Source: Selenomonadales bacterium
GTDB lineage: Bacteria; Bacillota; Negativicutes; Sporomusales; UBA7701
Length of the DNA stretch: 64,000 bases
Direction of reading: 5' to 3'
NCBI GenBank assembly: GCA_029975165.1
Contig: JARKPR010000024.1
Coordinates: 1 to 64,000 of the forward strand
Position 1 is the stretch's first letter; the number at the start of each line of letters is the position of its first letter. The notes under the pieces were generated by a model. The model saw only the letters and a list, made by a program, of their open reading frames with translations. It made no database searches and was not told the origin of the DNA. This document shows positions 1-64,000 of the stretch, in pieces. The position numbers and the translations under genes were made by a program.

Positions 1-160
1 GTCCATCCTGCCGCTGGACGAGCTGGAGAAGGGCATGATCGTGAGGGCGCTGAAAAAATACGGCAGGACGACGGCGGGGAAGAAGGCCGCCGCCCGCGAG
101 CTGGGGATCGCGCTGGGAACGCTGGATTACAAGATAAAACAATATCAGCTCGGCAAGTGA
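1..160 (+). CDS. sigma-54-dependent transcriptional regulator, C-terminal end (partial)
   Basis: The window opens inside a frame that runs 52 codons to a TGA at 158-160. The peptide has a leucine-rich linker followed by a Fis-type helix-turn-helix (AARELGIALGTLDYKIK). This arrangement is the usual C-terminus of AAA+ enhancer-binding proteins that activate sigma-54 promoters. The sensor and AAA+ domains lie outside the window, so the signal it responds to cannot be told. The downstream glp operon is convergent, so it is not obviously its target. Confidence 0.75.
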   Translation, partial: SILPLDELEKGMIVRALKKYGRTTAGKKAAARELGIALGTLDYKIKQYQLGK

Positions 161-181
161 TTGCCGAGCTGATATTTGTTT
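141..181 (+). terminator. intrinsic terminator overlapping the stop codon
   Basis: A perfect 16-bp inverted repeat (141-156 with 161-176, loop gtga) is followed by tgtttg. The stem contains the last codons of the regulator and the loop holds its TGA. It probably ends the regulator transcript and separates it from the convergent glpC. Confidence 0.75.
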
Positions 182-202
182 GAGGGGCTCATAAGGCAGC
201 CG

Positions 203-1408
203 TCATAGTTTGTAGGCGGGTTCGTAGGCTTTGCGGAGGACGGACACGGGGTGCAGCGCTTTCGCGCCGGTGCCGTGGGCGATCTGCAGGCGGCAGGTGC
301 CGCAGTCGGTGAGGACGGCGTCGGCTTGCTCGGCTTTTATTCTGGCGAACAGTTCCTGGCCGATGGCCATGGATATTTCGTAGCGGTCGTCCTTGAAGCC
401 GTAGCTGCCGGCGATGCCGCAGCAGCCGGCGTCGAGGTCGGCGACGGTGACGCCGGGCAGGGCGCCGATGAGTTCGAGGGTGGGCCGGCCGATGCCCTGG
501 GCGCGCAGGTGGCAGGGAGCGTGGTAGAGGTAGCGGGCCTTGCCGGGCTTGAAGGCGGTGTTGAGGCGCCCCGCATCGCGCAGTTCGAGGAGGAATTCCA
601 TGGCGTCGTAGGTTTTGGCGGCGACCTCGGCGGCCCCGTCGGCGGCGAACAGTTCGCGGTAGTCCTGTTTGAGCATCAGGCCGCAGCTGGGGCAGGCGGC
701 GAGGATGGGGACGCCGGCGGCGGCGTAGGGGGCGAGGACGGCGATGTTGCGTTTGGCGGCCGCCTCGGCTTCTTCAAGGTAGCCGCCGGTGACAAGCGGC
801 AGGCCGCAGCAATTCAGGCCCTTGGGGACGACGACTTCGTGGCCGTTGGCCTGGAGGACGGCGACGAGGTCGAGGCCGACCTCGGGGGCGTTGTAGTTGG
901 TGAAGCAGCCGGGGAAGAAGACGATTTTGTCGGCGCAGGGCTGCTGGCGGAGTTTGCCGAACTGCCGCAGGAAGGAGCGGCGGGCGTACTTGGGCAGGGG
1001 CCGGCCGGCGGCGATGCCGATGGCTTTGAGCACCTGCCGTGTGACGGGATTGTCCATGCCGAGGTCGGCGAGGGGCTGGGCGGGAAGGGCGAGCTTGGCC
1101 ATGTGCTCGCCGTGGGCAAGCAGCCAGTCGCGCAGTTTGCGACCGTGCTTCTTCTGGTGTTCGGCTCTGGCCCGCATGTTGATGGCCGCCACGGGCACGC
1201 CGGAGGGGCAGGTGATTTCACAGGTTTTGCAGTTGGTGCAGTAGGCCAGGGCGGCGTCGTCGCGCGCCCCGGCCCGCCGGAAGCGTTCGGCGGCCGGCCC
1301 GGCGAGCTTGGGGCCGGGGAATTCGCGCACGGCCGCGGCCACCGGGCAGAGGGCGGCGCAGGTGCTGCAGGCGGTGCAGGCGTCGATGTCGCAGCAGTTC
1401 TTGTTCAT
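203..1408 (-). CDS. glpC: anaerobic glycerol-3-phosphate dehydrogenase, Fe-S subunit GlpC
   Basis: This 401-residue protein has two N-terminal [4Fe-4S] motifs (Cys 11/14/17/21 and 57/60/63/67) and two CCG-type domains (NCCGLPLVTGG and CCGIAGSYGF). That layout is GlpC, the subunit that anchors GlpAB to the membrane and passes electrons from glycerol-3-phosphate to the quinone pool. Its ATG overlaps the glpB stop by 4 bp and has a strong GGGGAGGGGAG ribosome site. It is the last gene of glpABC. CCG proteins also occur in glycolate and lactate oxidases, but the neighbours settle the call. Confidence 0.93.
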   Translation of the reverse strand: MNKNCCDIDACTACSTCAALCPVAAAVREFPGPKLAGPAAERFRRAGARDDAALAYCTNCKTCEITCPSGVPVAAINMRARAEHQKKHGRKLRDWLLAHGEHMAKLALPAQPLADLGMDNPVTRQVLKAIGIAAGRPLPKYARRSFLRQFGKLRQQPCADKIVFFPGCFTNYNAPEVGLDLVAVLQANGHEVVVPKGLNCCGLPLVTGGYLEEAEAAAKRNIAVLAPYAAAGVPILAACPSCGLMLKQDYRELFAADGAAEVAAKTYDAMEFLLELRDAGRLNTAFKPGKARYLYHAPCHLRAQGIGRPTLELIGALPGVTVADLDAGCCGIAGSYGFKDDRYEISMAIGQELFARIKAEQADAVLTDCGTCRLQIAHGTGAKALHPVSVLRKAYEPAYKL

Positions 1409-2667
1409 GCTCTCCCCTCCCCTGCCGCCGTGCCGGCGTGGTAGCCGCTGACGAGGGCGACGCCGTTGCCGGATTTTTCGCAGCTGTAGTCGTAGCCGGC
1501 CAGGTTGGGGCCGGCGAAATGGACGTTGGCGAGCGCGGCCCGGCCGTCGGCGCCGATGGGCCGCAGGTCCTGGTCGGTTTCGAGGCCGAAGCGGGCGAAG
1601 GGCTGGGGCCGGGCCGCGAGCAGCCGCGGCTCGCTCCAGGCGAGCTGGTCGGCCGGGACGTCCAGCGGCAGGCCGAAGATGCTCTCGCAGGCGGCGCCGG
1701 GGGCGGACTCGAAGCCGCCGCCCAAAAAGCCGCCGGTGGCGATGACAAAGGCGCCGGCCCGGTATTCGCGCCGGCGGTCGGGCTGGCCGGTGACGACGGC
1801 CAGGCAGCGGCCGTTAGCGACGACGGCCCCGGTGACGGGGGCCTGTTCGTGGATGGCGACGCCCTGCCGCCGGAGGTGGGCGAGGAACAGGGCCCGCAGG
1901 CGAAAGCCGGTGACGGCGGGTGGGATGCCGGCGAGTTCGACGAGGCGGCAGCCGGTGGCGGCCTCGAGATCGCGCCAGGCTTGGTAATCGGGCCGCGTGC
2001 CGAGGACGGGCGGCAGGAGGACGAGGCAACCGGGGGGGAGGCGTTTTTTGAGCTGCTCCGCGCATTCGCGCCGGCCGGCGTCGCTGTCGAGCCAGCGAGC
2101 GAGGTCGAGGGCGGTGGCGTCGCGGCCCGGGCCGAAGCCGGCGTCGACGACGGCGGTGCTGAAGTGCTTGCCGCGGAAGCCGGGGCGGCGGGACAGGCCT
2201 TCGATCACCATTTCCGGCCGGTAGTCGCGCAGGCCGGCGAAGGCGAGGACGACGACATGGGCGGCGTCCTCCGTGCCGGCGAGGTCCATGGTGGCCGGCA
2301 CGAGGCAGGCGGGCTTGAGGGTGCCGGCGGCGGTGGGCAGCCAGCGGTTGGCGGCCAGTGTGCCGCAATAGGGGTAGCCGGCCGCGGCGCACAGGGCGAG
2401 GAAGAAGTCGGCCGCCGCCTGCACGGCCGGCAGGCCGAGCTTGCCGTAGGGGTGGTCGGCGGGCAGGGCGGCGAGGGCCGCAGCCGGGGCGGCGACCGGG
2501 CGGCCGGCGTTGTCGTAGCCGAGGAGGTCGATGGTGCCGCTGCCGATGGTGAGGGTGCCGGCCCCCTTGGCGGCGAGCATTACTTTCGCGCCGGCCGCGG
2601 TGGCGGCGGCGGCGGCGATCAGGCCGCTGAGGCCGGCGCCGACGACGATCACGTCATAGTTGTTCAT
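1405..2667 (-). CDS. glpB: anaerobic glycerol-3-phosphate dehydrogenase subunit GlpB
   Basis: This 420-residue flavoprotein begins with a Rossmann dinucleotide fold (IVVGAGLSGLIAAAAA) and has a second FAD motif near the C-terminus (NVHFAGPNLAGYDY). Length and position match GlpB, which joins the catalytic GlpA to GlpC in the anaerobic dehydrogenase at the inner membrane face. It overlaps glpA by 14 bp and glpC by 4 bp, indicating translational coupling. Confidence 0.92.
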   Translation of the reverse strand: MNNYDVIVVGAGLSGLIAAAAATAAGAKVMLAAKGAGTLTIGSGTIDLLGYDNAGRPVAAPAAALAALPADHPYGKLGLPAVQAAADFFLALCAAAGYPYCGTLAANRWLPTAAGTLKPACLVPATMDLAGTEDAAHVVVLAFAGLRDYRPEMVIEGLSRRPGFRGKHFSTAVVDAGFGPGRDATALDLARWLDSDAGRRECAEQLKKRLPPGCLVLLPPVLGTRPDYQAWRDLEAATGCRLVELAGIPPAVTGFRLRALFLAHLRRQGVAIHEQAPVTGAVVANGRCLAVVTGQPDRRREYRAGAFVIATGGFLGGGFESAPGAACESIFGLPLDVPADQLAWSEPRLLAARPQPFARFGLETDQDLRPIGADGRAALANVHFAGPNLAGYDYSCEKSGNGVALVSGYHAGTAAGEGRA

Positions 2668-4273
2668 CGTTCATCGCTCCGTCGATATTGAGACTTGCGC
2701 CGTAGATGCCGCGGAGGAGTTCCTGCTCGCGGAGCTGGGTGCCCCACAGGACGGGCCTGACGCCCGCCCAGCGTTCCTCGAGGAAGTCGCCGAGGAGGCC
2801 GGCGGCCGGTTTGTCGGCCAGGCCGGCGGCGCAGACGGCGGCGACGCCGCGGAAGCCGCAGTAGGCGCCCTGGCAGGTGCCCATGCCCAGCCGGGTGCGG
2901 CGGCGGATGTCGCCGAGGCCGTGGGTGGTGGCGCAGGCGGCGACTTCCTTTATCTCGCCGAGGGTGACGCGCTCACATTCGCAGATGAGCGCCGCATTGG
3001 CCGGGTCGTCGCCCAGCCGCCCGACGACGGCGCCGAAGGCGTCGCCCAGTCGGGCGGCGGCCAGTTCGGCCCCGCCGGCGGGGAAATATTTGCGCGCCGC
3101 GGCCAGCAGGCCGGGGGCGGGGCCGGCGGCGAGCGGCTCGGCGGCCGTGCGGCACGGGACGGCGATGCCGAGCTTCCCGCAGGCGAGGTCGACGGTTTTT
3201 TCGGCCATGAGCCGGTAGGTGGTAAGCTTGCCGCCGACGACGCTGATGAGGCCGTGGACGCCTTCGCGGCTGTGGTCGAGGACGGCGAAGGTGCGGGAGG
3301 CGGCCCGCCCGGCGGCGCCGTGGCCGCCGGTGTAGAGGGGGCGGGTGCCGGCGAAGGCCCGCAGGATGCGGTAGCGCGGCAGGTCGGGGAAGAGGGGCTC
3401 GCCGAGGCGCAGCAGGGCGTTGACTTCTTCGCCGCGGGGGGCGGTGTCGTCGGGGTTGTCGGCGGCGGCCGAGGTGGTGCCGAAGATGACGACCGAGCCG
3501 TGGGGGACGAAGATGTCGCCGTCGGCGGGCGGGCGGAGGCGGTTGACGACGCGGCCGGCGAAGCGGTGGTTGAAGGCGATGAGGGTGCCGCGGTCGGGCT
3601 CGACGTCGACGGCGGCGCCGGCCAGGGCGGCCACCTCCCCCACCCAGGAGCCGGCGGCGTTGATGACGAGGTCGCAGGCGATGGTGGAGGTTGCTCCGCT
3701 GACGGCGTCGCGGACAACGACCCCGGCGACGCGGCCGCCGGCGCGTTCGATGGCGACGACCTCGGTGTAGGTGCGGAGCTCGCCGCCGTGGCGGACGGCG
3801 GAGGCGACGTTCTGCCAGCAGAGGCGGAAGCCGTCGATGGCGGCGTCGGGGACGCGGTAGGCGGCGGCGAGGCGCGGTGTGAGGCCGGGCTCGAGCCGCA
3901 GGGCTTCGGCCGGCGGCAGCGGCGCGGCCGGCAGGCCGAGGGCCCGGCAGGCGGCCAGCCACTCCGTCTCGAAAGCGGCGTCGTCTTCGGGCAGGCGGAC
4001 GAAGAGGCCTTCGGTGTCTTCGACGCACTGGCGGGCGATGCGCCGCAGGACGGCGTTTTCGGCGACGCACTCGGCGGCCGATTCCGGGTCTTTGACGGCG
4101 TAGCGGCCGCCGCTGTGGAGCAGGCCGTGGAAGCGCGAGCTGGTGCCGTTGGCCAGGTCGCGCCGCTCGATAAGCACGGCTTTGACGCCCCGCATGGCCA
4201 GGTCGCGGAGGATGCCCGCGCCGGTGGCGCCGCCGCCGATGACGACGGCTTGCGTTTTGGTCATGTAGATCAC
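2654..4273 (-). CDS. glpA: anaerobic glycerol-3-phosphate dehydrogenase catalytic subunit GlpA
   Basis: This 539-residue FAD-dependent enzyme oxidises sn-glycerol-3-phosphate to dihydroxyacetone phosphate. The N-terminus has the FAD fold (VVIGGGATGAGILRDLA) and the family motif FHGLLHSGGRYA. The C-terminus carries a Bfd-like Cys cluster (CECER ... CQGAYCG), which distinguishes GlpA from aerobic GlpD. The ATG is preceded by AAGGAGTG. It is the first gene of glpABC and lies behind a terminator-like leader, so expression is probably controlled by antitermination. Confidence 0.94.
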   Translation of the reverse strand: MIYMTKTQAVVIGGGATGAGILRDLAMRGVKAVLIERRDLANGTSSRFHGLLHSGGRYAVKDPESAAECVAENAVLRRIARQCVEDTEGLFVRLPEDDAAFETEWLAACRALGLPAAPLPPAEALRLEPGLTPRLAAAYRVPDAAIDGFRLCWQNVASAVRHGGELRTYTEVVAIERAGGRVAGVVVRDAVSGATSTIACDLVINAAGSWVGEVAALAGAAVDVEPDRGTLIAFNHRFAGRVVNRLRPPADGDIFVPHGSVVIFGTTSAAADNPDDTAPRGEEVNALLRLGEPLFPDLPRYRILRAFAGTRPLYTGGHGAAGRAASRTFAVLDHSREGVHGLISVVGGKLTTYRLMAEKTVDLACGKLGIAVPCRTAAEPLAAGPAPGLLAAARKYFPAGGAELAAARLGDAFGAVVGRLGDDPANAALICECERVTLGEIKEVAACATTHGLGDIRRRTRLGMGTCQGAYCGFRGVAAVCAAGLADKPAAGLLGDFLEERWAGVRPVLWGTQLREQELLRGIYGASLNIDGAMNDEQL

Positions 4274-4285
4274 TCCTTGCGTCGG

Positions 4286-4343
4286 AAAAGATGATAAAAA
4301 GATAGAGAAGTCCCTTTGTCCTTACGGCCAAAGGGACTTCTCT
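4286..4343 (-). promoter_or_regulatory. 5' leader terminator of glpABC (possible GlpP target)
   Basis: Upstream of glpA a perfect 15-bp stem (4304-4318 with 4329-4343, 10-nt loop) is followed on the minus strand by ATCTTTTTATCATCTTTT, just before the glpA ribosome site. This is a terminator placed in the leader rather than at the gene end. In Firmicutes, glp leaders of this kind are read through when GlpP binds with glycerol-3-phosphate. glpP is not in the window, so that link is inferred. Confidence 0.6.
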
Positions 4344-4573
4344 CATACTCTAGCCCCTGTAATATCCGACGCGTTTTCTTTTCTGTCTGCTTTTATTGTA
4401 CGCCATCGGCGCCGTCCGGTCAATATGGGAGGCGGCAGGGGCTGACGGAAATTCCGCCGCCGGATGGCATTCGGGGGAGGTGTTGGACGACAGGCTGTAG
4501 TATATATTGATGGTAAGTGACTATTTTCACGGCGGCCTATTTTCATAAAATTTTATTTACGGGAGGAATTACG

Positions 4574-5971
4574 ATGGTCCCAACGCCTGTGATCGAGCAG
4601 CTCCGGCGCATTGCCGGCAAGGAGAATGTTTTTACCGAACCGGAGGATCTCACCTGTTATTCTTATGACTCCACCCACCTGTCGGCGCTGCCCGAGGTGG
4701 TGGTCGCGCCGCTGACGACGGCCGAGATCAGCGAGATCGTCAAACTGGCCAATGCCGAGCGCATCCCGATCATCCCCCGCGGCGGCGGCACCTGCCTGTC
4801 GGGCGGCACCATCCCGACCGAAGGCGGCATCGTCCTGGCCATGCACCGCATGAACAGGATCATCGAAATCGACCAGGATAACCTTACGGCGACCGTCCAG
4901 CCGGGCGTGATCACCGCCACGCTCCATCAGGCGGTTGAGAAGGAAGGGCTGTTTTATCCGCCCGACCCGCAGAGCATGTTCATGTCGACGATCGGCGGCA
5001 ACGTGGCCGAGAATGCCGGCGGGCCGCGGGGCGTGAAATACGGCGTTACCAAGGACTACGTGCTCGGCCTCGAGGTCGTCACCGCGGACGGCAGCGTCCT
5101 GCGGGTGGGCGGCAAAACGATCAAGAATGTGAGCGGCTACGACCTGATGCGCCTGTTCACCGGCTCGGAGGGGACGCTGGGCGTCATCACCGAGATCACG
5201 CTGCGGCTTGTGCCGCTGCCGGAGGCGAAACGGACGCTGCTGGCGCTGTTCGATACGCTCGACGACGCCGCCGAGGCGGTGTCGAGCATCATCAAGAACC
5301 GGATCATCCCGACGACCCTGGAGATGATGGACCACAAGATCATGGAGCTGATCGAAAACTTCAAGCCGGTCGGCTTCCCGATGGACGTCGAGGGCGCCAT
5401 TCTCATCGAGGTGGACGGCAGCGAGAACGATGTCAACACGCAGATCGCCAGGGTGGCCGATATCTGCACCCAATGCCGCTCACGCGAGGTGAAGGTGGCC
5501 AAGGACGCGGCCGAGGCCGCCCAGCTGTGGGCCGGACGCCGGGCGGCGTTCGGGGCGCTGTGCGCGAATTCGCGGACGGTGTTCGTCGAGGATGCGACCG
5601 TGCCGCGCAGCAAGGTGCCCGATATGGTCAAGCGCATCCAGGAGATCGCCAAAAAGTACGAGCTGAGTATCCCCACCCTCGGCCATACCGGCGACGGCAA
5701 CATGCACCCCAACATCCTGACCGACGAGCGCAACACGGAGGAGATGAAACGGGTGGAAGCCGCGATCGACGAGATGTTCGAGGCGGCGCTGGCTCTGGGC
5801 GGGACGCTGAGCGGCGAGCATGGCATCGGCCTCATCAAGCGGAAGTATATGCCGTGGCAGTTCGGCGAGGAGGGTCTGGCGTTCATGCGCAGCATCAAGA
5901 GGGCGGTCGACCCGAACAATATCCTTAACCCGGGCAAGATGTTCCTCATGGAGAAGGGTGAAAAGCAATGA
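4574..5971 (+). CDS. FAD-binding 2-hydroxyacid dehydrogenase, GlcD-like
   Basis: This 465-residue flavoprotein has the FAD_binding_4 (PCMH) fold with the pyrophosphate loop PIIPRGGGTCLSGG, and a C-terminal FAD-oxidase domain with HTGDGNMHPN and SGEHGIG. It is the catalytic subunit type used for glycolate, D-lactate and other 2-hydroxyacids. I chose the ATG at 4574 because GGGAGGA lies 6 nt upstream; an upstream in-frame ATG at 4517 lacks a site. Its stop overlaps the next gene start (ATGA), so it acts with the Fe-S partner. The exact substrate is unknown. Confidence 0.87.
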   Translation: MVPTPVIEQLRRIAGKENVFTEPEDLTCYSYDSTHLSALPEVVVAPLTTAEISEIVKLANAERIPIIPRGGGTCLSGGTIPTEGGIVLAMHRMNRIIEIDQDNLTATVQPGVITATLHQAVEKEGLFYPPDPQSMFMSTIGGNVAENAGGPRGVKYGVTKDYVLGLEVVTADGSVLRVGGKTIKNVSGYDLMRLFTGSEGTLGVITEITLRLVPLPEAKRTLLALFDTLDDAAEAVSSIIKNRIIPTTLEMMDHKIMELIENFKPVGFPMDVEGAILIEVDGSENDVNTQIARVADICTQCRSREVKVAKDAAEAAQLWAGRRAAFGALCANSRTVFVEDATVPRSKVPDMVKRIQEIAKKYELSIPTLGHTGDGNMHPNILTDERNTEEMKRVEAAIDEMFEAALALGGTLSGEHGIGLIKRKYMPWQFGEEGLAFMRSIKRAVDPNNILNPGKMFLMEKGEKQ

Positions 5972-7203
5972 AAAACCTGAAGGAGATGCGGGAAGAGGCC
6001 CAGAAGTGCCTGCGCTGCGGCCTGTGCCAGGTGGTCTGCCCGCTTTATAACGCGCTGGGCAGCGAGCCGGCGGTGGCCCGTGCCAAGGTCCGCCTGGCCC
6101 GCGAGCTGGCGGACGGCAATCTCAAGGTGACGCCGCGAATGAAGAAGATAATGTCGCTGTGCCTGAATTGCAAGGCGTGCGTGGCCAACTGTCCGTCGCA
6201 GGTGCATACCGACGAGCTGGTGCTGGCGGCGCGGGCCCGGATCAAGGACGAGGACGGCCTGCCGTTCATGCTGGGCGCCGCTCTTAAGCAGTTCCTGCCC
6301 AGCAATAATTTGCAGGGCGCGGCCGCCAAGGCGTCTTACCTGTACCAGCAGCTCGGGCTGCAAAAGGCGATGCGCGCCAGCGGCCTGATCAAGGCGGTGT
6401 CTCCCGATCTCGCCAATATGGAGGCGGTGATGCCCAAGTTCGCGCCCCGCACGTTCCGGGCCGAGCTTGAGAATATGAAGCTCAAGCGGGGCGGCAAGAT
6501 CAAGGTGGCCTATTTCCTGAGCTGCATGACGAACATGGTCAACACCGGCCTGGGCAAGGCGGTGGTCGACGTGCTGGAGCGCCACGGCTGCGATGTGTAT
6601 ATCCCGGCCGACGTGCAGTGCTGCGGGACGCCGCAGCTGGCGTACGGCGACACGGAGACGGCCGAGGCGCTGGCGAAGAACAACGCCAGGCTGCTGGCGG
6701 AGACGGGCGCGGATTACATCGTGACCGATTGCGGGACGTGCGGCGATATGCTGCGGAAGTACGAGGAGCTCGTCCCCGAGGCCGCCGGCTTCAGCGCGAA
6801 GGTGCTGGACATCAACGAGTTCCTGGTCGACAAGCTGGGCGTGAAGCCCGGCGATAAGCCGGTGAATGCGGTGGTGACTTACCACGATTCGTGCCACCTC
6901 AACCGCGGCCAGAAGGTCAACAGGCAACCGCGCGAGCTCCTCAAGGCCATCCCCGGCGTGACGCTGAAGGAGATGGCCGAGGCCGACCGCTGTTGCGGCG
7001 GGGCCGGCTCGTTCGCGCTGACCAACTACGAGCTGTCGATGCAGGTCCTCGACCGGAAGATTAACAATATCAAGGCGGTCAACCCCGATATGGTGGCCGC
7101 CGGCTGCCCGGCGTGCAAGATGCAGCTGGAACACGGGCTGGAGCGGCATAATATGAAGATTCCGGTGGTCCATCCGGTGGAGCTGCTGGCGAAGACGTAC
7201 TGA
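5968..7203 (+). CDS. Fe-S oxidoreductase, GlcF-like partner
   Basis: This 411-residue protein has two [4Fe-4S] ferredoxin motifs (CLRCGLCQVVCP, CLNCKACVANCPS) and two CCG domains (CCGTPQLAYGD, CCGGAGSFALTNY). It should accept electrons from the GlcD-like flavoprotein encoded just upstream and pass them to quinone or another carrier. The start overlaps the upstream stop by 4 bp. It resembles GlpC in layout, but its partner makes it a glycolate/D-lactate-type subunit. Confidence 0.86.
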   Translation: MKNLKEMREEAQKCLRCGLCQVVCPLYNALGSEPAVARAKVRLARELADGNLKVTPRMKKIMSLCLNCKACVANCPSQVHTDELVLAARARIKDEDGLPFMLGAALKQFLPSNNLQGAAAKASYLYQQLGLQKAMRASGLIKAVSPDLANMEAVMPKFAPRTFRAELENMKLKRGGKIKVAYFLSCMTNMVNTGLGKAVVDVLERHGCDVYIPADVQCCGTPQLAYGDTETAEALAKNNARLLAETGADYIVTDCGTCGDMLRKYEELVPEAAGFSAKVLDINEFLVDKLGVKPGDKPVNAVVTYHDSCHLNRGQKVNRQPRELLKAIPGVTLKEMAEADRCCGGAGSFALTNYELSMQVLDRKINNIKAVNPDMVAAGCPACKMQLEHGLERHNMKIPVVHPVELLAKTY

Positions 7204-7210
7204 CGATCAG

Positions 7211-7246
7211 AGGACCCGCGGGGCTTAAGCCTGCGGGTCCTTTAAA
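7211..7246. terminator. bidirectional intrinsic terminator
   Basis: Stem aggacccgc/gcgggtcct (7211-7219 with 7233-7241) sits between convergent genes and is followed by TTTAAATTTA on the plus strand. It ends the GlcDF transcript and overlaps the tail of the minus-strand gene. Confidence 0.7.
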
Positions 7247-7554
7247 TTTAAATATTTTTCCGCCTTGGCTATTACGGTGTCGGCGATTTCAGGTTCGGGA
7301 GTGGCGACGGCGTCGACGGCGGCGGAGGCCACGGCGACGGAGGGGGTGCCGGGCGGGGAGCCCTGGCGGGCGCAGTCGGCGGAGCAGCCGCTGAGAAGGA
7401 CGAGGAGGTCGGCGGCGCGGTTGTTGTAGCTGAGCCGGCAGCCGCGCGCGGCCAGGCGCCGCCAGATTTCGCCGGCCAGGCGTTCGAGGTCGATGTCGGG
7501 GTTGCAGCTGCCGCAGAAGACGAGGCTGACGTGGCGGAGCGTTTTTTCAGCCAT
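7225..7554 (-). CDS. small Cys-containing conserved-looking protein
   Basis: This 109-residue protein is not one I can name. It begins with a beta-strand-like stretch and FCGSCNPDID, followed later by SGCSADC. Five cysteines (14, 17, 39, 57, 61) in CxxC and CxxxC spacing suggest metal or Fe-S binding or redox work. There is no signal peptide or membrane segment. It starts 17 bp after the stop of the MarR-acetyltransferase gene, so the two are probably cotranscribed. Confidence 0.6.
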   Translation of the reverse strand: MAEKTLRHVSLVFCGSCNPDIDLERLAGEIWRRLAARGCRLSYNNRAADLLVLLSGCSADCARQGSPPGTPSVAVASAAVDAVATPEPEIADTVIAKAEKYLNLKDPQA

Positions 7555-7571
7555 GATTGCCGTCCTGCGCG

Positions 7572-8498
7572 CTAGTAGGCGAGGTCGAGGTCCCAGCGCT
7601 GCTCGGTGAGCTTTTCCCGCCAGGTGGTGTTTTCGGCTTCCTCGGTGGGGCGGAAGCCGTAGCGCTCGTAGAGGTGGCAGGCGGCGTCGAGGCCGCGGAA
7701 CGTCCAGAGGAAGACGCGGTCGAACCGCCGCTGGCGGCAGTAGTCGAGGGCGACGGTCATGAAGCGGTGGCCGAGGCCGCTGCCGCGGAAGGCGGGTTCG
7801 ATGAGGAACCAGCGCAGCTGGCCGGTGCCTTCGCCGGCGGCGACGATGGCGATCGAGCCGACGACCTGGCCGGCGGCCTCGGCCACCCAGATTTCCCCGT
7901 CGGCGCCGGCGGCGAAGAATTTGGCCAGGCCGGCGATGACGTACTGTTCGAAGATTTTGTCGAGGCCGTATTCCTGCTCGTAGAGCACGCCGTGGCGGTA
8001 GGCGATGTAACCGGGATCGCCGGCCCTGTACGGGCGGATAACGACCGGCTCGGCAGGCTGGGGCTGGACGGAAAGGATGCCGCGGATGGCTTCCGTGTGG
8101 GCGACGAGCTGCTGTTGGGCGTCGACGCTGAGGCTGCCCAAGATGGCGACGAGCTGGCGGGTGGAGGCGTCGGCGAGGGCGGTGGTGACTTCGCGGCCCT
8201 TGGCGGTGAGGGACAGGATCTGGACGCGCCCGTCGTCCGGCGATTGTTCGGCGGCGAGCAGTCTTTCGCGCTTGAAGCGCCGCAGTATGCGGCTGAGGTA
8301 GCCGGGGTCGATGTCCAGGAGCCTGGTGAGCTCGGTGGCGGTGTAGCGGCCGGCCAGTCCGAGCTCGACCAGGACGCGCGCTTCGGCCAGCGAGTAGGGG
8401 CTGTCGAGGATGGTTTTGTTGACGAGGCCGATAATGTTGGTGTAGAACCGGCTGAATTCGCGGATACGGGCTGCCCGCTGCAAGGTGGCTTCCTGCAT
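7572..8498 (-). CDS. MarR-family regulator fused to GNAT acetyltransferase
   Basis: This 308-residue protein has an N-terminal winged-helix MarR domain (about residues 15-140, with ELTRLLDIDPGYLSRILRRFKRE) and a C-terminal GNAT fold (about 155-308, with FRGSGLGHRFMTVAL as the acetyl-CoA loop). Such fusions are known in many bacteria; substrates are rarely known. GGGGGG precedes the ATG by 6 nt. The promoter contains a near-perfect palindrome over the -35 box, so it probably represses itself. Confidence 0.86.
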   Translation of the reverse strand: MQEATLQRAARIREFSRFYTNIIGLVNKTILDSPYSLAEARVLVELGLAGRYTATELTRLLDIDPGYLSRILRRFKRERLLAAEQSPDDGRVQILSLTAKGREVTTALADASTRQLVAILGSLSVDAQQQLVAHTEAIRGILSVQPQPAEPVVIRPYRAGDPGYIAYRHGVLYEQEYGLDKIFEQYVIAGLAKFFAAGADGEIWVAEAAGQVVGSIAIVAAGEGTGQLRWFLIEPAFRGSGLGHRFMTVALDYCRQRRFDRVFLWTFRGLDAACHLYERYGFRPTEEAENTTWREKLTEQRWDLDLAY

Positions 8499-8533
8499 TG
8501 GCTACCCCCCCATTTCTCTGGTTGTTTGCCACC

Positions 8534-8562
8534 AAAATAGCATATTTATTTGACTAAGTCAA
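8534..8562 (-). promoter_or_regulatory. promoter with overlapping MarR-type operator
   Basis: On the minus strand TTGACT and TATTTT are 17 bp apart (8557-8562 and 8534-8539). The -35 lies in ttgactaagtcaa (8550-8562), a 13-mer that is palindromic except for its central base. A MarR dimer bound here would block polymerase, which fits autoregulation of the adjacent gene. Confidence 0.6.
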
Positions 8563-8627
8563 GTAATTTTGCGGCGTAAAAAAAACACGGCGTCGAAAAC
8601 GCCGTGCCATGATTGTAGTGCAGAGAT

Positions 8628-8817
8628 GGTCAGGCTGGTGAGAAAGGTCCAGATGCAAGGCGCACCGGAGGCTGACACCACCGTTTCCTCTGCGACAATG
8701 TTCATAGATGTTGTTTGCACAGGGATTGGTTTAACAGCATCGCGCGTACACGGACGTACGCTGAGGATGGCAGCCGAGGAGCAACGCCGCAGATGGGCCT
8801 TTATCGCCGGCCTGACC
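8628..8817 (+). repeat. ERIC-like imperfect palindrome, copy A (expanded)
   Basis: The ends pair with each other: GGTCAGGC at 8628 with GCCTGACC ending at 8817. Inside are the family blocks GGCGCACCGGAGGCTGACACC and GCTGAGGATGGCAGCCGAGG. About 60 bp of unrelated sequence is inserted before the central GTACGC hairpin. The element ends 1 bp before the HD-GYP stop codon and fills most of the 320-bp gap between genes. Short frames inside it are not genes. Confidence 0.75.
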
Positions 8818-8818
8818 G

Positions 8819-9928
8819 TCAGCCGGTGAGGCTGGCGGAGAAGGCGCGGAGGGAAAAGAGTTCCCGTTCGCTGTAGACTTTGGTGATGAAGGTGGTGAGC
8901 TGCCGGGCGAGGTCGATTTCCGGCCCGTTCTTGACGAGCGTGCCGCCGGGGTCGAGGATGATTTTGACGACCGGCCGGGCCTGGAGCCCGGGACGCACCT
9001 GGGTGACGACGGCCGTTTGGCCGCCGCTGAGCTGGACGACCGTGCCGACGGGGTAGATGGCGACGTTGGTGAGGAAGAGGTCGAGGATTTTTTTGTCGAC
9101 GTAGCGGTCGGCGAGGGTCATGATTATCTCGTAGGCTTCGTGGGGCAGCAGGCCCTTGCGGTAGGGGCGGTCGGCGATGAGGGCGTCGAAGATGTCGGCG
9201 ACGGCGACGATGCGGGCGTATTCGTGAATGGCGTCGCCTTTGAGGCGGCGCGGGTAGCCGGTGCCGTCGAAGCGTTCGTGGTGCTGGAAGGCGACGTGGG
9301 CGGCCGGGGTGGATATTTCCCGCCGCTTGCGGACGATTTCGAAGCCCTGGCGGGCGTGTTCCTGGACGGCGGCGGACTCGGCCGGGGTGAGGTTGCCCAC
9401 CTTCATGAGGATTCCGCCGGGCACGGTCAGCATGCCGACGTCGTGGAGGAGGGCGCCGAGGGCCAGGTCGTCGAGCTTGGCTTCGTTGTAGTCGAGGTTG
9501 AGGGCGATGAGCACGGCGATGATGGCGACGTTGACGGAGTGGGCGTAGACGTAGTCCTGGTAGGTACGCAGGTCGTAGGTGTGGATCATGGCGTCGCGGT
9601 TGCCGATGACTTCTTCGACCATGGCGTTCACTATGCCGCGCAGGGGAATGGCGTCGAGCTCGCCGGTTTTCTGGTAGCCGGCGAAAGCGGTCTGCAAAGC
9701 CTGGATGAGCCGGATGCGGGTATCTTCGCGGACCAGCTCGGGGACGTCGATGGCCGCGAAGAGCGGGTTTTTTATGTAAATCGAGCCGATGTCCAGCATG
9801 GTGAGCTTTTTGATGTTGGTGTCGCTGAGGACGGTACCGCTTCTGACGAGCAGGCGGCCGTCGGCGCCGCGCACGTTGGCGGCGACCTTCATGCCGGGTC
9901 GCAGGACGGAGAGGGAAACGCGCTGCAT
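8819..9928 (-). CDS. HD-GYP domain cyclic-di-GMP phosphodiesterase
   Basis: This 369-residue protein has an N-terminal region of about 130 residues of unclear fold and a C-terminal HD-GYP domain with LLHDVG and HHERFDGTGYP, the metal and signature residues for hydrolysing c-di-GMP. I chose the ATG at 9928, which has GAGGTG 6 nt upstream; the frame stays open further upstream but that stretch does not look coding. No membrane segment is seen, so it should be cytoplasmic. The 235 bp upstream (9929-10163) are AT-rich near 10010 and hold no gene. Confidence 0.85.
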   Translation of the reverse strand: MQRVSLSVLRPGMKVAANVRGADGRLLVRSGTVLSDTNIKKLTMLDIGSIYIKNPLFAAIDVPELVREDTRIRLIQALQTAFAGYQKTGELDAIPLRGIVNAMVEEVIGNRDAMIHTYDLRTYQDYVYAHSVNVAIIAVLIALNLDYNEAKLDDLALGALLHDVGMLTVPGGILMKVGNLTPAESAAVQEHARQGFEIVRKRREISTPAAHVAFQHHERFDGTGYPRRLKGDAIHEYARIVAVADIFDALIADRPYRKGLLPHEAYEIIMTLADRYVDKKILDLFLTNVAIYPVGTVVQLSGGQTAVVTQVRPGLQARPVVKIILDPGGTLVKNGPEIDLARQLTTFITKVYSERELFSLRAFSASLTG

Positions 9929-10163
9929 TTTTGCACCTCGCTCTGTGTACCTCGAACGGCCCGGTGAAATGACGGCCATTCGAACGCCGAAAAGAGCCAA
10001 TATGATAATATTAATATTTTTTTCTGCCGGCTGCCAGGGACCATAGTCCCATAAAAATCGGCCGAAGGTCCTGTTTTGCCGGCCGCTCCGGCAGGCATAC
10101 GGGAGCGGGCGCGACGAATACATTGTATAAGACGGCCGGCTACAGCCGCCGTACGGAGGACGT

Positions 10164-10451
10164 ATGAGCATTCATCCGGATAAGGAACCGCCAGCCGAGC
10201 ATATGCGCCGGCTGGTCGAGCGCCTCGAGGCGATGCGCATCGCGGATTATCTGGAGCTGCTGGAGAGGCCGCGCCGCCTGGTGGTGACGAACTTCGTCGC
10301 CGGCATCGCCCGCGGCCTGGGGTTCGCCATCGGGACGACGATCGTTTTCGCGATCGTCGTGGAGGTGCTGCGCCGCATTATCATGATCAATATCCCGCTG
10401 ATAAGCGATTATTTGGTGGACATCATCCGCCTGATCGAGCTTCACAAATAG
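10164..10451 (+). CDS. DUF5665-type small membrane protein
   Basis: This 95-residue protein has an amphipathic N-terminal helix (HMRRLVERLEAMRIADYLEL) and a membrane helix at about residues 47-70. Size and pattern match the DUF5665 proteins of Firmicutes, whose role is unknown. GGAGG lies 6 nt before the ATG. Its stop codon touches the first base of repeat copy B. Confidence 0.72.
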   Translation: MSIHPDKEPPAEHMRRLVERLEAMRIADYLELLERPRRLVVTNFVAGIARGLGFAIGTTIVFAIVVEVLRRIIMINIPLISDYLVDIIRLIELHK

Positions 10452-10575
10452 AGGCCGTTGATAAAGGCCCATCTGCGGCGTTGCTCCTCGGCTGCCATCC
10501 TCAGCGTACGTCCCGTGTACGCTTCCGGTGTCAGCCTCCGGTGCGCCTTGCATCTGGACCTTTCTGAACGGCCTC
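10451..10575 (-). repeat. ERIC-like imperfect palindrome, copy B (canonical)
   Basis: This 125-bp copy is in the opposite orientation to copy A. Its ends GAGGCCGTT and AACGGCCTC pair perfectly, then arms ATAAAGGCCCATCTGC and GCATCTGGACCTTTCT pair with few mismatches. The centre is a GCGTAC/GTACGC hairpin. It lies between convergent genes and starts at the last base of the DUF5665 stop codon. Confidence 0.8.
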
Positions 10576-10590
10576 GGAGTTACAAAAGCT

Positions 10591-10618
10591 GCCCGCTCCG
10601 TGGGGAGCGGCCTTTTTT
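10591..10618 (+). terminator. intrinsic terminator
   Basis: Stem ccgctcc/ggagcgg (10593-10599 with 10604-10610) is followed by CCTTTTTTG. It ends plus-strand transcription that has passed through repeat copy B. Confidence 0.75.
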
Positions 10619-10623
10619 GCGCT

Positions 10624-11577
10624 TTATTCCGGTTCTTTCTTGCCGAAGCGGCGGAATATTGGCGGTACGAGCGAGGCGAGCGGCTGCTGGAAGAGCATGA
10701 AGAGGGTGATGGGCACAGCCACGGGCGGCGGGAAGTGGGAGACGGCGAGCACGAGGCCGGCGGCGATGTTGCGCACGCCGACGTTGTAGATCATGGCGAT
10801 GGCGACGTCGCGCGGCCGGCCTTTGACGGCGAGCGAGCCTAGGTAGCCGAGGCCGTAGCCGGTGGCGACGATGACGAAGGTGACGAGGATCATGCGGATG
10901 ATTGCCGGACTCCAGGATATGGCCGGCGCCGCGAGGGCGGCGTTGAGGAAGATTACGGTGAAGAAGGCGGTTTTGGCGCTCAGGCCGCCGAGGCCTTTGG
11001 CGAAGGCGACCGCTTTGTGCTTGAGGAGGTCGTGGAGCAGCATGCCGGCGAAGCTGGGGATGGTGATCATCCACAGGAGCTGGGAGGCCATTTCCCAGTA
11101 GTCGAGGCGGATGGCCTGGCCGACGGTGAGGAGGAAGAAGACGGGCAGGAAGGCCGGCAGGATGAGGGTGTCGAGGGCGAGGGTGACGAGCGATACGGCG
11201 ACGTTGCCGCCGGCCAGCGAGGTCCAGATTACGGAGGTGACCCCGACCGGAACGGAGGCGGCGACGAGGTAGCCGGTGCGGACGTGGATGTCGCCGGGGT
11301 AGAAGAGGTGGCCCATCAGCCAGGCGACGAGCGGCATGCCCAGGTGGACGAGGGATAGGATCCACAGCGGGAGCCCCGGGCGGCTGAGTACTTTGCCGAA
11401 CTGGAGGAGGCTGGTTTCCAGGGCGGTGATGAAGCTGGCGTAGCCGAACAGGGCGATGAAGGCCAGGCGCAGGGAGGGCGAGTCGGGGACGGCGGCGTTG
11501 AAGCCGATGAGCAGCGCGCCCAGGACGCCGATGTACATTTTTTTCCCCAGCCAGGTGTTCCATTTGGCGAAGTCCAT
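10624..11577 (-). CDS. bile acid:sodium symporter (BASS) family transporter
   Basis: This 317-residue membrane protein has about ten hydrophobic segments and the BASS-type stretches VPVGVTSVIWTSLAGGN and IYNVGVRNIAAGLVL. Family members move organic anions with sodium, but the substrate cannot be read here. The ATG at 11577 has GAGGA 8 nt upstream; an earlier in-frame start adds 13 residues without a good site. Confidence 0.78.
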   Translation of the reverse strand: MDFAKWNTWLGKKMYIGVLGALLIGFNAAVPDSPSLRLAFIALFGYASFITALETSLLQFGKVLSRPGLPLWILSLVHLGMPLVAWLMGHLFYPGDIHVRTGYLVAASVPVGVTSVIWTSLAGGNVAVSLVTLALDTLILPAFLPVFFLLTVGQAIRLDYWEMASQLLWMITIPSFAGMLLHDLLKHKAVAFAKGLGGLSAKTAFFTVIFLNAALAAPAISWSPAIIRMILVTFVIVATGYGLGYLGSLAVKGRPRDVAIAMIYNVGVRNIAAGLVLAVSHFPPPVAVPITLFMLFQQPLASLVPPIFRRFGKKEPE

Positions 11578-11668
11578 GATGTGTATCCTCGGTTGTGTTT
11601 TCGGCGCTCCGGCCAAGGACGGGGGGGCCGTTGTTATATTATGCCCGGGACTGGCGTTCGGTGCGCGG

Positions 11669-13213
11669 TCAGGTGCCCCGGGCGAAAACGGTGGCGTTGC
11701 GGCCGAGCTGTTTGGCCTGGTAGAGGGCCTGGTCGGCGGCGGTGATGAAGAGTTCGGCGCTGGCGTCGCCGGTGGCTGTTTCCCGGCCGGACCAGGTGAC
11801 GCCGCCGACGCTGATGGTTATGTTGATGAAGCCGTTGCCGATGGGGAACTGGTGCGCGGCGATGGCGCCCCTTAGCCGCTCGGCGATGATCATGGCCTGC
11901 TCGCGGCCGGTGTCGGGGAGGATGACGGCAAATTCCTCGCCCCCGTAGCGGGCCGGCAGGTCGACGTTGCGGACGATGGCCCGCAAGATGGCGCCGATTT
12001 GTTCGAGGACGCCGTCGCCGGCGAGGTGCCCGTAGGTGTCGTTGATGGCTTTGAAGTGGTCGAGGTCGGCCATGAGCAGGCTTATCGGCTTGCTCGAGCG
12101 GCGCACTTTCTTGAGTTCGCGGTCGAGGACGTAGTCGAACAGCCGCCGGTTGGCCAGGCCGGTGAGGAGGTCGGAGAAGCCGACCCGCTGGATGTTGGCG
12201 TAGATGTCCCGGCGCCCGAGAATGGTGGTGATGTGGCCGACGGTGCGCTCGATGAAGCTTTCCAGGCCGGCCGTGTCGAGGGTTTTGTCGATGTGACGCC
12301 AGTAGAAGACGATCAGCCCGATGAGGCCGCGGCGGTGGATGATGGGCACGGTGTAGATGAGTTTGGCGGGGCCGCTCCCGTTCCGGCGCAGGGTCTGCCT
12401 GACGATCTTCGTCCCGCCCCCGTCGGCGGCGGCGGTGAGCATGCGGAGGTTTTCCTTGCCGTACAGCGTTTTCAGGCGGCCGATGTCGGTGTCGGCGAAG
12501 CCGCGGGCCATGATTTCCTGCAGCTGGCTGTCGGGCAGTTCGGGTTCGATGCCGAAGACGGCGATGCCGTCGACATTGAGCACGGCGGCGAAGGTTTCGC
12601 CCAGTTTGTAGAACAGGCCTCCGGACGAGGCTTGTTCGAGCTTCGCGGTTTCGCTGAGGAAGTCGTTCTCGGCCTGGCGGTATTTCGCCTCCTGCGCGAG
12701 ATCGGCGCGTTCGATGACGGCTGCGGCCGTTTTGGCGAATAGTGTGAGCAGCTCGGCGTCGAGGTCGGAGAAATGGTCGGGGTGCTCGGAGAAGGCTTCG
12801 AGGACGCCGACGACGCCCTGGGAGGCGACGAGGGGGATGCCGATGAGCGACCGGAGGCCGGGGGGACGGAGGCGGTGGTTGTGTTGGGACAGGTCGTGGA
12901 TGACGACGGGCTGGCCGGTGAGGTAGCTGCTGCCCATGAATTTCTGCTCGCGGGATGTGTCGCCAGGGTCGACGCTGCTGCGCCAGGCGACGGCGCGGAA
13001 GTGCCCTTCGGCCGCTTCGTAGCGGCTGAGGAGGATGTGGCCGCAGTCGACGGCGGCGTGGGCTTCCCGGACGATGATCCCGAGGGCGTCCGGCAGGTCG
13101 GCGCCCGGGGCGAGGGCCGCGCCGAGGCCGCGGATGAGGCGCCCGCCATCGAGTTTGCGGCGGCCGGTCTGCCGCTCTTCTTTCGCCGGGGCTTGTCCTT
13201 GCTGGTTGTTCAT
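11669..13213 (-). CDS. GAF-domain diguanylate cyclase
   Basis: This 514-residue soluble protein has two GAF-like sensor regions (about residues 30-175 and 190-330) and a C-terminal GGDEF domain with the active motif YGGEEFAVIL. RNVD lies five residues before the motif and fits the product-inhibition site RxxD. It should make c-di-GMP from two GTP in response to a ligand or redox signal bound by GAF. GGAGCGGGAG precedes the ATG. Confidence 0.88.
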   Translation of the reverse strand: MNNQQGQAPAKEERQTGRRKLDGGRLIRGLGAALAPGADLPDALGIIVREAHAAVDCGHILLSRYEAAEGHFRAVAWRSSVDPGDTSREQKFMGSSYLTGQPVVIHDLSQHNHRLRPPGLRSLIGIPLVASQGVVGVLEAFSEHPDHFSDLDAELLTLFAKTAAAVIERADLAQEAKYRQAENDFLSETAKLEQASSGGLFYKLGETFAAVLNVDGIAVFGIEPELPDSQLQEIMARGFADTDIGRLKTLYGKENLRMLTAAADGGGTKIVRQTLRRNGSGPAKLIYTVPIIHRRGLIGLIVFYWRHIDKTLDTAGLESFIERTVGHITTILGRRDIYANIQRVGFSDLLTGLANRRLFDYVLDRELKKVRRSSKPISLLMADLDHFKAINDTYGHLAGDGVLEQIGAILRAIVRNVDLPARYGGEEFAVILPDTGREQAMIIAERLRGAIAAHQFPIGNGFINITISVGGVTWSGRETATGDASAELFITAADQALYQAKQLGRNATVFARGT

Positions 13214-13240
13214 GCTCCCGCTCCTTTTTCTTATCGGTCA

Positions 13241-13264
13241 AAAAAAACCGGCGGGTCCGCCGGT
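13241..13264 (-). terminator. intrinsic terminator
   Basis: On the minus strand a stem ccggcgg/ccgccgg with loop acc is followed by TTTTTTT. It lies right after the stop codon of the secreted protein at 13265. Confidence 0.75.
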
Positions 13265-13705
13265 TTAATACTTCTTGTGCCACATGACCTGATAGTCGGA
13301 GGCCGGATAGGTGGGGTCGCGCGTGATGCGGATGGTCGTTTCCTTGTCGGATGTCTTTATGTGGACTCCGTCGCCGGGTACGAAGGTGACTCCGGGCATG
13401 ACGGCGTGTTCTTTGTGCTCTTTTTTGAGGGAGTAGGTGTAGCCGGCAGGTTGGGGCTGCGAGGATACGAAGGTGTCGGGGGCTTCGGACAGCCTCATTT
13501 GCCCGCTGCGCGCTGCGGACACGGACGCGGGGGCGGGGGCGGGCTGCCGGTCGCCGGCCGGGGCAGGCGGCATCGCGGCCGGCGTATGTTCAGGGGACGC
13601 GGCCGGCGGGGTTTGGGCGACGGGCGGGCCGGCGGCGACGGCGAGATAAGCGGCGGCGGCGAGGATTAGGAGTACCGCCAGGCGCCGGAGGAGGTTTTTT
13701 CCCAT
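13265..13705 (-). CDS. secreted or membrane-anchored protein of unknown function
   Basis: This 146-residue protein starts at ATG 13705, with GGAAGGA 9 nt upstream. An N-terminal hydrophobic helix (LAVLLILAAAAYLAVAA) acts as signal or anchor. A long Pro/Ala-rich linker follows, then a C-terminal domain of about 60 residues that is likely beta-rich (HIKTSDKETTIRITRD). No family is recognised. Confidence 0.65.
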   Translation of the reverse strand: MGKNLLRRLAVLLILAAAAYLAVAAGPPVAQTPPAASPEHTPAAMPPAPAGDRQPAPAPASVSAARSGQMRLSEAPDTFVSSQPQPAGYTYSLKKEHKEHAVMPGVTFVPGDGVHIKTSDKETTIRITRDPTYPASDYQVMWHKKY

Positions 13706-13897
13706 GCTGGTGTCCTTCCGTTGGGGTGTATTCTCCGGCTTATATTCGCCGCCGGCGGCCGGTTCCCTCCCGGTGGCGAGCATTTTTTCCGCCGGTGATT
13801 ATATCTACTTTATTTTTCCTATAGGTAAAATTTATATTCTATATTGTTTTCTATGCGCAAAAATTATAATAAAATGGATGCGAGGAGGTTACACGCC

Positions 13898-14833
13898 ATG
13901 GATATACGCCATCTGGAATATTTTCTCGAGGTGGTCATGCAGGGCAGCTTCAGCAAGGCGGCCGTGAAGATGCATGTCACTCAGCCGTCGATCAGCAAGA
14001 TGATCAAGGCGCTGGAGGGTGAGCTGGGGGTGACGCTGCTGCACCGTAATACGAAGCAGGTGGAGTTGACCGACGCCGGCCGGGCGATCGTCGACCAGGC
14101 CCAGAATATCGTCGGCCTGCTGCGGAATCTGACGGTGGAGATCGATGGCATCACCAATCTGCAGCGGGGCAGGCTGCGGCTGGGCATGCCGCCGATCGCG
14201 GCGTCGACCGTTTTTCCCCGCGTGCTGGGAGGGTTCAACAAGGCTTATCCCGGCATCGGCGTGGAGCTGCACGAGTACGGGACGAAAAGAATCGAGGAGG
14301 CCGTCCTGGACGGCACTCTCGACGCGGGCGTGGTGTGCTGCCCGCCGGCCAGGCCGGCGCTGCTGGCGGTGTATTCGTGCATCCGCGACCCGCTGCGGGT
14401 GATCGTCCATCCGTCCCACCGCCTGGCCGCCTTGCCGGTCCTGGATTTCGCCATGCTGGCCGACGAGTCTTTCGTGCTGTACCCCGAGGATTTCAGTCTC
14501 CACGACCGCATCCTGGAGCGCTGCCGCCAGGCGGGGTTCCAGCCGCGGGTGATCTGCGAGACTTCGCAGCGCGAGTTTATGACCGAGATGGTGGCCGCGG
14601 ACCTGGGGGTCGCGCTGCTGCCGGGGGTGATCTGCGACCGGCTTGACCCGGCGGCCATCACCGCCGTGCCGCTGTGCGGACCGCAGTTGTGCCTGGAGCT
14701 GTCGGTCATCCGCCACAAGTACCGCTATCTGTCGTTCGCCGCCCGCCAGTGGCTGAAGTTCACGGCCGAGGCGCTGGGGCTTGACGCCTGCGGAGGAGCC
14801 GGGAATGTAAGCGGCCGGGATGGGGGCTTCTGA
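13898..14833 (+). CDS. LysR-family transcriptional regulator
   Basis: This 311-residue protein has the LysR winged helix (MDIRHLEYFLEVVMQGSFSK, AAVKMHVTQPSISKMIKALE) and a two-lobed effector-binding domain after residue 90. I chose ATG 13898 because GAGGAGG lies 8 nt upstream and the HTH begins there. The region before it (13800-13890) is AT-rich and holds the likely promoter. LysR proteins usually control a divergent neighbour, here the secreted protein at 13265, but no target is proven. The last 20 residues are Gly-rich and look like an extension. Confidence 0.88.
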   Translation: MDIRHLEYFLEVVMQGSFSKAAVKMHVTQPSISKMIKALEGELGVTLLHRNTKQVELTDAGRAIVDQAQNIVGLLRNLTVEIDGITNLQRGRLRLGMPPIAASTVFPRVLGGFNKAYPGIGVELHEYGTKRIEEAVLDGTLDAGVVCCPPARPALLAVYSCIRDPLRVIVHPSHRLAALPVLDFAMLADESFVLYPEDFSLHDRILERCRQAGFQPRVICETSQREFMTEMVAADLGVALLPGVICDRLDPAAITAVPLCGPQLCLELSVIRHKYRYLSFAARQWLKFTAEALGLDACGGAGNVSGRDGGF

Positions 14834-14840
14834 ACGGGCT

Positions 14841-14864
14841 GGAGGGCCCCGTGAGGGGCCCTCC
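14841..14864. terminator. hairpin between convergent genes
   Basis: A perfect stem ggagggcccc/ggggccctcc with loop gtga separates the LysR gene from the convergent SPOCS gene. It lacks a long T-run, so terminator strength is uncertain. Confidence 0.5.
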
Positions 14865-14878
14865 TATGTGCTGCGCTG

Positions 14879-15631
14879 TTATCCTTTCGGCTTCGCCGGC
14901 AGGCTGGGGTATTGGCCAGGATATTGGCCGGGGTAGATGATGACTTCGCGGTCGGTCATGACTTTGGCGACGACGCATAGGACGACGGCGACATTGATCT
15001 CGCGGAAGCCGTGGTCGTGCGGCTTGCACGGCGCGCAGGACGGCGGGCACCATTGATGGCCGTGGTGTCCGTGGCCGCCCCAGTCGTGGTCGTGGTCGTG
15101 GCAGTCGTGGTCGTGGCAGTCGTCGCCGCAGGACGGCCCGTGGTGACCATGATGGCCGTGGTCTTTCCAGTCGTGGTCGTGGCAGTCGTCGTCCTGGCAG
15201 TGATGGTGTTTGCCGCGGTGATGCGGGCAGTCGTAGTCGACGAATTCGACGGCGACGCTGGCGTCGGCGTCCATGCCCCGGCAGGCTCCCCAGATGGGCA
15301 CGTCGGCGGTGAACCTCACCCGGCGCATCTCGACGGCGTGGACGGGCTGCTCGGGCAGGCAGGCCACGTACAGGGCCTTGATCTCGAAGTCGCCGCAGAC
15401 GATGACTTTGTTGGGAATGAGCCGCACCTCGGTCACGCGCAGCCTTTTGACGAAGACGTCGATGACTTGCTCGATGGCCGGCTTGTTCCTGGGGACGCGC
15501 AGGCAGATGTCCAGGGACCGCTGCGTTTCCCCCTGGCCGACGAGCTGGCGGACGACGATGGACTGCGGGCCGGCCTGGGCGCCGAGCACGCATTTGCCGA
15601 GAACGGACGCGGGTTTATATATATAGTTCAC
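14879..15631 (-). CDS. SPOCS (DUF3794) domain protein with His/Asp/Cys-rich insert
   Basis: This 250-residue protein has N-terminal and middle parts matching SPOCS domains of spore-coat and cell-surface proteins (RLRVTEVRLIPNKVIVCGDF, FTADVPIWGA). Between about residues 135 and 206 lies an insert with roughly 23 His, 9 Cys and many Asp in repeats such as CHDHDCHDHDHDW, which should bind several metal ions. The domain resumes after it (REINVAVVLCVVAKVMTDRE). A GTG at 15631 with AAAGGGGGG 7 nt upstream is the best start; an earlier GTG at 15658 lacks a site. SPOCS proteins suggest an endospore former. Confidence 0.8.
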   Translation of the reverse strand: MNYIYKPASVLGKCVLGAQAGPQSIVVRQLVGQGETQRSLDICLRVPRNKPAIEQVIDVFVKRLRVTEVRLIPNKVIVCGDFEIKALYVACLPEQPVHAVEMRRVRFTADVPIWGACRGMDADASVAVEFVDYDCPHHRGKHHHCQDDDCHDHDWKDHGHHGHHGPSCGDDCHDHDCHDHDHDWGGHGHHGHQWCPPSCAPCKPHDHGFREINVAVVLCVVAKVMTDREVIIYPGQYPGQYPSLPAKPKG

Positions 15632-15734
15632 GTTTACACCCCCCTTTTCGCTGTTCACATTATTATATGAGGCTGAGGGGAGCGGCGTGAGGGCGGATGA
15701 TGCGCGCGACCTGTTTATCGTCCGGCCGCCGGCA

Positions 15735-15743
15735 TGCTATAAT
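15735..15743 (+). promoter_or_regulatory. extended -10 promoter of sixA
   Basis: TGCTATAAT at 15735-15743 is a perfect extended -10 box. The -35 region is weak. It lies 46 bp upstream of the sixA start. Confidence 0.5.
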
Positions 15744-15789
15744 GGAGCTGTGAATTTTTTTCGCCAGAACGAGTATACGGAGGCAGGCT

Positions 15790-16281
15790 ATGGAACTGGT
15801 ATTGCTCAGACACGCGAAGGCCGAGGAGGATGCTCCCGCCCTTCCCGACGAACGGCGGGAGCTGGTGCCGAGGGGGCGCAAGAAGGCCCAGGCGGTGGCT
15901 GCCGGTTTGGCACGGCTGCTGGCCGGGGCGGGGCGGATCGAGGTGTGGACGAGCCCGGCGCTCAGGTCGCGCCAGACGGCCGACATCATCGCCGCGGAGC
16001 TTGGCGGCCTTACGGTGAAGGAGCATGAGGCGATTTACGGCGGCAGCCTGGAGAGCCTGATGGCGGAGTGGACGGGGGCGGACGACGACCTGACGATCAT
16101 TGTGGTCGGCCACGAGCCGTATCTGGGCATCTGGGCCCGGCAGTTGGCGGCCGCCACCGTGCCGTTCAAGAAGTGCGCCGCCGCCGCCGTATCCCTTATG
16201 CCACCGGATTACGCCACCGGCGTGCTGCGGTGGTTCGCGGGGCCGAAGACCTTGGCGGCGCTGGGCGCGGGCAAAGATTAG
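15790..16281 (+). CDS. sixA: phosphohistidine phosphatase SixA
   Basis: This 163-residue histidine phosphatase has the catalytic motif LLRHAKAE near the N-terminus (His 8 is the nucleophile), TSPALRSRQTADI, and the second catalytic His in IVVGHEPYL. SixA removes phosphate from His residues of phosphorelay or PTS proteins. ACGGAGG precedes the ATG. It is followed 11 bp later by the CYTH-CHAD gene, a common pairing that suggests a link to polyphosphate. Confidence 0.88.
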   Translation: MELVLLRHAKAEEDAPALPDERRELVPRGRKKAQAVAAGLARLLAGAGRIEVWTSPALRSRQTADIIAAELGGLTVKEHEAIYGGSLESLMAEWTGADDDLTIIVVGHEPYLGIWARQLAAATVPFKKCAAAAVSLMPPDYATGVLRWFAGPKTLAALGAGKD

Positions 16282-16292
16282 GGGGTGTGGTC

Positions 16293-17810
16293 ATGCCTGG
16301 TTTGGATACCGAGGTGGAGCTCAAGCTGCGCCTGTTGTCGCCCGCCGACGGAGCGTGGGTTTTCGACGCCCCCGCCCTGGCGGCGCGGCTGGCGACGCCG
16401 CCCCGGGACGAGCGCCTGGAGACGTGGTATTTCGATACGGCGGCCGGCGGTTTGCGGGATGCCGGCCTGACGTACCGCATCCGCCTGGAGGACGGCCGGT
16501 GGATGGCGACGGTGAAGGCCGACGGGGTGTCGGCCGGCGGCCTGCATCAGCGGCGGGAGTGGACGGTGCCTGTCGGCGGGCCGGAGCCGCGCTATGACCA
16601 TTTCGCCGCTACCGAGGCCGGGCCGCTGCTGACGGCGGCCGGCGACGACGAGCCGCTGGCGCCGCTTTTCCGGACGGTCTTCGACCGGCGGCGGGCGGAT
16701 GTGGCCGTGGGCGACAGCCGCATCGAGGCGGCGGTGGATATGGGGACGATTGTCGCCGGCGATCGGGAAGAGCCGATCGCCGAGGTGGAGCTGGAGCTGA
16801 AGGAGGGTTCGGCGGCGGCGGTGCTCGCCCTGGGCGCGGAGCTCGTCCGCCAGGTGCCGCTGGCCGTGGAGACGCGCAGCAAGTTTCACCGCGCCCTGGC
16901 GCTGGCCGAGCTGGACGACGGCTGGCAGGCGGCGCCGCGGCCCGAGCCGGAGGACGCCGCTCTGCCGGGCGTGTTGAGCCTTATCGTGGCTCAGATCGGC
17001 GCCGTTCTCGCCGCTTACGAGGCTTTTACGGCGGCCCGCGGGACGGCCGCGGCCACGCACCGGCTGCGCGTCCAGCTGCGCCGCCTGCGCTCGCTGGCGG
17101 CACTGGCCAAGCCGCTGGTAGAGGACGCGGAGTACGACCGCTGGCAGGCCGAGCTGCGCGCGCTCAGCCGGGCGACCGACGGCGTGCGGGAGGCCGATGT
17201 GGCCGGCGCGGCCTGGGAGCAAATGCTGGCCGCCTGCCCGCCGCTGACTCCGCCGCCGTGGCTGGGGCTGATGCTGGCGAACGACCGGGAGAGGCTGGCG
17301 GCCGAGTTGGACGGCGCGCTGGGCCAGGGGCGGCTGACGGCGACGCTGCTGGCTTTCTGGGCCCGGCTGCTCGACGGGAAGGCCTATCGCTCCACCGATA
17401 ATACGCTGGCGGCTTTCGCCGCCGACCGGCTGGCCGGCTGGCTGGAGGAGCTGCGGGGGACGGGCCGGGATATAAGCGCTGAGGACGTCGACGGCCTCCA
17501 CCGGCTGCGGATCGGAGGGAAGAAGGTCCGGTACGCGCTGGAGAGCCTGGGCGCGGCCGACCGCAGGACGAAGGTGCTTGTCGCCCGCCTGCGGGAGCTG
17601 CAGGATTGCCTGGGGCACATCCACGATGCGGCGACGATCGCGGCGGCGATGGACCGCTGGCTGAGCGGGCACGCCAGCCGGGTGGTGCACCGCGACGCGG
17701 GCCTGCTGATCGGCTGGACGGCGCGACTGGGGGTGGAGGCCCGCGGGGAGTTCGCCCCGGCCTGGAAGAGGTTCCGGCGGGCGGCCCGCCGCTGGCGGAA
17801 GGATTTATAG
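16293..17810 (+). CDS. CYTH and CHAD domain protein
   Basis: This 505-residue protein has an N-terminal CYTH domain (about 1-200, starting EVELKLRL with the ExExK motif, plus charged strands such as EVELELKEG) and a C-terminal helical CHAD domain (about 230-500, with THRLRVQLRRLRSLAAL and LHRLRIGGKKVRYALESL). CYTH enzymes hydrolyse triphosphates, and CHAD domains bind polyphosphate through conserved His and Arg. The ATG at 16293 follows GGGGGTGTG; the frame is open upstream but overlaps sixA. It is cotranscribed with sixA. Confidence 0.88.
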   Translation: MPGLDTEVELKLRLLSPADGAWVFDAPALAARLATPPRDERLETWYFDTAAGGLRDAGLTYRIRLEDGRWMATVKADGVSAGGLHQRREWTVPVGGPEPRYDHFAATEAGPLLTAAGDDEPLAPLFRTVFDRRRADVAVGDSRIEAAVDMGTIVAGDREEPIAEVELELKEGSAAAVLALGAELVRQVPLAVETRSKFHRALALAELDDGWQAAPRPEPEDAALPGVLSLIVAQIGAVLAAYEAFTAARGTAAATHRLRVQLRRLRSLAALAKPLVEDAEYDRWQAELRALSRATDGVREADVAGAAWEQMLAACPPLTPPPWLGLMLANDRERLAAELDGALGQGRLTATLLAFWARLLDGKAYRSTDNTLAAFAADRLAGWLEELRGTGRDISAEDVDGLHRLRIGGKKVRYALESLGAADRRTKVLVARLRELQDCLGHIHDAATIAAAMDRWLSGHASRVVHRDAGLLIGWTARLGVEARGEFAPAWKRFRRAARRWRKDL

Positions 17811-17825
17811 GGTTTATGGAACGGC

Positions 17826-17850
17826 AAGAACCGGCGCGCGCCGGTTCTTT
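17826..17850. terminator. bidirectional intrinsic terminator
   Basis: A perfect 24-bp palindrome (aagaaccggcgc and its complement) is followed by TTGTT on the plus strand. It separates the CYTH-CHAD gene from the convergent ptsI. Confidence 0.7.
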
Positions 17851-17852
17851 TG

Positions 17853-19559
17853 TTATATATCAATATTGATTTCTCTCAGATATGTCTCGACCAGTTCGCG
17901 GACGGCGGCGGCACTGTCAAGGGCCATGGCCTCGGCGGCCAGGCGGCGCGCGGCGGCGAGGGTGACGGCGCGGACGAGCCGCCGGACGGCGGGCAGCGAC
18001 GCCGGGCTGACGCTGAGTTCGTCGAGGCCGAGACCGAGGAGCAGGAGGGCGCCGGCGGGGTCGGCGGCCATTTCGCCGCATACGCCGGCGTGCTTGCCGG
18101 CGGCGAGGGCGGCGGCGGCGACCATGGCGATGAGGCGCAGGACGCCGGGGTCAAGCGGCCGGTAGAGGTGGCCAAGGTTTTCGTCCAGGCGGTCAACGGC
18201 CAGGGAGTACTGGATGAGGTCGTTGGTGCCGATGCTGAAGAAGTCGCTGTGGCGGGCGAAGATTTCCGCGGCGGCGGCGGCGGCCGGCACTTCGACCATC
18301 ATGCCGACAGGCAGGGCGGGGTTGTGGGGCAGGCCGGCGGCGGCCAGTTCGGCCTTGCATGCGGCCAGCAGGGCGTTGGCGCGGGCCAGTTCGTCGACGC
18401 CGGCGATCATGGGGTACATGAGCCGCACGTCGCCGTAGGCGGCGGCGCGCAGGACGGCCCGCAGCTGGAGGCGGAAGGGGCCGGGGTGGGCGAGGCTGAG
18501 GCGGATGGCCCGCAGGCCGAGGAAGGGGTTGGCTTCGGCGGGGTGGTCGAGGCCGGGGAGGGGTTTGTCGCCGCCGGCGTCGAGGGTGCGGATGACGACC
18601 GGCCGGCCGCCCATGGCCTGGGCGACCTGGCGATAGGCGGCGAATTGCTCTTCTTCGTCCGGCAGGCTGGCCCTGTCCATGAAGAGGAATTCGCTGCGGA
18701 AGAGGCCGATGCCTTCGGCGCCATGGCGGAGGGCGCGGCCGGCGTCGGCCGGGCGGCCGATGTTGGCCCACAGCGCCAGCCTGTGGCCGTCGCGGGTGAC
18801 GGCCGGCCCGCCGTCGTCGGCGGGGGCGGTGCGGACGGCGGCCCGGCCGGTGTAGGCGGCGAGGGTGGCCTGGTCGGGGTTGACGGCCACCAGGCCGCGG
18901 CGGCCGTCGACGATGACGAGGTCGCCGTCGCGGACGAGGCGGTCGATGCCGGTAACGCCGACGACGGCGGGGATGCCCATGGCCCGCGCCAGGATGGCAG
19001 TGTGCGAGGTCGGGCCGCCGGTGGCGGTGACGAGGGCGAGGGTGGCGGCCGGGTCGAGGCGGGCGGTCGCCGAGGGGGTGAGGGTGTGGGCGACGATGAC
19101 CGCCGCGCCGGCTACCGCCGGGCCGGACGGGGCGTCGCCGGCGAGGTGGGCGCCGAGGCGGTCGGCGAGGTCGGCGAGGTCGTTGGCCCTCTCTCGCATG
19201 TAGGGGTCGTCGAGGGCGGCGAAAGCTTCGCGGTAGGCGGCGAAGACGGCCTGCACCGACCAGGCGGCCGTTTTGCCGGCGGCGATTTTGGCGGTGATTT
19301 CGCGCCGCAGTTCGTCGTCGTCGAGGATAGCGATGTGGGCGGCGAAGATTGCCCCTTCCCCCTCCCCCACCCTGGCGGCGAGGTCGGCCGCAAGGAGGGC
19401 GAGCTCGTCCCTGGCCGCGGCGAGGGCGGCGGCGAAACGGGCTTCTTCGGCCGCGGCCCGGCCGGGGGGCGCGTTCTCGGCCGGTTGGCCGGCCCGGTTT
19501 TTCAGCACTACGGCCGTGCCGACGGCGACGCCTTCCGACGCCGCGATCCCGCTGTGCAT
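17853..19559 (-). CDS. ptsI: phosphoenolpyruvate-protein phosphotransferase (PTS enzyme I)
   Basis: This 568-residue protein matches enzyme I. The phospho-His lies in GGPTSHTAIL (His 186), and the PEP-binding barrel has IGLFRSEFLFMDR, LMYPMI and FFSIGTNDLIQYSLAVDR. It transfers phosphate from PEP to HPr in the cytoplasm. I chose ATG 19559, with GGGAGGA 6 nt upstream. No ptsH or sugar-specific component is next to it, so here it may feed a regulatory or DHA-kinase-type PTS. Confidence 0.9.
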   Translation of the reverse strand: MHSGIAASEGVAVGTAVVLKNRAGQPAENAPPGRAAAEEARFAAALAAARDELALLAADLAARVGEGEGAIFAAHIAILDDDELRREITAKIAAGKTAAWSVQAVFAAYREAFAALDDPYMRERANDLADLADRLGAHLAGDAPSGPAVAGAAVIVAHTLTPSATARLDPAATLALVTATGGPTSHTAILARAMGIPAVVGVTGIDRLVRDGDLVIVDGRRGLVAVNPDQATLAAYTGRAAVRTAPADDGGPAVTRDGHRLALWANIGRPADAGRALRHGAEGIGLFRSEFLFMDRASLPDEEEQFAAYRQVAQAMGGRPVVIRTLDAGGDKPLPGLDHPAEANPFLGLRAIRLSLAHPGPFRLQLRAVLRAAAYGDVRLMYPMIAGVDELARANALLAACKAELAAAGLPHNPALPVGMMVEVPAAAAAAEIFARHSDFFSIGTNDLIQYSLAVDRLDENLGHLYRPLDPGVLRLIAMVAAAALAAGKHAGVCGEMAADPAGALLLLGLGLDELSVSPASLPAVRRLVRAVTLAAARRLAAEAMALDSAAAVRELVETYLREINIDI

Positions 19560-19594
19560 GGCAGTCCTCCCGTCGGTGGCGGTTTTCGGGGCGC

Positions 19595-20359
19595 TTATTG
19601 CCTGTGCAGCCAGCTTACGATGGCCGCGCCCAGTTCGTCGTGGCGGCCGGTGAAGACGTGGTCGGCGTCCTTGAGGACAGCGAATTCTTTCGGGGCGGCG
19701 CAGGCGGCGTAGAGGTCCTCGGAGCCGGCGAAGGGCACGGCGGCGTCGGCGGTGCCGTGCAGGACGAGGAGCGGGGCGGCGAAGGTTTTCGCGGCGGCCA
19801 GCGGGTCGTAGCCGCCGGCCAGCAGGTCGCGGGCAAAGGCGCTTTCGAGGGCAAAGCCTTTGCCGTAGAAGTTGGCGATTGTTTCGCCCTTGGCCGCTTT
19901 GGCCCACAGCTCGGGACCGAGGATGACGGCGGCGAAGTTTTCGACGGCGCGGATGACGGGGGCGATGGCGATCCGGCCGGCTACCGGGCGGTCGGCGGCG
20001 GTGAGGACGATGAGGCCGCCGAGGCTGTGGCCGAGCAGGTATACCGGCCGGCCGGGGAGCTGCCGATCGACCCAGGCGGCGACGCTGCGCAGGTCTTGCT
20101 GCCAGCCGGCGACGGTGGTGTCGGCGGCGAAGGTTCCTTCGCTGTCGCCGGAGCCGGCGAAGTCGAAGCGGACGGCGTACAGGCCGGCGGCTTCGAGGTT
20201 CTGGGCGAGGTTGCGCATGAGCTGGTTGGCGCCGACTTTGTCGCCGGTGAAGCCGTGGCATAGGATGACGACGGGGGCCGCGGCGGCCGCGCCGCCGGGC
20301 GTGTGGACCATGGCCGACAGGCGTTTGCCGCGGCTGGGTATCCAGGCGTGGTCTTTCAT
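19595..20359 (-). CDS. alpha/beta hydrolase
   Basis: This 254-residue protein has the nucleophile elbow GHSLGG (Ser 112), an oxyanion loop HGFTGD, and the late Asp/His in LVLHGTADAAVPF and DADHVFTG. It resembles cytosolic serine aminopeptidase-like or acyl-transfer hydrolases; the substrate is unknown. AAGGAGGGGG precedes the ATG, which overlaps the mobB stop by 4 bp. Confidence 0.83.
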   Translation of the reverse strand: MKDHAWIPSRGKRLSAMVHTPGGAAAAAPVVILCHGFTGDKVGANQLMRNLAQNLEAAGLYAVRFDFAGSGDSEGTFAADTTVAGWQQDLRSVAAWVDRQLPGRPVYLLGHSLGGLIVLTAADRPVAGRIAIAPVIRAVENFAAVILGPELWAKAAKGETIANFYGKGFALESAFARDLLAGGYDPLAAAKTFAAPLLVLHGTADAAVPFAGSEDLYAACAAPKEFAVLKDADHVFTGRHDELGAAIVSWLHRQ

Positions 20360-20856
20360 TGCGCCCCCTCCTTGCCCAGGTAGGTTGTTTCGATGAAGTC
20401 GGCCATGGCGGCGGGGTCGCCCAGGCCGAAACGGGGCAGGCCGGGGTAGACGGAAGCGTCGCTGACGATGGCGACTAGTTCGTCCTGGCGGCAGAGCGGC
20501 GCGGCGGCGACCGGCGGGCGGAAGATTTCGATCCGCGTCTTGCCTTCGCGCTTGTAGCCTTCGGTGAAGATGACGTCGACGCCGTCGATGCGGGCGGTGA
20601 GCTCGCTGAGCGGCATCTCCGCCGCGACTTTGGCGATCATGGCGTATTTGGCGGGCGACGAGATGCAGACGACGTCGGCGCCGGCCTGGGCGTGGCGCCA
20701 GGTGTCCTTGCCGGGATGGTCCATCTCGAAGCCGTGGACGTCGTGTTTGATGATGGCCACTTTGCGGCCGCGGCGTTTCATTTCGGCGATTAGTTTTTCC
20801 AGGTAGGTGGTTTTGCCTGAGTCCGCTTTGCCGACGAAGGACAGTACGGGTATCAT
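20356..20856 (-). CDS. mobB: molybdopterin-guanine dinucleotide biosynthesis protein MobB
   Basis: This 166-residue P-loop protein has GKADSGKTT (Walker A), the family stretch KVAIIKHDVHGFEMDHPGKD and VDVIFTEGYK. MobB is a GTP-binding helper in attaching GMP to molybdenum cofactor. It is coupled to the downstream hydrolase. The xanthine dehydrogenase further along in the window is a plausible user of molybdenum cofactor, though that type often uses a different nucleotide. Confidence 0.9.
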   Translation of the reverse strand: MIPVLSFVGKADSGKTTYLEKLIAEMKRRGRKVAIIKHDVHGFEMDHPGKDTWRHAQAGADVVCISSPAKYAMIAKVAAEMPLSELTARIDGVDVIFTEGYKREGKTRIEIFRPPVAAAPLCRQDELVAIVSDASVYPGLPRFGLGDPAAMADFIETTYLGKEGAQ

Positions 20857-20870
20857 GTTCTCCCCCCCTA

Positions 20871-21272
20871 TTATTCGGTTCCGGCCGGTTTATTTTCCCG
20901 TGCTTTCTTGTCCTGCCGGTAGGACGACCAGAACATCTGGATGCTCATTAAGGCGAAGAAGGCGCTGAACAGTTTGCGCAGCACCACGTCGGCGGTGATG
21001 TTGGCGATGTAGGCGCCGGCCAGGCCGCCGAGGATGATGCCGACCGCGAGGTACGGGGCGTGGTTGTAGTCGATGAGGCGGTTGCGGTGGTGCTTGAGGG
21101 CGCCGACGACGGCGGTGGGGATCATGGCGGCGATGGCGGCCGCCTGGGCGGCATGCTGGGGGACGCCGAGGAAGAAGACGCCGGCGGCGACGAAGATGGC
21201 CCCGCCGCCGATGCCGAGAAGGCCGCTGAGGATGCCGGTGACCACGCCGGTGAGGATGGCGATGGCGATCAT
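20871..21272 (-). CDS. half-size TSUP family permease, second half
   Basis: This 133-residue membrane protein has three to four helices and the TSUP signature LTGVVTGILSGLLGIGGGAIFV. Full TSUP (TauE/SafE) proteins are about 250 residues with two such repeats, so this is one half. The start overlaps the stop of the other half gene by 4 bp (ATGA). The charged C-terminus (RQDKKARENKPAGTE) should be cytoplasmic. It probably works only with its partner. Confidence 0.8.
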   Translation of the reverse strand: MIAIAILTGVVTGILSGLLGIGGGAIFVAAGVFFLGVPQHAAQAAAIAAMIPTAVVGALKHHRNRLIDYNHAPYLAVGIILGGLAGAYIANITADVVLRKLFSAFFALMSIQMFWSSYRQDKKARENKPAGTE

Positions 21273-21625
21273 GCGCTCCACCCCATTCTGATCGCCATGG
21301 CGAGCGCCAGTACGGCAAAGATGCGTTTGAGGACGGCCGGCCGCACCCTGGGCAGCAGCAGCGCGCCGATGTAGGCCCCGGCCATGCCGCCGATGGCGAA
21401 CAGGACGGCGAGGGTGAGGTCGAGCTGGCCGAAGGAGTTGTAGACGAAGGCGCTCATCACCGCGCCGGGGATGATGACCGCCAATGAGGTGGCGTGGGCG
21501 GAATGCTGGGAGAGGCCGAGGAAGTAGACGAGGCACGGCACGATGACGATGGCGCCGCCGATGCCGAGCAGCCCTCCTACCGTCCCGCCGAGGACGCCGA
21601 TCAGGATTGCTTTTGTTTTGTTCAC
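21269..21625 (-). CDS. half-size TSUP family permease, first half
   Basis: This 118-residue membrane protein has the matching TSUP half signature GVLGGTVGGLLGIGGAIVIVP and three further helices. The stop codon is a true in-frame stop, coupled to the next half, so the family fold is made from two chains. TSUP carriers move sulfite, sulfonates or other anions; the substrate is unknown. Confidence 0.8.
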   Translation of the reverse strand: MNKTKAILIGVLGGTVGGLLGIGGAIVIVPCLVYFLGLSQHSAHATSLAVIIPGAVMSAFVYNSFGQLDLTLAVLFAIGGMAGAYIGALLLPRVRPAVLKRIFAVLALAMAIRMGWSA

Positions 21626-21767
21626 TGGCCACCTGCTTTCTAGTGTTCTGTGGACTGCTTGTTATATATTCCCCGCCGGAGGGATTTTTCCTTGAAAGGA
21701 GGCCTGGCGAAGCTAAGTTTTCTAACCCCGTCCCAGGACTAATTTCCTATGGCGGCAAAAAGGGATA

Positions 21768-22958
21768 ATGACAAGGTTCGACGAATTATTCGGGTTAGGA
21801 AAGCTGTGCGCTGGAGGCATGAAGGCAATGGGTACGCGACAACCCGGCCGTGGACAGCGGGCCGCCGTCGGCGATGGCGTGGTCCGGGTCCAGTCCGAGA
21901 TCCGCGATAATATCGAGCAGGAGCGCTTGAAACGCTTTGCGCGCGAATATAAGCAGAGCGTCGATATGGAGGATGCGCTGGCCAGCCTGAGCCGGTTTTC
22001 CTTCCAACCCGTCGATTACGGGCCGGCTTTGGTCCGCCGCGAGTGGGTCGCGCCGCCTGTGCCCGATTTCAGCTATATTCTCGTCGAGACCCGCCTGAAG
22101 GTGACCAACAAGTATCTGGCCTCGATATCGACCCAGTTGCTGGCCGGGCTGTTCTTCGTCATTCTCAGTCTGGCGTTCATGAATACCTTCGTGCCGATTA
22201 TCGGCGTCGTCGGCCTGGCGATCTGCGCCCTGGCCCTCAACCGCGAGCTGCAGAACCGGCGGCGGGAGATCGATCGCGCCCTGACGGCGGCCCGCGCCGA
22301 GATCGACCGGAAGGTGCAGGAGGCCAAGGATAGCATCGAAAAGGCCCGCGATGCGTTCGTGGCGGCGGAGGAGGAGCGCGTCGGACGGGTGGAGCGCCTG
22401 CTGAACGCCGACCCGGGCGCGGTCTTCGAGCGTCTGGAGGAAGTGCTGTCGAGCTTCAAGATGCCTTTTTACCTGCGCTGCAGCATCGATTTCTACGAAA
22501 CCGAACCGCTTATCACCCTTCACCTCCCCGGCCACAATGTCATTCCGGATACGATCGTGACTATGTCCGACACCGGGATGATCGATTATACGGAGAAGTC
22601 GGCGCCTGAGATCAACCGCCAGTTTACCGAGGCCCTGGCCGGCGCGGCGCTGACGCTGGCGCTGCTCGCGTATTCGTATGTGCCGCCGCTGGATGCCGTG
22701 TACGTCCGCGCCATTTCCGACCGCTTCGAGGACCCGGAATGCCATTTCAGCCTGCGGCTGACCCGCGATGCGGCGCTGGAGGCGGCGGCGGCGCCCGATG
22801 CGCTGACTGCCTTCGAGCAGCTCGGGGCGCGCTACGAGGTAGGCCAGAACGGCAATTTCACGCCTGCCGTCCAGCCGCTCCTGCCTGGCTGGCTGCGGAC
22901 GGCGCCGCACGAGAAGGTGAGGAGCACGAAGTTTACGATTTTATCAAAGTTCGGGTAA
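21768..22958 (+). CDS. membrane protein with coiled coil, unknown function
   Basis: This 396-residue protein is not recognised. A soluble N-terminal part is followed by two adjacent membrane helices (about residues 123-157, LLAGLFFVILSLAFMNTFVP then GVVGLAICALAL). A charged coiled coil comes next (about 160-215, rich in Arg, Glu and Ala), then a soluble C-terminal domain of about 180 residues. The start is unsure: ATG 21768, 21819 and 21828 are in frame, and CTGGAGG lies 10 nt before 21828. It stands alone, with repeat copy F 3 bp after its stop. Confidence 0.65.
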   Translation: MTRFDELFGLGKLCAGGMKAMGTRQPGRGQRAAVGDGVVRVQSEIRDNIEQERLKRFAREYKQSVDMEDALASLSRFSFQPVDYGPALVRREWVAPPVPDFSYILVETRLKVTNKYLASISTQLLAGLFFVILSLAFMNTFVPIIGVVGLAICALALNRELQNRRREIDRALTAARAEIDRKVQEAKDSIEKARDAFVAAEEERVGRVERLLNADPGAVFERLEEVLSSFKMPFYLRCSIDFYETEPLITLHLPGHNVIPDTIVTMSDTGMIDYTEKSAPEINRQFTEALAGAALTLALLAYSYVPPLDAVYVRAISDRFEDPECHFSLRLTRDAALEAAAAPDALTAFEQLGARYEVGQNGNFTPAVQPLLPGWLRTAPHEKVRSTKFTILSKFG

Positions 22959-22960
22959 CC

Positions 22961-23062
22961 GGCCGTTGATAAGCGAGACTTGGCTCGGGCGATTGGCCCG
23001 AGCCTTTAGTTTAGCTATCCGCGCCCAGAGGCGCGGGAAAAGGCGGAGCTTTCTGAACGGCC
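22961..23062 (-). repeat. related repeat, copy F (same ends, different centre)
   Basis: The ends GGCCGTTGATAAG and CTTTCTGAACGGCC match those of copy B and pair with each other. The centre is unrelated and holds two strong hairpins. The element starts 3 bp after the stop of the upstream gene. Confidence 0.55.
22982..23013 (+). terminator. hairpin terminator inside repeat F
   Basis: Stem ggctcgggc/gcccgagcc (22982-22990 with 22996-23004) is followed by TTTAGTTTA. It probably ends the transcript of the coiled-coil membrane protein. Confidence 0.6.
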
Positions 23063-23117
23063 TTGGCTGTATCCTCGACCGGCTGCATACGGGGCCGGTT
23101 TTTTCGCGCCCGCGGCT

Positions 23118-23146
23118 TTGCCGCCGGGCGTCCGGCCTGGTATAAT
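23118..23146 (+). promoter_or_regulatory. sigma-A promoter
   Basis: TTGCCG (23118-23123) and TATAAT (23141-23146) are 17 bp apart, 20 bp before the HAD gene. Confidence 0.7.
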
Positions 23147-23166
23147 GGAGGTGTAGGGAAAAGGAG

Positions 23167-23862
23167 TTGACGGCCCTGAAAATTTTGTTCTGGGATATCG
23201 ACGGCACGCTGCTGCGGACGGCGCGCGCCGGCCTGTACGCTTTCGAACAGGCGACCGAGGAGCTTTACGCCGCCAAGCCCGACTTCACGACGGTGACGAC
23301 GGCCGGCATGACCGACTGCCATATCGCCGCCCAGATCATCGCCGTGGCCACCGGGCGGGAGCCGCGGGAGAACGAGGCCGCGGCGCTGGTGCAGCGGTAT
23401 GTGGAGCTGCTGCCCGCCCACCTGGCGGCCCGCGAGGGGTTCGTCATCCCGCCGGTGCTGGATATACTGAATCAGCTCGCCGCCGACCCCGGCTATGTGT
23501 CGCTGCTGCTGACCGGCAATACGGCCGCCGGCGCCCGCGCCAAGCTTACATATTATAATATCGCCCATTTTTTCGATTTCGCCGCCAGCGCGTTCGGGGA
23601 CGACTGCAAGAACCGGGCGGAGATCGCCGCCCGCGCCCTGGCGAGCGCGCGTCAGTGGTACCCGGCGGTGAGGCCGGAGAATATGTTCGTTATCGGCGAC
23701 ACGCCGAACGATGTGAGCTGCGGCAAAACGATCGGCGCCCGCACGGTGGCGGTGGCGACGGGGACATATTCCGCGGCCGAGCTGGCCGTCCACGCTCCGT
23801 GGTGGGTGGTGGAGCGGCTGCCGGCGCCGGCCGAGTTCATGGCGAAGATTATGGGGGAATGA
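23167..23862 (+). CDS. HAD-superfamily hydrolase
   Basis: This 231-residue protein has HAD motif I in FWDIDGTLL, motif II LLTGNT, and motifs III/IV ending IGDTPNDVSCG, typical of phosphoglycolate-phosphatase-like enzymes with a helical cap. The start is unusual: a TTG at 23167 touches AAAAGGAG directly, whereas an in-frame CTG at 23176 has ideal 9-nt spacing and would give LKILFWDIDGT. Either removes phosphate from a small metabolite; the substrate is not readable. Confidence 0.82.
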   Translation: MTALKILFWDIDGTLLRTARAGLYAFEQATEELYAAKPDFTTVTTAGMTDCHIAAQIIAVATGREPRENEAAALVQRYVELLPAHLAAREGFVIPPVLDILNQLAADPGYVSLLLTGNTAAGARAKLTYYNIAHFFDFAASAFGDDCKNRAEIAARALASARQWYPAVRPENMFVIGDTPNDVSCGKTIGARTVAVATGTYSAAELAVHAPWWVVERLPAPAEFMAKIMGE

Positions 23863-23883
23863 GAAGAGTTTATAAAAGAGCGA

Positions 23884-23912
23884 AGGAGACGGTCTTAACC
23901 GTCTCCTTTTTT
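23884..23912 (+). terminator. intrinsic terminator
   Basis: A perfect 10-bp stem aggagacggt/accgtctcct with loop ctta is followed by TTTTTATT. It ends the HAD gene. Confidence 0.88.
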
Positions 23913-23929
23913 ATTCCCTGAATCGCCGG

Positions 23930-23947
23930 GGCCTTATCAACGGTCCC
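23930..23947 (+). repeat. solitary arm of the ERIC-like repeat
   Basis: GGCCTTATCAACGGTCCC matches the right arm of the repeat family. Read on the minus strand, its GTTGATAAGG supplies the TGA stop of the EamA gene. Confidence 0.4.
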
Positions 23948-24812
23948 TTTGAACACTGCTGCTAGCTTTCATGGCTGGTAAGGTGTAGCGGGCGACGATG
24001 GCGGTGAGTATGATCAGTCCGCCGGCCAGGGACCACGGGCCGGGAACTTCGCCGATGAGGAGGACGACCCAGATGGGGTTTAAGATGGGCTCGATCATGG
24101 TGATGATGGTGGCTTCTAAGGCGGTGACGTGCTTGATGGCGATGGAGTAGAGGACGTAGGAGATGCCGAGCTGGAAGACGCCGAGGAGGACGAGGGCCAC
24201 GAGGCCGGTGGGGCCGGGGAAGCCGGCGAACATGAACGGCAGGCCGCAGAGGAAGGCGAGGAGGTTGCCGAGCAGCACCGAGCCGAAGGGCGAGGCGTCT
24301 TTTTGCTTGCGCATCGCCAGGGCCATGGTCGCCATGCTCATGCCGCTGCCGATGGCGAGGAGGTTGCCGAGCAGGTGGCCGGCCGACATCTGGTCCTGGA
24401 AGAAGAGGACCATGCCGCCGAAGACGGCGCCGATGGTCAGCCAGTCAAGGGCGGTGGTCTTTTCTTTGAGGAACCAGGCGCCGAACAGGGCCACCCAGAT
24501 GGAGGCGGTGTACTGGATGACGATGGCGTTGGCGGCGGTGGTGAGTTTGGTGGCGCTGGCGAACAGCATGACGGTGGCGGCGTAGCCGACGGCGCCGGTG
24601 AGCTGGGTGGCGCTGAAGTTGATCGGCTCGCGGCGGAAGGCCAGGCGGATGACGGCGGCGGCGATGAGGCTGCGCGCGCCCGAGATGGCGAGCGGGTGCC
24701 AGTCGACCGATTTTATCAGTATGCCGCCGCTGCTCCACAGGACGGAGGTGACGACGAGGAGCATGAGGGCGCGGAAGTGCTCCGATCTGCCGGAGCCTGG
24801 CAATATGTTCAA
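23937..24812 (-). CDS. EamA/DMT-family transporter
   Basis: This 291-residue membrane protein has ten predicted helices in two EamA repeats (LWSSGGILIKSVDWHPLAIS and the second after residue 150). Family members export amino acids or other metabolites. It starts with TTG at 24812, with AAGGAG 9 nt upstream, 33 bp after the CoA-transferase stop, so the two are likely one operon. Its stop lies in a repeat-family arm. Confidence 0.83.
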   Translation of the reverse strand: MNILPGSGRSEHFRALMLLVVTSVLWSSGGILIKSVDWHPLAISGARSLIAAAVIRLAFRREPINFSATQLTGAVGYAATVMLFASATKLTTAANAIVIQYTASIWVALFGAWFLKEKTTALDWLTIGAVFGGMVLFFQDQMSAGHLLGNLLAIGSGMSMATMALAMRKQKDASPFGSVLLGNLLAFLCGLPFMFAGFPGPTGLVALVLLGVFQLGISYVLYSIAIKHVTALEATIITMIEPILNPIWVVLLIGEVPGPWSLAGGLIILTAIVARYTLPAMKASSSVQRDR

Positions 24813-24845
24813 GGCGGGTTCTCCTTTCCGGTTGCGGCCGGATGT

Positions 24846-26030
24846 TTATACGATCTGGGCCTCTTTGAGGGCGGCGATTTTCGCCGCGGAATAGCCGAGG
24901 GCGGCGAGGATTTCGTCGGTATGCTGCCCGAGGAGGGGCGCCGGCCGCTCGATGGTGTCTTCCGCGGCCGACATTTTGATGGGGTTGCCGGGGATGGTGA
25001 CGGGGCCCGCGACCGGGTGGCCGACGGTGACCATCATGTTGCGCGCCTTGATGTGGGGGTCGTTGACGACCTGTTCGACGGTGAATACCGGCGCCGCCGG
25101 CACGTCGTTGTCGCCCAGGATGGCAAGGAGGTCGGCGACGCTGTGGCCGCCCGACCAGGAGGTGATGAGGGCGGTAAGTTCGTCGATGTGCCCGATGCGG
25201 TCCCGGTTGGCGGCGAAACGGGGGTCGGCGGTGAGGCCGGGCTGCCCCATGGCGGCGCACAGCCGCTGCCAGGTGGCCTCGTTGGCGCAGGCGATGAAGA
25301 CGTAGCCGTCGCTGGCCGGGAAGACGTCGTAGGGGCCGACGGTGGCGTGGGCGCTGCCGAGGCGCCCCGGTACTACGCCGTCGATGGTGTAGCGGACGAC
25401 GGCGTTTTCGAGGATGGCGGCGATACAGTCCTGCATGGAGATGTCGATATGCTGGCCGCGCCCCGTCCGCTCGCGCTGGTAGAGGGCGGCGAGGAGGCCG
25501 ATGGCGGCGAAGTTGCCGGCGTTGATGTCGCCGAGCGCGGTGCCGACGCGGGTCGGGGGACCGCCTTTCTGGCCGGTTATGCTCATGAGGCCGCCGGTCG
25601 CCTGGGCGATGGCGTCGAAGGCGAAGCGGCCGGCGTACGGCCCGTACTGGCCGAAGCCGGTGATGGATACGTAGACGAGGCGGGGGTTGAGGGCGGCGAG
25701 GTGGTCGTAGCCCAGCCCCCATTGGTCCATGGTGCCGGCGGCGAAGTTTTCGACGAGGATGTCGGCCCATACGGCCAGGTCTTTGAGGACGGCCTGTCCT
25801 TCCGGGCGGCGCAGGTCGAGGGTAAGGCTGCGTTTGTTGCGGTTCAGGGTCATGTAGTAGCCGCTTTCGCCGTTGGCGAACGGCCCGAATTGCCGCGAGT
25901 CGTCGCCGCGGCCGGGTACTTCGATTTTGATAACGTCGGCTCCCAGGTCGGCCATAACCATGGTGCAGTACGGTCCGGTCAGAACCCGCGATACGTCAAG
26001 GAGTTTGAGCCCGGCCAACGCCTTTGTCAA
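24846..26030 (-). CDS. family III CoA transferase (CaiB/BaiF type)
   Basis: This 394-residue enzyme has the N-terminal motif LDVSRVLTGPYCTMVMADLGA (first 20 of it diagnostic), ILVENFAAGTMDQWGLGYD, and the expected catalytic Asp in ALGDINAG (Asp 168). Family III enzymes move CoA between carboxylic acids. The start is TTG 26030, with GGGGGG 7 nt upstream. It is probably cotranscribed with the EamA exporter. The acid used is unknown. Confidence 0.88.
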   Translation of the reverse strand: MTKALAGLKLLDVSRVLTGPYCTMVMADLGADVIKIEVPGRGDDSRQFGPFANGESGYYMTLNRNKRSLTLDLRRPEGQAVLKDLAVWADILVENFAAGTMDQWGLGYDHLAALNPRLVYVSITGFGQYGPYAGRFAFDAIAQATGGLMSITGQKGGPPTRVGTALGDINAGNFAAIGLLAALYQRERTGRGQHIDISMQDCIAAILENAVVRYTIDGVVPGRLGSAHATVGPYDVFPASDGYVFIACANEATWQRLCAAMGQPGLTADPRFAANRDRIGHIDELTALITSWSGGHSVADLLAILGDNDVPAAPVFTVEQVVNDPHIKARNMMVTVGHPVAGPVTIPGNPIKMSAAEDTIERPAPLLGQHTDEILAALGYSAAKIAALKEAQIV

Positions 26031-26146
26031 CTACTATCCCCCCACTTTTGTCTGATTTCTGTCTAAGTCATATGTCATTTATTATACCCGGTGGGACGGA
26101 TCTTGACAATCGGCCGGTCCTGAAGGCGGGCGGGCGGCGAACGGCA

Positions 26147-26170
26147 AAGCCTGCGCGCCCGCGCAGGCTT
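26147..26170 (-). terminator. hairpin after the DUF1445 gene
   Basis: A 10-bp stem aagcctgcgc/gcgcaggctt lies between the DUF1445 stop and the CoA-transferase start. On the minus strand it is followed by TTTGCC, a weak U-tract. Confidence 0.5.
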
Positions 26171-26197
26171 AAGATTATGGATTGCGTAAGACTCTTG

Positions 26198-26986
26198 TTA
26201 GAAGGATGCCAGATCTTCGTCGCGGATGTCGCAGAGGAACATATGCCCGGGGGCGTGGGTGATCATGATTTCGGGCTTGGTTGTCATGGCCACTGCCTGG
26301 GGGGTGACGCCGCAGGCCCAGAAGACGGGCACTTCGCCGGGTTTTATTGCCACGGGGTCGCCGAATTCGGGGCGGTCGAGGTCGCGGATGCCGATGGCGG
26401 CCGGGTCGCCGATGTGGACGGGGGCGCCGTGGACGGCCGGGAACCGCGAGGTGACTTGCACGGCCCGCACGACTTTGTCGTGGGGGACGGGCCGCATGCT
26501 GACGACCATGTTGCCGTGGAACTGCCCGGCCGGCCGGCAGGCGACGGAGGTGATGTACATGGGGACGTTGCAGCCGGCCTCGATGTGGCGGACGGGGACG
26601 CCGGCCTTGAGGAGGGCGGTTTCGAAGGTGAAGCTGCAGCCGAGCAGGAAGGCGATGAGGTCGTCCCGCCAGTAGCGCTCGAGGTTGACGACTTCGTCGA
26701 CAAGTTCGCCGGCTTTGTAGATGCGGTATTTGGGGGCGTCGTACCTTAGGTCGGCGCCGGGAGCCATGAGCTTGGGCTCGGCCGAGCCGAGGTCGGTGAC
26801 GTCGAGCACGGGGCAGGGCTTGGGGTTGCGCTGGGCAAAGAGGAGGAAGTCGTAGGCGAGTGCTTTGGGGACGATGGCCAGGTTGGCCTGCACGAAGCCT
26901 TCGGCCATGCCGGCGGTCGGCCGGGCCAGTTCGCCTTTGCGCATCAGGAGGCGGAGGGCCGCCGGGGTCATTTTCGCAGTATCCAT
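26198..26986 (-). CDS. DUF1445 protein, putative D-glutamate cyclase half
   Basis: This 262-residue protein belongs to the DUF1445 putative hydro-lyase family (RHIEAGCNVPMYITSV, VFWACGVTPQAVAM, THAPGHMFLCDI). In mammals one protein, D-glutamate cyclase, carries DUF1445 plus DUF4392 and turns D-glutamate into 5-oxo-D-proline. Here the two domains are adjacent genes in one operon, 23 bp apart, supporting the same reaction. ATG 26986 follows GAGGTGG. Confidence 0.85.
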   Translation of the reverse strand: MDTAKMTPAALRLLMRKGELARPTAGMAEGFVQANLAIVPKALAYDFLLFAQRNPKPCPVLDVTDLGSAEPKLMAPGADLRYDAPKYRIYKAGELVDEVVNLERYWRDDLIAFLLGCSFTFETALLKAGVPVRHIEAGCNVPMYITSVACRPAGQFHGNMVVSMRPVPHDKVVRAVQVTSRFPAVHGAPVHIGDPAAIGIRDLDRPEFGDPVAIKPGEVPVFWACGVTPQAVAMTTKPEIMITHAPGHMFLCDIRDEDLASF

Positions 26987-27009
26987 TTTTATCCACCTCG
27001 CTCGAAAGG

Positions 27010-28035
27010 TTAGCGGTAACGCGCCGCGCCGTTGAGGAGAGCTTCGCGCAGCAGGGTGACGAACCCCAGGTTGGCGTCGAGGCCGCAGCCGTCGGCGCCG
27101 GGGTATACGCCGCCGGCGATGGGGTCGTGGAAGCCGGCGGCGGCGGTTGCTTCGAGCACCCTGCGCGCAGCGGCGTCGTCGACGATGGCTGCCGGCGCCT
27201 CCGTCCGCAGGCCGAGCAGGTCGGCGAGCGCGTAAGCGCCCCAGTTGGAGATGACGGCGGTGACGAGGACGTCGACCGGGGTGACGGGCGCGAGGCCGGA
27301 GGCGCAGGGGCAGCGGCAGGCGGCGCCGCAGGGCACGTGGGCCCGCACGGCGGCGGCGATGTTGGCCATGCCGATTTCGTTGCCGCCGTCGCCGACGCCG
27401 ATGGTGGCGATCTGCCGCCGGCCGGCGGCGCGAAAGAGGTAGTCGAGTTTGGCCTGGCTGCCGTTGGTGTCTTCGCCGCTCATGTTGTGGATGACCCCGG
27501 CGCCGTTCATGCCGCCGCGTTCGATGGCGATGCAGGCGGCGGGTTTGAGGTCGTCCAGGAGCCGCTCGGCTTCTTGCTTGGCCGCCGCGTCCGCGGCGGG
27601 AAAGGGCAGGATGGCAACGGTGAGCAGTTTGTCCCTGACGACGGAGTGGCCGATTTCGTCCGGGGCGACGCACTGGAAGCCGGCCGCCCTGGCGACGAGT
27701 TTGAGGCCTTCGACGAGGCAGGCGTCGGTGACGATGACGGGGGCTGCTTTGAGCGCCAACCGCAGGGCGCGGGCCATGGCGACCGTTCCCGGCGGGCCGT
27801 CCGATTCGCCGCAGCCGGGGGCGACAACCGGCTGATCGACCCAGCCGGTGGCGAGGATGACGGTGTCGCCCGGCCGGACGCGCCGGCAGAGGAGGTCGGT
27901 GGCGGCCAGGGTGAGCGGCCGGCCGGCTTTTTCCCGGGCGGCCGGGTAAAGTTTGCCGATGAGCCCGCGGGCCGGGATGTCGAGGCTGATGATCCGGTCG
28001 AGCGTGGCGGCGATCTGTTCCAGTTTCGCTTCCAT
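27010..28035 (-). CDS. DUF4392 protein, putative D-glutamate cyclase half
   Basis: This 341-residue protein matches DUF4392, the C-terminal domain of mammalian D-glutamate cyclase. Recognisable stretches are TGWVDQPVVAPGCGESDGPP, ERGGMNGAGVIHNMSG and IGVGDGGNEIGMAN. I chose ATG 28035 because GGAAGGAAGGGA lies just upstream; the frame is open further into the leader. It is first in the operon, behind a strong promoter and an attenuator-like hairpin. Confidence 0.83.
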   Translation of the reverse strand: MEAKLEQIAATLDRIISLDIPARGLIGKLYPAAREKAGRPLTLAATDLLCRRVRPGDTVILATGWVDQPVVAPGCGESDGPPGTVAMARALRLALKAAPVIVTDACLVEGLKLVARAAGFQCVAPDEIGHSVVRDKLLTVAILPFPAADAAAKQEAERLLDDLKPAACIAIERGGMNGAGVIHNMSGEDTNGSQAKLDYLFRAAGRRQIATIGVGDGGNEIGMANIAAAVRAHVPCGAACRCPCASGLAPVTPVDVLVTAVISNWGAYALADLLGLRTEAPAAIVDDAAARRVLEATAAAGFHDPIAGGVYPGADGCGLDANLGFVTLLREALLNGAARYR

Positions 28036-28053
28036 TGGTCCCTTCCTTCCCGT

Positions 28054-28094
28054 AAAAAAACCAGCCCAAGCCCGGCGCCGGGTCGAGAAGCTGG
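28054..28094 (-). promoter_or_regulatory. terminator in the D-glutamate cyclase leader
   Basis: On the minus strand CCAGC (28094-28090) pairs with GCTGG (28065-28061), enclosing CCCGGCGCCGGG. It is followed by TTTTTTTAC and then the ribosome site of the DUF4392 gene. About 50-60 nt of GC-rich leader precede it. A terminator in this place means the operon is controlled by read-through. I see no known aptamer. Confidence 0.6.
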
Positions 28095-28152
28095 CGTCGC
28101 GGGGTCGGCGGGAACCGGCCTCGCGGCGATTGCACAGTCGGTTTTCGTTTCT

Positions 28153-28182
28153 ATGATAGCAGCAAAATTTGTCATCTGTCAA
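28153..28182 (-). promoter_or_regulatory. sigma-A promoter of the D-glutamate cyclase operon
   Basis: On the minus strand TTGACA (28177-28182) and TATCAT (28153-28158) are 18 bp apart. The leader runs about 110 nt to the first gene. Confidence 0.75.
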
Positions 28183-28218
28183 CTTAAAGCCGCTTGGCCG
28201 CAGTCCCGGCCGCACCGG

Positions 28219-30063
28219 TCAGAGCATGATGCGGATTTTGTTTTCCCGCAGCCAGGCGTCGACTTGGATGAGGTAGGCCATGAGTTGCGGGCCGCCCATG
28301 AGCTGTCCGAACCAGGGGTAAGGGGAGCGGGCGGCGTCGGAGGCGGCGAAGGCGCGGAGCCAGGCGGCGTCGACGAGCGGCAGCAGGGGCGAGGAGGAAT
28401 CGGCGAGGATGGCGAGCAGTTCGCTCTGTACTGCGGCATGGAAGGATGGGTTGTGGGTTTTCGGGTAGGGGCTCTTGCGCCGCCACAGCACGTCTTCGGG
28501 CAGCGCGCCGGCGAGGGCGTGGCGGAGGAGGCCTTTTTCGCGGTTCTGGTAGTTTTTCATTTCCCAGGGAATGTTCCAGACGTATTCCACGAGCCGGTGG
28601 TCGCAGAAGGGGACGCGGAGTTCGAGGCCGAAGGCCATGCTCATGCGGTCTTTGCGGTCGAGGAGGGTGGGCATCCAGCGGAAGAGGCTGAGGTGGAAGA
28701 TTTCCCGCATGCGGGCGGCTTCGCCCGTTTCCCCTGCCAGCGGCGGCACGGCGGCCAGGGCTTCGCGGTAGCGGCGGCGCGGGTAGTCGCGGATGACGGC
28801 GTTGTTCTTGAGGTCGGCGGCCAGCCAGTTGAGGCGCTGCTCGGGCTGGGGCGACCAGGGGAAGGCGGCGGCGGCGATCATTTCCGGGCGGTAAAACCAC
28901 GGGTAGCCGCCGAAGACTTCGTCGGCGCATTCGCCGGAGAGGCCGACGGTGGCCCCTTTTTTGACTTCGCGGCTGAAGAGGTAGAGGGAGGTGTCGATGT
29001 CGGCCATCCCTGGCAGGTCGCGGGCCCGGGCGGCCTGGCGGAGGACGCCGGCGAGCTCGGGGGTGTCGAGGAGGATTTCGTGGTGGCGGGTGGCGAAATG
29101 GTCGGCGACCCGCTGCACCCAGGGGGCGTCGCGGTTGGGCTGGAAGGCGTGGGCGGCAAAGAATTTGTCGTTGTCGATGTATTCGACCGAAAAGGTGTCG
29201 AGGGTGCGGCCTTCGGCGCGGTAGGCCCCGGCGGCGACGGCGGTGATGGCGCTGGAGTCCAGCCCGCCGGAGAGGAGCGTGCAGAGGGGGACGTCGGAGA
29301 CGAGTTGGCGTTTGACGGCGTCGCGGAAGATGTCGCCGACCATAGCGACGGTGGCGGGGAAGTCTTGCTCATGGGGCTGGCTGGCGAGCGACCAGTAGCG
29401 GCTGAGCGCCAGGCCCTTGCGGTCGAAGACGGCGGCGCAGCCGGGCTCGATTTCGGCGATCCCCCGGAAGACGCCGTGGCCGGGAGTCCGCGCCGGCCCG
29501 AGCATGAAAATTTCCCCCAGGCCCTCGGCGTCAATTTCCGGCACGATGGCGGGGTGGGCCAGCAGGGCCTTGAGCTCGGAGCCGAACAGCAGTCCGCCTT
29601 CAAGGCGGGCGTAGAAAAGTGGCTTGACGCCGAGGCGGTCGCGGGCCAGGAAGAGACGCTGGCAGGCGCTGTCCCAGATGCCGAAGGCGAAGATGCCGTT
29701 GAGGCGCTCGACGCAGGCCGGACCCCATTCGATGTAGGCTTTGAGGAGGACTTCGGTGTCGGAGGTGGTGGTGAAGGCGTGGCCGCGGGCCATGAGGTCC
29801 CAGCGCAGTTCGGGGGTGTTGTAGAGCTCGCCGTTGTAGGTGATGGCGTATTCCTGCCCGCCGCGGCGGCGGAGCATGGGCTGCCGGCCGCCGGCCGGGT
29901 CGACGACGCTGAGGCGCCGGTGGCCGAAGGCGGCGTGCCGCGAGGTGTAGAGGCCGCAGTCGTCCGGCCCGCGCAGGGCCAGGGTGTCGGTCATGGCGGC
30001 CAGGACCGCTCCTTCGCGGGCCAGGTCCCTGTCCCAGTCCACCCATCCGGTGATTCCGCACAT
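28219..30063 (-). CDS. asnB: asparagine synthase (glutamine-hydrolysing)
   Basis: This 614-residue enzyme starts MCGITGW, with Cys 2 as the glutaminase nucleophile. Glutaminase motifs are LRGPDDCG, FGHRRLSVVD and YNGELYN. The synthetase half has the ATP pyrophosphatase loop LLSGGLDSSAI. It makes asparagine, or amidates another carboxyl group, from glutamine and ATP. AAGGAGAGGG precedes the ATG. Confidence 0.93.
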   Translation of the reverse strand: MCGITGWVDWDRDLAREGAVLAAMTDTLALRGPDDCGLYTSRHAAFGHRRLSVVDPAGGRQPMLRRRGGQEYAITYNGELYNTPELRWDLMARGHAFTTTSDTEVLLKAYIEWGPACVERLNGIFAFGIWDSACQRLFLARDRLGVKPLFYARLEGGLLFGSELKALLAHPAIVPEIDAEGLGEIFMLGPARTPGHGVFRGIAEIEPGCAAVFDRKGLALSRYWSLASQPHEQDFPATVAMVGDIFRDAVKRQLVSDVPLCTLLSGGLDSSAITAVAAGAYRAEGRTLDTFSVEYIDNDKFFAAHAFQPNRDAPWVQRVADHFATRHHEILLDTPELAGVLRQAARARDLPGMADIDTSLYLFSREVKKGATVGLSGECADEVFGGYPWFYRPEMIAAAAFPWSPQPEQRLNWLAADLKNNAVIRDYPRRRYREALAAVPPLAGETGEAARMREIFHLSLFRWMPTLLDRKDRMSMAFGLELRVPFCDHRLVEYVWNIPWEMKNYQNREKGLLRHALAGALPEDVLWRRKSPYPKTHNPSFHAAVQSELLAILADSSSPLLPLVDAAWLRAFAASDAARSPYPWFGQLMGGPQLMAYLIQVDAWLRENKIRIML

Positions 30064-30100
30064 TGTTACCCTCTCCTTGTCAGCCGGGGGACACAGCGGC

Positions 30101-30132
30101 GCCTACCGGCGCTGGGGAGCTTGCCGGTAGGC
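30101..30132. other. strong hairpin upstream of asnB
   Basis: A perfect 10-bp stem gcctaccggc/gccggtaggc with a 12-nt loop lies between the YmaF and asnB genes. No clear T-run follows on either strand, so its function is open. Confidence 0.45.
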
Positions 30133-30206
30133 GTCTTTGCCCGGTTGTTATGGGGTATGATATGCGGCGGCTATTTGTTTTGCCACCCGGCCGCCTGGCG
30201 CTTGGG

Positions 30207-30641
30207 TCAGCGTTTGCCGCTCTTGGGTTTGATCTTTTCGACCGGCGGTGGCAGCGGCGGCAGCGGCGGCTCGTCGGGCTCTTCGTCGTACTCCCGGCAG
30301 TCGGGGGCCTGGGTGGTGCTGTCGGCCACGTCGTGGCTATGTCCGCAGTCGTAGCTCGTTTCCCCGCCGAAGATGTGGATGTGACCGCCGCCCATGGTCT
30401 CGATCGCCGGGCTGGTCATTATGTCCAGCCAGTGCCAGTGGTCGCCGAAGTAGGATGTACGCACGCGGATGCGGTGGATGTGGGACCGGCCCGCATCCCG
30501 CGCCGGCCCGGTCGTGCCCAGGACAAGGTGCTGATGGCATTCGGCGACGTCGGTCAATGTATTGAAAACATGGACATGCGTCATATGGCGATCTTCGCGG
30601 TCCTCGCCGGGAGGCCGGCGGACGGCTTCGCTTTCGGGCAT
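30207..30641 (-). CDS. YmaF-family protein
   Basis: This 144-residue His-rich protein matches the YmaF pattern (THVHVFNTLTDVAECHQH, GRSHIHRIRVRTSYFGDHWH, GGHIHIFGG). Many paired His residues suggest metal binding; no function is established. The C-terminal tail is acidic and then Pro-rich (DEPPLPPLPPPVEK). GGAGGGAG precedes the ATG at 30641. Confidence 0.8.
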   Translation of the reverse strand: MPESEAVRRPPGEDREDRHMTHVHVFNTLTDVAECHQHLVLGTTGPARDAGRSHIHRIRVRTSYFGDHWHWLDIMTSPAIETMGGGHIHIFGGETSYDCGHSHDVADSTTQAPDCREYDEEPDEPPLPPLPPPVEKIKPKSGKR

Positions 30642-30704
30642 ACTTCTCCCTCCTCCCGTTTTTTATGTAGTATTATATGCGCCGGCCGCGCCGCCGGCGA
30701 CCGG

Positions 30705-30739
30705 GATAAAAAGAAAAGCAGGCGGGAGAACCCGCCTGC
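30705..30739 (-). terminator. intrinsic terminator
   Basis: On the minus strand a 9-bp stem gcaggcggg/cccgcctgc with loop ttct is followed by TTTTCTTTTT. It ends the lipoprotein gene. Confidence 0.85.
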
Positions 30740-30750
30740 TTTGCCTTGGA

Positions 30751-31227
30751 TTAGATTTTGTTCAGCAGTTGCTGAAGGATCTGGTATTTGGCATCCTGGT
30801 AGATTTTGTCGAAGTCGACGATATACCATTCGCCGTCGATCTTTTCCAGGCCGACCGGCCGGACGAGGATGCTGGCGGTGTTCTGCTGCTGGAGCGTGGC
30901 GACGACGACCGCGTAGTTGCCCTGCTCGGCCGCCTTGCGGAGCGACAGGAGGTTGGCATCTTTGATCACGTCGAGACCGGTTTTGCCTGTGAGGTATTTG
31001 ATGACCACCCGGGGATCGTTGGCCGTGGCCGGGGAGACGTACAGGGCCGCTTCGTCCAGGTTGCCGGCTTTGGCGGTCTCGAAGAAGGTTTTTACGGCGC
31101 CGTCGGCAGGCAGGCCGGCGATGCGCTTCACGGAGGAATCCGACTTGCCCCCGCCGCAGCCGGCGGCCAGGAGCACGACGGCCAGCAGCGTGAAGATGGC
31201 CGTCAGGCGGCGTATTTTATTGTTCAT
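30751..31227 (-). CDS. lipoprotein, DUF4878-like
   Basis: This 158-residue protein has a lipoprotein signal with lipobox LLAAGC (Cys 24). The mature part, with helices around AVKTFFETAKAGNLDEAALY and a strand YIVDFDKIY, resembles small NTF2/DUF4878-like lipoproteins. It should be anchored to a membrane and face outward. Function is unknown. It has its own terminator. Confidence 0.75.
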   Translation of the reverse strand: MNNKIRRLTAIFTLLAVVLLAAGCGGGKSDSSVKRIAGLPADGAVKTFFETAKAGNLDEAALYVSPATANDPRVVIKYLTGKTGLDVIKDANLLSLRKAAEQGNYAVVVATLQQQNTASILVRPVGLEKIDGEWYIVDFDKIYQDAKYQILQQLLNKI

Positions 31228-31450
31228 CGGTCACCCATCCTTTCGTGCCTTAATTATTCGCAACACGTTATGTATTATAACATTCTCCGACCGATTAGTC
31301 ACCCGCTGGCGGTTGTCACTTTTTGCCGGCTATGGCCGGCCGGCGGCGCGGTTACAATAGCGGCAGATGGTATAAGAAAAAGAAAAGGCCGGCCGGGCGC
31401 CGGATGTTGTATAATGATGGTGAAGGAAAATTTCGGGGGAGCTGAGAAGG

Positions 31451-31789
31451 ATGAGCAAGCAGTATATCAAGAATATCGCCTTCAGCCAGGCGCTCGATTT
31501 CGCCGGCCTGGTGGATTACCAGCCCGGCCGGGTGGTGAGCCTGACGCTGGTCCAAAACGAGGCGTTGAGCATGACGCTGTTCGCGTTCGCCAAGGGCGAG
31601 GGCGTGAGTACGCATTCGGCGCCGGGGGATGCGCTGGCGTATATTCTCGACGGCCGCGCCGCGGTGACGGTGGGCGGGGAGAGGCTGGACGCCGCCGCCG
31701 GCCAGGCGGTGGTGATGCCGGCCGACGTGCCCCATGGGCTGGAGGCGACGGAGGATTTCAAGCTGCTGCTCGTCCTTGTCAAGCAGTAG
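31451..31789 (+). CDS. cupin-domain protein
   Basis: This 112-residue single-domain cupin has motif 1 around EGVSTHSAPGDALAYILDG and motif 2 around QAVVMPADVPHGL. The His and Glu/Asp positions could bind a metal. Small cupins like this act as sensors or enzymes; nothing here fixes the role. A TATAAT (31410-31415) lies upstream and GAGAAGG is close to the ATG. Confidence 0.8.
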   Translation: MSKQYIKNIAFSQALDFAGLVDYQPGRVVSLTLVQNEALSMTLFAFAKGEGVSTHSAPGDALAYILDGRAAVTVGGERLDAAAGQAVVMPADVPHGLEATEDFKLLLVLVKQ

Positions 31790-31894
31790 CCGGAGCAGGA
31801 AAAAATTCGCAGCATTCGGTCTTTCAATCAGGAGGAATTCACGCGCCGGTTCCAAAATAATATATAATAGGTTAACGAAAAGGGGGGCGTTTAA

Positions 31895-31969
31895 ATGGTA
31901 TGGATGATGTTTCGTCCGGTTACCCATTGCAAAGAAGGCTGCCATAGATGGTCCCGGGCAGGACGGTAA
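31895..31969 (+). CDS. 24-residue small protein with CxxxC
   Basis: An ATG at 31895 is preceded by AAGGGGGGCG at ideal spacing and by TATAAT at 31863-31868. It opens a 24-codon frame ending TAA at 31967-31969, and a strong terminator follows 8 bp later. The peptide contains HCKEGCHRW. Own promoter, ribosome site and terminator suggest a real gene or a small RNA with a coding part. I recognise no relative. Confidence 0.5.
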   Translation: MVWMMFRPVTHCKEGCHRWSRAGR

Positions 31970-31977
31970 AAGGCCCA

Positions 31978-32010
31978 AAAAGGGAGCGCTCATATGAGCG
32001 CCCCTTTTTT
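31978..32010 (+). terminator. intrinsic terminator
   Basis: Stem gggagcgctc/gagcgcccc with loop atat and one bulge is followed by CCTTTTTTG. It ends the 24-codon gene. Confidence 0.85.
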
Positions 32011-32041
32011 GTTGCGGCCGTTGATGCTGTTGTTGGCTGTT

Positions 32042-32248
32042 AGCCGTTCGGAAATCTCCCTATGCAAGGCAACCATGTTCGTAGCACTTGTTGGCTGTCG
32101 ATGTTTGCGTGCGACACGCAGATTCTAATCGCGCCGCGTACTTCGGAACGTACGCAGGCAGGCGCTCTGAGACGGTCCCGGGCGCGCCATGGATGGTATA
32201 GCGTCCGGGGGGGGGGGCAACGCCGCAGATGGGGGTTTATCAACGGCT
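32042..32248 (+). repeat. ERIC-like imperfect palindrome, copy C (expanded, diverged)
   Basis: The ends AGCCGTTCGGAAA and TTTATCAACGGCT pair. The right part CAACGCCGCAGATGGGGGTT and the hairpin GCGTACTTCGGAACGTACGC are family features. About 80 bp extra lies inside, including a run of eleven G. The right arm supplies the TGA stop of the PAS-GGDEF gene (32240-32242). It fills the 270-bp gap after the 24-codon gene. Confidence 0.65.
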
Positions 32249-33187
32249 CCCAAGCGACTCTATACCCTTGCGCTGTTTGGCGGCGTACATCTCCTTGTCG
32301 GCTGCCTGCAGCAGTTCTTCGCTGTCCTGCCCGTCCCGCGGGTAGAGGGCGATGCCGACGCTGGCGCTGACGGAGAATTCCCGGTCTTCGAACCGCATCG
32401 GCTGCTGGATGGCTTCCATCAGTTTGCTCAGGACGATGAGAACGTCCTGTTCGTCGCTGATGCCGGGAAGGAGGACGGTGAATTCGTCGCCGCCCAGGCG
32501 GGCGACGATGTCGCTGCTGCGCACTGCGCCCAGGAGCCGCTCGGCGATCAGTTTGAGCGCCTGGTCGCCGGTGTAGTGGCCGAGGGTGTCGTTGATGATT
32601 TTGAAGTGGTCGAGGTCGAGGAAGACGACCGCCAGCATGTCCCGGCTGCCTCGCGCCTGCGCCAGGGCCAAGGCCAGCCTGTCGCGCAGCATGACCCGGT
32701 TGGGGAGGCCGGTGAGGGGGTCGTGGTAGGCGAGGTGTTTGATGGTTTGTTCATAGCGTTTACGCTCGGTGATGTCGACGATCTGGATGACGAAGTAGCG
32801 CGGCCGGTTGCGGCTGTCGCGGACGAGGGAGACGTGGAGGGTGACGTTGATTACTTCGCCGTCCTTGCGGAGGTAGTGTTTTTCCATGACGAAGCGCGGT
32901 TTCTTGCCCTGGAGCAGCTCGCTCACCATGAACATGTCGGTTTCGAGGTCCTCGGCGTGGGTAAGGCTGGCGAAGTGCATGCCGGTCAGTTGGTCGACGG
33001 AGTAGCCGAAGATGTCGGCCATCGCCTGGTTGACGCGCGTGAATCTGCCCTTGAGGTCGGCGATGACCATGCCGATGGGGGCATTTTCGAATATCAGCCG
33101 GAAGCGTTCTTCGCTTTCCCGCAGGGCGGCGGCCTGCGAACGGCGACATTCTTCAAACAAGGCGAGGTCTTTCATGGCACACGACAC
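32240..33187 (-). CDS. PAS-GGDEF diguanylate cyclase
   Basis: This 315-residue protein has a PAS domain (about 22-145, FENAPIGMVIADLKGRFTRV) and a GGDEF domain (about 150-305) with RLGGDEFTVLLPG. RSSD five residues before the motif fits the inhibitory RxxD site, so it should make c-di-GMP with product control. No membrane helix is seen. A GTG at 33187 has GGAAG 3 nt upstream; ATG 33175 is the alternative. The last codons lie in repeat copy C. Confidence 0.88.
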   Translation of the reverse strand: MSCAMKDLALFEECRRSQAAALRESEERFRLIFENAPIGMVIADLKGRFTRVNQAMADIFGYSVDQLTGMHFASLTHAEDLETDMFMVSELLQGKKPRFVMEKHYLRKDGEVINVTLHVSLVRDSRNRPRYFVIQIVDITERKRYEQTIKHLAYHDPLTGLPNRVMLRDRLALALAQARGSRDMLAVVFLDLDHFKIINDTLGHYTGDQALKLIAERLLGAVRSSDIVARLGGDEFTVLLPGISDEQDVLIVLSKLMEAIQQPMRFEDREFSVSASVGIALYPRDGQDSEELLQAADKEMYAAKQRKGIESLGSR

Positions 33188-33289
33188 TTTCTTCCAAAAT
33201 CTTGCACAGGTTTTATTCGCGGTGCCGCACCGATTCCCTGCCGGGACGAATCACTTTTCTAGCAAATAGCGGTTTGCACAGGATAACGA

Positions 33290-33850
33290 CTACGGCCCCG
33301 GCCGGCCGCAAATGCCCGCGAGGGCTGCCGCGGCGGCGGCGGCCATGAGCGCGTAGCCGTCCTCGTTGGGATGGATGCCGTCGGTGTGCAGGCCGGGCCG
33401 CAGACGGCCGGACGAATCGGCGAGGACGGCGCAGAAGTCGAGGACCGGCAGGGCGTTGTCGGCCGCGTAGGAACGCAGCAGGGCCCGATAGGCGGCCAGG
33501 AGGTTTTCTTCAGGGTAGTTGATTGGCGGCGGCAGGCCGATGAGCGGCCTGGTGCCTCCCGCCCCGGCAGCGGCCGCCATGGCGGCGATGTTGCCGGCCA
33601 CCAGCGGCGCCGCGATGTGGAGGAAGGCGTCGTTGGCGCCGCCGCTGATGATGACGTAGTCCGGATGGAGGGCGATGACGTCGATGGCGAAGCGGCGCTT
33701 CATGTCGTCGGTGGTTTCGCCGCAGATCCCTTTGTTGACGATGGTGGCCCCGAGGCGCTCGCCGGCGATGCGCACCCAGGAGTATTCGGGCGTGTAGGGG
33801 TAGCCGTAGGTGAGCGAGTCGCCGACGGCGACGATCGTGGCTGGTTTCAC
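33290..33850 (-). CDS. GDSL/SGNH-family esterase
   Basis: This 186-residue enzyme has block I VAVGDSLTYG (Ser 12), block II with NKGICGETT, block III ISGGAND and block V DGIHPNEDG, the complete SGNH set. It hydrolyses an ester or thioester of unknown identity; no signal peptide is seen. It starts with GTG 33850, overlapping the stop of the zinc-ribbon gene by 4 bp (GTGA). Confidence 0.87.
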   Translation of the reverse strand: MKPATIVAVGDSLTYGYPYTPEYSWVRIAGERLGATIVNKGICGETTDDMKRRFAIDVIALHPDYVIISGGANDAFLHIAAPLVAGNIAAMAAAAGAGGTRPLIGLPPPINYPEENLLAAYRALLRSYAADNALPVLDFCAVLADSSGRLRPGLHTDGIHPNEDGYALMAAAAAAALAGICGRPGP

Positions 33851-34272
33851 GGCCGCACCTGGCTCTGCCGGCGGCGGAACCGCAGGCTGTACCAGGCGTC
33901 GCCCCGGCCGGCCCGGTCCCAGCCGTCGCCGGCCAGGGCGGCCGCCAGGGCGGCGACGGCGGCGGCATGGCGTTTGTTGCCTTTGTTGGCCTGATAGTAG
34001 TCGCCCAGCCCGGCGGCGACCCGTTCCGATTCGCGGACGGTGCGGGACTCCTCTGCTGTTTCGGCCTGGGCCCGGAAGATTATGTAGTCGCCGGGAAAGA
34101 CGGGGCTCCATTTCTCGCCGGCGGCGACGGCGACGATTTCGCATGTTTCCCATTGCTCGCCGGCGGGAGCCTGGCCGGCCTCCGGGGGCGGGGCTTGCTG
34201 GGGTTTGCCGCAGCGGCTGCAGAATTTGGCGTCGCCGGGGAGCGCGGCGCCGCACTCCGGGCAGTATTTCAC
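33847..34272 (-). CDS. zinc-ribbon protein of unknown function
   Basis: This 141-residue protein opens with a zinc ribbon (YCPECGAALPGDAKFCSRCG, two CxxC pairs). A Pro/Gln linker follows, then a domain of about 90 residues not recognised. The GTG at 34272 is chosen because GGAGGG lies 8 nt upstream and the ribbon begins there. It is coupled to the GDSL esterase gene. The 269 bp upstream to 34541 hold no gene. Confidence 0.7.
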   Translation of the reverse strand: MKYCPECGAALPGDAKFCSRCGKPQQAPPPEAGQAPAGEQWETCEIVAVAAGEKWSPVFPGDYIIFRAQAETAEESRTVRESERVAAGLGDYYQANKGNKRHAAAVAALAAALAGDGWDRAGRGDAWYSLRFRRRQSQVRP

Positions 34273-34541
34273 GGTCGTTACCCTCCTGCCATGGCGGGCG
34301 CAGCCTTGTGGCGCCTGCCTGTTAGCTTCATTCAATGCCGGGACGGCAAATCCTGCCGGGTCCGGCCGCCATACTGAAAAACAGCCGTTTTCCCCGCCGC
34401 CGTAGTTTGATACAGGGGTTAGCCGCCGGGCCGCGGGCAAATACTAGGGGAGAAGGCCGTACAGACAGTTCCGGCCGGGAGGGCTGGCAGCCGCTAAGGT
34501 GTAGCTGGTAAATAGCCGGAGTTCGGGGAAGGGGATGCTGT

Positions 34542-34895
34542 GTGACCGGGCTGATTATGAAGTTGATCGTCTGTCCGCTGGCGGTGGTGGCGGAGGCCGA
34601 GTTCCTGCCGAACGTGAATTATCTTTCGCTGTATCAGCCGCTGGCCGTCGGCGTGATGATCGCGGTGGCCGGCCAGTTGACCGAGAACTTGCTGCTGCGT
34701 TGTTCACTGCTGATAAACTCGCTCGCCGATTTTTTCCTGGCCATGGTGGCGGTGTACTGCAGCCAGTTCTTTTTTCCCGATACTTACGTAACCTGGGGCG
34801 GAGCGTCGATTACGGCGTATCTCGTCGCGATGGCCGAAGGCTTGAGCCATCTGTTCCGGCTCGAGTCCTGGCAAACGGGCAAGGATTCCCGGTGA
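34542..34895 (+). CDS. DUF2512 (YndM-like) membrane protein
   Basis: This 117-residue protein has four hydrophobic helices and matches the DUF2512/YndM pattern of small Firmicute membrane proteins (GLIMKLIVCPLAVVAEAEF, AMAEGLSHLFRLESW). Function is unknown. It starts with GTG 34542 after GGGGAAGGGG; ATG 34557 is an alternative. Confidence 0.7.
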   Translation: MTGLIMKLIVCPLAVVAEAEFLPNVNYLSLYQPLAVGVMIAVAGQLTENLLLRCSLLINSLADFFLAMVAVYCSQFFFPDTYVTWGGASITAYLVAMAEGLSHLFRLESWQTGKDSR

Positions 34896-34988
34896 CAAGC
34901 GGCCGCTGCGGCCGGAAAACTGCGCGGACGTTATCGGCAACTTCTGCATAACATAAAACAGGAGATATTGCCGAAGGAGGGGATATCT

Positions 34989-35243
34989 GTGCAAGAAGAA
35001 TGCGTTGTCGGTGCCGTCGGCGACGAGTTTTGCGGCGGACCGGCCGAAAGCCCGCCCCCGGAGGCGGCCGCCGGGGAGGTAACGGAGGAGGAGGTCGCGC
35101 GGCTGCCGGACGCGACGGTGCGGCTGCCGGAGAATATGTGGCTGTATGCCATCCCGGTCATTCTCCTGTTGTTCCTGTTGCTGTTCTACCCCGTCATCCT
35201 CGTCCTGATCTGCATCATCCTGGCGCTGTGGTGGCTGGATTAG
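34989..35243 (+). CDS. small acidic protein with C-terminal membrane helix
   Basis: This 84-residue protein has a soluble acidic N-terminus (EVTEEEVARLPDATVRLPEN) and one C-terminal membrane helix (IPVILLLFLLLFYPVILVL). It ends soon after, so it is tail-anchored. GTG 34989 has AAGGAGGGG 6 nt upstream; a TTG at 34968 is possible. No family is recognised. Confidence 0.6.
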   Translation: MQEECVVGAVGDEFCGGPAESPPPEAAAGEVTEEEVARLPDATVRLPENMWLYAIPVILLLFLLLFYPVILVLICIILALWWLD

Positions 35244-35356
35244 CGGGGCTGCCCGTCAAACGCCGTTTTGGCGCGAATGGGCCCGCTATCCGCCGGGATG
35301 GCGGGCTGGGCCCCGTTATCGTACCGCGCGCTGGCGGTGGCTCGTCGGGCCGACTG

Positions 35357-35385
35357 TTGACAAATTGGCCGCGCTCGTTTAGAAT
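35357..35385 (+). promoter_or_regulatory. tRNA promoter
   Basis: TTGACA (35357-35362) and TAGAAT (35380-35385) are 17 bp apart, 34 bp before tRNA-Gln. Confidence 0.85.
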
Positions 35386-35419
35386 ATTCTCTGCACGGTA
35401 GTTAAAAACTATAAACCGT

Positions 35420-35496
35420 TGGGGAGTCGCCAAGCTGGTTAAGGCATCGGACTCTGACTCCGACATTCGAGGGTTCAAATCCTTCCTCCCCAGCCA
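35420..35496 (+). tRNA. tRNA-Gln (anticodon CTG)
   Basis: The acceptor stem TGGGGAG/CTCCCCA, discriminator G and encoded CCA are all present. The anticodon stem TCGGA/TCCGA encloses loop CTCTGAC, so the anticodon at 35454-35456 is CTG, reading CAG for glutamine. The T-arm has GGTTCAAATCC. Confidence 0.95.
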
Positions 35497-35499
35497 TAT

Positions 35500-35575
35500 G
35501 ACTCACTAGCTCAATTGGTAGAGCAACTGACTCTTAATCAGTAGGTTTAGGGTTCGAGTCCCTGGTGGGTCACCA
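35500..35575 (+). tRNA. tRNA-Lys (anticodon CTT)
   Basis: The acceptor stem GACTCAC/GTGGGTC, discriminator A and encoded CCA are present. The anticodon stem ACTGA/TCAGT encloses CTCTTAA, giving anticodon CTT at 35533-35535, reading AAG for lysine. It follows tRNA-Gln by 3 bp and shares its promoter. Confidence 0.95.
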
Positions 35576-35586
35576 ACAAGCTCAAG

Positions 35587-35614
35587 GCTCCGCAGCGATG
35601 CGGAGCTTTGTTTT
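35587..35614 (+). terminator. intrinsic terminator of the tRNA operon
   Basis: Stem gctccgc/gcggagc (35587-35593 with 35600-35606) is followed by TTTGTTTT. Confidence 0.85.
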
Positions 35615-35692
35615 ATGTAATGACGATTTCGCCTGTCCGCCCGGCTGGCGTCCGCAAGGCTGTATCCCCGGTCATTCGCTGCCTCCTGGATA

Positions 35693-35721
35693 TTGCGCGT
35701 GGTTATGGGTTGGGGTATAAT
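35693..35721 (+). promoter_or_regulatory. sigma-A promoter of the flippase gene
   Basis: TTGCGC (35693-35698) and TATAAT (35716-35721) are 17 bp apart, about 65 bp before the start codon. Confidence 0.65.
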
Positions 35722-35786
35722 CCAAATGGGATATTATGGAGAGTTAACAGGGAATTTGTCGGCAGGCACAAATGGGGAGGCGGCCA

Positions 35787-37091
35787 TTGGGTAGCGGGTA
35801 CGGGGATAATTCGGTGTGGCGCCGGCTGTTCGGCGGCGTAAAGTGGAATATTATCGAAGCCGGCGCCGTGGCGGCGGGCAATCTCGCGGTTACGGTGATT
35901 GTGGCCAGGTTGCTCGGGCTTGACGATTTCGGCGCGTATTCGATCATCAGGAGCACGGTATATATGATGGCCAGCGTCGCCGGCTTGGGTTTCGGGATAA
36001 CGGCGACGAAGTATGTGGCGGAGCTGCGGAATGCCGACCGCCGGCGCCTGGAGAACATCCTGGGACTTTGTGCGGCTATCGTCGCCGGCACGGCCGCTTG
36101 TTTCGCCGGCGTCCTGCTGCTTTTTGCGCCGCAGATTGCCACGTACAGCCTTAATTCCCCCCAGATCGCCGAGCAGTTGCGCATCGCCGCTTTCTATATA
36201 TTCTTTGTCACGGTCAACGGGTTCCAGGTAGGGATATTGGTCGGTTTCGAGGCTTTTTCTTTTCTGGCCAAGATCAACCTGGTCCAGGTCGGCGCGTCGC
36301 TGGCGACAGCTTTCCTGCTCACCTGGTTCCTGGGGCTCACCGGGTCGGCTCTGGCCCTGGGGGCGACGGCCCTGATCAGCTTCGCCTGCCACAATCTGGC
36401 GGTCAGAAAAGAGCTGGCCCGCTACAAGATTAAGATTCGCTTTACGGACCTGTGGCAGGAGAAGGAGGTGTTGAGCGGGTTCACTATCCCGGCGGCGCTG
36501 GCCAGTGTGCTCGGGGCCGTGGTGATGTGGGGCGGCAGCGCCATTTTGGTGAGGCAGGCCGACGGGCTCGCTCAGATGGCTTTGTTTACGGCCGCTTATA
36601 ATATTCGGTCGTTGATTCTGTTTGTCCCGGATTTGATAACGCGGGTGGCGTCCCCGATCCTCTGCAATTTCGTAGGGGAAAAGGACAAGCGCAATTATTC
36701 CCGGCTGTTCCTGTTCGACCTGGCCGTTTCCGTCACGGCGGCGACAGCGGTGGCGGTCGTGCTGGTGGCGGCGGCGCCGTATTTTCTGATTTTGTTCGGA
36801 AAGGACTTCTTGACCGGCTCGGCCATCGTCCCGGCGATGGCGGTGATGACGGTGGTCGAGGTGATTGCCAACGTCCTTTATCAGCCGATATATACGCATG
36901 GCAGGCTATGGTGGCAGCTACGGGTCGTCATATGCTGGAGCGCCGTCTATCTCGGGATGACTTATGGCCTGACGGAGAGTTATGGCGCGCTTGGGCTGGT
37001 TTATGGCTATCTGACGGCTCACGTGGTGTCGGCGGCGATGTACATGTATGTTGTCTTTCAGATAGAAAGGTCGGCCGGGCGGACTTTCTGA
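35787..37091 (+). CDS. oligosaccharide flippase family protein
   Basis: This 434-residue protein has about twelve membrane helices in the MOP/Wzx pattern (IVARLLGLDDFGAYSIIRST near the N-terminus is typical). It should flip lipid-linked sugars across the inner membrane for surface polysaccharide. TTG 35787 has GGGGAGG 6 nt upstream; the in-frame ATG at 35772 would overlap that site. No glycosyltransferase or polymerase is adjacent, so it stands alone. Confidence 0.83.
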   Translation: MGSGYGDNSVWRRLFGGVKWNIIEAGAVAAGNLAVTVIVARLLGLDDFGAYSIIRSTVYMMASVAGLGFGITATKYVAELRNADRRRLENILGLCAAIVAGTAACFAGVLLLFAPQIATYSLNSPQIAEQLRIAAFYIFFVTVNGFQVGILVGFEAFSFLAKINLVQVGASLATAFLLTWFLGLTGSALALGATALISFACHNLAVRKELARYKIKIRFTDLWQEKEVLSGFTIPAALASVLGAVVMWGGSAILVRQADGLAQMALFTAAYNIRSLILFVPDLITRVASPILCNFVGEKDKRNYSRLFLFDLAVSVTAATAVAVVLVAAAPYFLILFGKDFLTGSAIVPAMAVMTVVEVIANVLYQPIYTHGRLWWQLRVVICWSAVYLGMTYGLTESYGALGLVYGYLTAHVVSAAMYMYVVFQIERSAGRTF

Positions 37092-37190
37092 GGCCCGCCG
37101 GGGGAATGCCTGCTACAAGGCGCCGGCGGTCGATGTCGTCGCGGTGATGGAACGCGGCGGCCAGGTTACGCAGGATCGTGAAAATGCATG

Positions 37191-37224
37191 CAAGGCCTCG
37201 CAGCGCTGCGAGGCCTTGTTTTTT
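37191..37224 (+). terminator. intrinsic terminator
   Basis: A perfect 28-bp palindrome (caaggcctcgcagc and its complement) is followed by TTTTTTG. It ends the flippase transcript and separates it from the convergent regulator gene. Confidence 0.85.
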
Positions 37225-37239
37225 GTATGGCGATTTATT

Positions 37240-38820
37240 TTACATCGCCGGCGTATGCTGGTCGTAAAATTCTTGCCTGATTTTCTGGAATTCCGGCAGG
37301 TGGGCGAGGAAGATGTCGACCAGGTGCGGGTCGAATTGCTCGCCTTTTTCCGCTCGGAGATATTCGATGATGCGCGCGATCGGCCAGGCTGCCTTGTATG
37401 TCCTTTCGCTGCCCAGGGCGTCGAAGACGTCGGCGATTGCCGTGATCCTGCCGTAGAGGTGGATCTCCTCCCCTTTCAGGCCGTAGGGGTAGCCTTTGCC
37501 GTTGAAGTGCTCGTGATGCTGCATGGCGATGATCGCGGCCGCCCGCATGATTGTCCGGTTGGAGTTCTTCATGATTTCGTAGCCGATGATGCTGTGGGTC
37601 TTGATGATTTCGAATTCCGCGGCGGTCAGCTTGCCGGGCTTGGTGAGGATGGCGTCGGTGATCGCCATTTTGCCCACGTCGTGCATGGCCGAGGCCAGGT
37701 AGATGTTGCCGGCCTCTTCTTCGGGCAGGCCGTAGCGCAGCGCGAGCAGCCGGGAATATTCGGCGACTCTTTTGACGTGGTTGCCGGTTTCGAGCGATCG
37801 CGCCTCGGACATTTCGCCTAGGCTGATCATGATTTCTTTCTGGGTTTCCTCGATTTCCGTATTGAGCAGCGAGTTGTCGATGGCGATGGATACGTTCATG
37901 CCGAAGATGTCGACGAGGTTCTTTTCCCAGTCTTCGAAGTCTTTGCAGCCTTCAAGGTACACGAAGCTTTCGTTGCCGTGCTTGCTGGCGAAATATTGGA
38001 TCAGGTAGTCGTCGATGAACAGGCTGCGTTTTTCCTGGCGCACCGTTTCCAGGCCGGACCATAGTTCGCGGCTGACGCAGTCTTCGACTTTTTTGCCGTC
38101 GGCCGAAACGTAATGGCCGATCCCGGCGATGATATAAAGCTCGCCCGCCGGTTGCCTGATGGCCACGAAGCCCGAACCCGCCCTGGTCCGGCAGGGGTTG
38201 GCGCCGATGATCGTCGTCAGCTGGTTGAGGACCTTGGTCGCCAGTTGCTTTACCGACCGTATTTCCAGGAGGGCCACCGAGGATTCGATGATTTGTTCCA
38301 GCCCCCGCCTGCTGTTGTCGATGAGTTTGATGTCCCGGTAGGCGCGCAGGGCCGATATCATGACGGTGTACAGTTTGATGGCGGTGAGTTCGGTTTTTTC
38401 GCGGTAATCGTTGATGTCGTATTCGCGGATGATTTTTTCTTCCGGCGCTTCGTTGGGCTGGCCGGTGCGCAGTATGATCCGCGCGAAATGGTTTTTGGCC
38501 GCGTCCCTGATATAGCGGACGATCTCCAGGCCGGCCTTCTCGCCGTCCATGACGACGTCGAGCAGGAAGACGACGGTGTCCGGGTTTTCCCGGATCATTT
38601 GTTTGGCCTCTTCTTTGGTGTGGGCGTGGAGAAAGTTGAGCTTCTTGCCTTCGAATTCGAAGTCCTGCAGTACCGCCCGGGTTATTTCGTGGATGGTTTG
38701 ATCGTCGTCGACGATCATGACCTTCCAGGGTACGGCGTCGGCCTCGTCGGCGAACCGGTAGGGTTGGGCGTTTTCGGCCTGCTCATTCTGCCACATCAGT
38801 TGGTTCGCTTCTTCTCTCAT
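37240..38820 (-). CDS. response regulator with HD-GYP output (c-di-GMP phosphodiesterase)
   Basis: This 526-residue protein has a receiver domain (phospho-acceptor Asp 88 in FLLDVVMDGEKAG), a DUF3369-type middle region (about 175-335) and an HD-GYP domain with SAMHDVGKMAI and HHEHFNGKGYPYGL. Phosphorylation should control c-di-GMP breakdown. It overlaps the upstream histidine-kinase stop by 4 bp, so that kinase is the likely partner. Confidence 0.9.
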   Translation of the reverse strand: MREEANQLMWQNEQAENAQPYRFADEADAVPWKVMIVDDDQTIHEITRAVLQDFEFEGKKLNFLHAHTKEEAKQMIRENPDTVVFLLDVVMDGEKAGLEIVRYIRDAAKNHFARIILRTGQPNEAPEEKIIREYDINDYREKTELTAIKLYTVMISALRAYRDIKLIDNSRRGLEQIIESSVALLEIRSVKQLATKVLNQLTTIIGANPCRTRAGSGFVAIRQPAGELYIIAGIGHYVSADGKKVEDCVSRELWSGLETVRQEKRSLFIDDYLIQYFASKHGNESFVYLEGCKDFEDWEKNLVDIFGMNVSIAIDNSLLNTEIEETQKEIMISLGEMSEARSLETGNHVKRVAEYSRLLALRYGLPEEEAGNIYLASAMHDVGKMAITDAILTKPGKLTAAEFEIIKTHSIIGYEIMKNSNRTIMRAAAIIAMQHHEHFNGKGYPYGLKGEEIHLYGRITAIADVFDALGSERTYKAAWPIARIIEYLRAEKGEQFDPHLVDIFLAHLPEFQKIRQEFYDQHTPAM

Positions 38821-40685
38821 GCGCGGTTATTTCCTTTCTGCTCTGCCGGAAATCTTACGGTAAAGATGGTGCCTACCCCCGGCATGCTGACGCACTCGAT
38901 CGTCCCGCCGAGTTTGTTGACTTCGCTTTCCACGATCGCCAGGCCGAGGCCGGTGCTGCCGTTTTTTTCGTTGGTCGTGAAGCGGGGGATGAAGATTTGC
39001 CGGAGGATGTCCCGCTCAATGCCTTTGCCGTCGTCGCCGTACCGCAGATCGACATTGCCGTTTTCGTAGCTGATGTCGACGGTCAGTTTTCCCTTGGCAC
39101 CCGGCTCGTAGGCGTGGACGAGCGAGTTGACGATCAGGTTGGTCAATATCTGGCCGATGGCGCGGGGCAGCGCCATGACGACGAGACCGTCGCCGCAGCG
39201 GATGCGTACTTCGTGGCCCGCTTCCTGGATTTTCGGGGAAAGGCGGAGTACGGTTTCTTCGACGAGTTTTTTCAGGTCGACGGCCTGCCTGTCTTCGCTG
39301 TCTTTGCTGTTGGCCCGCAGGTTTTTCGTCATTTCGGCGGCCGTCCGGAAGTTGGTGAGGATGATCTCCGCCGATTTCTGGTAATTGTCGATATGCTGTT
39401 CGAGGTCGGATTTGCGCAGGTGGTCCTGCTTGAAAAGGGCGTTGAGTTTTTGCACCTGCTGCTCCAGGTGGGAGGCGGCCAGCATGCCGGCGCCCAACGG
39501 CGTGTTGATTTCGTGCGCGAATTCGCGGATTTTTTCGACCAGGCCTTCGGGGCCCGGGAACGAAGCGCCTGGGGGCGGCAGCCTTGCCGGATAGGGCTTG
39601 GGCCCGGTGGCCGCGGGCTGCTCCGCAGGTGTTTCCGGGGGGGCCGGCGGCCGTTCTTTAGGCGCGGGGAGCGTTTCCGGGGGCGCGGCGGGTATTGCCG
39701 GCGGGCTTGGCGGTATTGCCGGTTCCGCGGGTTCGGAAGGCATTTCCCCGGGCGCCGGCGGCGGCGTTTCGTAATATTTTCCGCCGCCGTGCTTCCGTTC
39801 GCGCCGCGGCGGTATGGCCGATATGTCGGCGGGGCGGTGGCGGGCTTCATCCGGCGGCTCGTCCGCCGGCACGGCAGCCGCCCACGGCGCCGGACCGTCC
39901 TGGCGGGCGGCGAGGTGGGCGATGGCGGTCAGGCCGCCGATAAACGCCAACAGGCCCCAGTGAACGAGGTGGCGGAGCGGCAGGGAGAAGCCCGCCCGCC
40001 CGTCGGCGAGCGCCGCCGTCGCCGCCAGCAGGTTAAGCCCCAGGCCGAGCACGAAAATCATGGCCGCCGTTTTACCCGCGTTGATCGCGATGGTACCGTA
40101 GTAAAACAGCGTGCCGACCGTGACGGCCAGAAGGACGTAGAACAGGTTGAAGGTGACGGCCGGCGACAGCAGGCCGGTGGCGACGACGAACAGGGCGAAC
40201 ACGGCGAGGAGGATGTGCAGTTTCGCGAGGGTCAGGAAAACCAGGGCGTTGTCCCTGGTATAGGCGACCGTGCGGGCGGCGAACGAGCAGAGCGCGGCCG
40301 GCAGCAGGAATACGGCCAGCATGGTGCTGAATTTCCAGAACGGCGCGCTGGGGATGAGGAAGCTGCCGAGCGCCGACCGGGCGAGGACCCAGATCCCGGC
40401 GCATAAGGAGAGGGCGCCGATGGCCCAGTAAGGCTCCCCGCGGCCGCGGGCGTTCAGGAAGCCGTACAGGGGGATGGCGATGGCGACGGCGAGAAAAAGC
40501 AACGACAAAAGAGCGGCCTCGAAATCGGCGCCGCTCAAGTTTTCCGCAGCGAACGGTATGCCGTCAAGATTGCCTCCTGCCGGTTGCGCCGCGCAGTCTG
40601 TGGAGGCCGCCGCAAGTAGCGCAAGGATAGCCCGGCAAAAGATGTGCCTGAAGGCGCGCGAATCCGGCCGACCGATATTGGGCAT
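38817..40685 (-). CDS. membrane sensor histidine kinase
   Basis: This 622-residue protein has an N-terminal signal-like helix, then about seven or eight membrane helices (to about residue 265) and a long Pro-rich linker (about 290-375). The kinase core has H-box AHEINTPLGAG and ATP-binding G boxes DDGKGIE and GSTGLGLAIV. It should phosphorylate the HD-GYP regulator coupled downstream, linking an envelope signal to c-di-GMP. GGAGGGGG precedes the ATG. Confidence 0.88.
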   Translation of the reverse strand: MPNIGRPDSRAFRHIFCRAILALLAAASTDCAAQPAGGNLDGIPFAAENLSGADFEAALLSLLFLAVAIAIPLYGFLNARGRGEPYWAIGALSLCAGIWVLARSALGSFLIPSAPFWKFSTMLAVFLLPAALCSFAARTVAYTRDNALVFLTLAKLHILLAVFALFVVATGLLSPAVTFNLFYVLLAVTVGTLFYYGTIAINAGKTAAMIFVLGLGLNLLAATAALADGRAGFSLPLRHLVHWGLLAFIGGLTAIAHLAARQDGPAPWAAAVPADEPPDEARHRPADISAIPPRRERKHGGGKYYETPPPAPGEMPSEPAEPAIPPSPPAIPAAPPETLPAPKERPPAPPETPAEQPAATGPKPYPARLPPPGASFPGPEGLVEKIREFAHEINTPLGAGMLAASHLEQQVQKLNALFKQDHLRKSDLEQHIDNYQKSAEIILTNFRTAAEMTKNLRANSKDSEDRQAVDLKKLVEETVLRLSPKIQEAGHEVRIRCGDGLVVMALPRAIGQILTNLIVNSLVHAYEPGAKGKLTVDISYENGNVDLRYGDDGKGIERDILRQIFIPRFTTNEKNGSTGLGLAIVESEVNKLGGTIECVSMPGVGTIFTVRFPAEQKGNNRA

Positions 40686-40817
40686 ATCCCCCTCCGAATG
40701 ATTCGGCCATTGTGGTCCTGAATATTTAACAGTTTCGCACCTTGGCGATTTATTCCTGCAAAATTTGTGGTTTTTTTGACTTTCTTGTCACTGTTGCCGG
40801 GCAAATAAGCTGCCGGC

Positions 40818-40849
40818 CGAAAGAACCGGCAAGGCCGGGCTTTGCCGGC
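40818..40849 (-). terminator. intrinsic terminator of the alcohol dehydrogenase gene
   Basis: On the minus strand ccggcaa/ttgccgg pair around a short C-rich loop and are followed by TTCTTTC. Confidence 0.55.
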
Positions 40850-41938
40850 TTACCCGGGCATGACGAGGATGGGCTTTACGGTCGCGCCGCCGCGGGCGTC
40901 GGCGACGGCGCGGTTGATGGCGGCGAAGGGGTAGAAGCGGGCGAGGCGGTCCAGGGGGAAGCGGCCGGCCCGGTAGAGGCCGATGAGGTATGGCAGGAAG
41001 ACTTGCGGCACGCTGTCGCCTTCGACGATGCCGGTGATGGTGAGGCGGCGGCGCTTGGCGGCGACGCTGTAGTCAAGCGCCGGCGGAGCGCTTACGTAGG
41101 CCAGTTTGCCGCCGGCGGCGAGCGCGTCCGCGGCCTGCCGGCCGACGTCCGCCCGGCCGGAGGCTTCGAGGGCGAAGTCGGCTCCGCCGCCGGTGATGCG
41201 GGCGATTTCGGCCGCCACGTCCGCCCGGCGGGCGTCGAGGGTGTGGGTGGCTCCAAGTTCGGCGGCCAGGGCGAGCCGGTGGTCGTGGAGGTCGCTGGCG
41301 ACGATGACGCTGCAGCCGGCGGCTTTGGCGGCCATGACGGCGCTGAGGCCGACGGCGCCGGCCCCGAAGACGGCGAGCTTGGCGCCGGGCCCGGCCCGGA
41401 AGTGGTTGAGGACGGCGCCGGCGCCTGTCTGGACGCCGCAGCCCAACGGGGCGAGCAGCCTAAGGTCGAGGTCCGGGTCGACGGGGACGAGGTTGTTTTC
41501 GCCGACGACGGCGTGGGTGGCGAAGGAGGCTTGGCCGAAGAGCGCGGCCAGGTCGCGGCCGTGGCGGTGGAGCCTGGCGGAGCCGTCGGCCATGCGGCCG
41601 CCCCAGTTGAGTTCGTCGTAGTCGGCGCAGGCGAACGGCCGGCCGCCGCGGCAGGCGGGACAGCAGCCGCAGTAGGCGTAGGCGAGGACGACGTGGTCGC
41701 CGGGCCGGGCCGCGGTTACGCCGGGGCCGACTTTCTCGACGATGCCGGCGCCCTCGTGTCCGAGGACGGCGGGCAGCGGGAACCAGTAGTCCTGGTGCTG
41801 GACGTGGATGTCGGTGGCGCAGATGCCGGCGGCGACAATCCTGACGAGCGCCTCGCCGGCGCGCGGTTCGTCGAGGGTGACGCGCTCGATTCTGAAGTTT
41901 TCCCCGGCCCGGCGGAGGACGGCCGCCCGGATTTCCAT
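40850..41938 (-). CDS. zinc-dependent alcohol dehydrogenase (MDR family)
   Basis: This 362-residue enzyme has the catalytic-zinc Cys in GICATDIH and His in LGHEGAGIV, the structural-zinc lobe CGCCPACRGGRPFAC, and the nucleotide fold FGAGAVGLSAVMAAK. It resembles aryl- and benzyl-alcohol dehydrogenases that use NAD. The substrate is not fixed. It stands alone, divergent from a small hypothetical gene. Confidence 0.88.
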   Translation of the reverse strand: MEIRAAVLRRAGENFRIERVTLDEPRAGEALVRIVAAGICATDIHVQHQDYWFPLPAVLGHEGAGIVEKVGPGVTAARPGDHVVLAYAYCGCCPACRGGRPFACADYDELNWGGRMADGSARLHRHGRDLAALFGQASFATHAVVGENNLVPVDPDLDLRLLAPLGCGVQTGAGAVLNHFRAGPGAKLAVFGAGAVGLSAVMAAKAAGCSVIVASDLHDHRLALAAELGATHTLDARRADVAAEIARITGGGADFALEASGRADVGRQAADALAAGGKLAYVSAPPALDYSVAAKRRRLTITGIVEGDSVPQVFLPYLIGLYRAGRFPLDRLARFYPFAAINRAVADARGGATVKPILVMPG

Positions 41939-41998
41939 CCCTACCCCTCCCTGCTTTTCGTGCCTGAGAATAGTTTAGCCGTCGGCGTCCCGTTCCCT

Positions 41999-42029
41999 GC
42001 CGGCGGCAGCGTTTTTTTCTGCCGCCGGC
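41999..42029. other. perfect 11-bp inverted repeat with T-rich loop
   Basis: gccggcggcag and ctgccgccggc flank the loop cgttttttt between the divergent alcohol dehydrogenase and small-protein genes. The T-run is in the loop, not after the stem, so it is not a normal terminator. It could be an operator or a leader structure. Confidence 0.4.
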
Positions 42030-42091
42030 GGAGGATTAGCCGCCCGGGTGTGTAAATGATAAGGCAGCGATTGTTTGCGAGGTGGATGATT

Positions 42092-42289
42092 ATGGATGTG
42101 GCGAACGGCGACAGGCTGATCGTTTCCGCCGGCGGCGCGAAGCTGGTCTGGGTGGTGCATGCGATCAACAACCGGGTGATGAAATACATCGACGAGAGCG
42201 GCGGCTACCGCCAGATGCCTGTCAGCCATCTGGCGGCGCTGCTCGCCAACGGCCAGGCGGAGGTCGTGCGCGGCGACGGCCCGGTTTAG
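42092..42289 (+). CDS. small protein of unknown function
   Basis: This 65-residue protein looks beta-rich (GDRLIVSAGGAKLVWVVHAI). I chose ATG 42092, with GAGGTGG 7 nt upstream; two earlier in-frame ATGs have poorer sites. No membrane segment, Cys motif or known family is seen. Confidence 0.5.
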   Translation: MDVANGDRLIVSAGGAKLVWVVHAINNRVMKYIDESGGYRQMPVSHLAALLANGQAEVVRGDGPV

Positions 42290-42356
42290 GCCGGCCAGGG
42301 CACGGGCCGCCGGGGCGAAAAAACGAGGCCGGCTGATGCCCGCCTCTGTGTCTGTG

Positions 42357-42923
42357 CTATATGCCTTTTTTGTCTTTCGGCGTGCTGACGACGAATACTT
42401 TGACGTCCTTCATGCCGAATTTCTCGGCTTCCGGGACCGACCACTTGGCGACGTCGATGCGGTTACCCTTGATGGCGCCGCCGGTGTCTTCGGCGGTCGC
42501 GTACTCGCCGTGGCCGTCGGGATACTGGATGAATACTTTCGAGCCCAGCGGGATGATGTTGGGGTCGACGGCGATGACGCCGGGGCGGATCTGGGTGCCG
42601 AGGTGGGTCTTGTTGCCCCACTGGTCGTTGTCGTGCGGACCGGGGGCGTAGGCGGTGGCGACCATGCTGATTTCTTTCTGGTAGTTCTCCGGCTTTTCGC
42701 CGCGCATCGATTTGGCCTGGTCGGTCTCCTTGAGCTGGGAGACGGGGGCACTGGGCGTGGGGGTCGGGTCGGGCTTGGCGGCATGGGCCACGGCGGGCGG
42801 GACGCCGGGCAGCGCGCCCGAGGCCAGCACGAAGGCGCCGGCGACCGCGGCGGCGAGGCGCCGGTATTTGTTTCTCATGCTTCGGCTACGGTAACCTTTG
42901 TGCCTACCGGCGTTATGTTTCAC
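42357..42923 (-). CDS. secreted 3D-domain protein (cell-wall hydrolase type)
   Basis: This 188-residue protein has an N-terminal signal (AAAVAGAFVLASGALPGVPP), a Pro/Thr linker and a C-terminal 3D domain. The three Asp lie in VIAVDPNIIPLGS, ATAEDTGGAI and GNRIDVAKW. 3D domains form a barrel like lytic transglycosylase MltA and occur in Firmicute wall and spore enzymes. The start is GTG 42923, with AAAGGGGG 9 nt upstream; ATG 42878 is the alternative. Confidence 0.85.
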   Translation of the reverse strand: MKHNAGRHKGYRSRSMRNKYRRLAAAVAGAFVLASGALPGVPPAVAHAAKPDPTPTPSAPVSQLKETDQAKSMRGEKPENYQKEISMVATAYAPGPHDNDQWGNKTHLGTQIRPGVIAVDPNIIPLGSKVFIQYPDGHGEYATAEDTGGAIKGNRIDVAKWSVPEAEKFGMKDVKVFVVSTPKDKKGI

Positions 42924-43023
42924 AGCGACAGCCCCCTTTTTGCAGCATTGTGTTAATATTGTCCGTAAAAAGATGACCGGAAATGCTAGGCATTTTTTGG
43001 TGCGGCCGCAAGATAAAGAAGAA

Positions 43024-43053
43024 CCCCTGCGCCGGAGAGGACCGGTGCAGGGG
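43024..43053. terminator. bidirectional intrinsic terminator
   Basis: Stem cccctgc/gcagggg is flanked by T-rich tracts on both strands. It ends the xanthine permease transcript. Confidence 0.65.
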
Positions 43054-43068
43054 CGAATTTTTTCCGCT

Positions 43069-44406
43069 TTATTTGCCGTCGCTAGCGGTCTGTCGGCTGA
43101 CGGCGGTATTTTGCCCCAGCTCGTTGAAGCAGAAGTTGAGGAGGACGGCGATGATGCTGCCGATGGTGATGCCGCTGTTGAGGAACATCTGCGCCCAGGC
43201 GGGGAGTTTGCCGTAGAAGCCGGGCACGGCGAGGGGGATGAGGCCGACGCCGATGCTGACGGCGACGATCATGGCGTTGTAGTTGCCTTCGAAGCTGACC
43301 TTGCCGAGGGCGCGGATGCCGCTGGCGGCGACCATGCCGAACATGGCGATGCCGGCGCCGCCCAGCACGGGGGTGGGGATGGCGGCGACAATGGCGGCGG
43401 CTTTGGGGAAGAGGCCGAGGATGACGAGGATGATGCCGGCGACGACGATGACGAAGCGGCTCCGGACGCCGGTGAGGCCGACGAGGCCGACGTTCTGGGC
43501 GAAGGCCGAGTAGGGGAAGGTGTTCATGATGCCGCCGAGCATAGTGGCGAAGCCGTCGGCGCGCAGGCCGCGGACGACGTCCTCCTGGTTGACGGGCTTG
43601 CCGACCATTTCGCCGACGGCGATCATGTCGCCGGTGGTTTCGGTCATGATGACGAGCATGGCGAGGACGATGGTGAGGATGGCCATGGGATCGAAGATCG
43701 GCATGCCGAAGGCGAACGGGGTGGTGAAGCCGAACCAGGCGGCGGTGGCCACCTTGGAGAAGTCGGTGAGGCCGAAGGCGATGGCGATGGCCGTGCCGGA
43801 CACCAGGCCGAGGAGGACGGCGATGCTGCTCCAGAACCCCGGCAGGCAGCGGTAGTAGATGACGGTAAGTACGAGGACGATGAAGGCCATGGCGAGGTTG
43901 GCGGGGCTGGCGAAGCCGGGCGCGCCGGGTACGCCGCCGCCCGCCCACCGTACGGCGACCGGCAGGAGCGAGACGCCGATGATGGTGATGATGGTGCCGG
44001 TGACGACCGGCGGGAAGTAGCGGATGAGGCGGCTGAAATAGGGGCTTATGAGGTATGTGATGATGCCGGCGACGATGACGGCGCCGAAGATGCCCTGGAT
44101 GCCGTGCGTTTTGCCGACCATGATCATCGGCGTGACGGCGGCGAAGGAGACGCCCTGCACGACGGGGAGCTTGACGCCCATGTTGAGGAAGCCGAAGGAC
44201 TGGATGATGGTGGCGATGCCGACGGTGAAGAGGTCGGCGTTGATGAGGTAGATGAGCTGGTCCTTGGAGAGGCCCAGGGCGTTGGCGATGATGAGCGGCA
44301 CGGCGACGCAGCCGGCATACATGGCCATGACGTGCTGGAGGCCGCAGGCGAACAGTTGCCCGGCAGGGAGGATCTCGTCGACGGGATGGGTCTTGTCAGG
44401 CGGCAT
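43069..44406 (-). CDS. NCS2-family purine (uracil-xanthine type) permease
   Basis: This 445-residue protein has about twelve to fourteen helices. NCS2 signatures include LQHVMAMYAGCVAVPLIIA near the N-terminus and NTFPYSAFAQNVGLVGLTGV later. It imports xanthine, urate or related bases with protons. The start abuts the end of the molybdenum subunit gene, so it is the last gene of the xdh operon. Confidence 0.9.
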   Translation of the reverse strand: MPPDKTHPVDEILPAGQLFACGLQHVMAMYAGCVAVPLIIANALGLSKDQLIYLINADLFTVGIATIIQSFGFLNMGVKLPVVQGVSFAAVTPMIMVGKTHGIQGIFGAVIVAGIITYLISPYFSRLIRYFPPVVTGTIITIIGVSLLPVAVRWAGGGVPGAPGFASPANLAMAFIVLVLTVIYYRCLPGFWSSIAVLLGLVSGTAIAIAFGLTDFSKVATAAWFGFTTPFAFGMPIFDPMAILTIVLAMLVIMTETTGDMIAVGEMVGKPVNQEDVVRGLRADGFATMLGGIMNTFPYSAFAQNVGLVGLTGVRSRFVIVVAGIILVILGLFPKAAAIVAAIPTPVLGGAGIAMFGMVAASGIRALGKVSFEGNYNAMIVAVSIGVGLIPLAVPGFYGKLPAWAQMFLNSGITIGSIIAVLLNFCFNELGQNTAVSRQTASDGK

Positions 44407-46697
44407 TAGGGTGTTTCACTCCTCAGTTTTTTGTTGTTCATGGCGGCAAACAGTTTTTCCGGAGTAATCGGCAGGCTTGTCATTCTCACCCCCACGGCGT
44501 TGTAGACGGCGGCGGCGATGGCCGGCGCGGGCGTGTTGGCGACCACTTCGCCGATCGACTTGACGCCGAACGGCCCGGTGGGCTCGTAGCTTTCTTCGAA
44601 GAATACCCTGACTGAGCCGATGTCCTTGCGGCAGGGGATCTTGTAGGTCATGAAGGAGTCGGTGAGCAGCTTGCCGCGCTCGTCGTAGGCGACCTCTTCG
44701 TAGAGGGCGAGGCCGATGCCCTGCGCGATGCCGCCCTCGGCCTGGACGCGCGCCAGGGCGGGGTTGACGACCGTGCCGCAGTCGACGACGGCGACGAAGT
44801 CCACCAGCGCGATGCGGCCGGTTTCTTTGTCGATTTCGATTTCGGCGAAGCCGGCGACGTAGGGCGGCGGCGAGACGGGGCTGCCGTGGCTGGCGCAGCC
44901 TGTAAGCTGGCGCCGTTCGGCGCCGACGACCGATTGGCCGGCCAGCCGGGCGAGGCTGATTTCCTTGCCGGCGGCGCTGCGGAGGGTCGCGCCGTCGAAG
45001 GCCACTTCGTCCGGGGCCGCCCCCAGGGCGACGGCGGCGGTGGCGATTATTTTTTCCCTGAGCTCGGTCGCGGCCTTGAGGACGGCCATGCCGGTGACGT
45101 AGGCGGTGCTGGAGGCGTAGGAGCCGGTGTCGAAGGGGGAGACGTCGGTGTCGGCGGCGTGGACGATGATGTTGCCGAGGGGGGCATCGAGGACTTCGGC
45201 GGCCATCTGGGCGAGGATGGTGTCGCTGCCTGTGCCCATGTCGGTGGAGCCGATGAGGAGGGTGTAGTTGCCGTCGTCGTTCAGACGCACTTCGGCGGAG
45301 GCGGTGTCGATGCCGGCGATGCCCGAGCCCTGCATGGACACGGCCATGCCCACGGCCCGGACTTTGTCGCCCAGGTCGCGGCGCGGGTATTTGCCCTGCC
45401 AGCCGATGAGCTCGCGGCCGCGGGCGATGCAGCGGTCGAGGGCCGAGCTGCCGAGAGGCTTGCCATGGTAGATGTCGGTCTCGCCGGCTTTGATGATGTT
45501 TTTGAGCCGCAGCTCGCAGGGGTCCATGCCGAGGGCTGCGGCCAGTTCGTTGACGGCCGATTCGATGGCGAAGCAGCCCTGGGTGGCGCCGTAGCCGCGC
45601 ATAGCCCCGGCCGGCAGCTTGTTGGTGTAAACGGCGTAGCCGCTGTAGCGGACGGCGTCGGCTTTGTTGTAGAGGGGCAGGCTTTTTTCGCCGGCGACGG
45701 AGAAGACGGTGGGGGCATGTTCGCCGTAGGCGCCGGTGTCGGCGAGGTTGCGGACGTCGATGGCCCGGATGCGGCCGTCGCGGTCGGCGCCGATTTTGAC
45801 GGTAAAAAGCATGGCGTGGCGGCTGTTGCTGGCGGTGAAGGTTTCCTTGCGGTCGAAGACCAGCATGGCCGGCCGGCCGGTGCGGAGGGTGACGAGGGCC
45901 GGGTAGAGTTCGGCGACGGCGGTTTGTTTGCCGCCGAAGCCGCCGCCGATGCGGGGTTTTATCACCCGGATGCGGCTGGCCGGCAGTTCGAGGGCCCTGG
46001 CCAGGTGGCGCCGGACGTGGAAGGGTATCTGGGTCGAGCTGACGACGACAAGGCGGCCGGTGTGGTCGAGGTAGCTGAAGGCGCGGTAGGTTTCCATCAT
46101 CGCCTGGGCCTGGGCCTGGGTACGGAAGGTGTTTCTGACGACGACCTCGCTGGCTACGAGCGCGGCTTCGACGTCGCCGACGGCGACGGTGTGGGCGGCG
46201 GCGATGTTGCGCCCCCGGTCGAGGCCGATGGCGAAGTTGCAGAAGAGGTCGTCTTCGGGGTGGACGAGCGTGGGGTGGCCGATGGCCTCTTCCGGGGCGA
46301 GCACCGGCGTCAGCACTTCGTATTCGACTTTGATGAGCCCGAGGGCCTGCTGCGCGGTGCGCTCGTCTTCAGCGGCGACGATGGCCACGCCGTCGCCGGT
46401 GTGGCGGACGAGGTCGTCGAGGATGCGGCGGTCGTAGGGGGACGGTTCGGGGTAGGTCTGGCCGGCGAGGGTGAACCGCACCAGCGGCACGTCTTTGTGG
46501 GTGAGGACGCAGACCACGCCGGGCAGGGCGATGGCCGCGGCGGGGTCGATGGCTTTTATCCGCGCCGCCGCGTGGGGGCTGCGGAGGAGCTTGACGGTGA
46601 GGGCGTTGGCGGGGACGAGGTCCGCCGTGTAGAGGGGTTTGCCGGTGGCGATCGCCAGGCCGTCGAGCTTGGCTACGCTTTGGCCGACGATCTTCAT
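44406..46697 (-). CDS. xanthine dehydrogenase family, molybdenum-binding subunit
   Basis: This 763-residue protein has the two domains of molybdo-hydroxylases. Cofactor motifs include GGGFGGKQ, AMRGYGATQ and QGSGIAGID, and the expected active-site Glu lies in GVKSIGE. It hydroxylates a purine ring carbon such as hypoxanthine or xanthine. ATG 46697 overlaps the Fe-S subunit stop by 4 bp. The permease and the purine-type leader support a purine substrate; aldehydes or other N-heterocycles remain possible. Confidence 0.9.
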   Translation of the reverse strand: MKIVGQSVAKLDGLAIATGKPLYTADLVPANALTVKLLRSPHAAARIKAIDPAAAIALPGVVCVLTHKDVPLVRFTLAGQTYPEPSPYDRRILDDLVRHTGDGVAIVAAEDERTAQQALGLIKVEYEVLTPVLAPEEAIGHPTLVHPEDDLFCNFAIGLDRGRNIAAAHTVAVGDVEAALVASEVVVRNTFRTQAQAQAMMETYRAFSYLDHTGRLVVVSSTQIPFHVRRHLARALELPASRIRVIKPRIGGGFGGKQTAVAELYPALVTLRTGRPAMLVFDRKETFTASNSRHAMLFTVKIGADRDGRIRAIDVRNLADTGAYGEHAPTVFSVAGEKSLPLYNKADAVRYSGYAVYTNKLPAGAMRGYGATQGCFAIESAVNELAAALGMDPCELRLKNIIKAGETDIYHGKPLGSSALDRCIARGRELIGWQGKYPRRDLGDKVRAVGMAVSMQGSGIAGIDTASAEVRLNDDGNYTLLIGSTDMGTGSDTILAQMAAEVLDAPLGNIIVHAADTDVSPFDTGSYASSTAYVTGMAVLKAATELREKIIATAAVALGAAPDEVAFDGATLRSAAGKEISLARLAGQSVVGAERRQLTGCASHGSPVSPPPYVAGFAEIEIDKETGRIALVDFVAVVDCGTVVNPALARVQAEGGIAQGIGLALYEEVAYDERGKLLTDSFMTYKIPCRKDIGSVRVFFEESYEPTGPFGVKSIGEVVANTPAPAIAAAVYNAVGVRMTSLPITPEKLFAAMNNKKLRSETP

Positions 46698-47149
46698 CCG
46701 CCGTTCACCTCCAGGTATTTTTTGACCGCCCGCAGCTGGCCCATGTAGCCGGTGCAGCGGCAGAGGTTGCCGGTGAGGTAGTGGATTATCTCTTCGTCGG
46801 TAGGGTTCGTGAGCTCGCGCTTCATGGCCAGTACGGTCATGATGAAGCCGGGGCTGCAGAAGCCGCATTGCTCGGCGCCTTCCGCGACCAGCAAGCTGGC
46901 GAAGGCGGCCGCTTCGTCGGCCACGCCTTCAATGGTGGTGATGGCCTTGCCTTCGAGCCGCGCGGTGAGGATGGCGCAGGACAGGACGGGGCGGCCGTCG
47001 ACCCACACGGTGCAGAGGCCGCAGTTGGTGGTGTCGCAGCCGCGGCGGACGCTGGCGTAGCCCGCGGCCCGCAGGGTGTCGGCGAGGAATTCGTCGGCCG
47101 CGGCTTCGAGGACGGCCGGGCGGCCGTTGATGGTTACCGCTACCCGCAT
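46694..47149 (-). CDS. xanthine dehydrogenase family, [2Fe-2S] subunit
   Basis: This 151-residue protein carries two [2Fe-2S] clusters: plant-type Cys 38/43/46/58 and the C-terminal set Cys 95/98/130/132 (GFCSPG and LCRCTGY). It passes electrons from the molybdenum centre to the FAD subunit. It overlaps both neighbours (10 bp and 4 bp). Confidence 0.94.
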   Translation of the reverse strand: MRVAVTINGRPAVLEAAADEFLADTLRAAGYASVRRGCDTTNCGLCTVWVDGRPVLSCAILTARLEGKAITTIEGVADEAAAFASLLVAEGAEQCGFCSPGFIMTVLAMKRELTNPTDEEIIHYLTGNLCRCTGYMGQLRAVKKYLEVNGG

Positions 47150-47928
47150 GACAGCACCTCCTCTACGGCCCGCCTGACGAGCACGGCGGCCATGGCGCGG
47201 CGGTAGCCGGCCGAGGCTTTTACGTTGCCGCCGAAGGCGAGTTCGTCGGCCGCCAAGGCGGCGGCGGTGGCAGCGTCGGGCCAGGGTCCGGACAGCGCCT
47301 GCGAGGCGGCGCGGGCAAGCTGGGCCCTGGCCGGCCTGGCGCCGACGACGACCGTCCAGTCGCCGTCCCGGCGGGCGACGGCGGCGTTGACGAGCGGGAA
47401 GTCGCTGGCCGAGTTGCGCAGGCTCTGGTAGGCGGCGGCGCGGCCGTCTTTTTTTATGTAAATATGGGTGAGGATGTCCCTGGCGGGCGGCTTGTCCAGG
47501 AAGTCGGCCAGCGGCATGCGGCCGGCGGCGTGGAGGGCCACCTCGGTGTCGAGGGCCAGGAGGGCGGTGATGAGGTCGGAGAAGCCGTATTTGGCGTAGA
47601 CGGTGGCGCCGACGGTGACGAGGTTGCGGAACTGGACGCCGATGACGTTGCCGACCGCCCGGCTGAGCATTCCCCGGAAATTGTCCCGGCAGGCGGGATG
47701 GGTCTCGACGGCGCGGAAGGTCGCCATCGCCCCCAGTTCGATGAATTCGGCCGTTTCGCCGATATGGTCGAGGCCGAGCCGCGACAGGTCGACGGCGGTG
47801 GCGATCTTGCGGGCGCCCATCCGCAGGAAGGCACAGCCGCCGAGCAGCACGTTGTCCGGGCGCTCAGTCAGAATACGGTAGGCCTCGTCGACCGTCTGCG
47901 GCCGGACCAGTTCTCTGGCCGTGAACAT
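47140..47928 (-). CDS. xanthine dehydrogenase family, FAD-binding subunit
   Basis: This 262-residue protein has the FAD loops LLGGCAFLRM and a TVGATVYAKYGFSDLITALL stretch, followed by the CO_deh_flav C-terminal domain. It is shorter than many family members. It passes electrons to NAD or another acceptor. ATG 47928 has GGGGAGGAG 7 nt upstream. It is first in the order FAD, Fe-S, Mo, permease, behind a riboswitch-like leader. Confidence 0.9.
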   Translation of the reverse strand: MFTARELVRPQTVDEAYRILTERPDNVLLGGCAFLRMGARKIATAVDLSRLGLDHIGETAEFIELGAMATFRAVETHPACRDNFRGMLSRAVGNVIGVQFRNLVTVGATVYAKYGFSDLITALLALDTEVALHAAGRMPLADFLDKPPARDILTHIYIKKDGRAAAYQSLRNSASDFPLVNAAVARRDGDWTVVVGARPARAQLARAASQALSGPWPDAATAAALAADELAFGGNVKASAGYRRAMAAVLVRRAVEEVLSCG

Positions 47929-47944
47929 CGCATCTCTCCTCCCC

Positions 47945-48027
47945 AAAAGATAAATGCCCGGCCGGTCTTTTCACTCGTGGCCGGGCAATTTACGGTTGCC
48001 TGTAGAAACCTCTGTATGAGATTGACA
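47945..48027 (-). promoter_or_regulatory. purine-riboswitch-like leader with terminator (xdh operon)
   Basis: The minus strand has the hallmark joining sequence GTTTCTAC (48009-48002), then hairpin GGCAA-CCGTAAA-TTGCC (48000-47984) whose 7-nt loop equals L3 of guanine riboswitches, then CGGCCACGAGTG where TGACTACGAGTG is usual. The P2 hairpin is only CTC-ATACA-GAG and a P1 stem is not evident. TTGCC overlaps a terminator stem TGCCCGGCC/GGCCGGGCA (47987-47979 with 47963-47955) followed by TTTATCTTTT. This fits a variant switch in which ligand prevents termination. Confidence 0.6.
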
Positions 48028-48032
48028 CATTA

Positions 48033-48061
48033 ATTTTACCGTTTGCGTCAAAAGGTGTCAA
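48033..48061 (-). promoter_or_regulatory. sigma-A promoter of the xdh operon
   Basis: On the minus strand TTGACA (48056-48061) and TAAAAT (48033-48038) are 17 bp apart. The expected start near 48026 leaves almost no sequence before the aptamer-like region. Confidence 0.82.
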
Positions 48062-48077
48062 TAATAAGCGGATGCGC

Positions 48078-50495
48078 TCAACCGAGCTTACGCATCAGCC
48101 GCATGCCGTTGAGCGTCACCAGGAGCGACGCCCCCATGTCGGCGAAGACGGCCAGCCACAGGTTGGCGTACCCGGCGAACGTCAGGGCGACGAAGATGGC
48201 CTTGACGGCGATGGCGAAGGCGATGTTCTCCTTGATGACGGCCACTGTCTTGCGGCCGAGCCTGACGAAGTAGGCGAGCTTGCCGAGGTCGTCGGTCATG
48301 AGGGCGACGTCGGCTGTTTCCAGGGCGGCGTCCGACCCCGCCGCTCCCATGGCGATGCCGACGCCGGCCGCGGCCAGGGCCGGGGCGTCGTTGACGCCGT
48401 CGCCCACCATGGCCACGGCGCCGTAGTCGCGGGCGATGGCCTTGACGGCGGCGACTTTGTCCGCAGGCAATAGGTCGCTGTGGAAGGCGTCGAGGTCGAG
48501 GCCGGCGGCGATCGCGCCGGCGACGCGGTTGTTGTCGCCGGTGAGCATGGCGATGTGCCGGATGCCGCAGGCCCGCAGGGAGCGGATGGCGTCGCGGCTG
48601 TCGGTGCGCAGCGTGTCGGCCACGGCGATCAGGCCGAAGATTTCGTCCCGCGTGCCGGCGAACATGGCCGTCCGGCCCTGCAGCTCCAGGCCGGCCAGCA
48701 TCGCTTCGTACGGGGCGAGGGTGTGGCCGAGTTCTTCGAACAGCCGCAGGTTGCCGACGTAGACGGTGGTGCCGGCGAGGTCGGCCTGGGCGCCCCGCCC
48801 GACGAGGGCCCGGAAGTTGGCTGCCGTGGCCAGGTCCAGCCCGGCGGCTTTGGCGACGATCGCCGCGGCCAGAGGATGCTCCGACCGTTTTTCTACGGCC
48901 GCGGCGATGGCCAGGAGCTCGCTTTCGCTCCGGCCGCCGGCCGGCAGGATGTCGGTGACGACCGGGCGGCCGGCGGTGAGCGTGCCGGTCTTGTCGAAGG
49001 CGATGGCGGCGATGCCGCCCACCTGCTCCAGGTAGGCGCCGCCCTTGATGAGCACGCCGCGCCGGGAGGCGTTGCCGATGGCGGCGACGATGGAGACGGG
49101 CGTGGAGATGACGAGCGCGCACGGGCAGGAGATGACGAGCAGCACCAGTCCTTTGTAGAACCAGGGGGTGAACGGCTGGCCGAAGAGGAGCCAGGGCAGG
49201 GCCATGACGGCGACGGCGGCCAGCAGCACGGCCGGGGTGTAGTATTTCGCGAATATGTCGACGAATTGCTGGGAGGGGGCCCTTTGGGCCTGGGCCTCCT
49301 CCACGAGGTGCATGATCTTGGCCAGCGTGGAGTCGGCGGCCACTTTCGTGACTTCGATCTCCAGCACGCCGTGGCCGTTGACGGTACCGGCGTAAACGCC
49401 GTCGCCGGCCGCTTTATCCACCGGTACGGCCTCGCCGGTGATGGTGGCCTGGTTTACCGCCGACGCGCCGCCGCGCACGACGCCGTCCATGGCGATGCGC
49501 TCGCCGGGTTTGACGATGATGATGTCGCCGAGCGCAATGTCGGCCACGGGCAGGCGCCGCTCCTCCCCGCCCCGCCGCACGAGCGCCTCGGGCGGAGCCA
49601 GTTCCATGAGCGCCCGGATCGAGCGGCGCGTTTTGTCCATGGTGTACGTCTGCAGCGCGTTGCCGAACGAGAACAGGAAGGCGACGGTGGCGGCTTCGCT
49701 CCATTCGCCGATGGCCATGGCGCCGATGACGGCGACGGTCATGAGGAAGTTCATGTCGAAGATCCACGACCGCAGGCCGTAGAGGGCGGTTTTGGCCGCG
49801 CTGAAACCGCCGGCGGCGGCGGCCAGAACGAACAAGGGTATCAAGATGTTGTCGCCTGTGCCGGTCCAGCTGAGAACGGCGGCTGTCAGGAGCAGCCCTC
49901 CCGAGACCATCGTCGCGATCGTTTTCGGGGTTTGCCACCAGGCCGCGGCGGCCGGCGGCGTGGGTGCCGCCTTATCTTCCCGTTCAGCCTTGTAGCCGGC
50001 CTGTTCGACGAGCCGCAGGACGGCGGCGTCGGACAGGGTGTGCTCGACGGCGAGCTTGCCAGCGGCGAAATTGACGACGGCCTGCCGGATGCCGGGCGCG
50101 GCCGCCAGTTTCTTCTCCAGTTTGGCGGCGCAGTCGGCGCAATCCAGGCCGGAAACGCGGTATGTCGTTCGGTGCAGACCGCCGCGGTCCTGGGCGGCCG
50201 CGACGAGCGTCGCCCGGTAGCCGAACCCGCCGGCCGCCTTCATGAGGTCGGCCGGCGCCACGAGCGACCCGTCGTAGACGATCTTCATCCTGGCGGCGGC
50301 GAAGTTGACGCTGGCGTCGGCGACGCCGCGAAGCCGTTTGATGCTTTTCGCGAGCGTGGCGGCGCAGTCGGCGCAATCCAGGCCGTCGAGGTCGAAGGTG
50401 CTGGTGACCTGCCGGGCGCTGTCGACGGCAGTCGCGACGGCCGCAGTCGCCGGCTCCGGGGCGCGGCAGCCGCAGTTACAGGTTTTTTCCGTCAT
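48078..50495 (-). CDS. heavy-metal P1B-type ATPase (Cd/Zn/Pb exporter type)
   Basis: This 805-residue protein has two N-terminal metal-binding domains (GLDCADCA twice, first at residues 38-45), the transmembrane SCPCAL motif, phosphorylation loop DKTGTLT and hinge GDGVNDAPALAAAGVG. The CPC motif, the GLDCADCA repeats and an adjacent CadC-like repressor favour Cd/Zn/Pb over copper. ATG 50495 has AAGGA 9 nt upstream; another in-frame ATG is at 50504. It follows the ArsR-type gene by 11 bp. Confidence 0.9.
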   Translation of the reverse strand: MTEKTCNCGCRAPEPATAAVATAVDSARQVTSTFDLDGLDCADCAATLAKSIKRLRGVADASVNFAAARMKIVYDGSLVAPADLMKAAGGFGYRATLVAAAQDRGGLHRTTYRVSGLDCADCAAKLEKKLAAAPGIRQAVVNFAAGKLAVEHTLSDAAVLRLVEQAGYKAEREDKAAPTPPAAAAWWQTPKTIATMVSGGLLLTAAVLSWTGTGDNILIPLFVLAAAAGGFSAAKTALYGLRSWIFDMNFLMTVAVIGAMAIGEWSEAATVAFLFSFGNALQTYTMDKTRRSIRALMELAPPEALVRRGGEERRLPVADIALGDIIIVKPGERIAMDGVVRGGASAVNQATITGEAVPVDKAAGDGVYAGTVNGHGVLEIEVTKVAADSTLAKIMHLVEEAQAQRAPSQQFVDIFAKYYTPAVLLAAVAVMALPWLLFGQPFTPWFYKGLVLLVISCPCALVISTPVSIVAAIGNASRRGVLIKGGAYLEQVGGIAAIAFDKTGTLTAGRPVVTDILPAGGRSESELLAIAAAVEKRSEHPLAAAIVAKAAGLDLATAANFRALVGRGAQADLAGTTVYVGNLRLFEELGHTLAPYEAMLAGLELQGRTAMFAGTRDEIFGLIAVADTLRTDSRDAIRSLRACGIRHIAMLTGDNNRVAGAIAAGLDLDAFHSDLLPADKVAAVKAIARDYGAVAMVGDGVNDAPALAAAGVGIAMGAAGSDAALETADVALMTDDLGKLAYFVRLGRKTVAVIKENIAFAIAVKAIFVALTFAGYANLWLAVFADMGASLLVTLNGMRLMRKLG

Positions 50496-50506
50496 ATGCC
50501 TCATCC

Positions 50507-50878
50507 TTATCTGTGTTTGATGTGTTCGATGCCCTGGGCGAGCAGGATGGCGATGTGTTCGTCGTCGAGGGAATACCACACTACCCTGCCGTCGCGGCGG
50601 TACTTCACCAGCCTGGCTCCCCGCAGCAGCCGCAGCTGATGGGAGATGGCCGACTGGCCCATGCCGACGGCGGCGGCGATGTCGCACACGCACAGTTCGC
50701 GGCGGGAAAGGATCTGCAGCATTTTCACCCGCGTCGGGTCGCCGAGGATTTTGAACGTGGCCGCCAGTTCCCGGGCGTCGGCTTCGGGCAGGGCTTCGGC
50801 CCGAGCGGCGCGAATGGACTCGGGGTGCAGACAGGTTTCTTCGCAGACGGCGTTGTCGATGGCGGTCATGGCATTCAC
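50507..50878 (-). CDS. ArsR/SmtB-family metal-responsive repressor
   Basis: This 123-residue winged-helix protein has RELCVCDIAAAVGMGQSAIS, whose CxC in helix 3 with N-terminal Cys residues (CEETC) fits a CadC-type Cd/Pb site. The C-terminus has DEH, ten residues, then HIKH, which matches the zinc site of SmtB/CzrA in helix 5. It should release DNA when metal binds and so induce the P-type ATPase downstream. ATG 50878 is close to GGAG; ATG 50869 has better spacing. Confidence 0.88.
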   Translation of the reverse strand: MNAMTAIDNAVCEETCLHPESIRAARAEALPEADARELAATFKILGDPTRVKMLQILSRRELCVCDIAAAVGMGQSAISHQLRLLRGARLVKYRRDGRVVWYSLDDEHIAILLAQGIEHIKHR

Positions 50879-50887
50879 TCCAATATA

Positions 50888-50901
50888 TGATCATGTGTTC
50901 A
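50888..50901 (-). promoter_or_regulatory. candidate ArsR/SmtB operator
   Basis: tgatcatgtgttca is a 6-2-6 dyad with one mismatch, resembling SmtB/CzrA operators built on TGAACA/TGTTCA. It lies just upstream of the repressor gene. Confidence 0.55.
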
Positions 50902-50968
50902 TGTATTTATTTTATATGGTTCCCGTGCCGCCGTCAATATCTTTTAGGCCTCCAAATCGAAAGGAATT

Positions 50969-51007
50969 TGGCGAACTATGTCGAAAGTGTAATTTATGGA
51001 ATAGTAT
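50969..51007 (+). promoter_or_regulatory. tandem Spo0A boxes and promoter of the chemoreceptor gene
   Basis: TGGCGAA (50969-50975) and TGTCGAA (50979-50985) both match the 0A box TGNCGAA and are 10 bp apart in the same orientation, as in known tandem sites. The second overlaps a -35 position, with TAGTAT (51002-51007) 17 bp on. Confidence 0.5.
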
Positions 51008-51063
51008 GAATGTTTTTCCACGACCCTGCCATAGACCATACATCCCGGAAGGAGCTGACCGTT

Positions 51064-52779
51064 TTGCAGTTGTTCAAGAACCTGAGCATCGCCAAGAAGC
51101 TTTTCGTCCTGGTATTTGTAGCGGCCTTTTTCGTCGCCGCCGTCGCCGTTACCGGCTATTATTTCCTGATGCAGACGAATGCGGTGATGCAGGGCCTCGA
51201 CCAGAATGAGCTCAAGGCCGTAAAGTTGATCGGCGAGATGCAGGCCGACGTTAGGTCCGCCCAAGCCACGGCCACGGAATATCTGCTGATTGCCGACGCC
51301 GAACGCCGGGTGAAACTGCAGGCCGATCTGCATGCCCGCGCCGCTCTTATCGACCAGTCCCTCACCGCGCTCGGCGAGACCAACCTCAGCGAGGAGCAGC
51401 GCCGTAACCTCGATCTCCTCACAACGATGTTGGGCAGCTACCGGGGCAACCGGGACATGGCGCTGAAGCTGGCGGACGATAAGCGTCTCAGCGAGGCCGT
51501 CCTCATCTATACCCACCAGTCCATCCCCGTCCTGGACGGCATCAACCGCCAGCTGACGTTCATCGCCGAGGAGTTCGACACAAACGCCCGCGAGGCCTAT
51601 GCGCGGAGCTCGCAGGACGTGACGACCGCCAGTATGATGCTGACCGGCATCGGCCTGGCGGCGCTGGTGCTCGTCCTCGTGCTCGGCCTCGCGATCGCCC
51701 GCATGGTGGCCAATCCGCTCAAGCAGGTGGCCGCGACCGTGGCGGACGTGGCCGCAGGCAACCTGCAGGCCAGGAGGGTGGCTGTCGATTCCCGCGACGA
51801 GGCTGGGCAGGTTGCGGCAGCGATCAATACTATGACCGAGAATCTCCGCAGCCTTATCAGGCAGGTGGCCGGATCGGCGGAACAAGTGGCGGCCTCGAGC
51901 GAAGAGCTGAACGCCAGCGCCGACCAGGCGGCGACGACGGCCGGCCAGGTGGCCGGGGCGATCACCAGCGTCGCCAACAGCTCCGCCACGCAGTTAAAGG
52001 CGGTGGAGGAAAGCTCGGCAGCCGTCGAACAGATGTCGGCCACCGTCGCGCAGGTGAAGGCCAACGCCGGCGTCGTCGCCACCACTTCCGTCCAGGCCGC
52101 CGAAACGGCCGAACAGGGCGCGGCCCAGATTTCCTCGGCCGTAAAGCAGATCGCCAATATCGAGAAGACGGTCGCCGATTCGGCCGAGATCGTGCAGACG
52201 CTGGGCAACCGCTCCAAGGAGATCGGCCAGATCGTCGATACCATTTCGAACATCGCCGGCCAGACAAACCTCCTCGCCCTCAACGCCGCCATCGAGTCGG
52301 CGCGGGCCGGCGAGGCGGGCCGCGGCTTCGCGGTCGTGGCCGAAGAGGTGCGGAAGCTGGCTGAGCAGTCCCAGGACGCCTCCAAGCAGATCGGCGAGCT
52401 GATCGGCGCCATCCAGGCCGACACCGACCGGGCCGTAGCCGCCATGCTGCAGGGGACGCGGGAGGTCAAGGTCGGCAGCGAGGTTGTCAACAGCGCCGGC
52501 CAGGCGTTCGGGCAGATCCTGACCGCCGTCAACCAGGTTTCCTCCCAGGCGCGCGAGATGTCGCAGGCCATTGTTCAGATGGCGGCCGGCAGCGAGCGGA
52601 TCGTGGGGGCGATGAAGGAGATCGACGCGGCGAGCAAGGCAACCGCCGCCGAAACTCAGACGGTGTCGGCCTCCACCGAGGAGCAGTCGGCGACGATGGA
52701 GGAGATCGCTGCCTCGAGCCAGGGCCTGGCCAGGCTGGCCCAGGATTTGCAAGCGGCCGTGCACAGGTTTACCGTTTAG
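51064..52779 (+). CDS. methyl-accepting chemotaxis protein
   Basis: This 571-residue receptor has a membrane helix near residues 10-33, a four-helix ligand domain of about 150 residues, a second helix near 190-212, a HAMP domain and a signalling coiled coil. The hairpin tip has [20 protein letters not shown] and [20 protein letters not shown]. It relays an extracellular signal to CheA/CheW. TTG 51064 has GGAAGGAG 9 nt upstream; an ATG at 51010 lacks a site. Tandem 0A boxes lie upstream. Confidence 0.88.
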
Positions 52780-52817
52780 AAAAATCATGCTAATATAGAT
52801 ATAGCGACAAATGGACC

Positions 52818-52850
52818 GAAGACCGCGACACCAGGCCGCGGTCTTCTTGT
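52818..52850 (+). terminator. intrinsic terminator
   Basis: A perfect 10-bp stem gaagaccgcg/cgcggtcttc with a 9-nt loop is followed by TTGTT. It ends the chemoreceptor gene. Confidence 0.75.
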
Positions 52851-52855
52851 TGGCG

Positions 52856-52987
52856 TTATTTCTCTTTGCTTTTGCCTTTATTGCCCGGCGACGAGGGACA
52901 CAATTCGGCGGCGAAATTCGCGAAGGCGTCGGGGCAGCTTTTGTTGGTGCTGCAATCGCAGCAGCCTGATTTGCTGAAATCAGCCAT
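52856..52987 (-). CDS. 43-residue Cys-rich protein
   Basis: An ATG at 52987 is preceded by GGGAGGTG 5 nt upstream and opens a 43-codon frame ending TAA. The peptide has CCDCSTNKSC and a later Cys (AAELC), then a Lys-rich tail. Five Cys in 22 residues suggest a metal-binding or redox mini-protein. No relative is recognised, but the ribosome site is strong. Confidence 0.6.
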   Translation of the reverse strand: MADFSKSGCCDCSTNKSCPDAFANFAAELCPSSPGNKGKSKEK

Positions 52988-53091
52988 GCGCTCACCTCCC
53001 TGAGCGTATTTTCCCCGCTAGCCGGCGGGCGATGAATGGCAATTTCAGGCGGCAAAAAAATAAGCGATTAACGGCGGAGGGGTGATTGGCG

Positions 53092-53331
53092 ATGGGTGCA
53101 GGGCCGGAAAGGCGGGTAGCGCCGGGCGTGTACCGCCACTACAAGGGCAACCGTTATCTGGTGCTGGGCGAGGCGACGCACAGCGAGACGCTGGAGCCGA
53201 TGGTCGTGTATCAGGCGCTGTATGGCGAACGCGGCCTGTGGGTGCGGCCGAAGGCGATGTTCTGCGAGAGCGTGGCCGTCGACGGCCGGGAGGTGCCGCG
53301 CTTCGCTTACGTCGGCGCAGGCTCGCCCTGA
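53092..53331 (+). CDS. DUF1653 family protein
   Basis: This 79-residue protein matches DUF1653 (GVYRHYKGNRYLVLGEATHS, VYQALYGERGLWVRPKAMF). The family is widespread and uncharacterised. ATG 53092 follows GGCGGAGGGG; a TTG two codons earlier is possible. Its 3' end overlaps the convergent FRG gene by 25 bp. Confidence 0.82.
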   Translation: MGAGPERRVAPGVYRHYKGNRYLVLGEATHSETLEPMVVYQALYGERGLWVRPKAMFCESVAVDGREVPRFAYVGAGSP

Positions 53332-54074
53332 CGTTTTTTGCCGGCTTTGCCGGCCGCGACCCGGCTGCGGCGCTCCAGGCCGTGTTCTTTGATGAGGTAC
53401 CTGGCCAGGCCGTCGATGTCGGGGAAGACGCTGTATTCGTTGAGGCCGGCGAGGTGGAGGAAGGTGCGGGCTTCGTCGACGGCGGCGGCCGGCAGGGGGA
53501 TGCGGGTTAGGCATTCGGGGGCGATGCTTTCGAGGGGTTTTTCGCTGGCGCCGTGGATGGTGAAGTGGCCTTTCTGGGCGAAGATGCGGGGGTTCTGCAT
53601 GGTGGGGAAAATGGCCAGCGGGTGCTGGAGCTTTTTGCCGAGGTAGAGCACCGTCTCGTGCTCGTGGTCGTATTCGACGGCGTCGGACTGGACGAGGAGG
53701 CCGTGGCCGCTGGCCTTTTGGTTGAGTTTGTCCGGCTCGAGGACCCAGACGCACGGCGCCTCCGGCCGGCCGGCGACGGCGAAGTAGAGGGCGACGGCGA
53801 AGGTGGTCGTCCAGTCGAGCAGGCGGGTGGGGATGCCGGCGTGGCGCATCTCGAACAGGACTTCGATGGGCTTTAGGGTCTGGGTGTTGACGAGCGGCTT
53901 GGCGAAGGCGAAGAAGTCGAAGAAGAGGTTGCATTCGGTGAAGCGTTTGCGCCGCACGCGGAACAGGCTGGGCAGCAGGGCGTGGCCCGCACTGGGACAG
54001 CCGCGGTAGAAGGGGTAGGGTACCCCCCTGGTCGCTGTGCGCACTTCTTCGAGAAAGTCCTGCCAGGCACTCAC
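53307..54074 (-). CDS. FRG-domain protein
   Basis: This 255-residue protein has the FRG pattern: FYRGCPSAGHALLPSLFR, then a helical part, then GIPTRLLDWTTTFAVALYFA. FRG proteins are uncharacterised and often found in mobile or defence-like regions. GTG 54074 with GCGGAGG 8 nt upstream is chosen; longer in-frame starts run into the intergenic region. It ends tail-to-tail inside the DUF1653 gene and is divergent from the first lysozyme cassette. Confidence 0.8.
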   Translation of the reverse strand: MSAWQDFLEEVRTATRGVPYPFYRGCPSAGHALLPSLFRVRRKRFTECNLFFDFFAFAKPLVNTQTLKPIEVLFEMRHAGIPTRLLDWTTTFAVALYFAVAGRPEAPCVWVLEPDKLNQKASGHGLLVQSDAVEYDHEHETVLYLGKKLQHPLAIFPTMQNPRIFAQKGHFTIHGASEKPLESIAPECLTRIPLPAAAVDEARTFLHLAGLNEYSVFPDIDGLARYLIKEHGLERRSRVAAGKAGKKRQGEPAPT

Positions 54075-54272
54075 GCCGATCACCTCCGCGTTATATTGTT
54101 TCCCGTTTTCGCCGGGGGAGAAGTATTTTCCTGTTAATACGACAGCGGGCGCGGCCAGCCGGGGGTGACGCTGAAAAATGTCTTGAAAAAAGGGCAGAAA
54201 TTTTTCGCAGTGGACTCTCAGTGACTTCTGGTGGACTAACCGGCAAAAAAGTGTGATATGATTATAGCGTGA

Positions 54273-54304
54273 GGAAGACCGCCACGGGCGGTCTTCCAAT
54301 TTTT
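54273..54304 (+). promoter_or_regulatory. hairpin in the leader of lysozyme 1
   Basis: An 11-bp stem ggaagaccgcc/ggcggtcttcc is followed by AATTTTTA and then the ribosome site of the lysozyme gene. It is terminator-like but lies before the gene, so it may attenuate expression or end transcription from upstream. Confidence 0.5.
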
Positions 54305-54336
54305 ATGCCGGAAACCGGCAGAGGAGGAATGTGTAA

Positions 54337-55506
54337 ATGTCGTCATGGTTTGAGGATGAGTACCGGCGGAGGATGAAGAAGATGGGGTACGAACCGACGA
54401 TGGACGGGATGGACGACCAGGACGTCAAGGACGCGCTGGAGGCGATGGACAGAAGGAACTCCCGGCAGCAGGAAGAATGGCAATACCCGCGCTACAAGCC
54501 GGTGGACCCCGGCCTGCAGGCCAGGATTCTGCGCATGTTCGGCCAGCCGTACGACCCTAAGTACATACGGGAGGAGGAAAAATACTACCTTAACGGCTGG
54601 GATAACGGCGACGATGACGACGACCCGCCGCAGGCGAAGCCGGCGCCGAATCTGTTCGCGCCGTCGCAGGGCAGGGAAAGGCAACCTGACAAACCGTGGA
54701 CGCTGAACTGGGGCAAAAATGGCAATATGTTCGGGGCAAAGCCGCCGACGCCGGGGTACCGTCCGGAGGGGAACGGTACGATGTTCCCTAGCCGGGGGGT
54801 GATGGAGAGACTGTTTAAGTATGGACCGGGCGGGAATGGCGCTGTGACCGGTTACCAATTGATGAGCGCGAGTACGGATGGCAGAGAGACCGGTAAGAAC
54901 ATCCCCGTGGAGCCGAAACTCCAAGCTCCTGGACCAAGACAAAATCCACCCGACACCAGGCTTCAAGATGAGTTTTGGCAAAGACAAAAAACTCCCCGGT
55001 CCATGATGCCTAGCGCCAAAGTAATCGACCTTATAGGGCAAATAGAAGGGTTCAGTGATGTTCCATATAAAGTCCATGAATACGACCCTTTAACGATAGG
55101 ATATGGGCATGTTATCCAACCCGGGGAAGACTTCAGCCGCGGAATAACAAAAGAGGAGGCTCGAACCCTTAAACTGAAGGACATGAAAGTGAAGGTAGAC
55201 GAGGTCAACGAATGGGCGAAGATGCATAACGTAAAACTTACTCAACAGCAATTCGATGCTCTGGTGTCTTTCCATTACAATACCGGCTTGATCTTTGAGA
55301 TGGAAAAACTCAGAGACCTGATAAAAAGCGGCACGGCGACACCGGACGAAATAAAGGTGGCGTTTGGAGAATATTATAAAAGCCGGGGCAAGCGGCTTTT
55401 CGGGCTATGGAAACGCCGCATGGACGAAGCCGATATGTTCTTGAACGGTGAATACGAACAAAAAAAACGGGAAATGCCCAAAGATATTGAATTCGACAAT
55501 ATCTAA
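54337..55506 (+). CDS. GH24 lysozyme with long N-terminal region (candidate effector)
   Basis: This 389-residue protein ends in a T4-type lysozyme domain (about 230-389): IEGFSDVPYKVHEYDPLTIG, LTQQQFDALVSFHYNTG and LWKRRMDEADMFLNGEY. It should cut peptidoglycan. The expected catalytic Asp/Cys after PYK is Val. Residues 1-225 are charged and Pro/Gly-rich with no signal peptide or holin nearby. By eye, the first 165 codons are GC-rich and the rest clearly AT-richer, suggesting a domain swap. GGAGGA precedes the ATG. A secreted protein gene follows. Confidence 0.85.
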   Translation: MSSWFEDEYRRRMKKMGYEPTMDGMDDQDVKDALEAMDRRNSRQQEEWQYPRYKPVDPGLQARILRMFGQPYDPKYIREEEKYYLNGWDNGDDDDDPPQAKPAPNLFAPSQGRERQPDKPWTLNWGKNGNMFGAKPPTPGYRPEGNGTMFPSRGVMERLFKYGPGGNGAVTGYQLMSASTDGRETGKNIPVEPKLQAPGPRQNPPDTRLQDEFWQRQKTPRSMMPSAKVIDLIGQIEGFSDVPYKVHEYDPLTIGYGHVIQPGEDFSRGITKEEARTLKLKDMKVKVDEVNEWAKMHNVKLTQQQFDALVSFHYNTGLIFEMEKLRDLIKSGTATPDEIKVAFGEYYKSRGKRLFGLWKRRMDEADMFLNGEYEQKKREMPKDIEFDNI

Positions 55507-55514
55507 TTACTGTG

Positions 55515-55563
55515 CAAAGGGGAAGCCCCTGTTTCGTTGATAGGGGCTTCCCCTTTGTATTTT
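55515..55563 (+). terminator. intrinsic terminator
   Basis: A perfect 16-bp stem (55515-55530 with 55542-55557) is followed by TATTTTC. It ends the lysozyme 1 gene. Confidence 0.88.
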
Positions 55564-55635
55564 CAAAACAATAATGTTAATATATGGGTAGAAGCTTATT
55601 TTATTGGACGTTAACAATTGAACAAGGTGATTAAG

Positions 55636-56160
55636 ATGAAAACATGGGTACTTATTGCGACCTTACTTTTAGTTAGTTCGATGACCATAGCTGATTCGGT
55701 AATTAGCCATTCCAATACTTCTTATACTGTCAATGCTAATGCAGCGGCGGAAAAGGAACTACTACAACCCCTAAATCTTGCGGAGATATCTTTCTTCGGG
55801 GTATGGAACGTAGATAAGGTGGCCGGCTATGGCCGCGTCTCCGTCGAAGATGAGATAGCCCGCCAGAGATTAGGGGAAAAAGTTTCGTTCGGACCAGAAG
55901 GCGCCGTTATCTGCAATAGACAGATCAAACCGGTATATTATTATAAGTTACGCATTTCGAAAGACGACTTTTTTAAATACACTTGGACAGACGCTGAAAA
56001 ACTCGGCATTGAAGGCCCGGTAGTCGAGTATATTATACTGAGTCGAAGCTCTCATCTTCACATGGCTAACTGGCGTGGCGAGTATCGTTTTGTTCTCAAA
56101 AGCGAAAATAGTATTTTAATCAATTGCGAAAATGTATGGTTTGAATTGGTTCGCCAATAA
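55636..56160 (+). CDS. secreted protein, candidate immunity partner of lysozyme 1
   Basis: This 174-residue protein has a signal peptide (MKTWVLIATLLLVSSMTIAD) and a mature domain with many alternating strands (FFGVWNVDKVAGYGRVSVED, YRFVLKSENSILINC) that looks like a small beta-barrel. I cannot name the family. The gene is AT-rich compared with its surroundings. ATG 55636 follows AAGGTGA; a TTG at 55618 is weaker. By position it mirrors the LprI-like gene after lysozyme 2, so it may protect the periplasm from lysozyme 1. Confidence 0.65.
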   Translation: MKTWVLIATLLLVSSMTIADSVISHSNTSYTVNANAAAEKELLQPLNLAEISFFGVWNVDKVAGYGRVSVEDEIARQRLGEKVSFGPEGAVICNRQIKPVYYYKLRISKDDFFKYTWTDAEKLGIEGPVVEYIILSRSSHLHMANWRGEYRFVLKSENSILINCENVWFELVRQ

Positions 56161-56183
56161 CCATAACCACACCGAAAGAGGGG

Positions 56184-56216
56184 AAAAGCTCCCGGAGTAA
56201 TCCAGGAGCTTTTTGT
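56184..56216 (+). terminator. intrinsic terminator
   Basis: Stem aaaagctcc/ggagctttt is followed by TTGTGTTT. It ends the secreted protein gene. From here to 56402 there is only repeat-related sequence. Confidence 0.75.
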
Positions 56217-56267
56217 GTTTCGGACGTCTCCCTCTCCCCCGGCCGTTCCTAAAAGCTATGGACTGCC

Positions 56268-56391
56268 GGGACCGTTCAGAAGGTCCCAGATGCTAGGCGC
56301 ACCGGAGGCTGACACCGGAAGCGTACACGAAACGTACGCTGAGGATGGCAGCCGAGGAGCAACGCCGCAGATGGGCCTTATGGGCGGTCCC
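56268..56391 (+). repeat. ERIC-like imperfect palindrome, copy D (canonical)
   Basis: This 124-bp copy has paired ends GGGACCG/CGGTCCC and a core almost identical to copy B (GGCGCACCGGAGGCTGACAC, GCTGAGGATGGCAGCCGAGG). The 45 bp before it (cgttcctaaaagctatgg) and about 10 bp after it recur around copy E, so D and E are larger direct repeats that enclose the lysozyme 2 cassette. Confidence 0.8.
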
Positions 56392-56480
56392 CTTGTATAT
56401 GACTGAAAACTATTCCGACGCCGGCGGAACGCGAGGCGGCCGTCCACCGCATCATCGCCAGCCGCGGGGGCCGGGAACTG

Positions 56481-57245
56481 TTGAAACACTACAACGCTCT
56501 GAACATTAACGAAAACGATGCTGAGGCCGCCAGGATGAACGATGTGAAGTATGTCGTAAGTTCGCTGGGAAAGGTGCAGGATACGCCGGATGACAGCGGA
56601 GCCAGCCAGGATGCAATCGGGAAGATGAGCTACGGGCCGAGCGGGCACGACGCGGGAGTGCATATGAAAGGCGGAGACGGTGGGGCGCCGATAGGTAATG
56701 CGGCGCAAACGGAAGGGGCTAGCTCTGGTGCTATGGCGCCCAGCGAGAAACTTTTCGGTTTTCTAGCTAACTATGAGGGTGATCAAGGTCGTTATCGTCC
56801 AAAACCATACAAAGTAGGAGGCCGGGGAAATTGGACCATCGGCTTCGGCCATGAAATTAAACCGGGCGAGGATTTTAGCAACGGTTTAAGTGAAGAAGAA
56901 GCATGGAAGCTATTAAGAAAGGATGTAAAGGAACATACGGATGCGCTTAATCAGTGGGCGGCGGAAAATAATCTGAAACTGACGCAACAGCAATTCGATG
57001 CGCTAGTCAGCCTGCGCTTCAACTTGGGCAGCTTAGGTGTAGCTCCCAAGCTCATAAGTCACATCTTAAGCGGCAACGCAACACCGGAACAGATCAGGAA
57101 GGAATTTGAGGATATTATATCCGATGAGACTGGACGCCGAGAAGGACTTTGGCAGAGGCGAAGGGATGAGGCAGATATGTTTTTCAATAATGATTACCGC
57201 CGAAAGGAACTGCCGCCGCCCAAGGAACTATTCCCGGATTCTTGA
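56481..57245 (+). CDS. GH24 lysozyme 2 (candidate effector, N-terminus possibly lost)
   Basis: This protein of at least 254 residues ends in a GH24 domain (about 90-254): NYEGDQGRYRPKPYKVGG, WTIGFGHEIKPGEDFSNG, LTQQQFDALVSLRFNLG and LWQRRRDEADMFFNNDY. As in lysozyme 1, Val stands where Asp/Cys is expected. TTG 56481 is the first plausible start, but the frame stays open and protein-like (TPAEREAAVHRIIASRGG) back to 56403, right after repeat D, so the original start may have been displaced. The first part is GC-rich and the catalytic part AT-richer. Confidence 0.75.
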   Translation: MKHYNALNINENDAEAARMNDVKYVVSSLGKVQDTPDDSGASQDAIGKMSYGPSGHDAGVHMKGGDGGAPIGNAAQTEGASSGAMAPSEKLFGFLANYEGDQGRYRPKPYKVGGRGNWTIGFGHEIKPGEDFSNGLSEEEAWKLLRKDVKEHTDALNQWAAENNLKLTQQQFDALVSLRFNLGSLGVAPKLISHILSGNATPEQIRKEFEDIISDETGRREGLWQRRRDEADMFFNNDYRRKELPPPKELFPDS

Positions 57246-57267
57246 AGAGCTTTCACTAACGAAGCTT

Positions 57268-57302
57268 GGCCCTCAGTTTAACTGGGGGCCTTCATAATTT
57301 TT
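57268..57302 (+). terminator. intrinsic terminator
   Basis: A 10-bp stem ggccctcagt/actgggggcc with loop tta is followed by TTCATAATTTTTT. It ends lysozyme 2. Confidence 0.8.
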
Positions 57303-57371
57303 TGAACAGAAAGTTTGTGGTAAAATGTATATATGGCGTCAAGTTGCGCCTCCGTGAAAAAGGAGAGGTTT

Positions 57372-57869
57372 ATGAATAAGCTGATATTTTCCCTATTTTT
57401 TGTTCTGTGTCTTACCTTGCCGCCGGAAAGCATCGCCGAGGGATATGCCACATATGACATGTCGTCAAATACTAAAAAATTGCTGGACGCCAATCCCCTC
57501 GACAGGAATTATCAGCGCGACACGCGGAAGCCTGAATACCACACCACCTATGGTATGGCCGAGTTAACTGGAAAATACATCCAGCTATGGGACCGGGAAC
57601 TGAACGTCATCTACCAGAAGCTGCTGCTCAAGCTGAGCGACAAGGAAAAGGAACTGTTGGTCGATTCGCAGGTAGCATGGCTGCAACACCTTGAAAAAGA
57701 ACAAGAATTTGCGCAAAAGGCGTTGAGCAAAAATGCCGGAAGTTTCTCCATCGTGATGCATGGCAGCGTTTACCAGAGCAGACTTCGGGATCGAACACTG
57801 CAGTTGATGGCGTATTATTATCGGTTAGGAGGAGAGATAGAGTTCGAGTATAAGGGAGATACGGAATAG
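57372..57869 (+). CDS. LprI-type (DUF1311) secreted lysozyme inhibitor
   Basis: This 165-residue protein has a signal peptide (MNKLIFSLFFVLCLTLPPES) and the LprI N-terminal pattern WDRELNVIYQKLLLKL, LLVDSQVAWLQHLEKEQEF and a late Arg-rich helix. LprI of mycobacteria inhibits lysozyme, and related proteins are periplasmic. Its place right after a lysozyme gene suggests immunity. The Cys residues common in the family are missing from the mature part. AGGAGAGG precedes the ATG at 57372. Confidence 0.75.
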   Translation: MNKLIFSLFFVLCLTLPPESIAEGYATYDMSSNTKKLLDANPLDRNYQRDTRKPEYHTTYGMAELTGKYIQLWDRELNVIYQKLLLKLSDKEKELLVDSQVAWLQHLEKEQEFAQKALSKNAGSFSIVMHGSVYQSRLRDRTLQLMAYYYRLGGEIEFEYKGDTE

Positions 57870-57872
57870 ACA

Positions 57873-57907
57873 AAAAAAACTCCCGGATTGCTCCGGGAGT
57901 TTTTTTG
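57873..57907 (+). terminator. intrinsic terminator
   Basis: A perfect 10-bp stem aactcccgga/tccgggagtt with loop ttgc is followed by TTTTTTG. It ends the LprI-like gene. Confidence 0.88.
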
Positions 57908-57957
57908 TTGCGCACGTATCCCCTCTCCCCCACCGTTCCTAAAAGCTATGGATTGCC

Positions 57958-58032
57958 GGGACCGTTCATAAGTGCCCAGATGCCAGGCGCTCCGAGGAGC
58001 AACAACGCAGATGGGGCCTTATGGGCGGTCCC
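57958..58032 (+). repeat. ERIC-like repeat, copy E (internally deleted)
   Basis: The ends GGGACCG/CGGTCCC and the arms match copy D, but about 50 bp of the core, including the central hairpin, is missing. The flank ccgttcctaaaagctatgg is shared with copy D. It lies 18 bp from the stop of the convergent glycosyltransferase gene. Confidence 0.75.
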
Positions 58033-58050
58033 ATTGATATAATGCCGAGG

Positions 58051-59478
58051 CTATTTCCCATATTCGCGCCAGACGGTGGCGAACCGCTTGATACCGAGCT
58101 CGAAATGGCCCTGGGCCGAGTAGACCCGCCGCAGGAGGTGTTCGCGGGGGCCGGCGTCGCCGGCGAACTCGCCCAGTACCTGAAGGATCTGGAAGGCCAT
58201 CTCGCTGAGGCCGGCGACATCCTTGGAGCGGTGGACGACTTCGCCGAGGTTGACCTGGCAGGTGGACCAAAGGCCGGCGGCCTGCACGGCCTGGATGAGC
58301 ATGGCGACTTCGACGCCGTAGTTGGCGGGGATGCGCATTTTTAAGAGATCGTCGCGGTAGATGGCGACCGTGCCGGCGAGGGGCTGGATGTAGCCGGACA
58401 GCAGGGGCATGTAGGTGTTGAACCACGGCCTGGCGAGGATTTCCGTGACCCGGCCGCCGCCGAGCTCGAGGCCGGACGCCTCGACCCGCACCGGGCGGGT
58501 AAAGTAGCCCTTGACGAAGCGGATGTCGGGGTGGCTGAGGATGGGGCCGAGCAGACCGTAGAAGAAACGGGGGGTGATGTTTTCGATGTCGGTGTCCACC
58601 CAGGCGAGGATGTCGGCGTCGGTGACAAAGGCACTCTTGAACATCGCCTCGCCTTTGCCGCGGTGGCTGCCGAGCTCGGGAGCGATGGCGGGGTGCAGGT
58701 GGACGGGGATGCCGTAGGATTTGGCGATGGCGACGGTGTTGTCGGTGGAGGCCGAGTCGATGAGGATGACTTCGTCGGCCACCCCGGCCGTCTTGACCTC
58801 GAGGGCCGTTTCGATGACCTGGCCGACGGTGCGCTCTTCATTGAGGGCGGGGAGAAGGATCGCCACCTTGCGACCTTGCCTGCGCTTGCCGCCGCGCATG
58901 GCGGCCGGCAGGGCGAAGTCGACGGCCTCGAAGGTTCGCTCCCGCACCCAGCGGTATATTTCGTCGCCTTCCGTGAATTCGAGATCCTGGAAGGGGCCGC
59001 GGACGATGGTGATGCTCCCCTGGTAGACTTCCCTGATGGCTTTGTAGAAGGGCATGATTTCCGAGTCGGCCAGCGGTGCGCCGAAGAAGAGCATGGCGTA
59101 GTCGCGGCCGACCGCTTTGATGATGTCGAACACCGACGCTTCGCGGCGCCAGTTGATGCTGACGTTGTCGAACATGTCGTGGGCGCGGGCGACGACCGAG
59201 GAGAGGAAGATGTCTTCAAGCTGGGACAGTTTTTCTTCGCGGTGCAGGACCTTGATCTCGGTCATGCCGGCGCAGGCCAGCACGTCGAGGACGGCGCCGG
59301 CGTTGATGCCGCCGCGCAGGACGGCGGCCGCCGGCCCGTCGACCCAGCCGTCGGTCAGGATGACGATGTCGTCGCGGTCGGCGTACAGGCTGCCCGGATC
59401 GGCGAAGCTGCGGACGATCAGTTGGCATTCTTCGCGCGGCAGTTTGCTCTCCGGCCAGTACGGCGCTCCTTTTTCCAT
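58051..59478 (-). CDS. glucosyl-3-phosphoglycerate synthase-like glycosyltransferase
   Basis: The C-terminal part of this 475-residue protein (about 200-475) matches GT81 enzymes: VAILLPALNEERTVGQVIE, DEVILIDSASTDNT, ILAWVDTDIENITPRFFYG and DIRFVKGYFTRPVRVEASG. GpgS uses a sugar nucleotide and 3-phosphoglycerate to make a compatible-solute precursor. The first 195 residues are an extra domain with alternating strands and helices, perhaps universal-stress-like, unusual for the family. No signal or membrane helix is seen. Confidence 0.8.
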   Translation of the reverse strand: MEKGAPYWPESKLPREECQLIVRSFADPGSLYADRDDIVILTDGWVDGPAAAVLRGGINAGAVLDVLACAGMTEIKVLHREEKLSQLEDIFLSSVVARAHDMFDNVSINWRREASVFDIIKAVGRDYAMLFFGAPLADSEIMPFYKAIREVYQGSITIVRGPFQDLEFTEGDEIYRWVRERTFEAVDFALPAAMRGGKRRQGRKVAILLPALNEERTVGQVIETALEVKTAGVADEVILIDSASTDNTVAIAKSYGIPVHLHPAIAPELGSHRGKGEAMFKSAFVTDADILAWVDTDIENITPRFFYGLLGPILSHPDIRFVKGYFTRPVRVEASGLELGGGRVTEILARPWFNTYMPLLSGYIQPLAGTVAIYRDDLLKMRIPANYGVEVAMLIQAVQAAGLWSTCQVNLGEVVHRSKDVAGLSEMAFQILQVLGEFAGDAGPREHLLRRVYSAQGHFELGIKRFATVWREYGK

Positions 59479-59621
59479 GCTTCCCCTCCCTTTCGTCCGC
59501 CGGGAAAGGAAAAAGCCTGTCGCAGACAGACTCTCCTTCCGGCAACTGGTTTATTTTTCCTGGTTCAATTATATCTTATTCATTTCTACCGGGCAAGGCA
59601 TAATGGTAAAATATTACATTT

Positions 59622-60947
59622 TTATTTGTTGAGTTCGTCGAGCGATTTGTGCATCGTTTCTTCGCCGAGGACGAAGACGTTGAGGGCGGTGACGACGAGG
59701 ACGGCGGTGAAGAGGGTGAAGACGACGGCGAATTTGTCCGGGCCGGTCATGATCCAGCCGACGACGCTGGGGGCGAAGATGCCGCCGATCCGCCCGAAGG
59801 CGGCGGCGAAGCCTACGCCGCTGGCGCGGGCGTGGGTGGGGTACATTTCGGGCGAGTAGGTGTAGACGACGCCCCAGGCGCCGAGGTTGAAGAAGGACAG
59901 CAGGCAGCCGTAGAGGAGGATTTCGCCGCCGGTTTTGGCGGTGCCGAAGAAGTAGGCGCAGACGGCGCAGGCGGCGAGGAAGGAGGAGAGGGTGAGCTTG
60001 CGGCCGATGCGGTCGATGAGGTAGGCGGCGGTAAAGTAGCCGGGGATCTGGGCGAGCGTCATCCACAGGACGAATTCGAAGGAGCGGACGAGGGTATGGC
60101 CACTTTTGACCATCAGCGAGGGCAGCCAGGTGAAGATGCCGTAGTAGGAGAAGACGATGCCGAACCACAGGATCCACAGGCAGACGGTGCGCCGCAGGTA
60201 CTGGCCCCGCCACAGTTCGGCAAAGGCGAATTTGACTTTGGGGGCGGCGATCTCCGCGGCGCTGGGCGGCTCGCCGACCGGCACGCCGAGTTCGCGCTCG
60301 ATGGCGGCGACCTGCTCGTGGGCCTCCTGGTAGCGGCCTTTGTCGACGAGGTAGAGCACCGACTCGGGCACCATCCGCCACAGGAAGTAGACGAGCAGCG
60401 CCGGCAGGGCGCCGATAAAGAAGGCTATCTGCCAGTCGTAGCGGGGAATGATATAATAGGCGATGACGGCGGCCGCCAGCCAGCCGAACGCCCAGGCGCT
60501 CTCCAGGAGGACGATCATCCGTCCGCGGTAGCGGGCCGGGGAGTATTCGCTCATGAGGGTGACGGCGACCGGCAGCTGGCCGCCGACGCCGAAGCCGACG
60601 AGGAAGCGGAAAAAAAGCAGCGATTCGTAGTTCCAGGACAGGCCGCACAGGCCGGTGGCGGCGCTGTAGACGATGAGGGTCGCGGCGAACAGTTTCTTGC
60701 GGCCCATCATGTCGGCCAGCCAGCCGGACAGGGCGGCGCCGCAGGCCATACCTACGAGGCCGATGCTGCCGATGTAGCCGATCTGGGCCGAGGTGAGGCC
60801 CCAGGTCTCGATCATTTTCGCCAGGACGAAGGCGACGATGCCGGTGTCCATCGAGTCGAAGGCCCAGCCGAGCATCGTCAGGACGAGCAGCCGCCAGTGG
60901 AATGCCCCCAGCGGCAGGTTGCTCAATCGGTCGGATATGCTTGCCAT
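59622..60947 (-). CDS. MFS transporter (sugar/organic acid:H+ symporter type)
   Basis: This 441-residue protein has twelve helices and MFS motifs GWLADMMGRKKLF and LIDRIGRKLTL. The N-terminus (LTMLGWAFDSMDTGIVAFVL) resembles NiaP and aromatic-acid carriers. ATG 60947 has GGGGG 8 nt upstream; the frame is open through the leader but that part does not look coding. It stands alone behind a leader with a terminator. Confidence 0.85.
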   Translation of the reverse strand: MASISDRLSNLPLGAFHWRLLVLTMLGWAFDSMDTGIVAFVLAKMIETWGLTSAQIGYIGSIGLVGMACGAALSGWLADMMGRKKLFAATLIVYSAATGLCGLSWNYESLLFFRFLVGFGVGGQLPVAVTLMSEYSPARYRGRMIVLLESAWAFGWLAAAVIAYYIIPRYDWQIAFFIGALPALLVYFLWRMVPESVLYLVDKGRYQEAHEQVAAIERELGVPVGEPPSAAEIAAPKVKFAFAELWRGQYLRRTVCLWILWFGIVFSYYGIFTWLPSLMVKSGHTLVRSFEFVLWMTLAQIPGYFTAAYLIDRIGRKLTLSSFLAACAVCAYFFGTAKTGGEILLYGCLLSFFNLGAWGVVYTYSPEMYPTHARASGVGFAAAFGRIGGIFAPSVVGWIMTGPDKFAVVFTLFTAVLVVTALNVFVLGEETMHKSLDELNK

Positions 60948-60996
60948 GCTATGTACCCCCACATTTTTCGGTCCGCCCATGCGGCGGCGGAATATC

Positions 60997-61033
60997 AAAA
61001 AAGCGCAATAACCCCTGCCAGGTGTCTTTGCGC
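60997..61033 (-). promoter_or_regulatory. terminator in the leader of the MFS gene
   Basis: On the minus strand GCGCAA (61033-61028) pairs with TTGCGC (61008-61003) and is followed by TTTTTT. A second hairpin ATTCGG/CCGAAT lies just before it. About 150-180 bp of possible leader precede, with no aptamer I can name. The gap 60948-61294 otherwise holds only the promoters of the DUF47 gene. Confidence 0.5.
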
Positions 61034-61224
61034 CAAAGATTCGGGCCTGCTGCTTCCGAATTCCGGTGACGACACGGGTAACGACCTTGGCGCGACTGCT
61101 TGTCCCGCCCGCGATATGGTTTACTTCGGTGCCGGTCGTAAATATCCTTTGCGGCAAGGGCATTTCATATCCCGATACGTCATTCCCGCAATTTTTCCGC
61201 AATTCCGCCTTCCAGTCTTACCCT

Positions 61225-61252
61225 TATAATGAATACAAGGATATGCTATAAT
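61225..61252 (+). promoter_or_regulatory. -10 elements upstream of the DUF47/pit operon
   Basis: TATAAT occurs at 61225-61230 and again at 61247-61252, the second as the extended form TGCTATAAT. -35 boxes are weak. Confidence 0.5.
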
Positions 61253-61294
61253 CAAAGTGGTTTAGTATGTATACCGGAGGGGGAGGAACGCAGC

Positions 61295-61924
61295 GTGGCG
61301 TTTCGTTTGAAGCCTAAGGAGGAAAAGTTTTTCGAGTTTTTGGCCGAGCACGCCGCCATCGCCAAAGAGGCGAGCGATGTGATGGTCCAGGCGTTCGAGG
61401 ATCAGGACCGCATGGCCGAAATCCTCACCACGGCGGAAACTCTCGAACAAGAGGCCGACGAACTGGTGGAGAAGATTCTCAAAAAGCTCCACAAGACTTT
61501 CATCACTCCCTTCGACCGCGAGGACATCTTCGCCCTCGCCCAGAAGCTGGACGACCTCGTCGATTCGATGAAGGGGATCGTCGATAAGGTCCATATGTAC
61601 AATATCGGCGATGCGTCGCCCGAGGTCCGCGAGCTGGTTTCCCTCGTCCATGCCAGCGTCGGCCAGGTGGCCAAGTCGATCTCCTACCTGAGCGAGCTGA
61701 AGAAGCAGCACCTCAAGATCGAGGCCCGCTGCAACCGGATCATGTCGCTGGAGTCGGAAGGCGACGTTCTTTATCGCCGCGAGATGGCGAAGCTGTTCCG
61801 CGAGGGGTGCGACCCGGTGGAGATAATCAAGTGGAAGGAGATCCTGACCAGCCTTGAGGAAACTCTCGATATTTGCGAGGACATAACCCAGCTGCTGAAG
61901 AGGGTCGTGCTGAAATATGCCTGA
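61295..61924 (+). CDS. DUF47 (PhoU-like) phosphate transport regulator
   Basis: This 209-residue all-helical protein matches DUF47 (ITPFDREDIFALAQKLDDLV, then long charged helices). DUF47 proteins accompany Pit carriers and regulate phosphate uptake. GTG 61295 follows GGAGGGGGAGGAA at good spacing; an ATG at 61229 is poorer. It overlaps pit by 8 bp. Confidence 0.88.
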   Translation: MAFRLKPKEEKFFEFLAEHAAIAKEASDVMVQAFEDQDRMAEILTTAETLEQEADELVEKILKKLHKTFITPFDREDIFALAQKLDDLVDSMKGIVDKVHMYNIGDASPEVRELVSLVHASVGQVAKSISYLSELKKQHLKIEARCNRIMSLESEGDVLYRREMAKLFREGCDPVEIIKWKEILTSLEETLDICEDITQLLKRVVLKYA

Positions 61925-62912
61925 TCTGTGGCTGGTGTATGCGGTCGTCTTGCTTGCTCTGGCGTTCGATTATATAAACGGCTTCCATGACACGGCCAAC
62001 GCCATCGCCACCTCGGTGTCGACGCGGGCGCTGGCGCCGCAGCACGCCGTCTGGCTGGCCGCTACGCTCAATTTCCTCGGCGCCCTCATGAGCACCGGCG
62101 TGGCGAAGACGATCGGCGGCGACATCGTCAAGTCGGCCCAGCTTATAGACCAGCCGGTGATTATCTCCGCCCTGGTGGGGGCGATTTTCTGGAACCTGCT
62201 CACGTGGCTGCTGGGCATCCCGTCCAGTTCGTCGCACGCCCTGGTGGGCGGCGTGATGGGCGCGGTCATTGCCGGCCGCGGTTTTGCGGCGCTGAAGGTG
62301 GGCGGCATCGAGAAGATTATCCTCTCGCTGGTCCTGTCGCCGGTCATCGCTCTCATAACGGGCTATTTCGTCATGATCGCCCTGCTGTGGGTCTTCGGCC
62401 GCTTCGGCCCGACTTTCCTCAACACCGGCTTCAAGCGGATGCAGTTGCTGTCGGCCAGCCTGATGGCTTTTTCCCACGGCTCGAACGACGCCCAGAAGGC
62501 GATGGGCATCATCACGCTCGCCCTGCTGGCCGCCGGCCAGCTCCCTTCTCTGGAGGTGCCGACCTGGGTGAAGCTGGCGTGCGCGCTGTCGATGGGCCTG
62601 GGCACGGCGGCCGGGGGCTGGAAGATCATCAAGACGATGGGCACGCGCATCTTCCGCATGGAGCCCATTAACGGCTTCGCCGCCGACCTCAATTCGTCGC
62701 TGGTCATCTTCGCCGCCACCTTCCTGCACCTGCCGGTAAGCACCACCCACGTCGTGTCCGGGTCGATCATGGGGGTGGGCTCGGCCAAGCGGGTCACGGC
62801 GGTCCGCTGGTCGACGGCGCAGCAGATGGTGTTCGCCTGGCTGCTGACCATCCCGGCCAGCGGAGCGACGAGCGCCCTCACCTATCTCCTGATAAAGTGG
62901 CTGTTTCTGTAG
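61917..62912 (+). CDS. pit: PiT-family inorganic phosphate transporter
   Basis: This 331-residue carrier has about ten helices and both PiT signatures: DYINGFHDTANAIATSVSTR near the N-terminus and SHGSNDAQKAMGII in the middle, plus SSSSHALVGG and STTHVVSGSIMG. It imports phosphate, often as a metal complex, driven by cations. It is translationally coupled to DUF47. Confidence 0.93.
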   Translation: MPDLWLVYAVVLLALAFDYINGFHDTANAIATSVSTRALAPQHAVWLAATLNFLGALMSTGVAKTIGGDIVKSAQLIDQPVIISALVGAIFWNLLTWLLGIPSSSSHALVGGVMGAVIAGRGFAALKVGGIEKIILSLVLSPVIALITGYFVMIALLWVFGRFGPTFLNTGFKRMQLLSASLMAFSHGSNDAQKAMGIITLALLAAGQLPSLEVPTWVKLACALSMGLGTAAGGWKIIKTMGTRIFRMEPINGFAADLNSSLVIFAATFLHLPVSTTHVVSGSIMGVGSAKRVTAVRWSTAQQMVFAWLLTIPASGATSALTYLLIKWLFL

Positions 62913-62940
62913 CCGACAACGCACCAGCACATATTCCAAG

Positions 62941-62966
62941 GGGTATCAGCCGATACTCTTTTTTTT
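62941..62966 (+). terminator. intrinsic terminator
   Basis: Stem gggtatc/gatactc with loop agcc is followed by TTTTTTTTG. It ends the phosphate operon. Confidence 0.82.
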
Positions 62967-63049
62967 GTTTGTCTTCCCGGCCGCACGGCAGCGGGTATAA
63001 GAGCGGCGCCCGCGCGCCACCTTAAGGTTAGAAAGGCGGCGGTGCGCTG

Positions 63050-63724
63050 ATGAGGATCCTGGTGGTAGAAGACGATGCCCCCCTGCGGGAGGCGGTCGTC
63101 GCGGTGCTGAAGGAGGACGATTACGCGGTGGACGAGGCGGCCAGCGGCGACGAGGGCCTCTACCAGGCCCGGCAGGGGGTGTACGACCTCCTGATCCTCG
63201 ACGTCATGCTGCCGGGGGCGGATGGGCTGGAGATCGTCCGGCGGCTGCGGGCCGAGGGCTGCCGGACGCCGATAATGCTGCTGACCGCGCGGGACAGCGT
63301 CGCCGCCAAGGTGGCCGGGCTCGACTCGGGCGCCGACGACTATCTCGTGAAGCCGTTCGCCGTCCCCGAGCTGCTCGCCAGGGTCAAGGCCCTCCTGCGC
63401 CGCGGCGGGCCGGTGGGGGCGGACGGCGACCTGCGTTACGGCGGCCTGGTCGCCAACCCGCGGGTGAAGGACGCGCTCGTCGACGACACCGCCCTGCGTC
63501 TGACTGTCAAGGAGTACGAGCTGCTCGAATTTCTCCTCCTCAACCGCGAGCAGATCCTCACCCGCGAGCAGATTTTCGACCGCGTGTGGGGCTTCGAGTC
63601 GGAGACGACCCACGGCATCGTAGACCTTTATATCCACTATCTGCGCAAGAAGCTCGCCCCCTTCGGCCGCGACGCCCTCGTCCGCACCGTCCGCGGGGCG
63701 GGGTTCATGCTGAAGGGCGACTGA
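63050..63724 (+). CDS. OmpR-family response regulator
   Basis: This 224-residue protein has a receiver domain (acidic pocket VEDD, phospho-acceptor Asp 51 in LILDVMLPGADG, Lys in YLVKPFAVPEL) and an OmpR/PhoB winged helix (LTVKEYELLEFLLLNREQIL, VDLYIHYLRKKL). It should be phosphorylated by the kinase encoded 1 bp downstream. The target is unknown; the phosphate operon upstream ends at its own terminator. Confidence 0.93.
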   Translation: MRILVVEDDAPLREAVVAVLKEDDYAVDEAASGDEGLYQARQGVYDLLILDVMLPGADGLEIVRRLRAEGCRTPIMLLTARDSVAAKVAGLDSGADDYLVKPFAVPELLARVKALLRRGGPVGADGDLRYGGLVANPRVKDALVDDTALRLTVKEYELLEFLLLNREQILTREQIFDRVWGFESETTHGIVDLYIHYLRKKLAPFGRDALVRTVRGAGFMLKGD

Positions 63725-63725
63725 C

Positions 63726-64000
63726 ATGTTCCGCAAGACGCTCCGCAAGCTGACCATTCTCAATTCGCTCGTTTTTTTCCTCATCCTGGTGTGGCTGGGC
63801 GGCTCGCTGTACGGCTTCCTCGCCTATCAGTTGTTCGACGAGGTCGACGACGCGATGGCAGTCAGGCTCGCAGCCTTCCGTATAGCCGGTGGCCGCCCGA
63901 AGATGGTTTTCGGCCACCCGGTCGCTTTCGACCCGCGGATTTTCTTGTTCGTCCGCGACGCCGGCGGCCGGGTGGCCAATTTCTACCCTGTGGACAATGC
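63726..64000 (+). CDS. sensor histidine kinase, N-terminal part (cut by window end)
   Basis: The frame opens with ATG 63726, 1 bp after the regulator stop, and runs to the window edge. It shows an N-terminal membrane helix (LTILNSLVFFLILVWLGGSL) and the start of an extracytoplasmic sensor domain. Together with its place after an OmpR regulator this fits a membrane histidine kinase; the catalytic core is not in view. Confidence 0.8.
   Translation, partial: MFRKTLRKLTILNSLVFFLILVWLGGSLYGFLAYQLFDEVDDAMAVRLAAFRIAGGRPKMVFGHPVAFDPRIFLFVRDAGGRVANFYPVDN

Follow-up and report, generated by a model that had tools for sequence, protein, structure and literature searches.

Sigma-H promoters and Spo0A boxes in spore formers

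Promoters read by sigma-H (Spo0H, SigH) follow the consensus RnAGGAwWW / RnnGAATww, and spo0A and spoIIA are textbook targets. The closest described counterparts of the promoter considered here are the SigH promoters of Sporomusa sphaeroides KIAC, a related diderm spore-former. There, the motif AGGA-17/18-GAAT stands at 322 mapped start sites, and the regulon comprises 322 genes, energy metabolism included, with enrichment in COG N (cell motility), among other categories (PMC12456013). The receptor promoter resembles these in the distance of 17 to 18 nt between AGGA and GAA, but reads GAAA where they read GAAT.

A second point of reference is the Ps promoter of Bacillus subtilis spo0A, whose sigma-H -10 element is overlapped by the 0A4 box (PMC12090719). 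A 0A-box sequence over a sigma-H-type -10 is what the two sites have in common. However, the B. subtilis region has been footprinted and has three more boxes and a second promoter, whereas ours is a predicted promoter in front of a receptor gene.

Within the genus itself, the promoters of spoIIE and spoIIGA share the TGTCG core with the receptor site. Unlike that site, they carry a conserved TTGTCG well upstream of TAAAAT or TATAAT, and AGGA-17/18-GAA[TA] was absent from the 450 bases searched at ten spoIIE/spoIIGA loci. The TTGTCG elements before spoIIGA and spoIIE (L110-L118, L122) are likely the real 0A boxes of the clade, and they are mostly not TGTCGAA. None of the papers listed in a brief literature search was on sigma-H control of a chemoreceptor.

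The chemoreceptor locus

The window, by which we mean the whole stretch of 64,000 nt analyzed, lies on contig JARKPR010000024.1 of a Selenomonadales bacterium, whose own genome (G000) measures 4.19 Mb. The site under study spans 50969-51007 and holds two heptamers spaced 10 bp apart, TGGCGAA (50969-50975) and TGTCGAA (50979-50985), just as the original prediction had reported. Comparisons were made with four other species of the genus (G001 to G004), giving five species with the window's own; receptor orthologs in these four have 69-74% protein identity. The features to which the text refers are as follows.

50909-50937, - strand: divergent sigma-A-type promoter toward arsR, TTGACG-17-TAAAAT (consensus scan)
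50960-50968, + strand: probable sigma-H -35 element AAAGGAATT, core AGGA at 50962-50965 (AGGA kept in 5/5 species; AGGAWW-GAA spacing rule of the genome)
50969-50979, + strand: promoter spacer of 11 bp containing TGGCGAA, the first box (TGGCGAA in the window only)
50979-50988, + strand: probable sigma-H -10 element TG-T-CGAA-AGT, of which GTCGAAAGT is 50980-50988 (TGTCGAA kept in 5/5 species)
50991-50996, + strand: predicted transcription start region (placed from the -10 position)
51049-51054, + strand: ribosome-binding site AAGGAG (read in the sequence)
51064-52779, + strand: chemoreceptor gene, 571 residues, TTG start

The downstream gene had been called a chemoreceptor, and its Pfam matches (4HB_MCP_1, HAMP, and MCPsignal) bear this out: the architecture is a four-helix-bundle sensor followed by a HAMP and a signaling domain. 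Judging from the sequence, the gene most likely starts at TTG 51064, 78 bases past the second heptamer. This TTG is kept in all five aligned species, and AAGGAG precedes it in the orthologs too; an alternative, longer open reading frame of 589 residues runs from ATG 51010. The receptor is one of a large family, as evidenced by at least 32 matches to its protein in its own genome (33 of 91 candidates scored).

On the other side of the site, positions 50507-50937 contain a divergent arsR-family gene (NF033788), an AT-rich operator-like stretch, and the sigma-A-type promoter listed above. A P-type metal ATPase lies beyond arsR, as read from the translation. The arsR side is common to G002 and G004 and absent from G001 and G003; the probable receptor promoter, by contrast, is conserved throughout.

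A conserved, probable sigma-H promoter upstream of the receptor

The DNA alignment of the five species contains a conserved island upstream of the receptor orthologs that consists of AGGA[AT]TT, a spacer, and TGTCGAA. In the window, this island takes the form of AAAGGAATT, an 11-bp spacer, and GTCGAAAGT, which is AGGA-17-GAA in outline. The conserved partner of TGTCGAA is thus AAAGGAATT (50960-50968), which the original prediction had overlooked. The upstream element reads AGGAATT in the window and AGGATTT in all four relatives, with 17 bases between AGGA and GAA everywhere but in G001, which has 18. When columns were counted over the four species of equal spacing (G001, with one extra spacer base, being left out), 17 of the 24 from AGGA to the last A were invariant; in the flanks, invariant columns numbered 8 of 53 on the upstream side and 2 of 40 on the downstream side. 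Moreover, 67-78 bases separate the island from the shared TTG start in all five species, whose flanking genes are partly unlike.

The downstream core GAA is likewise kept in five of five species, and the base that follows is A in the window, T in two relatives, and G in two. The last base of GAAT thus varies, which counts against the sigma-H reading, and the strict pattern AGGAWWN{15,16}GAAWW consequently does not match the receptor site.

Taken with the genomic evidence below, these features indicate that the receptor gene very probably has a sigma-H-dependent promoter and that the two supposed Spo0A boxes most likely belong to an ordinary promoter of this kind. Sigma-H polymerase would contact AGGAATT as the -35 element and TG-T-CGAA as the -10 element, with 17 bases from AGGA to GAA, and transcription of the receptor would begin at about 50991-50996. 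Expression of the receptor would follow sigma-H activity, which classically sets in as growth gives way to starvation: as that activity rose at the end of growth, the gene would be transcribed and the receptor array would gain a sensor.

Such a mechanism differs from the one proposed originally, and it belongs to a promoter class already known, to which the receptor promoter would be an added member. It places the receptor gene in the predicted sigma-H regulon, and several receptors of the genus may be under sigma-H control. The original prediction would also have tied the chemoreceptor to entry into sporulation. A link to the transition phase survives by way of sigma-H, but its specificity for sporulation does not: in S. 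sphaeroides the SigH regulon spans 322 genes (PMC12456013), and with so broad a regulon the link would be one of transition phase or energy state, not of commitment to sporulation.

Three other candidates were considered and set aside. First, the spacer is not a specially conserved operator. At the receptor (four species), its 11 bases have a mean pairwise identity of 0.65, which is not exceptional beside 0.70 at spo0A (four), 0.48 at sepF (three), and 0.80 at phoH (four), in groups hand-picked from the genus pattern matches, with two phoH members chosen by spacer likeness alone; the phoH-side site in the window's species lies inside the preceding long frame. Second, a sigma-54 promoter was dropped on reading the alignment, in which no GG is kept at -24. 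Third, a small upstream open reading frame from ATGTCGAA was dropped on the same reading, as its peptides are unlike.

The sigma-H spacing rule in the genome and the genus

The own genome encodes sigH (TIGR02859, 377.1 bits against a cut-off of 294.8). The spacing of its presumptive targets was surveyed in 543 upstream regions drawn from 864 kb, about one-fifth of the genome, with rough gene calls made by our own script. In these regions, AGGAWW preceded GAAT 21 times at a spacing of 17 and 7 times at 18 (28 in total), compared with 0 to 3 times at every other spacing from 6 to 33. For GAAW at spacing 17 or 18, the count was 42 against a mean of 2.16 in 50 shuffles. GAAA and GAAG also peak at 17-18, less than GAAT, and GAAC does not; the GAAA of the window therefore fits a sigma-H -10 element. 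On the opposite strand the GAAW peak is smaller (9 at 17 and 4 at 18), as expected from divergent genes.

Across the whole of the own genome, AGGAWWN{15,16}GAAWW matched 248 times versus 18 times for the reversed control. Genes behind sigma-H-like sites include spo0A, spoIIAA, mreB, xerD, lpxC, yajC, and a zapA-like gene, the last of which matches its profile below the curated cut-off. The pattern modeled on the receptor site, AGGAN{13,14}TGTCGAA, occurs 107 times in the five genus genomes versus 18 times reversed, and the receptor promoter is matched in each genome. The own genome contributes 20 of these sites against 7 in the reversed control, so a part of the 20 may be fortuitous. A same-strand frame starts within 320 bases (the limit of the script) of every one of them, at 27-108 bases in 16 cases and at 149, 172, 206, and 257 bases in the remaining four. 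Among the genes behind these sites are spo0A, sepF, a GlmU-like gene, rpiB, ruvC, and purC, together with an HD-domain gene, a pilB-like ATPase gene, a motB-like gene, and the receptor.

The window holds two further strict sigma-H-like matches, at 21667-21692 and 54106-54132 (- strand). Shuffled versions gave a mean of 0.38, and 5 of 100 shuffles reached two. The first of the two precedes a rough gene call (21272-21625) by 42 bases.

Resemblance of the sigma-H -10 element to a 0A box

To tally base preferences at the -10 element, the sampled upstream regions were allowed to reach as much as 30 bases into the gene before, which gave 61 sigma-H-like sites. Ahead of GAA, these prefer T, G, G or T, and C, so that the favored -10 element reads TG[GT]CGAA. 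This resemblance to TGTCGAA, combined with the species-peculiar TGGCGAA in the spacer, would explain the appearance of tandem 0A boxes at the receptor. The association also holds in the reverse direction. Among the matches listed (100 of 128), 27 copies of TGTCGAA have an AGGAWW no more than 30 bases upstream, and 15 of these show a gap of 13 or 14. In the sampled upstream regions, 6 of the 11 sense-strand TGTCGAA copies are sigma-H-like sites, one of them at a region edge. A perfect 0A-box core is consequently poor evidence for Spo0A control in these genomes when AGGA stands 13-14 bases upstream, because the favored sigma-H -10 looks alike.

A possible Spo0A box within the -10 element

The best-surviving alternative keeps sigma-H as the reader of the site and adds phosphorylated Spo0A, which would bind TGTCGAA over the predicted -10 element and tune transcription. 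We consider this composite unlikely. In its favor, TGTCGAA is a perfect 0A-box core, and all seven bases are invariant in the five species, more than sigma-H appears to need, which counts against sigma-H acting alone; the spo0A gene is also present in the own genome. Statistical support comes from several counts. TGTC precedes GAA at 6 of the 61 sigma-H-like sites versus 1.8 expected from single-base frequencies, and TG and C co-occur before GAA in the same 61-site upstream set (p = 0.043). TG is found in 8/34 cases with C versus 4/66 without it, and the base ahead of GTCGAA is T in 107 of 196 matches across the genus versus 18 of 83 reversed controls. Precedent exists as well, since footprinting in B. 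subtilis placed a 0A box across the -10 element of the spo0A sigma-H promoter; by that analogy, Spo0A could contact TGTCGAA at the receptor. However, the same source gives the overlapping B. subtilis box a minimal effect on the promoter (PMC12090719). Moreover, the single-base preferences already favor TG[GT]C, and a base other than C precedes GAA in 75 of 150 TGNNGAAW sigma-H-like sites, among the matches listed (150 of 258), so TG fits an extended -10 element without any 0A box.

A broader form of the idea appears quite unlikely. In it, the genus possesses a set of sigma-H promoters, at genes for chemotaxis and cell division, HD-domain genes, and spo0A, whose -10 element encloses a Spo0A box, and Spo0A and sigma-H polymerase would share one set of seven bases. 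If such nested boxes were real, entry into sporulation would switch the chemoreceptor and the motB-like gene by direct competition or cooperation at the -10 element, and the spacer heptamer at these two motility genes would perhaps help.

The site at the motB-like gene (L032:1501-1525; contig C3 of the own genome, 20753-20777) carries TGCCGAA 10 bp before TGTCGAA. A double heptamer of this kind stands at 2 of the 20 own sites, those of the receptor and the motB-like gene, both motility-related, and of the 61 sigma-H-like sites sampled from 864 kb, the one at the receptor alone shows it. The motB-like site has no like form in the genus list of AGGAN{13,14}TGTCGAA matches.

The proposed tandem Spo0A boxes over a sigma-A promoter

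In the original reading, Spo0A bound at the tandem boxes would switch on a sigma-A promoter whose -35 element overlaps TGTCGAA and whose -10 element lies at 51002-51007; this is now very unlikely. What recommends it is the pair of heptamers, which is locally unusual: TGNCGAA-N3-TGNCGAA occurs once in the window versus a mean of 0.01 in 100 shuffles. However, the pair does not behave as a repeated element genome-wide. Its full sequence, CGAANNNTGTCGAA, has 3 exact matches in the 4.19 Mb of the own genome, and with up to one mismatch there is no excess over the reversed control (58 versus 68).

Conservation divides the two boxes. Of the bases in its box, Spo0A contacts G2, C4, and G5 (PMC3485338). 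The second box is kept throughout, as described above. At the place of the first, the four relatives read GCGCGAA, GCGCAAA, CCGCGAA, and GCGCAAA; the form TGNCGAA is therefore confined to one species of five, no relative has G at position 2, and two of the four lack it at position 5. As a 0A box, then, the first heptamer is lost in all four other species, the outcome that the original prediction had named as speaking against it.

The promoter elements fare no better. By hand count, the claimed -35 element TGTCGA agrees with TTGACA at 2 of 6 positions, and the claimed -10 element TAGTAT, 17 bp away, agrees with TATAAT at 4 of 6; in the four relatives, the hexamers at the corresponding distance agree at 5, 3, 2, and 0 of 6, so the -10 element is not kept. 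A sigma-70-type scan of 50850-52900 returned no + strand site, its single match being the - strand promoter toward arsR. Tandem boxes would also leave the conserved AGGA unexplained. With the first box and the hexamers unconserved, the features that are conserved are those of a sigma-H promoter.

It is just as improbable that neither regulator acts and the receptor gene is read from another promoter, the resemblance being due to chance: motifs of this length do arise randomly, as the 18 reversed matches in five genomes illustrate beside the 107 forward ones, but the island is conserved in five species at a similar distance from the same TTG despite partly unlike flanks.

Other receptor genes of the genus

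Sites of the form AGGA-TGTCGAA stand before two further receptor-type genes. In G002 (L103), such a site precedes a dCache-HAMP gene with a reading frame that extends into one of the matches to the receptor protein, and in G003 (L096), one precedes a dCache-HAMP gene of which the first part was covered. In the sampled 864 kb of the own genome, the sole other match to the receptor is a receptor-like gene of 282 residues (L143/L144; contig C26, 194679-195524, - strand), with 38.6% identity over 153 residues. Upstream of this gene are an AGGA-18-GAAA site and a separate TGTCGAA that has no AGGA in register.
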